Assembly: GCF_030704535.1 (NCBI RefSeq)
Contig: NC_081823.1
Coordinates: 2,016,501-2,080,500 of the forward strand
DNA length: 64,000 nt
DNA from: Vitis vinifera
Lineage: Eukaryota > Streptophyta > Magnoliopsida > Vitales > Vitaceae
Direction of reading: 5' to 3'
Part shown: positions 1 through 64,000 of the stretch, in pieces
Position numbering within the stretch: the stretch's first letter is position 1
Layout of the letters: every line of letters begins with the position of its first letter
The notes under the pieces: generated by a model
Database searches by the model: none
Seen by the model: only the letters and a program-made list of their open reading frames with translations
Told to the model about the DNA's origin: nothing
Translations under genes and position numbers: made by a program

Positions 1-120
1 AATCGTTTTTTATCTTCAATGTCGAATTTGTTTTTTGAGACTGATTTTATTATAGGCCCAAAGGTCCTTTGTATCAAACAATTGATGTTTTATGTGATTA
101 GATTTGAGAAAGATTAGGTG

Positions 121-444
121 TTAGGCTGGATAGACTCCTCCATCATTCGACCATTTAGGAGGCTTACTTTCGATAATGAGTTCGACTAATTTGAATTCTC
201 GAATGAAAACATTTAATATACAAACTGCTGATTTCCTTCCAAATCCATCGGTTTGCTTCAGATTGGAGAAAATTAGTTGATAAAGTAACCCATAATCCAT
301 GAGAGCAAAGGTTAGTTCTATTGACTCATTATTGAATTTGATGACTATAGGTCTATATCTGTCTAAGTCAATATTGGCCTTACAAATACTATAAGTAAGA
401 GCAGACTTACAATCATGTATTTCTAATGGAATTTCCCTACACAA
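121..444 (-). CDS. Unrecognised open frame downstream of the viral coat region
   Basis: An open frame of 107 codons lies on the viral sense strand, about 1 kb beyond the zinc knuckle, where a caulimovirid polyprotein would run towards its protease. I see no protease (DTG/DSG) or polymerase motif in it. It is acidic-hydrophobic and ends in PPKWSNDGGVYPA. It may be a polyprotein spacer that stayed open by chance, or DNA unrelated to the virus. No function is proposed. Confidence 0.25.
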   Translation of the reverse strand: MCREIPLEIHDCKSALTYSICKANIDLDRYRPIVIKFNNESIELTFALMDYGLLYQLIFSNLKQTDGFGRKSAVCILNVFIREFKLVELIIESKPPKWSNDGGVYPA

Positions 445-1399
445 ATGATCAAGCTTTGGACATTTAATATTGGTGTTGTCATAATGAGTATGTCAAATAA
501 AACTCATCCCTTAAATAGTAACTACAAAAGTGTTACAATCAACACGAAATTGCATTATATGTTCTTGTTTAGCTTCTCTTATAGTTTGAGCCTTTTGACT
601 TATTATTTGTCTAAGGTCTTGGGGAAGATTTAAATTCCTTTGTTTGAAAAATGAAAATCTTGATTTTTGAATCTAAGTTTTCATCATAAAGTTTTGGAGA
701 TTCATTTTGAAAAGATTTTGAAAATGCAACTTTTGACTTTTCAGTAATTTTCCTATAATTTAAACTTTCAAAGTTTGTAACAATTGGAAGGCAATGCATA
801 TCAGAATTTGAAAGGTTAGAAAAATTGTCTAAGTTATCATTTAACTGTTTAAAATGAAAAGACAAAGCATTTAAAGCTTCCAACTTTTGGTTATCACTTT
901 TTGTATTCCAGAGGTTGTCTAAAATTCATTTATGTGATCAGTCTAAACTGTCTATATCTTTATGAATCCGAAATGACAGATTACTTTTATGAAACATTAG
1001 AAAAGTGAATTTCCCAAACTTGATCCATTATTGCTCTATTTGTAAAGAAAATTCAAAAATTAGTACACTTTTTGAAGCATGAATAAGATATCTAATTAGT
1101 TTATCTTAAATGTACCAAAATTGAAAATATATTGAATTTACAAGGGGCGAATAATTAAAAACGTTTAAAAGGGGTTTTGAATCTTTTGAAATCAAATTTA
1201 TCGATTTATAAGAACATGCACAAATAACATCACAGTCTTTTTTATCATCTGATTCATCATGACTTGACTCTTCACTTGATATTTATCGAGTTATTAATAT
1301 TTGATTATCTACTTCTTATTCATAGTCTTCACTTGAATCTTTGTTTTCTTTATCAATCATTAATTCTATTAAATGTTTAAGTTTATCACTGATTTTTAG

Positions 1400-2900
1400 A
1401 GAATTGATTTTGCTTTATAGTTTACAATCTTTTGAATAATGACTACTTTGCCACATTTATAACAAGTTGGAGTTATTGGAGTTTTCTCTTTTAGAGTTAT
1501 TTTATTGGAAGTTTTTTATTTATTAGGATTAATTTTTACAAATTACTTTTGAAAATTTGACTCAATTAATGACTTTTTACCTTTTGTATTATTTTGTTTA
1601 CCTTTTATTTTTTAAGGGACTATTATTGTTTTATACCCATAATATGGACAAAATTTTCCTAATTCCTTTTTACTATCTTGTTTTTCTTTTTTAATTTGAG
1701 ATCTATGCAAATAGCTAAACCTTCATTATTAATCAAAGTAATTAGTTCTTCATATGCTAATGACTCATAAGAAATTATTCCATTATAGATATTTCTTATT
1801 TTTTGTCTAACATTTTCCACAAATAAAGTTGATAAACAAAATATAAATCTTTCTTTCCAATGATGACTTCCACAATCAGGTCTTAACATAACTTTAACTA
1901 AAAACATATTTATATACCACTTAAAATTTTTAAGTTTTGGATATCTAATATTATTGATGATTTTAGAAGTTCTTTCTTGAAATTAGACTAGATCTTCTAT
2001 AAAATGTTTTGTTATTACAAATATTAAAGTATTGACAACATATTCTTCATAAGTTTGGATTGATGTTCCTTCTTATTTTATTATTGTCTTTTTTGCATTT
2101 AATATGTATTCTCTATCATTTTGACTCAACTAATGATCCCACCAACATTTAAGCAAACCAGTGAATCCTATGACTAAGGCACCAGCAACATGAAAATCAT
2201 AATTATTAGTCTTGATTCTATATGCATTAGCAACCATTATCATTTCATGAAGTAAAATAATTATTTAATGTTCACTTATTCCATCAATATTTCATGCATA
2301 AAAACTACTACATCATAACTAGCAGTTAATTGATAATTTTTTTATTCTAATTGAACGTCATGAAAAAAAGGGTTTTAAATAATAATTTTTTTCTACCTAC
2401 AAAATTATTAGAAATTGCATTAATTGTTAAGTGGGAAGGAGGTTGACTATAGAATCCGGAGACAATTTGAATTGTTTTTATATTTTATTGATTTCTGATT
2501 TTTTTTTTTTTTTTTTGTTATAGTTTGAATTTGATTCTTAATTTGAGTAATACCATTAATACTAATTTTATCTAATCTAAGTTGAATTTCTTTTAACATT
2601 GTTTTTGTTGGTGTACCGAGTTGTATGTTTGATTTTGCAGCGTTTATAAGAATAATAAAAAGTTAATTTAAAGACTTAGCAGAATATGATGATGATGATG
2701 ATAAAATTGAAGAAAAAGTTGATTTTAATGTTTCTCCTATATTCCTTCCCAAGGCATAAGAAAACAAAATTTGAGAAATTTTTGTTGTTTGTTGATTTAA
2801 ATGTTGAAGATAATGATTTATATAATTTAATTGTTGTTGAACTTGTCTAATATCTTTGTAAATTATGGGACTTTGTTCATCTTTGGTTCTTGAAATCTTG
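1400..2900 (-). pseudogene. Degenerate coat-protein region of the pararetrovirus polyprotein
   Basis: The minus-strand frame at 1907-1659 has the conserved caulimovirid capsid core, including short motifs such as KVMLRPDCGSHHWKERF and LITLINNEGLAICIDLKLK. About 200 bases downstream, at 1470-1448, the first half of a CCHC zinc knuckle (CYKCGK) is readable. The His/Cys half continues in a different frame, so a small indel has broken the nucleic-acid-binding knuckle. Stops interrupt the region between 2900 and 1910. In living relatives this part packages viral DNA; here it cannot make a full product. The order capsid core then knuckle supports the minus orientation. Confidence 0.72.
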
Positions 2901-3399
2901 AAGAGTGAAATAGAAATTTAATTATAATTAAATTGATGATTATTTAGGGGTGGTTGAAAACCTAATTCTAAGGTTATTATTGAAATTCTTTTTTGAACAA
3001 TTTCTATATGTTTTATTGTTAATTGATGTCCTTCTTTATCTCTTAAAGTTATGAGTTGTTTTCTAAGTTTGAAAAACCAATGGAAAAAAGGAATAATCAT
3101 TTTTTTTGGATTCATGTAATTTTCATATTGTTTTCTTAATGCATTTTTTTAGCTTGAGGAGGAAGTGTTTGAAAATAAGCTCTTTTAGGACTATTGTAAG
3201 GGGAAAAATAATATAATTTTATCCATTATATGTTAGGAGTAAAAAGGGTTTTTTTAATAATCTTTCTTATAAATAATATTAACTTGATTAGGATACATGT
3301 TAGAAGGTGACACAAGAGGAGATTCTTATTGTTGATAGATAGTAATATGAATTTTTAGAGTAAAATCAACACTTTTTAAATTCGTATTTGAAGTAGAAT

Positions 3400-4330
3400 A
3401 TCTCGTAAAAATAAAATCTTTAGTAAATGAATATTTGAACTTGGATTAAATTCTATTTGAATAGTACCATTTGTATGTTGTATAATTTTTGAATGAGTTG
3501 TTAAAGGTTTAATTGGTTTTGGATTTGTTAAATCTTTTAATTCTCATTGACTTCTTTGAGTAATTTCATTCCATTTTAGTTTTTTAGGAACAAAGATTTG
3601 AGTATTGTTTGGATTATATTGTAATAATAATGTTTCATCTTTGGCAAATTGACACACAACTCTAGGATTTGAGTAGTCATAACTTTATAATATATCCTAT
3701 AAATAATTGTTATAGTTTGAGCTTCTTCTACAAAATTCATATTTTTTGTTTTAATATTTAAAGTTAAACTTGAGAGAATACTTGAATCATTTATGTTCAT
3801 GGAGAAGTTGGGGAAATAGTTAAAATAAACAAGACCATTTGCAAGGTTTGAATCAATCATGCTAAAGACAAAGTAGGTAAATTTTGTTGATCTAGTATCT
3901 CTTACGCAGACAAACATAAGAATATCTAAACCTAAGCGAAACAATGGTTTTATTACAACTTTAACTAATCCTATATGAATATAATTAAATTTATTTCTAT
4001 GATAATTAATAGTGTTTTGACTTAATAATTGAAGACTTTCTAAATTTTGATTAAGAGAAATAGTTTTTTATTTAGATTTAATTAAATAATTTTGACTAAA
4101 TTAAAATTTTCCTTGTTCATATATTGTATTAATTTTCAGGTGTGGAATTGACCAATTATGTAATTGATTCTCTATTTGTGTTATATTTATTTATTGACTA
4201 TTAACAATATTTTGAGTAAGTGATGTATGTGCATAATTATCAAATGAAAATGCAGAACTATCACGGGACCTAAGAGATTTGGAAAAATTAAATCTACTTA
4301 ATCTCTTTATAATATTACTTATTGTCACAT
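3400..4330 (-). pseudogene. Degenerate viral movement protein (30K family)
   Basis: The clearest part is the open frame at 3944-3576, whose short runs GLDILMFVCVRDTRSTKF, GLVYFNYFPNF and IIYRIYYKVMTTQ match the conserved core of caulimovirid cell-to-cell movement proteins. Upstream, around 4330-4080 on the minus strand, N-terminal-type sequence can be followed across stops and frame changes (RSLRSRDSSAFSFDN, IENQLHNW). The region begins about 230 bases after the primer-binding site, as expected for the start of ORF1. The many stops show it is not functional. Family assignment is secure; the exact start is not. Confidence 0.75.
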
Positions 4331-4552
4331 AAAATAATCATAATATTATCCTTAATCAATTCAAATAATTTCTTGAACATATACCACCACAAGCGGATCA
4401 ATACGGGGCTTACGCTCTTTCTACCCTTAAACACCGTTATCTAGGCTCACCAAGTTGTTCACAGGAAATTCAATTCGAAACTAAGTCACGACTAAATTAG
4501 TGGTTAAAAATTGTTTTAAATTCGCAATACCACTCAGTTCTTAAGCAAAACG

Positions 4553-4566
4553 TGGCTCTGATATCA
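4553..4566 (-). other. Pararetroviral primer-binding site (tRNA-Met)
   Basis: Read on the minus strand the bases are TGATATCAGAGCCA, one mismatch from the TGGTATCAGAGCCA used by plant pararetroviruses and many LTR elements to prime minus-strand DNA synthesis from initiator tRNA-Met. It lies between the promoter-like leader and the movement-protein region, the correct place in this virus family. Confidence 0.8.
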
Positions 4567-4839
4567 TTCACACCTAAGACATACAAGAGTTCATGCATAC
4601 AAAAGATTAATTATGTCTATGAACTCAAACAAAAAAACATAAATATTTAATGACTAAATTTGTCTAATTTATAACAAAAAAAAATTGAACATATGAACAA
4701 AGAAATTGATCTCAAAATAAAACTTTTGTATTGAAAATTATACCTTGATTACAAGGGAGTTTTGATTATAGACTAGATTGTTGACAACAAATGAATACAA
4801 AGGAAAAGGTTTTTGAAATGAGATAATACAAAAGCTAAG

Positions 4840-5130
4840 AGAATTTTGGAGAACATTTTCTAACTCTTGGGTTTTCGCTCTTGTGTCTCTACTTTGTGAT
4901 GAACTCCGAGCCTCTATTTAAAGGAAAAAATGTCAAACTTGAAATCGGTTAAAATCCATATGCTTTTAAGTTTTTGAAATACATCATAAAGCTTTGAGAC
5001 AATTGGAACTCCGATTGAACCAATTTCTCCTGATATGCATGAAGTCTTCTGACAAGAGGAGACAACGTCTTTAGGTAGGAAATGAAATTTTCTTTTCCAA
5101 TGTTGATTTTTACTATTAATCACTATTTGA
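4840..5130 (-). promoter_or_regulatory. Remnant viral intergenic promoter and leader
   Basis: On the minus strand a TATA-like TTTAAATA (4922-4915) is followed by a non-coding leader running to the primer-binding site about 350 bases away. It lies between the small second ORF and the start of ORF1, the position of the pregenomic RNA promoter in caulimovirids. Any activity today is unknown. Confidence 0.5.
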
Positions 5131-5414
5131 ATACTGTTTTTACTATTTAGTCGCTATTTGAATAGTGATTTGAATAATACATGATATAATGATTTTTTTT
5201 TTCTTGTTTTTTTTTCAACAAAGTTTTTTTTTTTAACTGGATAAATGCAAATGTACAAATATATAGTTATACAAAAGATTTTTGAAATCTTTTATCTAGA
5301 TTGACCCATAAGTTAATCATACAAGATGAACTCGGGGTCTACATATGAATCATTTGATAAAGCTATGTCTTTAGTTTCTTCATTATCTTGATTATCACCA
5401 AACTATTTGAGAGT

Positions 5415-5702
5415 TTAAACAAGTCCTCGACAATATTGTTCTAAATCTGCAGCAGCTGCTAACGAAGCTTGACATTTGCTTTCCAGAGTTAGGAATTCTA
5501 CTTGAGTTGGCCATTGAGAAAAGCTTGTTGAATCTTTTGAATTTGAAGATTCTGGCCTTGAAATTATTTGAAAATCTTTTGTTAACACACGAACTCATGA
5601 TTGAATTTGTCTCACCATTTGATACTGAATTTTCTAAAGAAAGATAAATGAAAATGATGAGGTTATTCTTGTTTCTTGATAGTATTCTATGTAAGAATCC
5701 AT
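5415..5702 (-). pseudogene. Small second viral ORF (florendovirus ORF2-like), broken
   Basis: An ATG at 5702-5700 opens a frame just after the ORF1 stop (5717-5715). It starts MDSYIEYYQETRIT and meets an in-frame TAG after 22 codons (5636-5634). A shifted frame then resumes and ends at the TAA at 5417-5415, with a readable alanine-rich end (CQASLAAAADLEQYCRGLV). Position and size fit the ORF2 that florendoviruses carry 3' of the polyprotein, whose role is unknown. The break means no full-length product. Confidence 0.6.
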
Positions 5703-5714
5703 TGAATTTTTAAT

Positions 5715-6290
5715 CTAGAACAGAATGTTAGGAGTCTCAGTTGATTGATTGACTGAGATGAAGTCTTGCTCTTGTAGAAGTTGAATTTTTCTTGAATTTC
5801 ATGAGAAAATATGGAGTCTAGTAGACCAAAGAAAGTCCATCATTTTTTAAACCAAACTAGAAATTGGGCATTGCAGCCTCTTGAAAATTGAATAAACCAT
5901 GAATGTTGATAACTTTGTAAATGAAACATGTTATACCATACATTCATGTAGTCTATGTAGTTGTAGCTCATGGGATGGAAAATTTGACTGAAAACCTTGT
6001 AAGTAAAGGGCTTTTGACTCCAATCAGTCAGGGTTATAACTCTAAGAATTTGACATTTAGAGAATGCAATCCTCTAAGGATTGTTTTCATCAATATTATG
6101 AGTAATTTTGATTGAATCAATAACAATTAAGATAAACTCATAAAATTGACAAATTTTCAAATGATCATTTGAATTAAAATTGACTCATTGAGGAAATATG
6201 TAAGGAAGGATTTTAGGAACTCCTTCAAAATTGAACTCAAATTCAATGAAAGCAATTTATAATGTTTTAGGTTTTTTGACATATTGACTA
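5715..6290 (-). pseudogene. C-terminal tail of the viral ORF1 polyprotein
   Basis: Minus-strand frames upstream of ORF2 hold sequence like the region after RNase H in florendovirus/petuvirus-type polyproteins, for example SYNYIDYMNVWYNMF around 5950-5900, ending at a stop at 5717-5715 just before ORF2. Several stops and shifts interrupt it. No RNase H catalytic segment is visible, so the integrant or a later deletion cut inside the polyprotein near 6300. It lies 5' of the promoter and leader on the viral strand, so the integrated copy is permuted or part of a tandem. Confidence 0.55.
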
Positions 6291-6300
6291 GTTGGGTATA

Positions 6301-7820
6301 TTTAAATATATTTCATAGTTTTTATTTTTAAAAATAGAAAGGGTAATATAAAAATATAAAAAAATATATATATAAGAAAAGTTAAATCATAATAAAATTA
6401 TTTTTCTTAGTATATAATTAAATATAGTTGATACTTTTATTTTTAAAATAAAAAAATTAATATAAATATATAAAATTTGTTATATTAAAAACGTCGCTAC
6501 TATGTTTTGTACTTTGAAAACACATAAGACAACCAACATTTATATAAACAAAATGGTTTGCTTTTCCAAACAAAAAGTGAAGGATGTTAGATTTCCAAAT
6601 ATGAAATATTTTTATCCCATTTAATCAATTATTTATATTTAAAAAGTTTTTGTTATTAGTACTTTCATTAAAACTTTTTAAAGAAAATTATTAAATATTT
6701 GATATAACTAATAAAAAATATTTTTCATAGTGTTTGGATAATGTATCGTAAGTTATATTTAGTTGGTAGAATATGATAAGATATGATATATATATATATA
6801 TATATATCTTATGATATCATGTCCCATTGATACAATATGTATATCTTAGGATATGATTTTTCAATGAGATATGATATCCTTAAATATATATATCTTATAA
6901 ATATTGAATATATATATCTTATAGATATGATATTTTAAGGTAACATATCTCATTTGATATGCTATATTATATTATTTTTATATTTAATTTATGAAATTAA
7001 TAAAAAATAATATGAAATATACATTATTTTTAATGTTTAAAATAAAAATTATTCACATTCAAATATTTTCTATTTAAAAAAATGATTTTTATTTTATGTT
7101 TAACAATATTCATGATTAAAATATTTAAATTTTACAAATAATTTTTTTAATATTATGTTGTTTAATATAAAAAATGATTTATATATCATATATTAATATT
7201 ATTTTATAAATATTTTTTTGGTTTTTTTAATCATAAATTTAATTTATAATAAAAAATTATTTTGTAAAACGATTATATTAAAAAATAAAAAATTGATCAA
7301 AAATAAATTTTTGATACATCAGATATTTTTTGGATAATATATTACATCACTTATCTTATCATATTTTTGGTTAAACATAGGATAGAATAAGTGATAAGAT
7401 AACTTATTTTATCTCATCACCAATCAAATATGGTATAATATATAATATTTCGTCTGTGATTATTTGTATTTTTTTTAATAATACTTTTATAAATTTTGTT
7501 AAATACATAATTTATATGACAAAGAACTTGTAAATATTGCCAAATATTTCAAATATCTTTAAATGAGCGTTAAATTAACAAGGAAACTTACTACCTAATT
7601 TATACCAAATGATTTTAATATTGATTAATTAATTTCAAAAGGCAATATAAATATTTACCAGAGAGCTAGTCTTAATGGCAGAGCTTATGACTATAAATAG
7701 ACCCTTAACATTCGCATAATCACTCTTAAACAAGTTTGAATAAGTTAAAAATCAAATTAATATTTTAAGTATTTTGTTAATTGATTTTAAAAAAATTAAG
7801 TTTCTCTTTGAATACTGTTC
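6301..7820. other. AT-rich DNA without a gene
   Basis: Very AT-rich sequence with no credible coding frame. Similar phrases containing TTGGATAAT and runs of GATATGAT/ATCTTATCAT occur near 6730-6960 and again, partly inverted, near 7320-7440. This suggests a decayed foldback or MITE-like element, but I could not define termini. Confidence 0.6.
6786..6808. repeat. (AT)n microsatellite
   Basis: About eleven uninterrupted AT units inside the AT-rich block. Confidence 0.9.
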
Positions 7821-10222
7821 ATGCTTTTTATTTCAAAAACAAAAATTCTATATAAGAGTAAATATAAGATCTGTATAAGAAGTGATTTGGAAAACGCTTA
7901 TGAAAAACATATTTTGAAAATAATTTTTGATAACAACTTTTAGTATTTTTAGAAAAAACGTTCTGTTTAAATATGTTGAATTCTAAAAAACAGTTTTTTA
8001 TTCTTAAAAACAAAATAATATATTTGGTTGAATTAATAAAAATAGTTTTATAAAATAAATAAAATAAAAAACTTGTTTGGAAGTTGTTTTTTCAAATTGA
8101 GTGTTTTCTTTAATTAAAATAATTTTTAGATTTACACTTTATTAAATTTTAATGTAATTGTATCATTTTTTTAAATTATGTGCATTATTTTCAATTTTTT
8201 AAAACAATTATAAATGATGAAAATACATTCTATGTCGGATAGAGATGTGTTGGTGAAAACATTCTCACTCAGCAAATTATTCAATCAATGTTGTGATTTT
8301 GGTTATTAAGTAAAAGGGTCTTGAGGTATACCAATTTTCACGTCTCTTGGTCATTAAGTCAAAGGGTTTTTGATGTAAATCAATTTTCATATTTGAAGCA
8401 TCGATAAAACACAAAATATGATAATTGAAAAGGTAAAAAATTATAAAAATATTACTAAAATATTTATAATTAAATAAGTTTAAATCATTAAAATTTATAT
8501 TATATTATTAAATATACCTCATGATAAATTATTATTAAATCAATATTATTTGGTAATATTATACCAATAGCATATAAAATAATACATCATTACCCTATAA
8601 AATAATGTATTACCAAAACTTATTCTAACATATAAAATAATAAACTATTATTATATAAAATAATATTGTCAAATCTGCTTCTCATTTTCGATGCCCCAAC
8701 ACCACCAAGGGTATACCTATGATCAGATGCAAAGAGATACCCACAACACGTTGCAAATATAAGACAACACACCTAGTCACCCGTGCCAAAAGCAGAGAAA
8801 AATGAGAATTGTTGATCTTATAACTTATGAGATGAATCAAATGTCTCTAACCACAACGACATTGTTGGAACCAGACATTTCAATTAATCAGTCTATCATT
8901 TGAGTTTCTTTCATCTTCATCTTCATCACATTGGTCTTGATAACTTTTCATTTTGAGATAATTTTTCATTTTTAAAGATTTTTATCAGTTTTTTCATAAA
9001 TTTTTCTCAGTTTTTTCATAGATTTTTCTTTGTATTTTTAGAGTTTTTTTCTGCATTTTCATAGAGTTTTTTTAGTTTTTTTCTTTGTTTTTAAGATATT
9101 TTTCTCTCTATTGGTTGTATTATTTTGATTTGAAAGAGTAAAAATAATGCACTTGGTTGTTTTCTGTGCAACGAATGTATTGTTGGTGGTGGAAAACTTT
9201 ACAAGGAAGGGGATACACACGAAGAATATGAAGAAAAAGCCTAATGAAAACACATAAAACAATCCAATTCTTTTTATTATGTAAATAGTGAAAAAAACAT
9301 GTGAAATAAGTTTAAGATATCATTTGAAAATGGGATTTGAGAACACGGAGAATATAAGTCCTAAACATGTTTTCTAATATTTTTTGTTTCGGATAACAGA
9401 ACACGGTTTTGGGAAACACTTCCCAAATAGGCCAATAATTATTTATTTATTTTGTGTTTTTAAAAGACGTAGTAATGTTAAGATATTAGGAATGTTTTCC
9501 TTGTATCATTCTTTTTTTAGATATTAGGAAAATTGAGATATTAGAAATGTTGAGATATTAAGAAAGTTGAAATATTAAAATAGTAGTTGTTATTTCCTTA
9601 TATCATTATTTATTTATATCATTTTTTTCAATTCTTAGAATGGTGATTACCCTCTATATATACTCTGTACATGCGAATTAAAGTATGAATGAAAAAACTA
9701 CCATTTATCAAATTGAAGAAGTAAAAATATGTTGATACCTTCAATTTTTAATTACTTTTAAAATTATAATTTTTCATATAAGTCTCTAAGAATTCTTATA
9801 TTCTATATAAATTTTAATACTATTTTTTAATTCTAAAAACAAAAAATATGTAGTGTATTCAAAGATATCCTTAGACAACCATATTTAAATACCCCCTTTG
9901 TATTTTTCCTTCTTTAAAACTCCAAATGGATCCTTATCTAATAATGTTAAATACTGATTTCAAATAGAGAATTTTTTTTTTATGGACCATACAGTGTTAA
10001 TCAAAGTTATTTTTAAGATATAATAATGTTTATAAAAGTTATTTTATTTTTTTCTTAAAAAAAATTCATAACAATATTTGATAAAACTAGCATGGTTATA
10101 ATGGGCATATGAAGAAAATAAAATGAATTATGAATTGTATTTAACAAATTTTTAGAAATAATTTAATTAATTATTTGATACCTGATTTTTTTTTCAAAAT
10201 TGTTTTGTGTTATAAACATTAT

Positions 10223-10223
<1 letters not shown>
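7821..10223. other. Intergenic AT-rich DNA with decayed repeat pieces
   Basis: No supported gene. Short pieces at about 7850-8090 and 9310-9435 resemble the TTTGGAAAACA / AAAACAGTTTTT / CCCAAATAGGCC vocabulary of the short non-autonomous elements near 10787, 26801 and 36926. The rest is low-complexity. Confidence 0.5.

Positions 10224-10224
<1 letters not shown>

Positions 10225-10269
<45 letters not shown>
10225..10269. repeat. (AT)n microsatellite
   Basis: About 22 consecutive AT units, the longest dinucleotide run in the window and likely to vary in length between individuals. Confidence 0.95.
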
Positions 10270-10272
<3 letters not shown>

Positions 10273-10529
10273 TTTAAATTCAAATACTAATGAACTATTT
10301 TTATTAAAATAATTTCTAATAGAGTCCATAGTAATAACAAGTTGTTAATTAAGATTAGTCCCAAACATGCCCTTAATTTTTTTTAAAAATTATATTATTT
10401 GATTTTTGATATTGTAAATTTGGAAAAATAATTTTTTTAAAATATAAAATATAATATGTTTTGGACAAAAATACCCTTCAACAATTAGGTCATTCAATTT
10501 TTAGATAAAAAGCCGAAGGGTCAAAAGGT

Positions 10530-10765
10530 GGGTTTTATCTGTAATTTTCAATGCATTTTGAATGATTTCTTATCAGTTTCAAACGACATGGTTCGATTTG
10601 GGGGTTGATTCGATTCGCATCGTAAGTCGTATTGTCGTAACAAGATAAAACGACGCCGTTTCTGGATCCAAACTACGATATGTGAAACACTCTGGCGCGC
10701 CCTAACAGCAGCCCTTGCTCGATTTCTCCAGCTACAGTGGCGATCCCTCACAAAGGCAAGTTTTT
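10530..10765 (+). promoter_or_regulatory. Possible distal promoter/first non-coding exon of the TAF1A-like gene
   Basis: A sharp rise in GC over flanking DNA, with the near-palindrome AAAACGACGCCGTTT at 10647-10661. That motif is frequent in plant promoters near transcription starts. It is followed by GGCGCGCC and a donor-like AGGCAAGT around 10755. The next plus-strand gene starts translation at 12385, so this may be its distal promoter with an intron in the 5' leader. No transcript evidence is available; a second GC-rich start region lies at 11900-12060. Confidence 0.4.
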
Positions 10766-10786
10766 GAATGCGCTCTTCTATGGGCC

Positions 10787-11010
10787 TGTTTGGTTGCTGT
10801 TTTTGAAAACTGTTCTGGAAAACAGTTTTTGAGAATAATTTTTAAGAACAGTTTTTGGTGGTTTTTTAAAAAAAATTGTGTTTGCGAACTGAATTTTGAA
10901 AAACAGTTTTTGTTCTCAAAAACAAAAAAACATGTTTGGTTGAGTTAATAAAAAAATAATTTAGAACAAATATAACAAAAAATACGTTTGAAAGATGTTT
11001 TTTTTTTCTT
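10787..11010. mobile_element. Short non-autonomous (MITE-like) element
   Basis: It starts with GGGCCTGTTTGGTTGCTG, then repeated AAAACAGTTTTT blocks and TGTTTGGTTGAGTTAATAAA, with no coding capacity. Similar wording recurs near 7990-8040, 26801-27180, 36926-37230 and 46635-46900, suggesting one dispersed family. The right end is unclear because AT-rich sequence follows. Confidence 0.4.
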
Positions 11011-11424
11011 TTCTAATTAATAAAATATTTTCTTCAAGTAATTTTATATTATAAATTTATAAATAATTTTTAGATATATAGTTCATTTAAATTAAAAAAA
11101 TTATTTATTTTATTAATTTAAAAATAAAAATATTTTTTTATTTAATTTTTAACTTTATTAAAAATTATAGCATATTTTATTAAGTTGAGATAAAATTGTT
11201 CTCATGATTTGTTAATTTTTTTTTTATCTCTTCTAATTCTAAAATTCAAAATGCCAACCCTTTCTTTCTCCACCCACTTCTCTCATCGGGCATCAAGAAG
11301 CCCTTTTCTGAAGTTGCCCTCCAGCCGAGAGAATCCCTAAAAGGCCCTATTTTCCTCTGCCACTCTCAATCCTCGCAGGTACTAATCTAATCATGTTATT
11401 ATTATTATTTTTTTTTTTGCAACC

Positions 11425-11611
11425 CCCGTTTGATTCCCAAGAAAATCCATCCCCCATTCGATTTCCGGGAAAATTCATCCTCGTTTGATTTCCGAGAAAA
11501 TCCAAGCAAAAACCCTGCAACCCGTTTGATTCCCAAGAAAATCCATCCCCCATTTGATTTCCGGGAAAATTCATCCTCGTTTGATTTCCGAGAAAATCCA
11601 AGCAAAAACCC
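11425..11611. repeat. 96-bp tandem duplication upstream of the TAF1A-like gene
   Basis: Two adjacent copies (11425-11520 and 11521-about 11611) differ at about one base in the aligned part (CATTCG versus CATTTG). Each copy has internal sub-repeats built on GATTTCCGxGAAAAT. It lies in what may be 5' leader or intron DNA. The chance reading frames through it are repeat artefacts. Confidence 0.9.
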
Positions 11612-12384
11612 CAAGGAAAACCAAAAAAATGGATTTTCTTTTGCTCCCTGCGTTTTCTGGATCCGTTTTAGGGTCTCTTTGCTATTGTGCCATTGGATTT
11701 AAATTTCACGAACCTTGAATCAAAACTGAGAAATGGGAAAAATAAAAAAGAGGCGAGCGACTGTGCTGGAGATGAAAACGGGAAGAAAAAAAAAACACGG
11801 GAAACAGATTGTTTTTTTTTGTTTAATTTTGTTCTTTGAACAGTAAAAAAACGGGGAAAACAACATTTTGTTGTTCTCTAAACAGTGTCATTTTGAGAAC
11901 ACGGGGAACACGGGGAACTGTGAGGGGTCTGCGGAGCAAAAATTCACAATTTGATACCCCGGAGACGCTGCGGAGGGAGAAGCGAATCGAAAAACCGCAA
12001 TTTCGCAGACTCAGAGATTGTGCCGACTATGCTCTTTGTTTATCTTCCTAGAAACCGTGATTTATTGACGCTGCGATTTGGTTGAAAAACCAAATTTTTG
12101 GCGATATTTTGCCTTTTGGATGTTGTAATCCCTTTTGCGTTGCATGTTTTATAGTTGACGACGGTATGACTTATGATTTTGGTTTTGGAAGACATTGTCC
12201 TAAGAGAACAGTTTCAGCAATCTTTGGCTTTTCATGTGACTGTGCTTTTCATGCATGATTCATGGTTGAAAATTTTTGTTTTTAATATTTCTATTTATTT
12301 TTCCATTCGCTGTTTTGCCAATATTTGGTTTTTGTGTTCTGATTCTGTTAATTTGATGTTGATAGCGCAGGAGGGAGAGCACAG

Positions 12385-15300
12385 ATGCGGAAAAGGGAGA
12401 AAAATGGGTACGAAGATGTTGTTGCTAAGTGTAGCAATGCGAAGTTTGATGTTGGGAAAATTGTTGACAATGTTGATTCCGATGTTTCATTGAGGCGCAT
12501 TAAGAGAATTATATTATCAGTAAAGAAGCCATCCTATATTCGTAGGCTTCGCTCAGGTAAATTACGACATGAAGTTCGGTGTAGATTACAATATCTTCTT
12601 AGTAAGCTTGTGGACCGGCACAATTGGAAAGAAGCAAGTGGTGTACTAGGCATGCTATTAAAAGGAACGTGCAAGGACACTTCTCCCATGAATAATCGGG
12701 TGAAATATTGGGTATGAATGTTGTGACACATTTTTCAGGTTTTTTTAGTTATTGTTTTTTCATCGGTTTTAAGTTCATTGGATGAGCAATGTCAGGAAGG
12801 AATAAATTTGGAAGGATTATAAAATTATGGATTTATGTTAATGGGTTCTGATGGAAATAGGAAGGAAAAAATTTGTGATGGCAGGTCAGTGGTGAATTCC
12901 ACATTTTCTTTTTGGAAAAATTGAGAACCAGGAAAAATATTCCGGGAGAAGTTTGTTTTTCTCAAGCTTGTTTTTGTTTCCTCTCTCTTTTCCTTTCCCT
13001 GACAGTTTCTGCAAACTAAATGAGACTTAGCTGAGTAGATGGTGAAAATTAGAAGTTTGTACAATTTTAATATGAGTAGGAGGTTAAGTTTGTTTTGTTT
13101 TTTGCTATATGATTGTTCTAGCTTCCATTATTTTTGTATGGGTGTTTTTGGCCAAAATAGAGGTTTTCATTTATTCAAACTTCTAATAGTAGCGGGTGAA
13201 ATGGTCATATAGATATATGTGTAATGTATGTGTAGCATATATCAAGCATTGCCAAATGAATTGAAAGGAGATCATATAAGATGGCCATGATTGCAATAGA
13301 TCTTAACTTGGGTATTTTTCATAACTCTTTCATGGGTGATGAGATGGCTTTAGTTTCTTATAAGTTATTGAGGATTTTGGCTTAGGGGTTATGTTTTTTA
13401 ATCCATTTGAAATTCCAACATGATTTGGTTTTGGAGTGTATAATTTTATTGAGCTCATTCTATTGGTTGAGGTGTACTTATCAAAAGAAAAAAGAGGAGG
13501 GTTAAGGGGTGCCTTGTGACAAGATAAATGATCTCAAAGGGAGATAGAGGGATCTTGCACAAAACACTTGCTGGAAAGAACATTATGTCAATCACATGTG
13601 AGATTCCTAGTTCTATTTCTTTGAAATGTGGTGATAAAAGCATCTTAGTGAAAAGACTTTAATAGTCCCCACCACTTCGTGTGGAGATCGAGAAACATCC
13701 TGGAGATTCTTGCAATCCTTTTCCTTCCCAATATACCAGGGTGAAGCAAAACAATAGATTGTCTTTGGGATTGTAGGCATTAGCTTTAGTAAGATCAAAT
13801 ATATTCAGGAATTGTTTGTGAAAATTGTAAAAAGTTTAGTCGATGCATAATTATAATTATTAAACAAACTTGTGCTTCCAGTTTTTATTTTATTTTATTT
13901 GATAGACAAAGGTAAATTGAATTAAGAAACGCCAAAAACAGGGGGTGCACCCTATGTATATAGGCAGTATACATCAAGAACCCATCTGGGCAACATAACA
14001 GAAAGAAAAGACCTAGAGAAAGAGAAGGCTAGCCACAACAAAGGGCACCCAAAAAATTCAGAAAAGAAGGATTATCCAACTCCAAAAACTACTGAGACCA
14101 CTCTATCAATGAACAGATAAAGAGATCCCTCAAACTTTGGTTTGACAACTCTTGCTCTTGGAAGGTTCTTTGGTTTTGCTCTCCCTAACTACACCAAAAA
14201 AGACAAATCGGAGTCAATCTCCAAATTGCTCATTTCTTCTTCCCTAGCCCCTTGACTTTACATTCTAGAAGAAGATTTCTCACTAAAGCTGGGAACACCC
14301 ATACTAAACCGAAAGTTGTTAACAACAAAGTCCAAAACTCCCTTGTCTTATCACAATGAAGCAAAATGTGGTCAACTGATTCTTCATTGTCTTTACAAAG
14401 GCTACACCTATTGGCCATGGACCAACCCCTCTTCATTAACGTGTCAACCATTAAGCTTCTTGTATGCTTTGTGGCTTTTTGCCTTTTGATAATATATTTA
14501 GTGTTTATTTATCAAAAAAAAAAAACGTGTCAACCATTAAGATTTTCCCCCAAATTGCTTCCTAAGCAAAAGAATGAGTTCTAAGAGGAACACATGATCC
14601 CCAAATCTCTTTAGTTGGGAATAATAAATTGTTCTCAACCATTTTCATTCTTCCATACTAAAGAATCTTCCCCTTCTTGTACTTTTAATGTAGAAATGCG
14701 ATCCAAGAAATGAGTTACCTCCTTTAACTCCCAATCTTGGAAAGATCTTCTAAAATGCACCTCCCAACAACCACCTCCATCCCCTTGCCTCCCCCAAAGG
14801 TTTGCCACTATAGCATATTTGTGGGATGCTAGCCTGAAAAGAGTAGGAAAAACATCCTTCGACTTAGAATCCTCAACCCAACTGTCCCACCAGAAACTTG
14901 TACATCTACTATTTCTAATACAGATACTAGTTCTAAGAATGAACTCATCCCACCCTTTTCTAATGTGTTTCTAGTTCTTTTAACATATCTATGGAACTTT
15001 GTCCATGTTATCATCAATGTGAATTTATGTAATATATATCAACAATATTTTTAGGTCACAATGGATCTTTCTTTGATTTTATTGAGTGGCTGGGTTCTGG
15101 TTAAGAGTGATAGTTGTTGTTGGGGTTCTTTTTCGGTTTTTGTGCTATTAGGCGCTATTTTTATACTTCATGTGTACTTTGGTGTGTCCTTGTGGTGTTT
15201 TTTATTTTTTATTTTTTAATGAATTTGGATTTTATTAATATTTTTTTTAGGTCACAATGGAGCTTCTCAAGCATATAGAAAGTGACCACATCAACCCTAC

Positions 15301-18300
15301 AAGGATTAAGCGCATCTATGAAACTTGGATGAGAAGGATTGGATCAATGAAAAAATGGCCAATTGAGGTATTCCAAATTTCTTCTTGCATGATTGTTGCT
15401 AACTTGTGCAGTGTTCTAACGTACTGTTAGTATACTTCTATTAGATGATTTTCTAATTTCTTTTTGATTTGCATTATTACAGAAGTCAATATTCATATGA
15501 CTTATTGTATTTGATGTTTCTCACATTTTCTTTTATAACATTAAAATTGGATATTTGTTAGGAGGGACAAGACCTTGGAATTTGTTGTTTTTCTATTTAG
15601 GAACTTGAATATCTTGATTAAATTTTGAAGTAAACTTTTTGTCATCATGATTCTATTTGATTTCAACTTGTTTCAAACTATAGTTACAACATAAGAAAAA
15701 AACTTGGTTAGAACTATATCTATAGACTTGAGAATGTATCATGAAAACCTTGGAATAAGATAAGTGAATGCTTTGGCTTTTGAATTGAATTACTAGTACA
15801 ATGCTTTTGATCATTTGTAATGAAATTGTAATGTTAAGGGAATTAAAATTGCAATTTTGCATTGTTAAAACAATTGTGGTTTATTTAAGCATAAAAAATG
15901 TTTTGCAAGAAGTGAGTAAGGCTGTTGGTTTGCTTGAAACCATTATGAAAGTTTAATGATCTAGATTAGAGAATTACCTAGAGGGGGGTGAATAGGTGTT
16001 AGGAATTCTTTAGGCCAAAATTAATTATTTTTAATTCTTTAACTTTCTCCTTCGATATGAGGAATAGAAAAAATAAAATCAATGCAAAAGACACAAAAAT
16101 TTTTTACATGGAAAACTATCCACATAGTCTCCTAGATACTAATGTTAAAAAACATGGGGTCAAAGAGCTTTAATCACAAATCCACTATTTGAAAGAATAG
16201 TACATAGTTTTACTTGACGGATGTTATCTCTAAGTCTTACTTCCCAATACCTACATTGTACTTCACGCCCATGACGCAGCAGCACACGTGCTCCTACTGG
16301 ATTCTATCGTAACGCATGAGGAGATGTTGGTCTCCTTCTCAACCTAACAAATGCAAAGACAAATGTCTTGAGGGTTTTGGGACACAAGGAAGGCTCATTA
16401 GATTTTTTCGATATTCACATAAAAAATCAAAACCTTTTTTAGCATGGTATTTATGGGATACAAATACTTAGTGGACTGAAACTTGAATTTTCAAAATAGA
16501 ATTGATTAACATATGGAAATAAATATAATTGTAGAGATTGGAATCTCTGCTGCGGGCACTTGAGTGCTCAAGAAGATTTTAAAAACAATTTAAAACATTT
16601 CATTTAAATTAAAAATCTCTGACCCACTCCATGCCTAAAATAAATCCAATTAGCTTTTTTTGAACCTTTTTATACTTATCTATGCCATTCCAGTACATTG
16701 CGCAATAACCTTGAGTCTTCAATGGATAGTAAGACACAATCTAGAAAAGTTGGTGTTCCTTTAGGTGCTCCTTGTATATGTCCTGTGTGCTCTAGCGTAT
16801 TTTTTTCTATTACTAATTTATACATACCTATCTTTACTTATCAAAAAAAAAAGGCACAATCTAGAAAAGTCTTAGGCTAAAATGAATGTAACAAAATTGC
16901 CAACATAAAACTAGCTGACAAAGTAATAGACAGATTACTCTTTTGGTCAGTACATAATGAGTTAGTACATTAGACTGGGTATTTTTGATAAATATGCATC
17001 TATCATCTAGTTGCAGGCTTCCTCATTCTTGGCTTGGGAACCAGAAACCCGGAGCTAAAAGTTTTTACACACATATTCACTCACAGATTCATATTGGTAC
17101 ATGTGTCACCATATGCTTATTCATAAACCTTTGCTCATTGATCAGGACAGATTTGCAGTTCAATTGGAGTACATCCTTTTTTGTCTCACACAAGGTAATA
17201 TCGAGGAAGCACACCAGGCTGCTATATGGTATGGTTCTCTTTCTTCCTGGTGCATTTTAATTTGCCTGTATGAAGTGGTTTGTTATAAAGCCAACCTCAT
17301 GGAAAATTCTTTTTTCTTATTTCACTAATTTAGTTTCAATATTAGGCTGGATGTGCACTTATCCTTTATATAAAAGAAAATGTTCATGTACAATGTTGGG
17401 AAGCCCATTTTACCACATATCCATGAAACAAAATTTATTGGATGCCTTGTCCTGCCATTCATACTTATTTGTCCTTGAATGCTTGGGCTTTCCTAAGCTG
17501 TCACCAAATCACAACTCCTAAGTCAAGTGTTTGCGAGCAAATAGCATTTTTACCATGGTTTTATAATTATAAAAATTTAACCTGATTTTTTATTAACCTC
17601 TTACTTCCAATTCATGTATTTCTAAAAATCCTTTTTTTTTCTCCTAGAATGAAAAATATTTGAGATAAAAAATAATACTTTATTTGAGAATACAGTAAAT
17701 GAGTGACTTCATCTAAACTAACTATGGTGTTCTTCTCAGCCTCATGCAAGAACGTGATTTTGGGAGTGGCCCAATTTTAAATTTGGTTGTTGGATTGGCA
17801 TTTTATCAGCTGTGGTATTTCACTATCCCAAAAGAGATGCAGCTGAGAGATTTAGGTGAGTCGTGCACCCCTACGGAATCAGAGATGTCAGCAACAAGAT
17901 TCAGCAATACTGTTGGAAACTCAGAGGGTTATAGTGCAATTGATGTTCTCAAGGAAGAGTACTCCTCTGAGAGTGATTCAGAAACCTCTGTTAGGAATGA
18001 TAAAGGAAATGCTGTTAATGCTAATATTGATCTACATAGAGAGCTTTCCGAGGGGATTAATGATAACCTACGGAGTGAAAAATCCTTTCCCCAGCCTCAA
18101 GACTTCTACATGAATTCTGCTGGAAATACTGGACATGAAGAAACCTCTTTTCCTTATGATGGTGACAATATTACGCAACTTGCTTCCATTTTCTCTGGAC
18201 ATGGTGAGCTCCAATTTTGTCTCATATTTATTCTCATTGAACTAGTTTTATTTTGTTTTCTTATATGTTTTTAGGCTTTTGGTCTTTTGATCTTCTCCAG

Positions 18301-21300
18301 GAGAGGGTCAGATTTCATGAGTTATTTCTTTACTTCAGTGATCAGTCTTGCATACTCATCAATCTGAGTATTTGGCAAGGTGGTAGTAGTTTGTACTGCA
18401 GCTTGTTACCATAATGAAGAATTTCCTTAATTAGCTTCTGGTTGTGTTCAGTCTATCATCAGGTCCTGACTGATGAGATCTTCTGATTAGTTTGTAGAAT
18501 GAAGGGCTTTGTTACTTCAATGTGTTTATATATACCGAATCTTAGACCGTGAACCTTCAAAGGGAACACCTCCCTTTAGCATGACTAAAAAAATGATCCC
18601 AACATGTTTTGGGGGTGTATCTAACAAATGATTTACTTTGTCTATGAGTATAATTATAATAGCTTTTCCATGGATACTCCACTTGTCCTTGAAAGCCAGG
18701 TGATCTGCTCTTATCCAACCTCACTTCTGATCTTGTCCAAATCTGATTTCTTTGATGGGTAATGCAATTTCCCATTTTTTTTGTCTCTTTTCTTTTTCTT
18801 GGTGGGGTGGTGTGTGGTGATAAGCAAAGAAATATGATAAAAGAATCAGTAAAGTGACTAAGCCCAGTACATCCAAAACATACAGAACACTGTGAAAAAT
18901 AAAATAGTAAGGAAATGAGAAATGAAAAGGGATAACTGTTTTACATTTTGTCAATTTTTGGGCTCTGAAATGTCATCGTTAGCCCTGTCATACTTGGTTC
19001 ATGAACATTTTCAATATATGCTGATTTTTTTTCCTTGTCTTGCCAAAGAGAGATGGGATTCATGGTTGTTGCCTCTACGGTTACCGCACTCAAATGCAAA
19101 TTTTGAGGACTTAATCCATTTGCATAGGGAGCTAATCAATGACTATTATAAGAGTGCAGTGAAGTATTTAAAGCTTGCCCTTTACTCAACGCCTCCGATA
19201 TTGGCTGCGCTACTTCCATTCATACAGGTAATCTCAATATTCTTTTTCATTCTATGTTTGCCAATCATTTTGTAAATCTTACAAAATAAGGGGATCTTAA
19301 TGGGATTTTGAACTTCCAAATCTACAATGTGTTTTGACAATTTGAGCATTAACCTATGTTGTTATTGTTTGGCCAACAAGGCAAGCTTTTATAAATGAGT
19401 TTTCAAAGTGCATTGTTTTCTTTTTCTTTTTGGGTGTGGTGACAATGATATTCTATAGAATTAACTGACAGTTAGTACAGCAAGACTATTTTCATGCACA
19501 ACAAATGGATAGTTACCTATTTAATGTGTTAATTAAATAGCCTATCCATGCATTGCCTTCAAAAGGTCAGAGGTGGTCCAAGGTCTTATTTTTCTATCCA
19601 TGTAAAGTGTAGCTTGGGCTCTCAAAGATAGAATAGGAAACCAAGTTGCACAAGCATTGATTCAGAACAGAGGATAAAAATTTAATAAAGGAGTAAAAGA
19701 TATTTTAATAGGCTAGCTTCTTGGGCATTGTTTGTATACTTTGTGTGTACTTTTTTCGCCACTTCTAAGCATTACTAATACAATCTCTTATTTACCTATA
19801 AAAAAAAAGAAGATATTTTAATAGGTATCTGTGGTCTAGCAGCTTGTCATGAAGATGCTTTTGTAAGCCTATAAATCTGAGAGATCTCAGAGTATCCAAA
19901 AAAATTTATTGGAGTACTTTCAAGTATCTTATACCCAGACACCAGAAAGAGAGGCTCATGTCAGGAATAGTCAAAAGAAATCGGTTTTGTTGTTTTTTAT
20001 AAGCCTAGGTTTAAACCTGGGAAATCTAGTGTATGCAAAAGATTTTCTTGGATTATTTTTAAGTATCCTAGACCCAGACAACAGGGAGCTTTTTCAGGCT
20101 GCCAATGAAAGCCAATGACCATGATCCTTATATGTTCTTGTGAGATGGCTCACCTTGACCAGTCTTGGCCTTATCTCTGAAGCTCAAACTGAGCAAAGAA
20201 GAAAAGAGTTGGAAGACAGAGAATGATGTTACACGCGTATATTGATGGCTCACTTGACCAGTATTGACCTTGTCACTGAGCTCAAACTGAGCAAGGAGAG
20301 AGAAGAGGGCTGGAAGGCAGGGGGAATCATGATACATCTTTGTTTGTAATTTTTGTTTTGCTCGACTTGAATGATATCTTATCCTTCCAATGTCCTTTTA
20401 TCTTTTTTATTAAATAAATTGTTTGTTGCCTATTAGAAAAAGAAGTCCTAGATGGTACTTCATCTAGTACATGTTTGCTATAGCTGTGTTCAATTTTGGA
20501 TATGTTTACTATTATGATGTAAGTGGTTTGTTAACCACATTTTTATTTTGTCAGTTGTTGCTGCTTGGAGGTCAAGTTAAGGAGGCCCTAAATGAGCTTG
20601 AGAAGTTCTCCCACAATTCAAACGCAACACTTCCTATTAGGTATTTCCCACAATTTAAGCACAACACTTCCTATTAGGTATTTATTTAGTTATTTTTTCC
20701 TCTTTTGATATTTTTTAATCAAAAACAAATATTTCATTACCATGAAACAAGTACAACGAAGGATGAAAAAATCCTTCTCCCATAATGCAATCTATACATA
20801 AATTTGATCAGAATTAGAAGACACTATACTACTCTCGAAGGCAAAGGTCATTGCACAACTGAAAGTTGTTGCAGTTACTGTAGCACCATCAAGATTTAAT
20901 TTGATGCAAGCCATTATAGGAGTCGTCCATATAAGGAGTGTCCTTGGCTCACCTAGCAGATCTGCATACTAGGTTGCAATCTAGCAAAACAATTCTCAAA
21001 GGGGTGCCCATGCATGTTGCACTAGCTGACGCCCAAAAGAAGGGGGGAAATTAAATCTCACATTAGACTCCAAATTCTTCCATTTGCCCTCAAAAACCTT
21101 GCATTTCTCTCTTGCCAAATAGTCCCAATTAATGTGAGACTAGCAATAAACTGGATTGACTTACCCCTTGGAAGACATCCAAAACCCTGCTAAGAAATGG
21201 TTTACATTTCCACTATATGCTCCTAGGTGGAACCCAATTAAATCTGGCAACTTTGAACAACCTATGCTATAATGTCAATGTACTCAACAATGTAACAAAA

Positions 21301-24300
21301 GGATGGTCCACTATTTTCCTACTCTTACACGACATTTTGCTCTAGACTAACAGCTTTGTAAGGTCGTCTTATTTGCAGCAAGCCATTGGTTTTAACCTTC
21401 CTGTTTTCGCAGGTCATGTGAAGGCCTTAACTTTCAGTGAAGTTTTAGATTTTTAAATTAAGTTTGCAAAGTTTTAGATTTTGAAATTAAGTTTGCAGGA
21501 AAAAAGGAACATTAGATGGTGGAGAAAGGGTTTTAAAGATTGAATGGACTGATGAGATAATGAGATGATTTTAAACATGAAACCTTCACGTCAAGGGAAG
21601 TGGATGATAACACACACAAACTACAGTTGACGCAAAGAGAATAGGTTTCTCAATAAGTGAAGATAATAAAATTAGACCTTAAGAAAACAGGAATCTCAAG
21701 AGATGCAAGAATCTCTTGCCATCACCACTCTATAGCGGTTTGGGAATTGAATGCAAAATGGTTGATCACAACAAGTATATTCCAGAAAATGAATTTTTAT
21801 ACATCACAACAAGTGTATTCTGGAAAATGAAATTTTGTACCATCACCCAGGATTAACCGGTGAAACAAGAGAAATCAAAGAATACTTGTGGAATGGCCTT
21901 TTGAGGAGTATTTGGCTAAATTCATTAATTTATTGTGCTGGGTCATAACTGTCATCTGATAATATTCATATCTCCAAAGACATAGCCTGTTCAACCAAAT
22001 GAATGGTTGTCATAACCTGTGTGCAATTAGTCACTGGTACGAGTTGGTAGAGCATCCACAAATTCTAACTTCCCATTTATTTGATCTATTTGAATTTGGT
22101 AGATTGGCGTTGTTTTCTTTCCATGATAATGGAAACCATGCTTTGCTCTGATATCATTAGTAGATTATGGATCATTATCGTTCATTGCCAAACCTAGAAA
22201 TCAAACCATGCTTTGCTCTGATATAATTAGTAGATTATGGATCATTATTGTTCATCCCCAAACCTAGAAATCAGGGTTTCTATGACCTGTGTATGACACA
22301 TCAATATAAATTCATGTACACATTATAGAAGATCCTGGCAATGAGAAATGAATTTTTTGGCAGGCGTGTGTTCGACTCATCCCCATCCCCATCTTAATGA
22401 AAACAAAATGCATTTATATTTATTTTTGATTTACCATTTTTTTGGTCAAGCTGAGTTAATTTAAAAAGTTTCTCCTCTGTTTCTTTCTCCTGTGACATCT
22501 TCCTCAATCCTCACGCAATTATTAAACCTAGCTGTGGCCAATTCTTAAATTCATCAAGTGTGGAATGTGTTTGGGAGGGGGGATTGAATCTGAATGTTAT
22601 GTGACTAAGTCAATATGGGAAACTGTTGGTAAGCTATAATTTTGTCCAAGCCTGGGATGGCCAAACTCATGGACTGACTTATGGAAGATTCTTGATATTT
22701 CACATGATAAGTTACCCCCTTATCTTCTTCTTTTGGGGAAAAAAATAATGTAACAAAAGAAGAAGAATGTCACAGTTTTGATAGCCATTGGATTAAGGAG
22801 ATTTTCAAGAGTTAGGAAACACATATAATGGTTTCAACTAATAGGAATTGCTGTGAAAACCATCATTAAAGATCTTATCAAGAAAAAAATATTTTTTTCT
22901 TGATGCCTTATGTGCTTTTCACTCATATCAGGTTGGCACCTTGCCATATAGTTCAATTTATGAAGAATTCTCAAGCAGCCTGGAAACAAGACTACCTCTA
23001 AAGTGGTATGTGGCCCATCTCTGAGGAGATCATCTCCAGTTCCCTTGCTGTTTTGGTTGCCTAATCCATTCTCCTTATAAAGGGAATGGATAGACTTCTT
23101 ATCACGGTTCTAAAGTTCGATGACTGGTTATAATATAGTCAGTTGAATTTGGATTTCAATGGCAGCTGGATTTGAACTGGGTTGGTTAGAAAAAAATTTG
23201 TCATATTTATTTTTGTTCAGGGAATCATCTCATTTTAATAATTTCATCATTTCATCTGAAAGCTCGGAGTGTCAAATTTCTAAAATTTGATGAAAAAATA
23301 ATAATAAAAGTAGATTCTCTTGTTGTCAGACACTGGTCACTGGTTTCGAAAATCTGGATTGGCACTGAAAAATATGGAGCCATCAATTATTGTAATAGAA
23401 TGCCTTGCTCGGCTACACTTCCTTTATTATGGGCTTGATGATGCTTTCAATTATGATGACCTTTTGGGCTTGGGTCAAGTATCCAAAAGCAAAATCAGAG
23501 GTGATTGGGTGTTTAGGGATGAGTGGATTAGAAAAGCACTTAGAAACATACAATAAAATTGTATTTTGTAATTCAATCAGTTAGATATGGTTTACGAATT
23601 CTATTTTTTGTCAATTTCTGAGAACTAAATTGCACAATCTTTTGCTATATATTATTGTTCATTACAATTTTGTTCTAAGCTGTAGAGTTGGATATCCTTG
23701 CCATTTCATGTGATAACATTTTATTAAATTTTGAGAAAGAACTGATGTACCCCCTCTTTTTTGCTTTTTCTCAGATTGAGGGCTAGTGTTCTGGAGCATT
23801 TTGATCGTGAAAACTGTGTGGGGCTCTCAACCTGCTTCGAGGATATTCTGAAGAAAGATCCAACATCTTCCTACTCATTGGCTAAGCTTATCAGCATTCA
23901 TCAAAATGGTACTATCTCTTGCTAAAACTTTGATCATGACATTATTAAGATGCAAAATCTGTTCTTTTTATTAAAAAAAAAGAACAGATCTGTTCTTTTT
24001 ATTCTGTAATTCCATTTTCCTTGCAGGGGAACTGTTAAAACTCACACAACAGAAGAACTAGTTATGTACTAACTTTTGTTTCCTCTGATTACTGTTGTTT
24101 AATTTATGTTTCCGGCCAATCATTTGATTTTATAGACTTTAAGAGAACTAGAAAGTTGGCTGAGCCACACCCTCCCCACTCCACCCACCCAAATCACAAA
24201 ACCAGATTGCAAGAGCTGAAGATCAACACTCTGTTTGGTAAGGGAGAAGAGAAAAGAAGAGAAGATGACATTCCTGAAAAAAGTCCTCTGTTTTCCTCCT

Positions 24301-25984
24301 TGTTAAGTTAATGAAGAGAAAAAAAGAAGGGAAACAGAGATGAGTGAAGAAAGACCCTCTTTCTGCCAACCAAAATTTCTTGTTTTCATTGATTTTTGCC
24401 TCGGAAGCTTCTATTTGTGAAAAGTACTCAAATATGGTATTATGAAATACAATGCCCCTTGTACCGCTTACTGATATGAAAATAGTTGTTTTCACATGCT
24501 CAATCAATTTTTATAGAAATAGAAATGCAAATATTATATGAACTTAAGAGCACAAGGAAAAGTTTTCCTTTCCCAAGGGTGTTATCTTGTGCAGAAAGGA
24601 ACTTGGAGCCTTGGAATTCCCTCTGCTCTCTTGCGCATCTTCAAAACATTCTTCCTTAGATTATAGAATACCACTTATATCACTTTTTCCAGTCATGATT
24701 TTTCTGACAAGTAGTATGTCATTTAGATTGATGTATCTTGTATGGCTTATCTAATTATCTATATCTTTGTATATTTTTTGTTTCCTTCTAATGTCATTCA
24801 CATGTTCTCAATTTGCTTGTTTGTGTACTTTGGGAACTGCGAAATGGTTATTATGGAGTGACCGAAGATCTTGCTGGCCTAATATTTCTTCAATTACCTT
24901 ACTGTAAAATTTCAGGGGACTATGATGCTGCGTCGCTGTTGGAAATGATAGCTTTACATTTAGATGCTACCTATGCAGAATTCGACATATGGAGAGAGTT
25001 TGCTTTATGCTTCCTCAAGCTTTCTCAATGTGAGGAAGATCGAATGTCAGTTTGTCTTGATGGAAATGAAGGCAAACACAAGCCGAAGTATGCTGTTCGC
25101 TTCAATAGGATTCCTAACATATTTATTGAGGGAAAATCAGGAAAGACTTGGAGATTTCGCTGCAGATGGTGGTTGACACGTCACTTTGGCAAGAACATAA
25201 TCAATTCTGAAGTTGCAGCAGGTACCTTATCATATTTTATCCCTTTCTAAATGTCTCACTCATGCTACTACTTGCACCATGTCACTGATGGCAACAAATA
25301 TAAACTAGATATATGGAGTGTATCTAGTTTATATAAACTAGTATGTCTAGACCCAACTGAGCGCTTATTTTCTTGTTCTTTTCGGTCGGTTTGGCGGTGG
25401 GTGTATAAGTATTGTATACCTTGAGTCGCTCTTTTGGCATCTCTTTTCAATAGATCTTTTCTTTACCTATCAAATATATGTATATATATATATTCTGGCT
25501 GAATCAATCAGATTGGATTTGGGTCAGGCTCAGGCTCCTCTTATCCTTTTAAAGATGTTATAAACTTGCAGAAACGCGGTTTCTTTGACATCTACTACCT
25601 GGTGTATATGCCTTTAGGAAGGGAGCATGTATGTCTATGTAACTCAATACATTTTCACAAGAAAAATGTTTACCATGAAGATGAAACACAAAAGAACATT
25701 TGCATTGAAACCATTCATGCTGTTTTCGGTTCATGGCTTTTATGACCTTATTTTCCAGTAGTTTAATAGAAAGTTTTTCTGCCATTTAAATTGCAGGCAA
25801 GTTGGAACTCCTAACCTACAAAGCAGCCTGCGCATTGCATATGTACGGACAAGGGTTTGAATATGTTGTAGGTGCTTATAATTGTCTGGACAAGGAAAAA
25901 AACAGGGATATGTTGTTGTTCTTGCAGATGCACATGCATACTTCTACTGGATTCTACTCATATTTTGGAGAGAGAACTAAATGA
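12385..25984 (+). CDS. Probable TBP-associated factor, RNA polymerase I subunit A (TAF1A-like)
   Basis: Nine coding exons join in phase to 627 codons plus TGA: 12385-12711, 15251-15367, 17146-17228, 17740-18203, 19049-19227, 20555-20640, 23775-23908, 24916-25221, 25797-25984. All junctions are GT-AG and phases match. The protein has a basic N-terminus (MRKREKNGY), a helical repeat-like segment (LLSKLVDRHNWKEASGVL), a low-complexity acidic stretch in exon 4 (SSESDSETS), and a conserved-looking C-terminal part with RCRWWLTRHF and YKAACALHMYG. These resemble my memory of the plant TAF1A/SL1 family, which helps recruit Pol I to rDNA promoters in the nucleolus. The family call is from recall and is the weakest part; the exon model is strong. 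The start is the first ATG after an acceptor-like CAG at 12370. Introns are large and full of retroposons. Confidence 0.68.
13878..15020 (-). mobile_element. LINE (L1-type) 3' remnant in intron 1
   Basis: On the minus strand, decayed ORF2 C-terminal sequence runs from about 15020 to 14230. It includes a reverse-transcriptase zinc-binding segment (RGWSMANRCSLCKDNEESVDH, then ILLHCDKTREFW) typical of plant L1 elements. It continues into a 3' UTR with GTGCACCC and ends near 13880 in TTTGTCTATCAAAT plus A-rich repeats. Stops break the frame. A smaller retroposon is nested in it at 14456-14523. Its TATCAAA 3' end matches the tiny insertions elsewhere in this gene. Confidence 0.75.
14438..14541 (+). 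mobile_element. Tiny LINE/SINE 3'-end insertion with 18-bp target duplication
   Basis: AACGTGTCAACCATTAAG occurs at 14438-14455 and again at 14524-14541. Between them is about 68 bp ending TTTATTTATC plus a poly-A run. This is the signature of a target-primed, heavily 5'-truncated insertion. It sits inside the older LINE remnant, in the opposite orientation. Confidence 0.85.
15044..15261 (+). mobile_element. Retroposon insertion that duplicated the exon-2 splice acceptor
   Basis: The phrase TTTTTAGGTCACAATGGA occurs at about 15048-15065 and, with a longer T-run, at about 15244-15261. Between them is roughly 170 bp with L1 3'-UTR flavour (ATACTTCATGTGTACTTTGG). The second copy contains the acceptor used for exon 2 (exon starts 15251); the first copy is an intact duplicate acceptor 196 bp upstream. 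It has no clear poly-A tail, so the source family is less certain than the duplication. Confidence 0.75.
15965..16440. mobile_element. Decayed LTR-like repeat in intron 2
   Basis: It begins with GAATTACCTAGAGGGGGGTG and AATAGGTG, then TTTTTTACATGGAAAAC, phrases I recognise from dispersed LTR-type repeats in dicot genomes. A related start (GATGAGGGGTGAATAGAA) occurs at about 63360. No coding sequence and no target duplication were found. Confidence 0.4.
16735..16870 (+). mobile_element. Tiny LINE 3'-end insertion with 16-bp target duplication
   Basis: CACAATCTAGAAAAGT is repeated perfectly at 16735-16750 and 16855-16870. The 104-bp insert ends CTTTACTTATC plus a poly-A run. It sits in intron 2, about 275 bp before exon 3. 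Confidence 0.9.
19697..19825 (+). mobile_element. Tiny LINE 3'-end insertion with 16-bp target duplication
   Basis: AAGATATTTTAATAGG is repeated perfectly at 19697-19712 and 19810-19825. The 97-bp insert contains GTATACTTTGTGTGTAC and ends TTATTTACCTATA plus poly-A. It lies in intron 5. Confidence 0.9.
20690..21400 (-). mobile_element. Second LINE-type remnant (RNase H/ORF2 C-terminus) in intron 6
   Basis: Minus-strand reading gives ERNARF-like sequence near 21110 and ACIKLNLDGA-like sequence near 20910. These resemble the region joining the reverse-transcriptase zinc finger to the RNase H-like domain in plant non-LTR elements. Stops interrupt every frame, so this is old debris. The identification rests on short motifs. 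Confidence 0.45.
21590..22300 (-). mobile_element. LTR-retrotransposon debris with primer-binding-site motif
   Basis: Read on the minus strand, TGATATCAGAGCAAAG at about 22142-22157 matches a tRNA-Met primer-binding site. The rest is non-coding and AT-rich. A 70-bp tandem repeat (22133-22202 and 22203-22272) includes this motif. No LTR pair was found. Confidence 0.4.
22133..22272. repeat. 70-bp tandem duplication in intron 6
   Basis: Two adjacent copies start AAACCATGCTTTGCTCTGAT and end AACCTAGAAATC. They differ at only a few positions. Confidence 0.9.
25340..25485 (+). mobile_element. Probable LINE 3'-end fragment in the last intron
   Basis: The sequence GTATAAGTATTGTATACC followed by TCTTTTCTTTACCTATCAAA has the same 3'-end wording as the duplication-flanked insertions elsewhere in this gene. 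It runs into an AT microsatellite (about 25472-25494). I found no clear target duplication. Confidence 0.45.
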
Positions 25985-28340
25985 AAAGATAACTCGTCTC
26001 TGGAAGAGGTGATTTCTTCCACTTGGTGAGTTACATTTTCTTGGCTAATTTCCTCTGCTTGAGAGTTCTTAGGAAGTGAAAAAGTAGAGGATGCCAGATG
26101 TGGAGATTAGGTAGTTAAAAGAAGTTTGGAATAGCTTTTTCTATTTTTAGTTTTATTTGAAAGTGAAAGTCATAAATTTTAAAAGATAATATTGGTATTA
26201 TCAAAAATGTTTTTAAATATGAAATAATCTTTTGGATAAGCTAAAATAAAGTTTAATTTGAGTGGAAGTGCTTTATTTCTGAGTGTTTTTTGAGAGAATC
26301 GCTCATTAAGTGCCTTAGGAAGCACTATAATTAAATTTTCAATTTTTTAAAAGTACTTTTAAAATTTTTTTAAACACTTGGTTTTTTCTTTAAAAAAACA
26401 CTTTTTATACTTAAAAGTGTTTTCTAAAAATACTAACAAATAGTTTTGGAGAATGGCTTCTCCATTCATAGTTTAGGGTTTGAAATTTATAATTAGTTTA
26501 AAGGCTATAAAAATCCAAAACAGTTATATTACATTTTAAAAAAAAAGAAAAAAAAAGAAGTTTTCTACTTTTATATTTTACCATTTTTCTTTTCCTTATT
26601 TTATTTTATTTTATTTTATTTTTAAATATCAATAATGTTGTGAATAAAGTGTAATTGTCTTTTATATGGCTTGTTTATGCATAAAAGGGTTTTTAGGTTG
26701 TAATAAAGATACCAATGAGATGGATTAATATGTGCCTTCCAAAACATTGGTATCATTTTAGTTGCTTAGGCGTACATTAGCTTACATTTTAAAAAATGTA
26801 GGGCCTATTATTTGACAATTGTTTTCGAGCATAGTTTTTTGTTATTTAGTACAAAAAATAAAAAAAATTCATTTGGTAATAAGAAATTGTTTTCTATTCT
26901 TAAGAATAGAAAACATGGTGTTTTTAAAAGATATTTTTTAGTTATTTTCTTTTGTTTTCACTTAATTTTTAAGGATTGTTTTAGAAAATAATAATATAAA
27001 CATGTAGAATGATTAAAAATAAAGTACTAGATGTAAAAATTATTTTTAAAACATATTTAAAAATAGGTTGAAAACATTTCAGGTTCTAATAAGACATTTT
27101 TTTTACAAAATATTAAAAGAAAAACTGTTTTAAAAAATTATTTTTGAAGATTATTTTTAAAAACAGTTATGAAATAGGGTCTTAGACTCTTGGTGTCCAT
27201 GTGTATGCATTTTGTGTTTTTGTTTTAAGGGCTTTTTTTTGTCTCCACACTTCATGGACTTCCCACTTATGTATTCTTTCACTCTAATTAGATCCTTTAT
27301 TAAATGCAATTTGTTGTAAAGTTAATAGGAAGTTGATAATGTGGATTTGGGTTGATTTTAAATTGAATATAATATAAATCATAAAAAAAAACAACCAATT
27401 CATCGGTTTATGGAAAATTCGAGGAAAAGTGTGATAGAAAGAAAATAAAAAAGAAAAGTGAAAAAAAGAAACAATGAAGAAAAATAAAAATAGATTTTAA
27501 ATTAATAAATTATTTTTATATAATTTTTAAAAAAATTAAATTTATTTAATTTATTTTCATCCATTATATAAAGATTAAATAATTTATAATTTTCCTATGA
27601 TACTACTTTTTGGAATCAAACATCACCCTACTTTCATTTAATTTATAATGATTATTTGGTTGTACCAATAATTAATTCTAGCCCTATTTTGAAAAATAAG
27701 CATTGAAATATTTGTGTTAAAAGGACAAAATAATTCTTATAATTAGCTTCATTTATTGAAATGATTTTTCCTTTTTCAAAAGGTGCCTATGTGAGATGGA
27801 GACAAAAAAATTGATGGAGGGTATTTTTATCTAAAAACATATTTCGTGTTTTTTAAAAAATTAGAGGTTATTCTCCTCAAAGTTAAAAGTCGTTTTTAAA
27901 GTTTATTTATATTGATTTTTGATAAGTAAAAAACTTTTTTTAAAACTAATAATTTACACTTGTTTGAATCATTTTGTTGAATTAAGAGAATGGCACATAC
28001 AAACTACAAGAAAATATTGCTTCTTATGGTTTTTTTAAATGCATGAAACTACTTATTTAATATATTTTTATAATACTAATAACACCATCTTTTTGAAATT
28101 ATGATATCCGCCTCGACTTTCGTTTGATAGTAATTTTAGGAAACATTTTTAGTATGAAAAACACTTTTCGAAAAAATATTTTTATTAAAAAATTTTGAAT
28201 AAAAATATTATCAATTACATTTTTGAGTGCGTTTGATAGTGATTGTAGGAAGTATTTATAGAATTTATAACACTTAAAAATTTTCATCCTTCAAATATTA
28301 AAAAATACTTGAAACACTTCCTATGATTACAACCAATACA
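25985..28340. other. 3' flank of the TAF1A-like gene and intergenic AT-rich DNA
   Basis: About 100-400 bases after the stop probably hold the 3' UTR. The remainder is AT-rich with no credible gene and includes the MITE-like element at 26801-27184. Confidence 0.6.
26801..27184. mobile_element. MITE-like element with imperfect terminal inverted repeats
   Basis: The left end GGGCCTATTATTTGACAA and the reverse complement of the right end (AAGACCCTATTTCATAACTG) align imperfectly over about 20 bp. The interior has repeated TTGTTTTC/GAAAACA blocks and no coding capacity. Its size (about 380 bp) and vocabulary resemble the element near 10787. Confidence 0.55.
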
Positions 28341-28632
28341 CTCTTAAACATTTAATTAATTAAATTACGTTTATGACCTTGAAGGTCTCGTAGCTAACTT
28401 TTAAATTGAATTAATTTATCATTTCTAAAAACATTGAAGCCTTGTTTAGATCAATTTTCAACAAATGTTAAAAATATTTTGAATAAAAACACTGCCAAAT
28501 GCACTCTTAATCATTTAATTAACTAAATTACGTTCTTGACCTTGAAATGTCCCGTAGCAAACTTTTAAATTAAATTAATTTATCATTTCTAAAAACATTA
28601 AAGCTTTGTTTAGATCAATTTTCAACAAAAAC
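28341..28632. repeat. 163-bp tandem duplication upstream of the Rab gene
   Basis: Copy 1 (28341-28503) and copy 2 (28504-about 28632) share CTCTTAAxCATTTAATTAA through GATCAATTTTCAACAAA with scattered substitutions. The second copy ends about 320 bp before the Rab start codon. Confidence 0.85.
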
Positions 28633-28948
28633 ATTTTTTAAAAAAACTGTGTTCTGAAAATGTTGCCAAACTGTACAAAAACAAAAAACAAAAAGGCCCA
28701 GTGCCAAACATGGATTTGGGCCTTGGGCAGCATTTTCTCAGTCCTCAGAAATTAGTTTTCAAAAAACTGGAAACAGAGTCGCCAAAAACACCACCAACCT
28801 CCTTAAATTTTCTCATGCAAATGCTGTGACTGTCTCGTTCTCTCTTCAAAGATTCATCCATTCATTCATTCGTTCATTCATGTGAATAGGGTTCACAAAT
28901 TTTTTATCTGAAAAGTGAGAAGTGAGAACCCACCAGCATTAGACCCAT

Positions 28949-31900
28949 ATGGCTGCCTACAGAGCAGACGACGACTACGATTACCTCTTCAAAGTGGTGT
29001 TGATTGGAGACTCTGGCGTCGGAAAATCCAATCTCCTCTCCAGATTCACCCGCAATGAGTTCAGTCTCGAATCCAAATCCACTATCGGTGTTGAATTCGC
29101 CACCCGGAGTATTCGGGTGGATGACAAGATCGTCAAGGCTCAGATTTGGGACACTGCTGGCCAGGAGAGGTTCGTTCTTGTTCCCATGTTGGTGTTTTGG
29201 TGATTTGGGTTTTTTCTTTCACTCTGTTTGGTTGATGGGAAATTGTAAAGGAAATACGGAGTTTTGGGTTTTGCAGCCATTCGTACTTTGGTTTGTTTTG
29301 TGTATGGGATTTTGCGGTTTAAGTTTTTTTTTTTTTTTTTTGTTTGGTTGGTGGGAAATTGCGGGATGAGACAATGTGGCGGAGTTTGGGGTGTTGGACC
29401 CATTCCCATTTTACTCTCTTTTGGTTGTGGGATTTTGTGGTTTTGAGTTTTTTTTCCTCTGTTTGGTTGTTGGGAATGTGTGGGAAAAGAAAATGTGATG
29501 GAATTTTGTATCTTAGGTTCGGGACATCACTAATTGGATCGCAAGTTTTGAATTAGAACCCTTTGAATGCTGAGTTAAAGTAGGAAAAAGAATTCATGGA
29601 GTTTTGGATTTTACATTTAGTTCAAACCAATTTGCATTTCAATCCTTTTCATTAAATTTGAGGTACTTTGGTTGTTGAGAAATGTGGGAAAACAAAAAAT
29701 TCAGATTTTGGATGGTAGATTGTAGATTGCTTTGTTATTTGAGATATGAGCCTGATATGATTATTTGGCATATTTGACAACTGAATCAACCAAAGCTTGG
29801 CATTTTTCTGTTTTTCCTTGGGTTTTTGTCAACCAACGGTAGGATTATGGCATCTTTCTTGTGAAATGGGTTATGCCACTGTTTTTTAAATGATGAGAGA
29901 GGATTTTGTTTTCTGTGACAATTTGATTTAGAAATTCTAGACTAATATGATTTTGGGTTTTTATTGAATGTGATTATTCATTGGGACTTGAGAATGATTA
30001 GCCTTCAATTAGTTTAACTTTTCTTGAATTCAAATTCAAAGGCTCTGAAAAGAATTCTTTCGTATAGATAGCAATCCTACTTCCCTAATAAATTATAGTC
30101 AAACCAAAGAGACAAGCCTAGGAAATTCCAGTTTTCTAAATTTACCTAAAAAAATTAGCAATAAAATATTACAGAAAGGATCACTAAGTTATATTGGTCT
30201 GTCATGATCAGAGTTTCATTTTCCTGTATTTTTTTTGGCAGGACTTATTTTCTTATTTACGCTTTCAGAACCTTTCTCTTTTATATTATATTGTGGTTTG
30301 TAATGCTTCCAATTGGAAAAATTGTCTCTGGTAATTTTTACTTAGATATGATGTGGTGAATCTGAAATTTGAGGAGATAGCAGTTACTTGGTGTATACTT
30401 TGTTACAGTAGATGGTTGCTTGAGTTTGTCATCTAGCTCTGCTTGCCGCTTTTTGATGGCTTGAAAAATTGCATGCATGAATAATTTAATTGAAACCTGC
30501 TGGCAGAGTTTTGTACCAGTTTTGGAGTTATGATGGTACGGATGAAACTCAAAGTGTCCATGATTCTTCAGTGAACATGCTTACTCTGTTGCATACTACA
30601 CATTTCATTCATGGTGGGTCACCAGCTTGTAACAGTTGTGGTAGCATTCCCTCCTAATCTAATAAGAAAAGGAATTGGGGAACTTGAAAATAGCACTACC
30701 TTGAAGTTGAAGCATTGGGTCTGCTTTGGAACGAAAATTATATTTCATTAAGTTTTTTGGAGCCTAGGATCTTTTGTTGTCACTGTTTCATTCCAGTTCT
30801 TTGGAATATGCCTGCTGGATGAGAGACAGTGCTCTAGGAAAAAACTTTTTGGCTTTGTTTGAATCACAAAAAGTACTAGAGAAAGGAAAAACAATAGGAA
30901 CTAATCTTTTGTTTGGTTTACCGTTTACCATAGAAAATAAAAAAGAAAAATCAAATATGATAAAAATAATTTAGAAATCTATGTATCTTTTAATTCTTCA
31001 TTCTTTGTATAGGAGATAAAAGAAGAGAAATAAATTTGGAAAGCATGTGAGAAAAATTCATTAAGAAATGTGTTTTTAAGTTTCTTTCATTTTCTGTTTC
31101 ATTCCATTTTCATCTTATATTTTCTCTCCCTTGTACTTTTCCTCAAACTATCTAAGATCCAAATGGAGGCTTCATGTTGAAGTAGCATCTCGTTGATTTT
31201 TCCTGGATAAAGCATTTCAGTAAAATAACTTGTAAAAGATGTACCCCTATTCTTTTATTTCTTCTTGAGACATGGTGCTATAGATTCTCTTATCTATTGT
31301 TTGAATCTCATCAGACGCATTTTATAGCATGTGCCCTTGTATTTTATGGAATTTGCCTGACATATACATCAAATATAATCTGAATAGATACCTCAACCTC
31401 CCAACAGCCTCCATTTTGTCGTTGATAATTGTCCTTGCTTATCAGTTGAATCTTATGCCATTATCTTTCCTCTGCAATTTAATTTTATGCGTTTGTCTTA
31501 TTATTGAGGGTCTGACTTATTTGGTCGCTTTATTTGGGGTTTAACAATGTGCAAAATAAAAATGTCCATTTGCTTTTTTCTATCATTTATGAATTACAAA
31601 TGTTTGAATTTAACATTTTGGAAGTAATCGATTGTTACATTTTTTCTTTATCAAAGATACCGTGCAATCACCAGTGCATACTACCGAGGTGCTGTTGGTG
31701 CACTCCTTGTCTATGATGTCACCCGACATGTTACATTTGAGAATGTGGAGAGATGGTTAAAGGAGCTCCGGGATCATACTGACTCGCATATTGTGATAAT
31801 GCTTGTTGGCAACAAGGGAGACTTGCGTCACTTGCGTGCAGTTTCCATTGATGATGCCAAGGCATTTGCTGAGAGAGAAAACACTTTCTTTATGGAGACA

Positions 31901-32089
31901 TCTGCCCTTGAGTCCATGAATGTTGAGAATGCATTCACTGAAGTGCTCACTCAAATATATCAAGTGGTTAGCCGGAAAGCCCTTGATATTGGGGATGACC
32001 CTGCTGCTTTGCCTAAAGGGCAAACCATTAATGTTGGAACCAAGGATGATGTTTCAGCTGTAAAGAAAGCTGGTTGCTGCTCCTCCTAA
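28949..32089 (+). CDS. RABA1F: Rab GTPase, RABA1 class (RABA1f-like)
   Basis: Two exons, 28949-29169 and 31657-32089, join in phase (AG|A) to 217 aa, the usual length for the family. All switch and nucleotide-binding motifs are present: P-loop GDSGVGKS (20-27), switch-I Thr45, WDTAGQE (67-73), NKGD (126-129) and ETSAL. The C-terminal GCCSS carries the double-cysteine geranylgeranylation signal. The N-terminus [20 protein letters not shown] is the RABA1f type as I remember it from Arabidopsis. RABA1 proteins are RAB11-type switches acting at the trans-Golgi network/recycling endosome and in secretion to the plasma membrane. The single 2.5-kb intron after WDTAGQER is at the conserved RABA position. 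No lesion is visible. Confidence 0.95.
30849..31171. mobile_element. MITE-like element in the Rab intron
   Basis: The left end GGCTTTGTTTGAATC and the reverse complement of the right end (GCCTCCATTTGGATC) resemble short terminal inverted repeats around about 320 bp of AT-rich non-coding DNA. The match is imperfect and the family is unassigned. Confidence 0.4.
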
Positions 32090-33250
32090 TAGCAGACGTG
32101 AATGATCAGGAAGTAGGAAGTAGCCTACCTTCTCTTCCTTGCCATAAAATTTCAAGATTTCCTCAAGGCAACTCATGGACTATGACTCTCTAATTTTGCT
32201 TCTAATAGTGTCAGTTTGATTGAATGGTGGAGCTTGGCTGAGCTTGGCCAAAACTTTTGAGTCTAGAGGAATTCAGCTTTCTTCCGGATTCTCTTTTCAT
32301 CTGGTGCCAAGAATTTCATAATATTTACTTTAGTTTTTGCCCACTTTGTGTATTGTTTCACTTACTTTTTAACTGCTATAGCTTGTGCTGTTTTTAGTTT
32401 TTTCTAGATTAGAAATGTTGTGGGACAAGCAGTAAAATTTTGTATCTGATTGAATGATGGTTGTTCAATGCTGGAAGATGAGATTGATGAATTATTTCCT
32501 CCATAATGTCTTAGTAAAGAGGCTCCTCAATAAAGCATCTGGAATTTCATGCAGTCCCTGAATTGTGTTTTACAGGCAATGATAAATGCTCAAACTATGT
32601 GACCGTAACTGTGCTTCGTGCTTGCACTACTATTTCAAATTATAGCTTGTCTTTCTATTGTTTGTTTTTTCTTTTTCATTTCTTGGATTTTCTTTCTTTC
32701 TGTTGTAAGATTCTACCAGGCTAGCTAAGGCAGCAAAGCTTTCTTGGCATTGTCTGGAGGTAGGGGCAAACACTGGCTTCTTCACTCTGCTAATCTCATC
32801 TAACTTCCCTGCAATATTCAGCATTTTGAGTAGCTTTTACAATTCTCTTTGATGCATCTTCCCCTCTTTATGGATTTGCTACTGTCAAATATGAGTTTAT
32901 GCTTTAACTAGTCGCATCAATGGTTGCCATTCAACGCAATTTTGGCTCATCTGATATTTTTCAATCTACCTTCAATGGAAAAGCCACTCTGTTTTCATCA
33001 AATCATAAATGAATTTCCTTCAGATTGGTTTGCTGTCAATGGATTTACAACTAGTTTTGTTCCCTGCGTGCCTAATGCATTCCCACAAACCTCAAAGGTA
33101 CGACTTGCTGTTAACTTTACTGATGTTATTTATTTGTGCAGGAATACATTTATGACTGTTGACAAATATTCTCTAAAATTTGGATTGTTTGGGTTAATTT
33201 AGCATGTTTACAGTCGCTATGATTACATAAAAATGCTGGATACCTTCTAG
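32090..33250. other. 3' UTR of the Rab gene and intergenic spacer
   Basis: Possible poly(A) signal AATAAAG near 32529. Between about 32600 and 33250 I see no supported gene. The open frame near 32924-33202 has no recognisable motif. Confidence 0.5.
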
Positions 33251-33337
33251 ATCACATATGCAGTAAATTGTGGTTCTTCTAATTATGGCTCACCATGGCA
33301 CAGTATGTCTAAAGTGTTCTTGTGAATCCCTCAAGTC

Positions 33338-36300
33338 TCAGACATTTCCATGGCTTCCTCTGTATGTCCCTAACTCTACTAGAGAACTGGTTCTTTTGAG
33401 GTCTCCACCAGAGAATTGTGTTCGTTGTGCATGGTGATGCATCCAGGATCTCATTGCTGCAGATATCAGCCTCCAAATACCTATGTTTTCCAACATAAAA
33501 TCCTGGAAATGCTGCATCTGACCTGCCACATAGATTGCCAGCGAAACTGTTGATGTAGCTCCTGTTGCTAAGAAGAGCACCCAAAGGCTGTCTGGGCTAA
33601 TGCTGTGATCATCTTCAGCTTCCACTTCCAAGCATTTCTGGGAGTGGACCAACTTGTTACGTAAGTACATTATCTCGCCCTTTTCATACAATTTCACCAC
33701 CGCTTCTGAGATGTCTGGAAGTATAGTTGAACCCTTTGGAAACACCTGAATAGAACCACAACAGAACACACAGAAGAACAGACTTCAAGACTTTTTTCTT
33801 TCGTCTCTCCTTTTCCCTTTGGTTCTCAGTAAGAAAAGTAAAAGATGAGAACTAGGTAAAGAAGGATAGAGAATGGGAGATTCAGATAACTGACTCACAA
33901 AGCCTAAGCCTCCAACTCTGAATGTTGGCCCAACAGTAACAAAGCCCTTGCAGTACTGGGCAAGAAACACTTCTGCGTACAAGGATTCCATGAAGGTAGC
34001 TGCTATCTCTCCCCTTCTAAAAGCTTGAGGATATTCTTCGAATGACCTAATATCTTTCATGTTTTTCGGGTCTATTCCCAGGACTTCCTCCAGATATTTT
34101 GGGATAAAGGACCGGAAGCTGCAACCAACCACAAAATTGTTATCCTTGAGGGACTTGACACTGGGTTTGAGCTGCTGGACAGTGAGCAGGGTGCTGAGAT
34201 TGGCTGTGTAGCTTTGTGTTATGACCAGTGCCACAAACAGCCAAACCACCATGGACAACCTTGATAAATTGCTATGCAACTTCTCCCCTGTGGTGACCAA
34301 AGATGTAAACTTCATTCAATATTGAAACTGGTGATGGAAGGGAAAACAGGATGAATCCATTTCAAATCTGTGAAAACCAGAATGGATATCAACTTACCGT
34401 GTAAAGAGAAGAGAGTAGTAAAGGACATGCAAAGCAAAGTTGCTGTTTGGCTCAGTATAGAGCCTTCAAATGCTGAGGTATGATTTCGTTCTATTAGCCA
34501 TACCACACAACCACTGTAAATAGTTATTACACCAGTCAGCACCCACATGGCCTTGGTGAAGGGTTTGATGAACAACCACGGTCTACTTTCTGTTTCAACA
34601 GGAACTATCATCACCAATCCAGGTTCGCTGTAGGGGTGTGTAAAATCTGCGTGTTCCCATCGCTTTGAAATTATTGATATATCACCTACTACTGCATCAA
34701 ATTCCTGAACCAATTTTCCATTTAGATATGTTTAAGACAAGTTATAGTATCAAGAAACAAAGGAAAAAAGATCTCTTACTTTGAGATGAACCTGCTCCAC
34801 CAATGAATCAAAGTTGCCACTGTAAGGAATGAGCTCATATGTTAAATGGTATTTCAGGTGTTCTAGAGTTGCATTGAAAACCTCGATGGAGAATCCGGTA
34901 ACAGAATAATGGCTTCCATCATATGTCACATTAACGAACTGTTTGAATGTTCCATGTTGGGGGACACCGATCCGCAATGGTTTTTGGCTTGTTGGAAGAG
35001 ACCATCCTCTTGGAACAGACCAAGGGCCTCCTGGCCACAGCACTTGTCCAAGGACTTGAAGCTGCCTACTGTATGTAGATTTCTCATTGGTAGTCTTGGA
35101 GAAACCTGATCCCTCGAACCAGAACCCGAGTTCTCTGTAACTCTTTCCAATCACATTAATAATCTGAAAGATGCGCTGTGGAGCCAAGCTTCTCCTGTTG
35201 AATTGGATTCTACTATTTAGGCCATGGAAATCACTGATTGCTATTCTTTCTAAAAATGGTTGGATTAACCCTTTTTTGCTGCTTGGAGCTGTCTCCATTG
35301 CAAGAGCCACAGACCATACAGCATCATATGCCTGCAGAGCGAAAATACCAGGCTCATGGTTGTCTTCCTTGGGATACAAGGAATGAAACTTCTCTCTGAA
35401 TCTGAGATAGAAACCTTGGAACCGTGGTCCACTTTGAGAGAAGTAGCTCCTCACTCCTAGAATGCCTTGCATTGATGAGATGGTTGCAGAATTCATGGAA
35501 TGTATAAGATTTGTAGTTCTGTCTGTAATGATCCAAACATATCCCTCTTCCATCATGCCCAATTCATTAGCTGTTTCAAATAGATGTGCTGCCATTGATA
35601 AAGAGGAATGAAGCACAAAGACTCTTGATTGCCTTCCTTTAAGTCCCTCAAGCTCACCTGATAAAGGAGAAGAGGAATTGACAGTAAATGGTGGAAGAGC
35701 CAGAAGGTAGCCAATTTCTGAACCCACTTGCTTGAGGGCATCGACAAGACATGGAATGATATCAGTGGCTGCAGAGTCAGTGTCCTCATATATTACAGTG
35801 ATCCAACGCCATTGCCAGGACCCAACAATGGCAGCCACTGCGTTCATTTGCAAGTATCTACTTGGTGAGGCTTGAACCAGGAATGGCCACCGATCTGTTG
35901 CCCATTTGGGAGTTGAATCAGCCAGTGAAAGAATAGGAATACGAGCTTGGCCACCAACTTCTGCGACTAAAGACACCTCCTCCCAAGTATGAAGGCCTAC
36001 AATGGCCTGCACTTGCTGCTTCTCAATGAGGTCCATGGCTGCACTTCAGATCATTATGGTTAGAAACACCATTCATTATCTTTCTTTTCAGTTCATATGA
36101 ATCCTACTTCGCTTTTTTTCAGATCATAGCATGCTGTGCCATCATTGATGATAGTTTTCCTAATATACACGACGGAATTGAGCTCAGCTTAGTGTTCTTT
36201 ACTGATTACATATTACCCAGAATTCTTATATGCCATCATTGGAGCCTATCTGAAGGCTGTGATTGTGGAAATTTTACCTGAAAGCCTCGCACGAAGAGGA

Positions 36301-36545
36301 TCGCCTTGAGAGTCTCTCGAATGCAAAACCAATCGTTGATTTGTCTTCTTGTAGAAATCATCAATGGCCAACTCCATTGCTACTTTCTCTTCTTTGCCGA
36401 CACGGGAACCATAATCAACGATGACTCCTATACTGCCATCGCTGTGGCTGGTGCCTCCATGATCAGCTGCTGCTGCTGCTGGTGAGAGCAACAGCACCCA
36501 GGCCATGAAAGACAAGAAAAATCGACTCATTTGAAGGTAGCCCAT
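33338..36545 (-). CDS. Glutamate receptor-like channel, clade II (GLR2-type)
   Basis: Five minus-strand exons, 36545-36278, 36038-34780, 34704-34398, 34287-33899 and 33745-33338, join in phase to 876 aa, near the usual 900. Order: signal peptide (about 1-27, MSRFFLSFMAWVLLLSPAAA), bilobed periplasmic-type amino-terminal domain (about 38-400), ligand-binding half S1 from about 443 (KPLRIGVPQHGTF), M1 (about 563-583), pore loop (about 597-612, LLCMSFTTLFSLHG), M3 with SYTANLSTLLTVQQL (about 636-650), S2, and M4 (about 790-813). This is the full plan of a plant GLR, a plasma-membrane or endomembrane ligand-gated cation channel. All splice sites are GT-AG and no stop or shift is seen. A dead tandem copy lies at 44200-46398. 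Clade II is by resemblance; the ligand cannot be inferred. Confidence 0.9.
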
Positions 36546-36615
36546 CTCCTATATTTTCTTTGTTAGGAAGAAAAGCTTAATAATACATCCTAATACATCA
36601 TATGTCAGCATATAC

Positions 36616-36625
36616 ATATATATAG
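36616..36625 (-). promoter_or_regulatory. Candidate TATA box of the GLR gene
   Basis: Minus-strand CTATATATAT lies about 75 bp upstream of the start codon, consistent with a short 5' leader. No other promoter element was resolved. Confidence 0.4.
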
Positions 36626-36925
36626 ATGGATCTCAATTCATAAAAAAATGGTAGTCTCTATGCTGATAGGATACTTGCCAGTTCCCTATTTACACGTATA
36701 TTGACAGAATCAACTGGTAATTACCAGATATTTTCTTGTGAAATTTCATCTGTGGCCACCATTTAAGCTTTGATATTCAACAGTCAATGAAAGCCAAAGC
36801 CCCTTGACTTGAGAGGGTCTACAAGAATATTTGAAGAGTCGAGGATGAACTTGGTTGGTGAGGGAGAAAAGCGCGTTGCCTCACTTCAAAGTATAGTCAA
36901 GTCATAGAAGTTGTTAAGATTTACT

Positions 36926-37230
36926 CCTGTTTGGAAACTAATTTTGAAAACAATTTTTTGTTTTGATAAACTTTTTGAAAGAAAATAATTTTTTTTGAGA
37001 ATTTGCTTCCAAAGCAAGTTGATTTTGGTAATTTTTTGTATAATGTTGCGAGAAATTTTTTTGGAAATTTGGAACCATTTTAAAAACTTTTACATTGTGT
37101 AGTACATTTTCAAAAACATTGCCAAAAGAGAACAGATTTTTTTTTTTTTTGGAAATTTCTAAAAATAAAGGTGTTTTACAAGTTGTTTTAAAAAAAGCTT
37201 TTAAAAATAAAAAATAGAAAAAAAAACTCA
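36926..37230. mobile_element. MITE-like element upstream of the GLR gene
   Basis: A TTGGAAACTAATTTTGAAAA start, GAAAATAATTTTTTTTGAGA interior and AACTCATTTGGAT end, non-coding. A diverged copy lies at the same place upstream of the GLR pseudogene (46635-46920), so it was there before the tandem duplication. Confidence 0.45.
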
Positions 37231-37542
37231 TTTGGATATATAAATTTTAATGTTTTTAAAAATAATTTTTCTATTTTAGTTTTGTAAAAAAAATTGTAAA
37301 TTTAATTGATGTAATATCGATTAAATTTGGTTTGAGTCATACTAAAAGTAAAAAAAAAAAAAATTATAATTAAAAATAAATATTTTTTTTAGTAAATTGT
37401 GAATACTAATACTATAATAAAGTTATAAATTATAATTTTTTTTTTAAAAAAAAATTATACTATTCCAGTGTAAATCATAGATTATGAATATTAACATCCT
37501 CATAAGAATAATTGAACTTTTTTTTTGGTTAAAATGAATAAT
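37231..37542. other. AT-rich spacer left of the LTR element
   Basis: Poly-A/T-rich DNA with no gene or clear repeat structure. Confidence 0.6.
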
Positions 37543-38880
37543 AATAGTGTAGACCCTCATTTTGGTCCATAAGTTTTTAGGGTATTTTCAGGGCATATTT
37601 TCACCACTTTGAGGAGCTTTTTGGCAGCTGGCATGAGAGGAGTGATCCTAGAAGTAAGAAATCAGGGATTGACACGTTGCATGGGGATATTCTGGCAGTA
37701 GTGAGGCACGTATTTTTTCTGTTAGAGGAGGTAGGTGCTGATTGGTGAAAAGGAACCTTTGGCCAGAGGTAGGGTGCTTTTTCAGAAGCTGCTGCAGGGT
37801 ATCTGTAGGGGGAGGTCTCCATTGCTGTTTGGAGAGAGATATGCTAGGAAGAGAGCAGAGAGAGGTGGATACGGTTGCAGAGGGGGGAGATATTTTTTTG
37901 AGAGGTGAGAGAAGAAGGAAGAGAAAGCTGCAGAGAGAGAAAGAGAGAGGGATCCCAGAGAGCTGAGAGTGAGAAAAAGGGAGATTCCGAGGGGGTTTTT
38001 CATCTGAGGGAGACTGAGTTTTGAGGAGGAGGAGACTAGTTCTGGAGAGGTTTTCATTGCCAGGGAAGAGAGGAGAGTTTTCTGAGAGGGAGAGAGAGCA
38101 GGAGGAGAAGAACAGAGGAAAAATAGCAGAAACGAGGGAAAGATTTTTTTAGGGAACTTCAGAGCTGGGATTTTACAGAGAGGGGAGTAAGCTAGAAGGG
38201 AAGACACCAAAACAGAGGGATATTTGGAGAGGGTGTTGAAGATCTTGAGAAGCTGTGGGATGGAGGAGCAGGGAGAGCTGAAATAGAGGAAAGAAAGGGG
38301 ACATTCTCAGGTACGTTTGCTAGACCTCATTTTGATTGCCATTGATGTTTCTTCTGGTTGTTGTGACTGTGTAGTGTCATATCCGCTCCCTGCTCTTCAT
38401 GTGAGGTTTGATTTAAAATGAGAATTCTTCTTTTAATATCCTTTGTGTGTTTGAGTGAGATCCTTTAATCTCATTCCCATATGGTTTAAATCTCGTTTTC
38501 ATCTGGTTTCTTTTTCCACCTATGCATAAGCCCTATGGCTTCAATATAAGACGGGCTCGGGTCATTGTTTTCTGGGGATTCATTTTATACTCTGTTTTTG
38601 GTCCTTGCTTCATGGTTGTTTACCCTCTATTCTCGGTGGTCACTCGTACGCCCAAGGAGAAGAATCTTGGCTAGTACTGCTAGTGGTTTTTGTATGGGCA
38701 CATTTTGTGAATCCGGGAAGATGTCGTGGCCTTGCTCATAGAATCGCTTGAATATTCTGCTCAGAATGGGTGATTGCCATATTCAGGGAAGCTACTCCAT
38801 AGCCCATCTCTCTCTCTTACTTATGTGAGGTCCAGAGGGAGTGAGTTTGTTTGAAACCATGTTCGGTATCAGCAGCAGCC

Positions 38881-38974
38881 ATAGCTTTGCCAGTTGAGAA
38901 GACCAGTTCTGGCCGGGAGTGCAAGGTCAAGGAAATGTATCAGGTGGGCTTCGGCCGTCTGGATATCCAAGCAA
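38881..38974 (+). pseudogene. S-adenosylhomocysteine hydrolase 5' fragment inside the LTR element
   Basis: About 31 codons read IALPVEKTSSGRECKVKEMY and then QVGFGRLDIQ, aligning with the conserved N-terminus of plant SAHH (adenosylhomocysteinase). The normal ATG is ATA at 38881-38883. Homology then stops and the frame hits a TGA. SAHH removes S-adenosylhomocysteine in the methyl cycle; this piece has no catalytic or NAD-binding part. It is more diverged than the AGO1 piece, so it may be an older capture. Confidence 0.6.
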
Positions 38975-39789
38975 GTGGAAGCTGATATCTCATCGGGTCT
39001 CAGATTATGTGGTTAGCGGCAAGAGGACCTGATTTCGATACCCCTACTGTTGTTGCTGAGGATGGGTATAAATGCAATTCGTGGAGGTTATACAAGCAAT
39101 GGAGCCAAGCAGTCTGTACTTCAAGTTGTGCTTGCGCATCGTCCACCGGGTGATGAGAGGTCCTTAAGTCCGCAATCAGTGAAAAGTCAAAAGGTACATT
39201 TCCCAGAAGGAATTCAGGCTTGAAGGCACCAGCAACCAGGATCAGGAGGATTATCTACTGCTTACCCTTTCTATGGGATCTGGCTATCAGCAAGAAGAAA
39301 AGAAAATATAGTGAGAAACCAGAGGCAAAGCCCGTGTTGTGGGAAGCACCAACAGGTGATATTCAAACAGTTGGTGGAGTTGTCAGTTTGGCTCATTGAA
39401 AATCTCTCATCTCCTGCTACCTCATAAAGCCCTAAGACCTACTCGTGCATGGCATGCATGACAAGCAAGGCCACCTAGCAGCGTCCCCTTTTGACAATTA
39501 CCTCAATCTGCAAGTTGCCAATCAAATTAGTTGGCTACCATTCCTTATCCGCGTGCCACGCATGCGTTCTCTAGCTTGCCACCACAAGTCCTCATCCCAT
39601 AAATCATCTCTATCGTTCCATAGCTCATAGCCTTACACATTCCCCTACCCATCATTGTCTCTCTCTCTCTCTAAATCTCCACGTTCCTTTCACTGTTCCT
39701 GACTCATGACTCACCCTCTCATCCATTCTTTTGTCATTTTACCCGCGTTACGTGGCCTATGCATTCATGGGTTTCCACAGTCCCATCAA
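38975..39789 (+). other. Internal sequence of the LTR element, origin unknown
   Basis: It has the GC content of genic DNA. Short reading frames occur (for example VLQVVLAHRPPGDERSLSPQ near 39120-39180) but I do not recognise them. The stretch 39440-39720, with a CT microsatellite at about 39658-39673, resembles a plant promoter or 5' leader. It could be more captured host DNA. Confidence 0.35.
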
Positions 39790-40225
39790 AGCCTCAAATC
39801 TGGCCATCAGAAAGATAGGAGATTCAGGTGTGACAACAATTGTAGGTGGGAAATCAAATGTTGCAGGGTATGGAAATGGACCCTGTGAGGATGCAAAGTT
39901 CTCAAGAGATTTTGATGTAGTGTATGTTCGGCCTACCCGTTCTTTATTAGTTGTTGACAGAGGAAACGCTGCACTTTGGTAAATCTCTCTCAACCAGGAG
40001 GATTGCGATTACCAGAACAGTTCTATTTCTGCCACAGATATTTTTATGGTTATTGGCGCTGTCATGGTAGGATATGCTTCATGTTTGCTTCAGAAAGGAT
40101 TTGGGCCTTCTGTTTTCTCAAAGACGCAACACTCAGAGAGCGAATCCGAAGACCAACTGATCAAGGAGTACTATCTGTGGGGATGTTTCTCTCAGAACAG
40201 AGAGGTGGTTTCAGTGAAGGTTGTC
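39790..40225 (+). pseudogene. NHL-repeat protein fragment inside the LTR element
   Basis: The frame reads LAIRKIGDSGVTTIVGGKSN, then GYGNGPCEDAKFSRDFDVVY and SLLVVDRGNAAL, typical of a plant NHL-repeat (beta-propeller) protein. After an in-frame TAA at 39979-39981 the same frame continues (ISLNQEDCDYQ) into a membrane-like stretch (IFMVIGAVMVGYASCLLQ), then SESESEDQLIKEYY. The TGG-TAA pair where CGG-CAA would be expected points to C-to-T decay. No intron is seen, so it may derive from RNA. Upstream repeats of the parent are absent. It runs directly into the AGO1 piece, in a different frame. Confidence 0.6.
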
Positions 40226-40234
40226 CAAAATAAG

Positions 40235-42527
40235 CAAACTGGCTGCACGTGCTGATCTACACCATTTAGGACTGTTCTTACAGGGGAGGCAAGCTGATGC
40301 TCCCCAAGAAGCTCTTCAGGTTCTTGACATTGTTTTGCGCGAGTTGCCTACAACTCGGTACTGTCCCGTGGGGGGATCATTTTATTCTCCAGATCTAGGG
40401 AGAAGGCAGCCATTGGGTGAGGGTTTGGAAAGTTGGCGTGGTTTCTATCAGAGTATTCGGCCAACTCAGATGGGACTGTCACTGAATATTGATATGTCCT
40501 CGACGGCTTTTATTGAGCCATTGCCTGTCATTGATTTTGTGACACAGCTTCTGAATCGGGATGTTTCTTCCCGACCATTATCTGATGCTGATCGTGTAAA
40601 GGTTAAGAAGGCTCTCAGAGGAGTCAAAGTTGAAGTTACTCATCGGGGAAATATGCGTAGAAAATATCGTATATCTGGCTTAACATCACAAGCAACACGT
40701 GAATTGACTTTTCCTGTTGATGATAGAGGAACCGTGAAATCTGTCTTTGAGTACTTCTATGAAACATATGGGTTTGTCATTCAGCATTCTCAATGGCCTT
40801 GTCTGCAAGTGGGAAATCAACAGAGGCCAAATTATTTGCCTATGGAGGTTTGCAAGATTGTTGAAGGCCAAAGATATTCCAAGAGGTTGAATGAGAGGCA
40901 GATTACTGCTTTACTGAAGGTGACTTGTCAACGTCCTCAAGAAAGGGAGCATGACATAATGCAGACGATTCACCATAATGCTTATCATGAGGATCCTTAT
41001 GCTAAGGAGTTTGGTATCAAAATCAGTGAGAAGCTCGCTTCAGTTGAAGCTCGCATTTTACCTGCTCCATGGCTTAAATACCATGATACGGGAAGGGAAA
41101 AGGATTGTCTGCCTCAAGTTGGCCAGTGGAATATGATGAATAAGAAAATGGTCAATGGTGGAACTGTCAACAATTGGATTGGCATAAATTTTTCACGTGG
41201 AGTACAAGAGAGTGTGGCTCGTGGGTTCTGTCAGGAGTTTGCACAAATGTGTTATATTTCTGGCATGGCATTTAATCCGGAACCAGTACTTCCACCAATT
41301 ACTGCACGTCCTGATCAGGTGGAGAGAGTTTTGAAGGCAAGGTTTCATGAAGCCATGACCAAACTCCAGCCACAGGGCAAGGAGCTTGATTTGCTTATTG
41401 TTATTTTGCCAGATAATAATGGTTCACTCTATGGTGATTTGAAACGAATCTGTGAGACAGATCTTGGGCTTGTTTCACAGTGTTGCTTACATAAACATGT
41501 GTATAGAATGAGTAAGCAATATCTGGCAAATGTGGCATTGAGGATTAATGTAAAGGTTGGAGGGAGAAATACGGTGCTTGTTGATGCAATATCAAGGCGC
41601 ATACCTCTGGTCAGTGATCGGCCCACTATCATTTTTGGGGCTGATGTTACCCATCCTCACCCAGGAGAGGATTCAAGCCCATCTATTGTTGCTGTTGTCG
41701 CCTCTCAAGATTGGCCCGAGATTACAAAATATGCTGGTTTGGTTTGTGCTCAGGCCCACCGACAGGGGCTCATCCAAGATCTTTATAAGACTTGGCAGGA
41801 TCCTGTAAGAGGAACTGTGTCTGGTGGAATGATCAAAGAACTGCTTATATCTTTCCGTAGAGCAACTGGGCAGAAACCTCAGCGCATAATATTCTATAGG
41901 GATGGGGTCAGTGAAGGGCAGTTCTATCAAGTCTTACTATATGAACTTGATGCTATTCGTAAGGCATGTGCATCTTTGGAGCCAAACTATCAGCCTCCTG
42001 TGACATTTGTTGTGGTTCAGAAACGCCATCATACTAGATTGTTTGCCAACAACCATAATGACCGGAATGCAGTTGACAAGAGTGGGAATATATTACCTGG
42101 TACTGTTGTAGATTCTAAGATCTGCCATCCTACTGAGTTTGACTTTTACCTGTGCAGCCATGCTGGCATTCAGGGCACAAGCTGACCTGCCCATTACCAC
42201 GTGTTGTGGGATGAAAACAAGTTCACAGCTGATGGGCTGCAGTCCCTCACAAACAACCTCTGCTACACATATGCTAGGTGCACACGCTCTGTTTCCATCG
42301 TGCCCCCTGCATACTATGCTCATCTGGCTGCTTTCCGAGCACGCTTCTATATGGAGCCAGAGACATCAGATAGTGGGTCAATGACAAGCGGTGCTGCTGC
42401 TGGTCGTGGGGGCATGGGTGTTGGAGGACCAGGTCCTCGAAACACACGGGTATCAGGTGCTAATGCAGCCGTTAGACCCCTCCTGGCCCTCAAGGAGAAT
42501 GTCAAGAGGGTCATGTTTTACTGTTAG
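40235..42527 (+). pseudogene. AGO1: Processed ARGONAUTE1 copy, 5'-truncated, with a nonsense codon
   Basis: An uninterrupted frame from [16 protein letters not shown] to HAGIQGTS (ends 42185) matches AGO1 across the late N domain, ArgoL1, PAZ, MID and most of PIWI, with no introns where the parent gene has many. It is therefore a copy of spliced mRNA. The N-terminal third is missing. Catalytic-type residues are visible in [11 protein letters not shown] (Asp codon 41643-41645), [10 protein letters not shown] and [11 protein letters not shown] (Asp 41901-41903). A TGA at 42183-42185 replaces the Arg codon expected before PAHYHVLW, so the product would lose the last catalytic His and the C-terminus. 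The same frame then continues open to VKRVMFYC and a TAG at 42525-42527, followed by 3'-UTR-like sequence to about 42700. The otherwise clean frame suggests recent capture or conservation. Confidence 0.9.
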
Positions 42528-42699
42528 TTTCTTCTACATTCAGGAACCAGAATTTCCAGTTCGGCAATAAGGCTCCTCATTCACATGACCACCCCGGGGT
42601 ACCTCTGATCAGTCCTCGCCCATCATCAGTTTCAGTATACTGATGATCTCGCAGTGTTCATCACTCCGGCTCCGCTGGGATTTTAGAGAAGGCATGCAA

Positions 42700-43640
42700 C
42701 TGGTGTTCAAGGTGCACCAAGTTCAGAATCCCACTCTGCATGGCCTACATGGACGTCTTTGGGCCTTATGTTCTTCTGTCATTACTTCATCTTTGTTTTC
42801 AAAATAACTTCCTAAGCTCCATCTTGCCTATGATCCTCCAAATTTAATTCTCCCAAATAATTTCCATTCCTCCTTTTTCATCCTTAGCATTTTTTCTTAG
42901 GCTTCAAAAACCCGATTTTCAATAAAACTTGGCCACCATTTCCTTTCCGGTGAGCCACATTTGAATTTTCTGTGATTTTTTTAAAATGTTTTAAAATAAG
43001 TGTGAATTTATTTTCGCAATTCTAAGTGATAGAATTTGTGAAATTAATTCACTCAAAATAAAAACGGGCTTTGGTGGGGGCCCAACATATGTGATTGATT
43101 GATTAATTGATTGATTTGATTGCCATGCATGAATGATTTATTCTGCTCTATGATATGCATGAGACTATTCATTAATTGTGCACTAATCTCACTTCTTGAT
43201 AGCGCATTGAAGAATCGTTGCCCAGGTACACATCTGTTCTTATTCTGATCTTGCTATATGCATGTTTTGATACTCATATGTGCATGATTGATTTGAGTAT
43301 TTATTGATTTCCTCATCATTGCCACACCAGCTTCATTCTATTAGTAGAGGCCCGACATTAGGGACTTAGAGGGGTGCTACGGTCTTTACCGTACCTTCCC
43401 GATAAGTAACCTGACCCCCGAACCTGATCCGGTTTTTCACAGACCGCCTTTTCTAAAATAAGGAGTCACACTTAGGGTTTTTCTTTCTTATTTTGTTTAC
43501 CCTTTAAAAATAAAAACAAAAATAAGTGGCGACTCCAAGTCATTTTTCAAACAATAAATAAAAATCATTTTCAAATCAAAATCGAGTTTCGCCATTCGAG
43601 TGGGAAACGCATTCGAGCGATCGAAAATGCGGGGTCCACA
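42700..43640 (+). other. 3' non-coding arm of the LTR element
   Basis: It contains GATTGATTGATTAATTGATT repeats, GAGGGGTGCTACGGTC, AAGTGGCGACTCCAAGTC and the terminal GGGGTCCACA, wording typical of plant gypsy LTR 3' ends. No coding sequence. Confidence 0.55.
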
Positions 43641-43645
43641 AATAG

Positions 43646-44165
43646 TTTAAAAATAATGATTATTAATCATATTTAATTTAAAAACAAAAAAAATTAATTT
43701 TTTTAATATATAAATGAGTCAAAATTTCATTATGAATATGTTGATTTAATTAATACAATCAATTTTTTGAATTTCAAATTATTCTTAAAATTAATTTAAA
43801 AAAAGTCTAAGTTGATTTAGTTTTAATTGATTTAGAATCTATTTATCTAATGAAAAAATTTAGAAAAATATAATTGTATACAAAGAAAAAATAATAAAAT
43901 CATAACTTATTCTTAACTAATTTTGGTCTATTATTTTTTAATATTAATTGGATTTATTTTGAAATTCTAAATTATTTTTAAAAATTATTAGACTTATTAA
44001 TAAATTCAATATCAAGTATTGTTTTATTTTAAATTCATCGATCTGTTTAATAACAACAGCAAAATTATTATCGACTAATTTAGTTTATGAATTTTTGGTG
44101 GTAATTGAGTTGTTTTTAAATTTAAAATTATTTTTAAAAATTAATATACTTTTAAGGAATCCAAG
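43646..44165. other. AT-rich spacer right of the LTR element
   Basis: AT-rich DNA with no gene; it joins the homology with the 3' flank of the intact GLR gene at about 44166. Confidence 0.6.
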
Positions 44166-44199
44166 CAGTAAGTTCCATATGCAGTACATTGTGGCTTTT

Positions 44200-46398
44200 C
44201 TAAGAGAGAAGGAAGAACTTCCAGAGTCCATAGCTCGCCATGGCACGGTATGTCTGAAGTGTTCTTGTGAATCCCTTTTGTCTTAGGCATTTCCGTGGCT
44301 TCCTCTGTACGTTCCTAACTCTACTAGAGAACTGGTTCTTTTGATGTCTCCAGCAGAGGATCGTGTTCTTTGTGCATGGTGATGTATCCAGGATCTCATT
44401 GCTGCAGATGTCAGCCTCCAAATGCCTGTGTTCCAACATAAAATCCTGGAAATGCTGCTTCTGGCATGGCGTGCCACATAGATTGCCAGTGAAACTGTTG
44501 ATGTAGCTCCTGTTGCTAAGAAGAGCGCCCAAAGGCTGTCTGGGCTAATGCTGTGATCATCGTCTGCTTCCACTTCCAAGCATTTCTGGGAGTGGACCAA
44601 CTTGTTACGTAAGTACATTATCTCACCCTTTTCATACAATTTCACCACCGCTTCTGAGATGTCTGGAAGTATAGTTTAACACTGAGTTATGGTGTCAAGG
44701 AACAAAGGAAAAAAGATCTCTTACCTTGAGATGAACCTGCTCCACCAGTGAATCATAGCTGCCATTGTAAGGAATGAGCTTGTATGTTAAAGGATATCCC
44801 GGGTGTTCTAGAGTTGCATTGAAAACCTCGATGGACAATCCGGTAACAGAATAATGGCTTCCATCATATGTCACGTTAACGAACTGTTGGAATGTTCCAC
44901 GTTGGGGGACACCGATCCGCAATGGTTTTTGGCTTGTTGGAAGAGACCATCCTCTTGGAACAGACCAAGGGTATCCTGGCCAGAGCACTTGTCCAAGGAA
45001 TCGGAGCTGCCTACCGTATTTTGCTGTCTCATTGGTAGTCTTGGAGAAACCAAATCCCTTGAACCAGAACCCGAGTTCTCTGTAACTCTTTCCAATCACA
45101 TTAGTAATCTAAAAGGTTTGCAGTGGAGCCAAGCTTCGCCTGTTGAATTGGATTCTACTGGTTAGTGCATGGAAATCAGTGAGTGCTATTCTTTCTAACA
45201 ATGGTTGGATTGACCCTTTTTTGCTGCTTGAAGCTGCCTCCATTGCAAGAGCCACACACCATACAGCATCATATGCCTGCAGAGCGAAAATCCCAGGCTC
45301 TTGGTTGTCTTCCTTGGGATACAAGGAATGAAACTTTTCTCTGAATCTGAGGTCGAACTCCTGGAACCATGGTCCACTTTGAGAGAAGTAGCTCTTCAAT
45401 CCTAGAATGCCTTGCATTGATGAGAGATGATTGCAGAATTCACAGAATGTACAAGACTCGTGGTGCTGTATGTAATGATCCAAACACAGCCCTCTTCCAT
45501 CATGCCCAATTCGTTAGCTGTTTGAAATAGACTCACTGCCATTGATAAAGAGGAATGAAGCACAAATACTCTTGATTGCCTTCCTTTAAGCCGCTCAAGC
45601 TCATCTGATAAAGGAGTAGAGGAATTGACAGTAAATGGTGGAAGAGCCAGAAGGTAGCCAATTTCTGAACCCACTTGCTTGAGGGCATCAGCAAGACATG
45701 GAATGATATCAGTGGCAGCAGAGTCAATGTCCTCGTATATCACAGTGATCCAACGCCATCTCCAGGATCCAACAATGGCAGCCACTGCATTCATTTGCCA
45801 GTATCTAATTGGTGAGGCTTGAACCAGGAATGGCGCACCTCCTCCCAAGTCTGAAGGCCTACAATGGCCTGCACTTGCTGCTTCTCTATGAGGTCCATGG
45901 TTAGCTGCAGTCCAGATCATTATGGTTAGAAACACCATTCCTTACCTTTCTTTTCAGTTCATATCAATCCTACTTTGCTTTTTTCGGATCATAGTATGCT
46001 ATGACTGTATGCTATCATTGATGATAGTTCTGCCAATTTACACGATGGCATTGAGCTCAGCTTAGTGTTTTTTTACTGATTTCATATTACCCAGAATTCT
46101 TATATATCAATAGAGCCTATCTGAAGGCTGTGGTTGTGGAAATTTTACCTGAAAGCCTCCTGCGAAGAGGATCGCCTTGAGAGTCTCTCAAACGCAAAAC
46201 CAATCGTTGATTAGTCTTGTTGTAGAAATCATCAATGGCCAACTCCATTGCTACTTTCTCTTCTTTGCCCACACGGGAACCATAATCAACAATGACTCCT
46301 ATACTGTCATTGCTGTAGCTGATGCCTCCATGATCAGCTGCAGCTTGCACCCAGGTCATGAAAGAGAAGAAAAATCGACTCATTTGAAGATAGCCCAT
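44200..46398 (-). pseudogene. Dead tandem copy of the GLR gene
   Basis: Closely similar to the intact gene at 33338-36545. Exon 1 (46398-46149) keeps its ATG and donor but has a shortened signal peptide. Exon 2 has lost about 78 bp near 45835, has a +2 frameshift near 45425 (GAGAGATG versus GAGATG) and a CAG-to-TAG stop at 45111-45109. Exons 3 and 4, their introns and the start of exon 5 are deleted by a junction near 44680, so M1, the pore, M3 and much of S2 are gone. The last exon, with M4, survives in part. No channel could be made. The shared 5' flank, including a MITE-like element, shows it arose by segmental tandem duplication. Confidence 0.92.
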
Positions 46399-46634
46399 CT
46401 CCTATATTTTCTTATGAAAGTTCACCTCTGGCCACCATTTAAGCTTTAAAATTCAACAGTCAATGAAAGTCAAAGCCCCATGACTTCGCAGGTTTTACAG
46501 GAATCTTTGAAGAGTCGAGGATGAACTTGCATGGTGAGGGAGAAAAACGCGTTGCCTCACTTCAAAGTCCCACATTTTTTATTTTTAAGCATTATAGTCG
46601 AGTCATAAGCATAGAAGTTGTTAAGATTTTATCC

Positions 46635-46920
46635 CTGTTTGGAAACTAATTTTGAAAACTAATTTTTTGTTTTGAAAAACTTTTTAAAATAAAATAATGT
46701 TTTGAGAATTTGGTTCGAATAGAATATATTGGAAGTGTTTTTGGTAACTTTTTGTATATTCCAAGAAAAAATTTAAAATTTGGAAATATTTTGAAAACTT
46801 TTACATTGTGCAAACAGTACATTTTCAAAGAGAATAATTTTTGTTTATTTTCCTAATGTCTAAAAATAAAAGAGTTTTAAAAAATAAAAAATACAAAAAA
46901 AAAACTCATTTGAATAAATC
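46635..46920. mobile_element. MITE-like element upstream of the GLR pseudogene (duplicate)
   Basis: A diverged copy of 36926-37230 (TTGGAAACTAATTTTGAAAA start), in the same position relative to the GLR copy. It marks the left part of the tandem duplication. Confidence 0.45.
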
Positions 46921-49440
46921 AATATTAGATGATATTGACTAAATAAAAAAAATCAAAATATTTAGGTTTTTTTATTCAACTAAAAACAATATATTGATAT
47001 CAACCCATATAATTAAAATGTATTTGTAAAATATTAATTGATTTTTTTTATATATCTTTAAAATCCAAGTACTGATATATGTATATTTATCGATATTTTT
47101 ATCCTTGATTGTATACAAAGAAAAAACAGTAGACTCATGATTTAATTTAGTTAATTTTGTTCTATTATTTTTAAATATTGATTGGTCTATGTGTTGATAC
47201 TAAAAAAAGTCTAAATAAAACCAAATATATTAATTATTATTTTTTTGATAACCACCTTAATATACATAAAGACTTACACCAATTCTATATTATTTTTTTG
47301 AAATGCATTATGAATCATTTGACCTTTTTTATTTTTCTATTTTTAGTGTGGCCAAAAGTCATTTGTTGATTTGATGAGTCTAATTTGAAAAGATTGCCTC
47401 TATCTTCCTAATGAATATAGTCTTTTCCTGTCATCAAATCAATCAAGAAGAAATTTTTTTATTTTATTTCTTCTTATTCATGTATGTATAAATATATATG
47501 AATGGAATCCAAAGGTCCAAAGGGGAATTATGCATCAATATTATTTACAAGGAATTGTTCAAACTGTACTTATCTGTAATAAAAAATCGATGAATACGAC
47601 AATGAGTCTTAGTTGTACATTGACAATTTTGTTCTAATTATTTTTTAGTTTGAAGCTTTTTAGATGGTAATTTACTTTTCATTAAAAATTAAAGGTTGTT
47701 TTTTTTCCTTAATTGGAAAGTTAAAATGTTAAAAAGTTTTAATTAATTTGGAAAGAATTTTAAAAAGATTTTTTTTTTCAAATAATAAAAATAATTTGGA
47801 AATGAATTTTCAATTAAAGATTTAAAATTAAGAATTTTAAAAAGAAAAACTTTTTCCATTTTTTTTTAAATTTAACATATAAAATCTTTTCAAATTCTTT
47901 TAAAACTTTTAAGTTTTTAAATTGTTTTTAATAAAATATGATTTCTAAATTAATTCCAATTTCACTAGTTTTTTTCCTATATATATTTTTTTCTACCTAA
48001 ATGTGTTTTTTTATAAAACACGTCGAGAGACTTAACCTAACTTGTCGTACTATTCTTAAATTTCTTAGTAAATCTTGGGTTGGAAGACTTGCATCTCTTC
48101 AACAAGACTAGGATATATTTACTGGAGCAATTCAAGATTGTTGCATCGCCAATGTAGATCAAGTTGTAAGTTCTAAAGATTAAGTTTTTAGGATAAAGCA
48201 GTGAGATAAATTTATATGACTTAATTCCATACAGTGGATTAAGGTTTGAAGCTTTACACCTACTGATTTTTTACCTCGGTTTTCCACGTAAAAATGGGAG
48301 GATTCAAAGAATTTGTTTAAGTATTTTTTAAAAGATTATAATAATGTAGGAATAAACCAAGGGATGGATGCAATTATGGATATTATATGCTTTGGATACA
48401 TACTTTGCAGGTAAGACCTATAAGATTTTGGGGATCCTCATGCGGATACTGTGTACTTTAGAGCAAAACATGCATGGCAACCCAAAATGTTAAGAACATA
48501 TTTCTCACAATCGCCCATCTCTCCAGTTCGTACTCACCCTCTCTACCCTAGGTCATCATCGAGTCTCTCTCCTATGCGACATTGTTGGGCTCCATTTTTC
48601 TCTTTTGTTGATTCTATGTAGCACCTTAGCTCGGATGATGCCATACCAACGCCTCATGGACTGGTAACTTGGACCCATGAATGTCTATGGAATAAGACCG
48701 GGGATGACGCAGTCTTACAAGGGATCATGTCAAGATTTGGTAGTGGTTCGAGGGCACAAGTTGCTTGCATTCGAGGCAAGCACATGGCACCCGAGCTAGC
48801 ATGAGTTTCAACTCAATATTACCGAAAAATTCAAGTTCGGAATTTTGGATAACCATATTTTTCCTTATAGAGAGGTATATACTAACACATTTACACATCA
48901 TCATCTGCTATAGTTTAGAAGATCATCTCCCTTCCTATAGATATTGTTTACTTCAGGTGGATGGGGAGATCTCTCCCCCACCTGTGAAATCTCCCTAACT
49001 GATGTAGACCCTTACAGCTCTAGTTAGTCCATGTGGGATTTAACAAAATCCCCTAATGCCACTACATTGCTACATCTCCTTACATTGTATCTTACAATCA
49101 CCCTTCCATCTTCTTAGTTCATGTTGGTTTTCACAATGACCCTATATGCAAACATATTCTTCTCTTCAAGGAATCTCATAATTCCCCTCTTATGCTGACT
49201 CTATGCTGACATGTACATATATTATCTCCAATTAAAATCTCACATATTTATATCCAAAGTTATAAAGAAAATTACAAAAAACATCTCTAAAAAGAGGATC
49301 TCATCTTAAATTTTCACTGATCCAACGTTTAACCCAAACCCACCTGCAAACAGAACATCATTCATTCGCTTCAAAAGTCTGACACCCAACAAACAAATAA
49401 GTAAATCAAAATAATGGATTTTCGACTTTGGACAAGGTTA
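46921..49440. other. Intergenic DNA without a supported gene
   Basis: 46921-48000 is AT-rich. From about 48420 to 49230 the base composition is mixed, with phrases such as GACCGGGGATGACGCAGTC and two CACAATC/CAATCACCCTTCC stretches. It may be decayed LTR sequence, but no termini, primer site or frames were found. Confidence 0.5.
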
Positions 49441-49788
49441 TAATGGTATACTATAATACATCAATGCATAACTTCAGAGGACTGGCATCATATACATCAA
49501 TCCATAACTCCAAAGGAGTGTGACATGTTAACTGAAAGTTAATACACAAGTGCATCCAGAGCAGAACCCATGAATTAATGACAAAGTCTGTACAGTTATG
49601 ACAGCCCAGGACAGTCACTGAAAGCCAACAAATAAATGGTTTAAACAGTGTGTTAGTCATATACCTGTATTTATATACGGTATGATACATAACGAAGTAC
49701 CAACTTGGTTAAGATAAGATAGATTAGTCAGAAAACAAAGGGCTGCCTGCATAAGCTTTCAACCATCGTCACTCCTTTATACATCCTT

Positions 49789-52700
49789 CTATTTTGGGGT
49801 CATTGCTGGGGCTTTGCAGATGGGGCAGACATTCTTCACCAGCAGCCACTTCTTCAAGCAACCTGCATGGTACTCATGCCCACAATCAAGAAATCCAATC
49901 TTCTCTTGATTCCGATACTCCTCCTGCAAACAAATCCCAAGTTGCATATTTGTCAAATAGAAATATAAGCTTGCTTCTTGTGACCTAAAATAATGATATA
50001 TCAATAGCTTCATGGCTTGGTTATTATTCAGCAATAAAGGGCACTGGGAAATACGGTGCAGCTGAAGAAGAATGAAAGAAGGGAATAGAGAAAGGAATAA
50101 AAAAACTACTCTGTGAATAAATTCAAGATTGTTTTCTAACAACTAATTTTATAATTTTATTGTATATATAAGGACTGAATAATTGTCTATAATACTAAAT
50201 GTTTATAGACCTAAGATCCCAATCCTAAACCTAAATATAATCCTAATCCAAAACAATCCTAATATTATTCCTAATAGGAAAAATAAACTTGAATTCTAAA
50301 TAAAGTATAATTTAATAAACCTAATTAGAATAGGAAACTTAAATATATGGAAGCCTAATCTAATTCTAATTCCTAGTACTAAAAAAATTCTATTTTTACT
50401 ACACTAAGGCAGTTTAGCCTTAGCATTATTTCTTGAGTGCTTCTGCATCAAAACTAGACTGACAAGAAAACTTTAGCCATTTCAAGGTTTCTCAGCTCTC
50501 AGCTCTTCCTCTCCAATCCACATACTTTCGTTACCTCGTTTCATGATATCAAAAACTAGCATCTCTTTAAGGATAGTATTTTTGCAGTCAACATCATCTA
50601 TTTTTTGATTCACATCACTCATGTGATCTATTCTGTTGTTCAAATTTTTGAGCTGTCACAACCCTTTTGATGTAATTAGTGTCTTCCTCCTTAAGGGGCT
50701 GCATTGTCAACTTCTCACCATCCTTTCAGAATGAATATGTGTTCGGTTTTGTGAAATAGACCTCATCTTTCTCATACAACCATGGTCTTCCAAATAGAAT
50801 TTGAGAAGCATCCATAGGCACAATATCACACCAAGCCTCATCATTAATAGCATTCCCCACAGGGAACTTCACTGTAACTGGCACCTTGTTCCCTTTCAAA
50901 ATCATGCAATTTTGTAAGGGGTAGGATGCTTTTCAATGGACAACTTCAACTTTTCAACACTCTTTTTTGAAACAATATTATCCCTGTTACCACTATCAAG
51001 AATAACACTGTACACCTTACAACCATATAATACATGTTTGCTGATAATATTATATTGGCTTCAATCTTTTTATTCAACTTTTGGTGTTGTCATCCACAAG
51101 TAAAACAACTGGTTTTTGACATGCTGCCTGGGTTTTAATGGAACAAGGCTATTTTCATTTCAAACTTCAGTATTTTTTAACCTTTTACACCCTTATCAAC
51201 ACAGATGCTACTATATCACCAATTCAACTATTTATGGTAGACTCCATCATTCTTTCCTGCTAGTTTTTTTTTTTTTTCTTTCCCAGTTTGATCACTCCAA
51301 AAACTTTGAACAGCAGTCTCCTATGTGACACACCATCAAAGCACCCAGAAATAGGTTTTCTTGCACCATACCTTCTTTTTGGCCATTAAGGCATATTGTC
51401 AAGCATCTTCCAAGTTGAACAAACCATCCACTCCCATCTCATCTCTAATTGATTAATTCAAGCCCATAAGGTTATGAGATATAATTTGTTCATTATTCTC
51501 ATTGAAACCAGCCTGAGTAGAGAGATTTATCAAACTCAGAAGCATACACCCACCCAACTGAGGCACCTCTTTGTTCCAATGAGTGGAACTGCTCATAAAC
51601 TCCATCACATAATCAGCCAGTAAGAATTGTTTCTGCATTTTAGCTTTCATGTATTCTCATCACATGTGCTAACTTTTAGTTTCCCTTGTCAACTATGTGG
51701 CCCTTCAACTCTCTTCCGCCATTGAAGAACAATACCCTTCAACTTTAAGCTTTACAAACAACATTTTTCTTTCTTCAACCAAAGGTTTCTCCAAACTTGA
51801 TTCCTAATTCAAATAATTTTCGGCATGCATCTTCCCAAAAAAATCAGCAACTTCAATTCTGATTCCTCCATTCAAATCAAGTGTATGAACCAACTTATCT
51901 TCCAACTCATTTTGTTTGATGTTCTATTTGTCTAGAATCATAAAAGGGGTTTTCTTCTACCTCAAAAGATTCTTCCTCATGACTACCTCCTGCTATGTCC
52001 AAGGCAGTACAGTGCCTTCCAGACTCTTCATATGGGCTTCCATCAATTCACATCGCTGAAGCATTTGAACAGCTTGTGACAAATCCTCAATCATTCACCT
52101 CATCTACACCATCTCTGATGGTTGATCTTGGTTCCCTCTTTCACCATGACCCCTTACCAAGTCCAACCATGGTATAAAAGTATAGATCTAGGTATTTTTG
52201 GGCTGACACCAATTTGACACACCAGAAAAAGAATGGGGAAAAGGGAATTAAGAAAGGAATAAAAAAAACAACTCTTGAATAAATTAGAGAGAGAGAGAGA
52301 GTTTTCTAACAAATAATTTTATCGAACAAATAGTGAATGAAAAATTCTCTGTTCCCAAATATAATAGGAAATCAATCCTAATCTTGACTGAATCATTCCT
52401 AATAGGAAACATAAACTACAAGCCTAGATAAAATAGAATCCACTAAAATTCTAATCAGAACATAAATAAAGCCTTATCAAATAGTGAACTTAACTTGAAT
52501 ATAAGGACACCTACTCTATATTCTAATTCCTAATGCTAAGATACTGCTATTTTATTATACTAATGAGGTCTAGCCCTAGCCCCTAGCAAAGCTCTTGCCA
52601 TGTTAAAGAAGAAAAAAGCATACATACCACTACAACAATATTTAGAGAAAATAGCAAGTTTGGCAAACTAACTGAAAATTATTCTAGAAAGTTGGAATTC

Positions 52701-55700
52701 ATTAAATTATATGATAAAAATTGGAATGAAAACTGAAAAGGTCAAATTATAACAAGCTTTTCAACTGCTTGAGTAATTTTTTTTTTATAGGTAAAGTGTC
52801 ACCTAAAAAAAACAACAAAAACACAAGCACTCACTGGCCCTCAACAAGAACCCAACCATTACACAAAGTTAATTTTCAACTGCTTGAGTAATATGTCAAT
52901 ACCTGGCATATAATGCAAGAATCATTTTCTAGATCCATACTTGCTGCCTCTTCCAGATTGAGACAAGTTGAAGATATATAAGTTCTAGTTTTTAGACAAT
53001 TTGTAATGGATTCCTCTGACAATCCAGTGCTTACGTGACCAATCCGTTCCCCCAATGCAAGAAGCTCCTGCAATACATTCATATATAGGTTGCCCATATC
53101 CAACAATCAAACCTTCTTTACAAAGATTAAGTAATCAAGCTTCCTGTGGGTACCTCATAAGACATATCTTCTATGTCTAATCGCATATCTCTGTGATGGT
53201 CAATGAGATCCCCTACTTCATAAAATGCTGAAAGATCTAGTATGGCAACTTCCTACATACATCAACATATGGCACATGTTAATGCATATTACAGAAGAAT
53301 CCAAGCAGTTGATGACTGCTAATATACCATATACTGCATTTCAAATAAAACAAAATCACAGACAGAGAGAGAGGAAATGGAAAATTGCAGAAATGGTGAG
53401 AAAATATTACTTCTGCTGGGAGCATTCTCAAGTAAGGAAGATTATGATGTCTCGATGTTGCCTCAGGTGCGACACCCCCTCGATTAGATCGGTATATCCT
53501 AATCCCAGTTGGTGGAACAGGTCCTGGATGCCTGGGCCCTGCCTCCACACCAACCTGAGGAGGCACAGGACCACGTGAACTAATTGTGGGAAGTCTATAC
53601 GAAGATGCCACCACTTGAGGGTGGAAATGGCTTCTTGCTCCTTGCATAGGTGGTGGTGGTGGTGGTGGATAATGAAGAGTATGGGGCCGGTGAAGGACAG
53701 GAGGTTGAAGGTAATTTGTGGAACTTCTGCCACTAGATGTATCATGATATCCCTGTATACCCACATTCCCAGCCTCTCTAGAACCTCCACTGATATTGCT
53801 CCCTGGAAAGTAAATGGGAGAAACATCATTAGATCAGAATGTAATAAGTGTATATATATATATTTTTTTTTTGTTAAGTGAGCGCAAATATAGTAAGGGG
53901 CAGAAAGCCACAAATATAATAAGTGTATATATTTTATAGCTACTATTAGAACAAAACAAGTATAACTGGTTTTTCCTTAGGCTCTGTTTGTCACAATGCA
54001 AAAAATCTCCTTAACAAATAAAGTAAGCTGATCTCAAACAGCAACAACCACCTATACACATAGTCGTCAAAAACTGACTTTCCTTAGGCTTTGTTGTTGT
54101 TGTTTATTTATTTATTTATTTTATAGCCTCTTTTTGTCACAATGCAAACAAGCTCCTTGAAAATAAACAAAGTAAGCTGGTCTCAAACAGCAAGAACCAC
54201 TTCTAAGTTGTCAAAAATTTACAACAAGTATGTTAATCAATTAATGATACAAAATGCAATCTGACAAAAACATTGAAAAAAATAAAAAAAAGACAATAAA
54301 GATGAGGATGAATCTCCAAGATATCTCAAATCAGCATTAGTTGCAATTAAAGTAGGATTAGTATTAGTTGGAATTAAATTGGAATTAGTATTTATTGGAG
54401 TCAAATTAGTATTGGCTAATTAAGTTATAGGAGAATTAGAATTAGAGTCATAATAGGTTTTTAGAATCCTAGTAAACTTGCATTTCCTAAAGAAGCCTTC
54501 TTGCATACTTTGCAATTTTCAATGGTGAGATTCCTAGAAGAGCTTAGTGAGAGTCTAAGGTTCTATCCCTTCTTCTCCTTATCTTCTTTTTGTCTATTTT
54601 ATTTTATTTTGCTGCCATAAATTTTATCTCTTGTTCCTCTCCTTAAACCCTAAAAGATAAAAACCCTAACCCACCAATTTGATTGTAGGCAGCCATCCTT
54701 GAGTTGTCCTACATCAGGGAAGGAGGGAGAGATATCACACACACGGGGAGGAGGCGAGGACAGACATATCTGACACATACATGACATGATTCAGAAAATC
54801 CCTGTTGGAAATATTTCTACAGCCAGCCGGTTGACCATAAAGTCAATGTGTAGAAATAAAACTTGATTTTGTCATTAAATGGCTTCCATTCAAAAACCTA
54901 AAATGAGAAACAAATATATGGGATGACAATATACCATGCAAATAAGGTAAAGCAGGTCCATGATTCCAGGCCAAAGTTCCCCCATCACTACCATTATTGC
55001 CTGATTGTTGGTCGACCCAGGGATTGCCAGAAGGCTGAAAAGGATGGCCAATATAGTTTCCTTGAACCAAATGGTTATGATTATGTGCCAGAACAGAATC
55101 CAGTCCAACAGCACCTGATCTGTTCCTCACACTTCTGTGAGATCCTACTTCCATGATTGAAGGAGCATTATTCCCTCTGTACTGTGGCTGGGCAAAAGAT
55201 GCAGAATCCATCATGGAAACCCCGGATTCAAGATGCCTTGTATTGAAAGGAGGAACTGAAGAACTAGAGCTCGCTAAGCCATTAATATACTGAAAATTCC
55301 CCAGGATGCCTTCAGCATTCTTTCGTTTGCATGCACCTCTAACACCATCCATAAAGTGATTTTCCCTCCCATACTCATCTGTAGAAACTCCAATGACTCC
55401 ATGATTGCTGGAAGATGGCAACTGATCAGATGGTCCGTGATTTATAGAAACAGGGAACCCTCGGTTTCCAGATGAAGGGGTCAAGTAAGGATTATAAATG
55501 TTGGATCCAGGAGCAACACCTATATCAAGACTTGGGACTGGATGATGATGCTGAACACCATTGTACTGCCCAATCCCATAGAACATAGCAGAGCCATCAT
55601 AATGCTCAGGTAAATGACGTACATCAAAATTACTTGAATTCCCTGGAGCTGATAACATGCTGTGCATATTAGGCTGTGGAAAATTTGTTACACTGATAAC

Positions 55701-55775
55701 ATGATGTCCTTGGTTCCGTTCATCCATTTGCAAATCAATCATCTGACCAGTGCACATCATATTTCTTTGCCCCAT
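49789..55775 (-). CDS. RING-H2 E3 ubiquitin ligase, HIP1/RHG1A/MBR-like
   Basis: Five minus-strand coding exons, 55775-54935, 53802-53411, 53252-53154, 53067-52903 and 49923-49789, join in phase to 543 aa. The N-terminal 400 residues are low-complexity (Ser/Asn/Gly/His-rich, KRK near the middle, a proline run coded by the GGT repeat at 53648-53668). The conserved core DMSYE|ELLALGERIG precedes a C-terminal RING-H2 with C495, C498, C513, H515, H518, C521, C532 and C535, complete for two zinc ions. Such proteins transfer ubiquitin from an E2; relatives include MBR1/2 (Mediator turnover) and HIP1. The substrate is unknown here. A 5'-leader intron (about 55808-58204) and leader exon (about 58205-58310) are inferred from splice signals. 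The last intron is 3 kb because of a gypsy insertion. Confidence 0.9.
50040..52620 (-). mobile_element. Small Ty3/gypsy-type LTR element in the last intron of the RING gene
   Basis: Two diverged direct repeats, about 50050-50460 and 52225-52620, share GGAATAAAAAAACxACTCT, TTTTCTAACAAxTAATTTTAT and CCTAATAGGAAA. I take these as LTRs. Between them, on the minus strand at about 51020-50730, decayed protease-region sequence is readable (VILDSGNRDNIVSK, then ILFGRPWLYEKDEVYF), typical of gypsy retrotransposons. Reverse transcriptase and integrase are missing. A weak primer-site-like TTGGTGTCAGCCC lies just inside the 52.2-kb repeat. The divergence of the repeats means an old insertion, tolerated by splicing. 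Confidence 0.7.
52288..52304. repeat. (GA)n microsatellite in an LTR
   Basis: About eight GA units inside the upstream LTR copy, absent from the other LTR, so a later expansion. Confidence 0.8.
52758..52892 (-). mobile_element. Tiny LINE 3'-end insertion with 20-bp target duplication
   Basis: TTTTCAACTGCTTGAGTAAT is repeated perfectly at 52758-52777 and 52873-52892. The 95-bp insert, read on the minus strand, ends TTTACCTATA plus poly-A, the same 3' end as the insertions in the TAF1A-like gene. It lies 10 bp beyond the donor site of the fourth coding exon of the RING gene. Confidence 0.9.
53976..54210. repeat. Diverged ~146-bp direct duplication with TTTA microsatellite
   Basis: TTGTCACAATGCAAA through CTCAAACAGCAA and ACCAC occurs near 53988-54055 and again near 54134-54200, separated by a GTTGTTGTT/TTTATTTA run. 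It lies in an intron of the RING gene. Confidence 0.75.
54290..54790. mobile_element. Possible solo LTR in a RING gene intron
   Basis: A run of AGTATTAGTTGGAATTAA-type repeats, then TTAAACCCTAAAAGATAAAA and CCTTGAGTTGTCC, has the composition of a copia-type LTR. I found no paired LTR, primer site or target duplication. Confidence 0.3.
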
Positions 55776-58204
55776 GTTGTTGAATAATTCAATACTGTGA
55801 GTCGTCCCTGCTTAAAGTCAAAATATTTGTAGAGATGCAGTCAGAAATATCAGCAGGGAATAATAACCCAAAACATAAGCAGACATCTAAATATCATGAG
55901 AAAATCTAAATTGGTGACCTTTCATCAACCCAGTCATTTTTGTGTCCTTAATTCAAGTAGGAGGTGGTAGAATATGATAGACAATGAATAACTAAAGAAA
56001 GAGAAGTCATCAAATAAATTTCCATCTATGTTCAACTTACAGCTCAAAATCGGGACATGGCATTCAACCTCCTTGCATATTCTCAAAGAGTTCAAAAATG
56101 GGAGATCATGTACATAAACAACCCAAATATCCCTCTTCTCTTAATTTAGAATATTCTATATTAGCTTCTTAATGAAGCATATCAAATCCTATAGTTTTGT
56201 TGATTATGAGAAGAGTGAACAATTCCTTTGTTCTCTGATTCCAATTTCCATGAAAAGAATGCTCTTCCCAAGTGAAATACAAAAGTTTGGGACTACCTCA
56301 AAACACTAAAGAATGACTCATGTCTAGTACTTGCCCCTAACTTGCTTGAAATGATCCAAATAATAAATGAAAGTTTAGTCCTTGTCCCCATATGAAATTC
56401 TCCACAGGAGTACAATCTACTAAACTAATCTACACAGTTGTTCATAAACAGGCACTTATACCCAATAAATGGATTATTTGACATACTCCAAATTCCAAAG
56501 AACCCTTCTAAGAAGAATTGTTGAAAAAAAAACAACTGTAGTGGTTTGTACAAGGGAGGGGACAAGGGCAAAAGGGCACTCTGGCTAAACTCATTGATTC
56601 TCTTCCTATTTGTTTGATTCTACTTTACCCAACACATCACAACTACCACCAAACTTTGTGTTATCACAGGCGTTATTCATAATAATCTAGCAACAACATT
56701 TATATTCTGCACCTGAATTTGTCCAAAACAGTATATCACAGAAGCTCTACTTCTTTGCTGCATTCTAAATTCAATACATTTGCCTGTATTACTGGATAAC
56801 AGCACAATTACCTAGAAGTTCAACAAAATTTCCAAGGAGAAAAAGCAATGAACTGAGATGGCACAATACACCATCAGCAGTCAAGGTTAAGCAAGACAGA
56901 AACAAAAAGGGAGGCATAATATAAGAGACCATGTATCAGAACAAAGGCAATGCAAAAGTTTGCAACATTCAAGGTGAAACAACAAGAAGAAGAAAAAGAA
57001 AGAAAACCACATATGTGTTCAAGATGTAAATTTCAAAACCCATATAGCATAGTCATTTTGAAGCAAAAAAGCAACTGATAAAGCAAGTTTCTCATTGTAA
57101 TATATTCATCAAAACACAGTATAAATAAATTTTAACAAGAAAGCAATTTCATTCCACTTGGAATACAGTGTGGAAACCACATGAACCAATTTAAACATTG
57201 AAAGGACAAATAAAAAGAAAATAATATATCTGTTATATGGCTAAGAAATGATCCAGAAGTAAAAATGCTTATTGGGTTTTATCACTGCAATAGCAGTTCA
57301 ACGAAATCCAAGTAGACCTAAGTTTTAAAAAGGACCAATCTTGCAAGAACAATAAAAACGGAATATGCAAGCAACAAACCTAAATGATCGCCAATGAAAT
57401 TTCCCACTCTGAGAAACAGCAAAAAAATAACAAACTTCACAATAAATCAGCATTTAAACTCAGACCAAAAACACAATTTCTAAAATAAATTCAAGCATTT
57501 ACATTCCGCTTGCTTGTTGACAAAAGGCAACAAAATAAAAGAATTCAAAATTTTAACATTAGACCTTAGACGACTTTTAATTAGGGACCGGAAAATTCAA
57601 AAACCAGAACATGAAATTGAACAGATTTTAGATTTTCAATTTTTTTAGAAAATACCCAAAAAAATAAAACCTAAAATTCAATTTTTTATTCTCTGATTCC
57701 TTTCCTTTTTAACAATTTTCTCGGCAACCAAAAAAATAAAAGTTACATATCATGATCGGTGACTTTTCCCTAAAAAAAACACACAAATTGTCACCAGAGA
57801 CCAAATTTACAGAAAAAAAAAAAAGAATCCAAAAGAAAAAGATTGAAATTCGGTACCTTTTTTACATCAACAAACATAGAGCTTCACCTATTACGTCTCC
57901 GGAAACCAAAACCCAAATGTATACCGAAAATCCCTGCAAACATACCAAAGAAACCCTTACTTCCTTCGAAACCAACAAAAATTCAAGGGTTACCACAATC
58001 GGTCAAACAAACCCTAGAATTAAAAAGATACCCATTTCAATTCCGACCCCCAACGGCTAAAACCACAAGGAATTCAACAAACTGAACCGGGAAAAAACAA
58101 AAAGACACAGATTCCTTTTAAAAAAAGTTGGGGAAAATTGAAATTAAAATGGGGCTTGAACACAAAATTGCAATTGCGAGACGATAATTAATAAGAAAGC
58201 ATAC

Positions 58205-58320
58205 GAATCGGAGGATGCAAGGGCGCAGGAGATCGAGAGATCTATGAGAGAAAGCGAAGAACGATAGAGAGAGAGATTCGTACTCACAGAAAAGCCAATT
58301 GCGTATTTCGTAATTTAGGT
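58205..58320 (-). promoter_or_regulatory. Inferred first non-coding exon and promoter region of the RING gene
   Basis: On the minus strand a CT-rich leader (CTCTCTCTCTATCGTTCTTC) ends at a donor-like GATTC|GTATGC (exon end 58205). A matching acceptor lies at 55808-55810, 32 bases before the ATG. GC content drops abruptly beyond 58320. Confidence 0.5.
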
Positions 58321-59641
58321 ATACATTTTATATGCGAAAAGTATTTACCAAATAAGAAACGGGGGAGAATAACGTCAAGACGCACTATCAAAAATATATA
58401 TTTTTTAATTTTAATTATTTATAAACACTTTAAACATAAAATAATTAATATAAAATAATAATATAAAACTAAATATACAATAAATAAATTTAAAGGTTTA
58501 AAATATAATATTTTATATATTTATATTAAAAATATTTATTTATTTGATCAATTTTATTATATATATAAAAATTAAATAAAAATATATATATCATATTATT
58601 TTATTTTTTATTTTTTATTTTTTATTTTTTTACTTTTTTACATTTTTATATAAAAATCAAAATTAATGATCATGATTTTCACTTTTTTTTTAAGTGTTAC
58701 TTATTTTATTTTATAAAGAAGTGGTTCCTTCTTTTTCAAGAGTTGTGTTTATTGATATTTAAGTTTCGATACTCAAAAATTTTAATTTTTAATAAAATTA
58801 ATATAAATGATTAAGTATAATTTTTATGAAATATATTTTATTTTTATTTTATATAAATTAAAATTAAAATTTTTAACAATTAAAATATTATAACCACAAT
58901 GTAATAAGATTTATAAAATAAATTAATATTTTTTTTAACAAAAAAAAATGTTATGTCATAAATTTCTAAATTTATTCACTACATATTTATTTTTATATTA
59001 AATTTATTCATATTATATATTTTCATTTTATATTTAAAATATTCATAAATAATTAAAATCAAAAGATATGAAAAGATAAAATATTACAAAAAATGGTATT
59101 ATATCAATTGTTTTTAGGTAAATTTTCTTTTTCATAGGTAAATTTTTGTCACCTTGAGACTTAAACCTAAAACCTCCTACACTACAAACCTTCTCCATCC
59201 CTTTATCACTTGAGTTGGCCCTCAAGGGTATCATATCATCAATTGTTTATTGATAACAAATATATTATTAAAAGCATTTATATCAATGGATATGCATTGT
59301 GCCATGGTTACCAAATTATTTGAATAGTCAATTTTTAGAAAATAAATTTATATTTCTATGATGATGTATTATAACATATAGTATATCTCATAAAAAACAC
59401 CATGGTTTGGATCATCTAGGAATGATCTTAAAGATGTCGATACTTATCTAAACTACTAATGACATTCCTTGCATATTTATCATTTTGTCAAAATAAAATT
59501 TTGTTAGTTCTGTATTAAATTATTTTTAAAATCATTTATTATAACAAAAATATTAAATTAGGTAAAAACTCGTTTCCAAATGAGACCTTATTAAGTTTGA
59601 AAAGGCAATTTTTTATTTCTTAAAAACCAATTCAAATTATG

Positions 59642-59940
59642 TAATGACCTATTCTTGATCGTGTGACTTTAAAATACGTTTATAGGATTAAGAGGTGTTA
59701 AGAACTTTTCCCCCTATCCAGACACAACTCTTCATTATGTCACATGGGAGCTTAAACAAATAAACACCCCTTATGGGGTCAAACAAGTCTCACACTCGGA
59801 TCAAGGATTAACTTTAATACCATTTATAACGACCTGTTCCCGATCGTGTAAATATTATTCACGACTTTAAAACATGTTTAAATGGTTAAGAGAAGTCTAT
59901 GCTTATGTAGCGGCATGAACTTTCCCATGTAAGATGTTAC
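59642..59940. repeat. Two direct copies of a GACCTGTTCCCGATCGTGT repeat
   Basis: Copy 1 (from 59642: TAATGACCTATTCTTGATCG) and copy 2 (from 59827: TAACGACCTGTTCCCGATCG) each continue into a GACTTTAAAAxxxGTTTA phrase. The wording is that of a common dispersed non-coding repeat of dicot genomes. The inner spacing is about 185 bp. Confidence 0.6.
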
Positions 59941-60489
59941 AAATTAGGTTTAAAACTTTATTTTAATTATGAAAAAAAAAGAACTAGTATAATAAAAAAA
60001 ACAACTAAATAACACTTATTCAACTTTTCACCCAACTTTTGTATAAAACAGGAAGAAAACAAAACATATATACATTTTTTAGATTTTAATTGCATTTCTT
60101 TTTTCTTTTCTTTTTTTCAAAATTTTCTAATAAACCAAACAAGAGAGTTTGGGACTTTTTTCTTTTTTCATTTTATTGCCGTCTTTTCTTTCCTCCATTT
60201 TATTGGAAGTTGGGCAACGAAACCAAACACTGAGGCATCTGGCCTTGAAAGTTCTTTGACTTTTGTTGTTTCGCATGGGAAGCTGAATTTCAGTCATTTG
60301 CATGCGGGCTTTCCTCCGCACTTTCCCAGCCACCAAACAGGTTTGACATTGTTCAAACATTCAATAGCCGTCTTGATCATTTTTTTTTGTTCTACCACGT
60401 GTTTAATGTGTTGGAACTTTCTTGACTATTAGAGCACAAGCACATGCAAATTATTGTGGAATTTGAATTTGATAAGAAATTTGTTTTGA

Positions 60490-60552
60490 TTTCATATTAT
60501 TATTATTATTATTATTATTTCTAATAATAATAATAAATAAATAATATGAAAT
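60490..60552. repeat. Near-perfect inverted repeat built on TTA/TAA units
   Basis: ATTTCATATTATTATTATTA on the left and TAATAATAAATAAATAATAT plus GAAAT on the right can pair into a long hairpin around CTAA. It is probably a foldback microsatellite. Confidence 0.75.
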
Positions 60553-60866
60553 AAAATCACATGTTGAATGTACTTGCCTTTCTTGACTTTATGTCTTGAA
60601 TTTCCATTAGGTTAATGATGGAAATTTGCATGCCTTATTGCTTTAAACAAGTTCTATTTAAAATTAAAATGATAAGACAGGATTAATCATTTAATAATTG
60701 AAATTAATTTTAAAACATCTCATGAAAACTTAAAATGAAATAAGAAACTAGTATTCAAAAAATAATTTTATAATTTAATTTAAATTCAAATTAATAGACC
60801 TGTTTGTATAAGGGTAATTATGGAACTTTATATGAACTAAGAAAGATGTAAAAATGATTGTAAGGG

Positions 60867-61073
60867 AGATTTCACAACGAATCATAAATATTTTCTTTTA
60901 CATTATAGATGCATTTTTAAATTACGAAGACTTTAGGCTCAAAGTAAACAATATATATATAAGAATGAGACTTCACATTTTCGAGTGAGATATTTATTAT
61001 TTAACTTTACAAATGTATTTTTAAATTATATGGACTTTAGACTCAAAGTAAACAGTATTTATAAATGAGAGTG
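60867..61073. repeat. Diverged ~100-bp tandem duplication
   Basis: GAGATTTCAC...GACTTTAGGCTCAAAGTAAAC (60867-60966) is followed by GAGACTTCAC...GACTTTAGACTCAAAGTAAAC (60967-61073). Confidence 0.75.
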
Positions 61074-61087
61074 TTACGATGCAATAA

Positions 61088-61340
61088 TGTCGCTCTTAAA
61101 CTTAGGGACGAGTCACTCAAATGATAGCTCTTGGAACATGTCTGCAAAGTGTGATGTCGAATGTTATTAAAAGTTTTATTTATTCTCATTGAACACTAAT
61201 TGATTTTCAAATGTGATAATTAAAACTCAATTCAAAAATTGATATCAAAATCAGGGTCTTGAATTTGAGTCACGGGAGCATCATATTGGAGAATATCGCT
61301 CTTAAGCCCTGACCTAGGGATGGGTCACTAATTGATAGCT
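61088..61340. repeat. Two copies of a CGCTCTTAA...GATAGCT phrase
   Basis: Copies at 61088-61130 and about 61294-61340 share TCGCTCTTAA, TAGGGAxGxGTCACT and TGATAGCT, about 205 bp apart. They may be the ends of one old element. Confidence 0.55.
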
Positions 61341-63344
61341 TGAGGTTTGATCCCTATAGGTAAGTGGGTACAAAGGAAGTTATTAAAAAACATTTTCAAT
61401 CACAAACATTCAATTTTTGGTTACTTTAGCGTGGCATGCTTCCCTTTTTTTTTTGGTTAACTTCTTCCCTTCAAACTTGACTAAGATGACCTTTGAAAGA
61501 GGCAAAGCAAAGCGAAAGAAAAGGACTTTTGGAGAGGGGAGAAGGCTAAAGAAGAAGGTATCTTGTAATTTGCTTGAACAGTGGGTTCAACCCAAATTCT
61601 CTTCCAACCTTGGAGAATGTGCTGGCTTGTCTATTTTGGAGGCTACCTGCACCATCACCCACACCTTCCTCTCCTAAATTGCTTTTTAAAATTTTCCCAA
61701 GATTCTCTCTTTCTTTTATTTTTATTATTATTTTTATATTTAATATTTTTTATTAATCATACAACAAAGTAGGGTTATCAATCATGAAGTGAGGTGATCA
61801 TGTGGGTTTTCTTTTTCTTTTTTTTTTTAATTATTTAAGGTATCATTAGGTGGCCAAAAGCCCAAGTCACAACCTCCCTCTCTTACTGGCATTTTGTGCA
61901 AACCCCACCAAGGGGAGATTCCAAATAGAGTGAATGAGGTATGGCAAAAAGGTTTGAGTATGAATCAATTTTGTATATTTAATTTAAGGAATATTTTATT
62001 AAAAAGGGGTAAAATAATCTTAAATAAAAAAATAATTCTAACTTAAAATTTTGAAATATGATTCTTTTTAGGTTGTAATATTCTTTATCAAGTTTTTATA
62101 TTCATTTCAAGTCAAATATTTTTTAACTTAAAAAAAAGGATTAATTGATTAAAAATGATGAAAATATACAAAAATTGTAAAGTTAACCTTCTCTATTTTT
62201 TAACTTGAAGAGTAACCCATTTTTTATATAAATACCCTTTAATATTTTCATTATTTACATGTGTATTTTAAAAGAAAGGATTACTTTTGCAATAAAAATA
62301 TAAGCGCATTTTTATTAAAAATTAGCATTTTTTAGGTTGAAAAAATGTAAAGGGTTAGTTTTCTAAGGTGGGAAAGATTTCATTGATTATCCCAAAAAAA
62401 ATTATTTATTTACTATAAATTTATCTTCCACTTTCCTCATTCTATTATATTCTAAATTTATCCTCCACTCAACTTTTTCTTATAAATCCTTTTATAATTT
62501 TTTTTTAGTTCCACTACTACTACCTCTAAAACTTCTCTTTTGTGATTCTTAAATCTAAATTTTCTCTGTGTAATGACCATAATTTAATTACAAGTTAATT
62601 TAAGTTTATTTATTTCTTTGATGAAAATTAATGATTTGATTAGTGAATTGATTTAGTTGATAAATTAAAGAAATTGATTAGATTGTTAATAAGCTTATTA
62701 AGCTAATTAAAGATAATTAAAAATAAGTTAAGATATTTAAAATAAATTGAGATGTGAAGCTATGAAGGTTCTGCTTATTTATGACATTCGAATATAAGAA
62801 ATTTTAACTAAGATTTGTTACTTATGATTAAAATATACCTTCCTATTTTTGTTGAAACTAACTTATTGATGCAACATGAGCATCACAAAAAGTGTCGAAA
62901 GCTCTAACACAACTTGTGAAAAATACATCATGATGGGTGGCTTGAAGGAAAGGTAAAAACCGATAGTGGAATAGTCTTTGGATAAGAGTCCCTAAAAAGA
63001 AGGAAGGTAAAATACCATAAAGTGAAAAACCTAAAACATTCCTAGGAAGATCCATGTGTGGATTAACGAGTGGCATCGACGTATGTCCTTGGATAAGAGC
63101 CTTGGAATACTTTTTAGTCATTATATGATTGTTGCAAGCTGTGAAAAGAGTTTGTTTAAGAAAGGTATATGATGTGATATATATTGTTGAATATGATAAA
63201 AATGTTTAAATATTTTTGGTCTTGAGGTGTTTGAATAAAAATAATTTAATCTTTCATATTTTATATAAAAATGAAATAATTTAAAGATACCTATTTTTTT
63301 TACTAACTTTAATTATATTTGTTAAGATTTTATTGTATCAACCT

Positions 63345-63999
63345 CAAGTAATCATCCAACAGATGAGGGGTGAATAGAATGATGGTTACTATTTACAAAT
63401 TTAAACTAAATGAATTCAAATGACAAATATATGCAATTATGTAATAAATACAATGAAACACCATTATATATAAAATGTAGTAAGAAAGAGAAAATATAAA
63501 CTCAAGATTTTTATAATAGTTCAGCACAATCCAACCTATATTCACTCTCCTCAAACTTTTAATCGAATAAGGGTTTCATTGTCACCAAGGCTTTAAAGCC
63601 AAAGTCTTCAACATTCTTGCACTTGGATTAATAGGTTCCAATGGACCTTCATAATCTTCAAGAGATGAGTCACTCTCAAATAACATATCAAATGACATCC
63701 CACATTTGAGAATCCTTAAATGATATCTCGCACTTAGATTTTTTCCCTCAAGTGATATCCTAGAACTCACTTCATAACAGTTACAAAAAAGATAGAAATA
63801 TAATATTATAAAATCATAATATAAATTTGAGCCTAAATGATACAAAGAAAAACTATGATTGAAGTGCATCAATTTAATACACAAGTATTAAATCAAAGTA
63901 CACTCAAAACTCTATCCCAAAACTCAAATAAAATTCAAGAATGATTTTAAACTATTTCCCTTTCAATACAAGAAATTTGGAGCCCAAATTAGCAATTAG
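63345..63999. mobile_element. Possible LTR-like repeat at the window end
   Basis: GATGAGGGGTGAATAGAA and later TCAGCACAATCCAACCTA resemble the repeat at 15965-16440. The element continues past the window, so its right end is not visible. Confidence 0.35.
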
Positions 64000-64000
64000 A

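Follow-up and report, generated by a model that had tools for sequence, protein, structure and literature searches.

The insertion at 37548–43640 of the window, by which we mean the whole 64,000-nucleotide stretch analysed here (C19:2016501-2080500; genome searched: 495.6 Mb in 21 contigs), is one solo LTR of 6093 bp, and the host gene pieces that it carries lie inside this LTR. From their sequences, the pieces come from at least four host genes, in spliced form, and they include the greater part of AGO1, a gene that acts in gene silencing. We consider it highly probable that the U3 of the LTR is a patchwork in which LTR sequence is interspersed with host mRNAs that were reverse-transcribed into it through template switching of the reverse transcriptase (RT), and that LTR-LTR recombination later left the solo copy.

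The insertion starts with TG at 37548, ends with CA at 43640, has an imperfect 9-bp terminal inverted repeat (TGTAGACCC / TGTGGACCC) and is flanked by a perfect 5-bp duplication, AATAG. A preliminary description of this DNA had delimited a single LTR-type insertion by these same features and had placed an SAHH start, an NHL and an intronless AGO1 piece inside it; the limits were borne out and all three pieces were found. It had also proposed that the host genes stand in place of gag-pol and that the two ends be aligned to measure LTR identity. Self-BLAST detected no direct repeat or LTR-type similarity between the ends; they do not represent two copies of one LTR, and an element with two degenerate LTR ends was rejected. 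Neither a GGGGCATATT-type polypurine tract (PPT) nor a AAATGGCGACTCC-type primer-binding site (PBS) is present beside the window copy. There is no gag-pol-sized ORF in 37548–43640, where no ORF apart from AGO1 exceeds 142 aa (the retroviral-domain scan of the insertion covered part of the short ORFs). What remains is one LTR with a perfect short duplication and without interior, PBS or PPT; nothing has replaced gag-pol, and the captures lie within a single LTR, as host pieces do in several of its relatives. Pack-MULEs carry long terminal inverted repeats and a duplication of about 9 bp; the short imperfect repeat and the 5-bp duplication seen here are not of this type.

The solo LTR lies about 1 kb upstream of the ATG of the first of two tandem glutamate-receptor-like gene copies (named by eye), head to head with it. 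These copies occupy 33255–36545 and 44176–46413 on the minus strand, with pieces 87–92% alike. When the tandem paralogue was used to look for the empty site, similarity stopped at 37265, 282 bp before the site, and the remainder was AT-rich noise.

Table 1. Features of the insertion (window coordinates) and host-gene cargo of related LTRs
Feature	Position	Strand or orientation	Evidence or remark
Target-site duplication AATAG, left copy	37543..37547	.	Read from sequence
Solo LTR, 6093 bp, long-LTR Gypsy family	37548..43640	+	No PPT before, no PBS after; termini common to other LTRs
LTR 5′-terminal module, 216 bp	37548..37763	+	99.5% identical to C17:10000447 copy, then abrupt divergence
Module with SAHH piece	38266..39332	+	95–96% identity with the C4:195 kb and C5:1.79 Mb copies
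SAHH (adenosylhomocysteinase) N-terminal piece, residues 5–34	38884..38973	+	PDB sequence search: 3OND, E 5.9e-6
Probable spliced host-gene piece	39005..39191	+	C11 and C14 loci match in two blocks, 110 bp between in each
Module common to multi-capture LTR-like copy C1:21.85 Mb	39649..39738	+	93%
NHL-repeat protein cDNA piece	39792..40168	+	BLAST blocks and LTR relatives
RRM-protein mRNA piece (start approximate, from RRM domain match in C13 sister)	40175..40243	+	Longer in C13 sister LTR
5′ capture junction, RRM piece / AGO1 exon, microhomology CAAACTGGC	40235..40243	+	Both partners compared
AGO1 cDNA piece, internal exon into 3′ UTR	40235..42566	+	19 exon blocks joined; one stop at 42183
3′ capture junction, AGO1 3′ UTR / LTR body, microhomology AGTTTGGCA (window AGTTCGGCA)	42558..42566	+	Both partners compared
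LTR 3′ body; core shared by the family starts at about 42874	42567..43640	+	Comparison with family copies
Target-site duplication AATAG, right copy	43641..43645	.	Read from sequence
L012 cargo: HSP70, HSP90, Sec61beta		sense	Single-ORF Pfam
L014 (compound) cargo: KH, FAD-binding		sense	Single-ORF Pfam
L020 cargo: SAM synthetase, Clp protease		sense	Single-ORF Pfam
L021 cargo: helicase C		sense	Single-ORF Pfam
L023 cargo: PPR		sense	Single-ORF Pfam
L025 cargo: tubulin		sense	Single-ORF Pfam
L027 cargo: class-V aminotransferase		sense	Single-ORF Pfam
L028 cargo: MIZ zinc finger		sense	Single-ORF Pfam
L015 cargo: BAHD-type transferase	L015:2255-2638 (+ strand of locus)	antisense	Single-ORF Pfam; the only clear departure from sense orientation

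Searching the genome with the termini, as the preliminary description had suggested, recovered many relatives. The NHL or the SAHH piece also occurs, without AGO1, in related copies. The last 311 bp of the LTR match at least 40 other genomic places at 91–95% identity (40 scored of 2787 first-look candidates), and the first 873 bp have at least 39 other matches, of which 15 extend to the terminal base (40 scored of 87 candidates); a relative on C9 has both LTR ends, equally oriented and separated by 4761 bp. Twenty regions were taken where the 3′ end of the window LTR matched best, a non-random sample; both LTR ends could be delimited in 17, giving 18 copies including the window copy, while L009, L010 and L022, in which no LTR start was found, were left out. 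LTR length over these 18 copies is 2854–6093 bp (L014 being compound). Half of them (9/18: the window copy, L011, L012, L013, L015, L016, L017, L020 and L021) are solo LTRs, each flanked by a perfect 5-bp duplication, and three LTR pairs (L023/L024, L025/L026 and L018/L019) show 99.7–99.98% identity over 3.3–5.4 kb; L027 follows a PPT and L028 precedes a PBS. Paired elements carry GGGGCATATT (PPT) before the 3′ LTR and AAATGGCGACTCC (PBS) after the 5′ LTR. Retrotrans_gag (PF03732, E 1.1e-6) was found in the interior at L018, in one of five internal ORFs tested; Pfam gave no match in two L019 ORFs or in the L023 interior, and a weak viral match below the cut-off in L027. Relatives with an LTR pair, PBS, PPT and gag point to Ty3/gypsy, and the LTRs fall within the Ogre/Tat length range of about 2–6.5 kb. 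The family is a Gypsy family with long LTRs and a high copy number, and resembles Ogre in LTR size.

The 3′ end common to the LTR copies spans about 460–855 bp, and the middles mostly differ (L014 aside), the private share being 48–84% of each LTR within a set of 14 distinct LTRs. L014 (C10:6063000-6072300) combines a single LTR start with two 3′ LTR ends (4000 and 7845), as in a nested or compound element. L026 (C3:156000-165500) lies between a PPT on its 5′ side and a PBS on its 3′ side and is followed, some 1.3 kb on, by another LTR end, as in a tandem or recombinant array. The translations of L019, L024 and L027 ahead of the 3′ LTR are repetitive, and by eye suggest dense tandem repeats.

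Within the window LTR, the copies of the SAHH-bearing module on C4 and C5 contain 73 bp extra at 39005–39007, and a C6 copy (23.56 Mb) matches the same module at 90% up to 39007 only. These C4, C5 and C6 copies are putative LTRs; the sequence preceding the C4 and C6 matches contains an LTR start. Pfam gave no match for the SAHH piece, nor for the window's own NHL ORFs. The NHL identity was established through a sister LTR in which the copy is longer (PF01436, E 1e-7) and through an intron-bearing genomic relative, C19:1078632-1081768, which matches in 4 blocks; intronless NHL copies lie in LTRs at C13:10.40 and 10.43 Mb. The stretch 39792–40243 is common to two C13 LTRs, and the C13 sister runs from its NHL and RRM pieces into LTR body without AGO1. 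For the pieces other than AGO1, intron loss was read from BLAST block structure.

The AGO1 piece is contiguous over 2332 bp, contains PAZ/Piwi domains (Pfam) and is 99.06% identical to the gene at C17:18732462-18738920. Its alignment to this gene falls into 19 blocks, so that 18 introns of about 76–808 bp are absent. The 22 differences comprise 12 nonsynonymous (including the stop), 9 synonymous and one in the UTR, a pattern that looks as expected of an unconstrained copy; the piece has no start and is not a functional gene. Assuming the rice rate of 1.3e-8 substitutions per site and year, its age would be roughly 0.7 million years. No second near-identical AGO1 sequence was found besides the C17 gene (35 of 35 candidates scored). 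Another AGO1 piece (81%), contiguous over three exon joints and with different borders, lies in the LTR-like copy at C1:21.85 Mb, where it adjoins gelsolin-repeat and DWF1-like pieces (DWF1 named by eye) and LTR 3′ body follows downstream at 73.5%, its end not reached. Short AGO1 pieces at C11:10259049, C12:17525285, C1:12978636 and C13:25073927 (query 579–727, 81–90%) cross an exon joint without the intron and may be older captures.

Two junctions, those with both partner sequences in hand, were resolved to the base. Upstream, the C13 sister reads AAGCAAACTGGC/CAATG, the AGO1 exon ATCAAACTGGC/TGCACG and the window AAGCAAACTGGC/TGCACG; downstream, AGO1 reads CCAGTTTGGCA/TTTAAGG, the LTR body of relatives GAAGTTTGGCA/ATAAGG and the window CCAGTTCGGCA/ATAAGG. 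Both AGO1 borders are 9-nt microhomologies, the 3′ one with one base different in the window, and an overlap of at least 9 is expected by chance at 1.3e-5 to 2.3e-5 per junction (random AGO1/LTR pairings).

These borders bear on the possibility that LINE-type machinery put processed pseudogenes (AGO1, NHL, SAHH) into an already integrated LTR. The AGO1 piece is indeed intronless, none of the 35 candidates is a second near-identical intronless copy, and the 6-mer AATAAG stands on both sides of AGO1 like a small target-site duplication; each copy of the 6-mer also occurs in a relative without AGO1. Such an origin is, however, poorly compatible with a piece that starts in an internal exon, stops within the 3′ UTR without poly(A) and has 9-nt microhomology at both borders, and with NHL and SAHH pieces that recur in other copies. 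The L023/L024 pair, whose two LTRs lie 18.9 kb apart and are 99.98% identical over 5430 bp, has the same cargo in both, and L017, a solo LTR on C2 with its own duplication CATAT, is 99.4% identical to this C19 pair over its full length. An LTR with passengers that exists both as a near-identical pair and, at another site, as a solo LTR implies that the passengers move with the element. Insertion by LINE-type machinery seems to us improbable.

The cargo of 13 LTRs other than the window copy was surveyed in ORFs of at least 66 aa outside the LTR ends, after low-complexity filtering. At E ≤ 0.01, Pfam returned 17 families in 104 sense ORFs versus 3 in 86 antisense ORFs. With two PPR models from the same ORF merged, the counts are 16 versus 3 (Fisher P = 0.007); they become 16 versus 2 when the weakest antisense match is removed (P = 0.002), and 13 versus 3 when three weak sense matches but no antisense one are removed (P = 0.03). 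The sense excess is significant under every counting tried (P 0.002 to 0.03). Single-ORF scans, which covered part of the ORFs, confirmed host domains in 9 of the 13 LTRs, eight in sense and one in antisense only (Table 1); L011, L013, L016 and L018 (4/13) had no confirmed host domain in the singly scanned ORFs. These scans gave no Pfam match in ORFs of L013, L016 and L018 and in several of L011, L012, L015, L021, L023 and L028. EGF_TEN in L021 and TTC7_N in L011 (E 0.0028) fell below curated cut-offs, and malate synthase, DUF3537 and aldehyde dehydrogenase are among the sense families at the level of the set, assigned to no single LTR. The middle of L012 consists of abutting blocks that match different loci (1–326, 325–808, 803–1209, 1224–1637, 1625–2465, 2465–2774 and 2747–3179; 40 scored of 230 candidates); one match, on C4, contains introns and falls into three blocks. 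Different host genes within the same repeat in several of the tested relatives point to repeated copying of host mRNAs into the ends of the element.

Could genomic segments instead have been moved into the LTR as DNA, by ectopic repair or gene conversion? Sharp-edged modules common to several loci could also arise by LTR-LTR DNA recombination, and the antisense BAHD-type transferase piece in L015, which does not fit template switching, would be accommodated. Capture at the DNA level is nevertheless very improbable, given the 18 introns lost from AGO1, those lost from NHL and the lean towards sense orientation; the sample so far shows intron absence together with sense bias.

Template switching in U3 fits the sense bias, the intron loss, the microhomology, the partial cargo in relatives and the identical cargo in an LTR pair. 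By this mechanism, host mRNAs would be co-packaged with element RNA, and after the first strand transfer the RT would copy U3 from the RNA 3′ end during minus-strand synthesis. At short matches it may leave the U3 template for a spliced host mRNA and then return, so that the insert would enter the single U3 from which both LTRs derive and be doubled. Captures would be present in both LTRs because U3 is copied into both, and LTR-LTR recombination would later delete the interior, leaving the window solo LTR. Both the packaging of host mRNAs and the position of the cargo in U3 proper are what we infer.

The gene pieces of maize Bs1 sit between its LTRs. The window insertion has intronless host exons in an LTR element (AGO1, NHL), but not cargo between two LTRs. 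Like it, Bs1 is an LTR element that holds pieces of three host genes in spliced form, as given in the available text of PMC13317346; its pieces form a coding region of the element, whereas those of the window insertion lie in an LTR whose relatives carry others. A Bs1-like non-autonomous element, with two degenerate LTR ends enclosing genes in place of gag-pol, would account for the TG/CA ends, target-site duplication, host genes and lack of a gag-pol-sized ORF, but is scarcely credible when the ends lack direct-repeat similarity, similar termini bound LTRs of 3.9–5.9 kb elsewhere, including 8 other solo copies with target-site duplications, and LTR pairs enclose PBS, PPT and once a gag ORF.

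The preliminary description's reading of several captured spliced host transcripts in one LTR-type insertion, AGO1 among them, is supported. Its view of such transduction as rare, with Bs1 as the precedent, was too narrow: a maize survey reports 425 intact elements with gene fragments and at least 189 captures (PMC2774510), and 672 and 1343 genes are given for captures in rice and sorghum (PMC3726574, available text). Its multi-gene aspect does stand as unusual, because the maize survey, in its available text, found no element with more than one gene. The soybean TRIM GmaRetroS15 likewise has exon-only fragments of three host genes and 5-bp duplications, but its elements measure 1172–1449 bp in the set described and hold the pieces in the internal region, against a 6.1-kb LTR here (PMC4717578, available text). 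Ogre/Tat Ty3-gypsy elements share very long LTRs (Ogre 1.9–6.5 kb, here 2.9–6.1 kb); host cDNA in LTRs is not described in the available text of PMC6431247, and the likeness is one of LTR size. Abnormal template switching is reported to alter an LTR in BARE-1/Wis-2 (PMC13317346) and to fuse two elements in BARE-2 and Triticeae complexes (PMC1950507), going by the available text of each. There the switch partner is another retrotransposon, whereas in the window insertion it would be host mRNAs. During retroviral oncogene transduction, host mRNA joins element RNA at short matches in the course of reverse transcription, and the oncogenes sit between the LTRs; the joining at short matches is alike, and the window pieces differ in lying in the LTR, hence doubled. 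Among the listed titles and abstract openings of the open-licence PMC literature, none indicated an element family that carries captured host cDNA within its LTRs.

That LTR elements capture genes is already known; here the capture site is the LTR itself, captures are multiple, and their sets differ between several family members. Both LTRs receive the copied U3, so a single template switch would double a host piece and give it the mobility of the element. A more speculative and, in our judgement, unlikely proposal is that the family constantly renews its U3 with spliced host mRNAs, retained because they help against homology-based silencing: a U3 of essential host sequence (AGO1, chaperones, tubulin) would be a poor silencing target, since small RNAs would also hit host genes. 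If this were true, the LTR would amount to a library of host transcripts, shuffled and camouflaged. The AGO1 cargo raises the question of whether the AGO1 gene is reached by small RNAs from the window LTR. With its many captures, such a family would be a natural record of the mRNAs that enter retrotransposon particles and of the sites where the RT switches, which are hard to study in plants.
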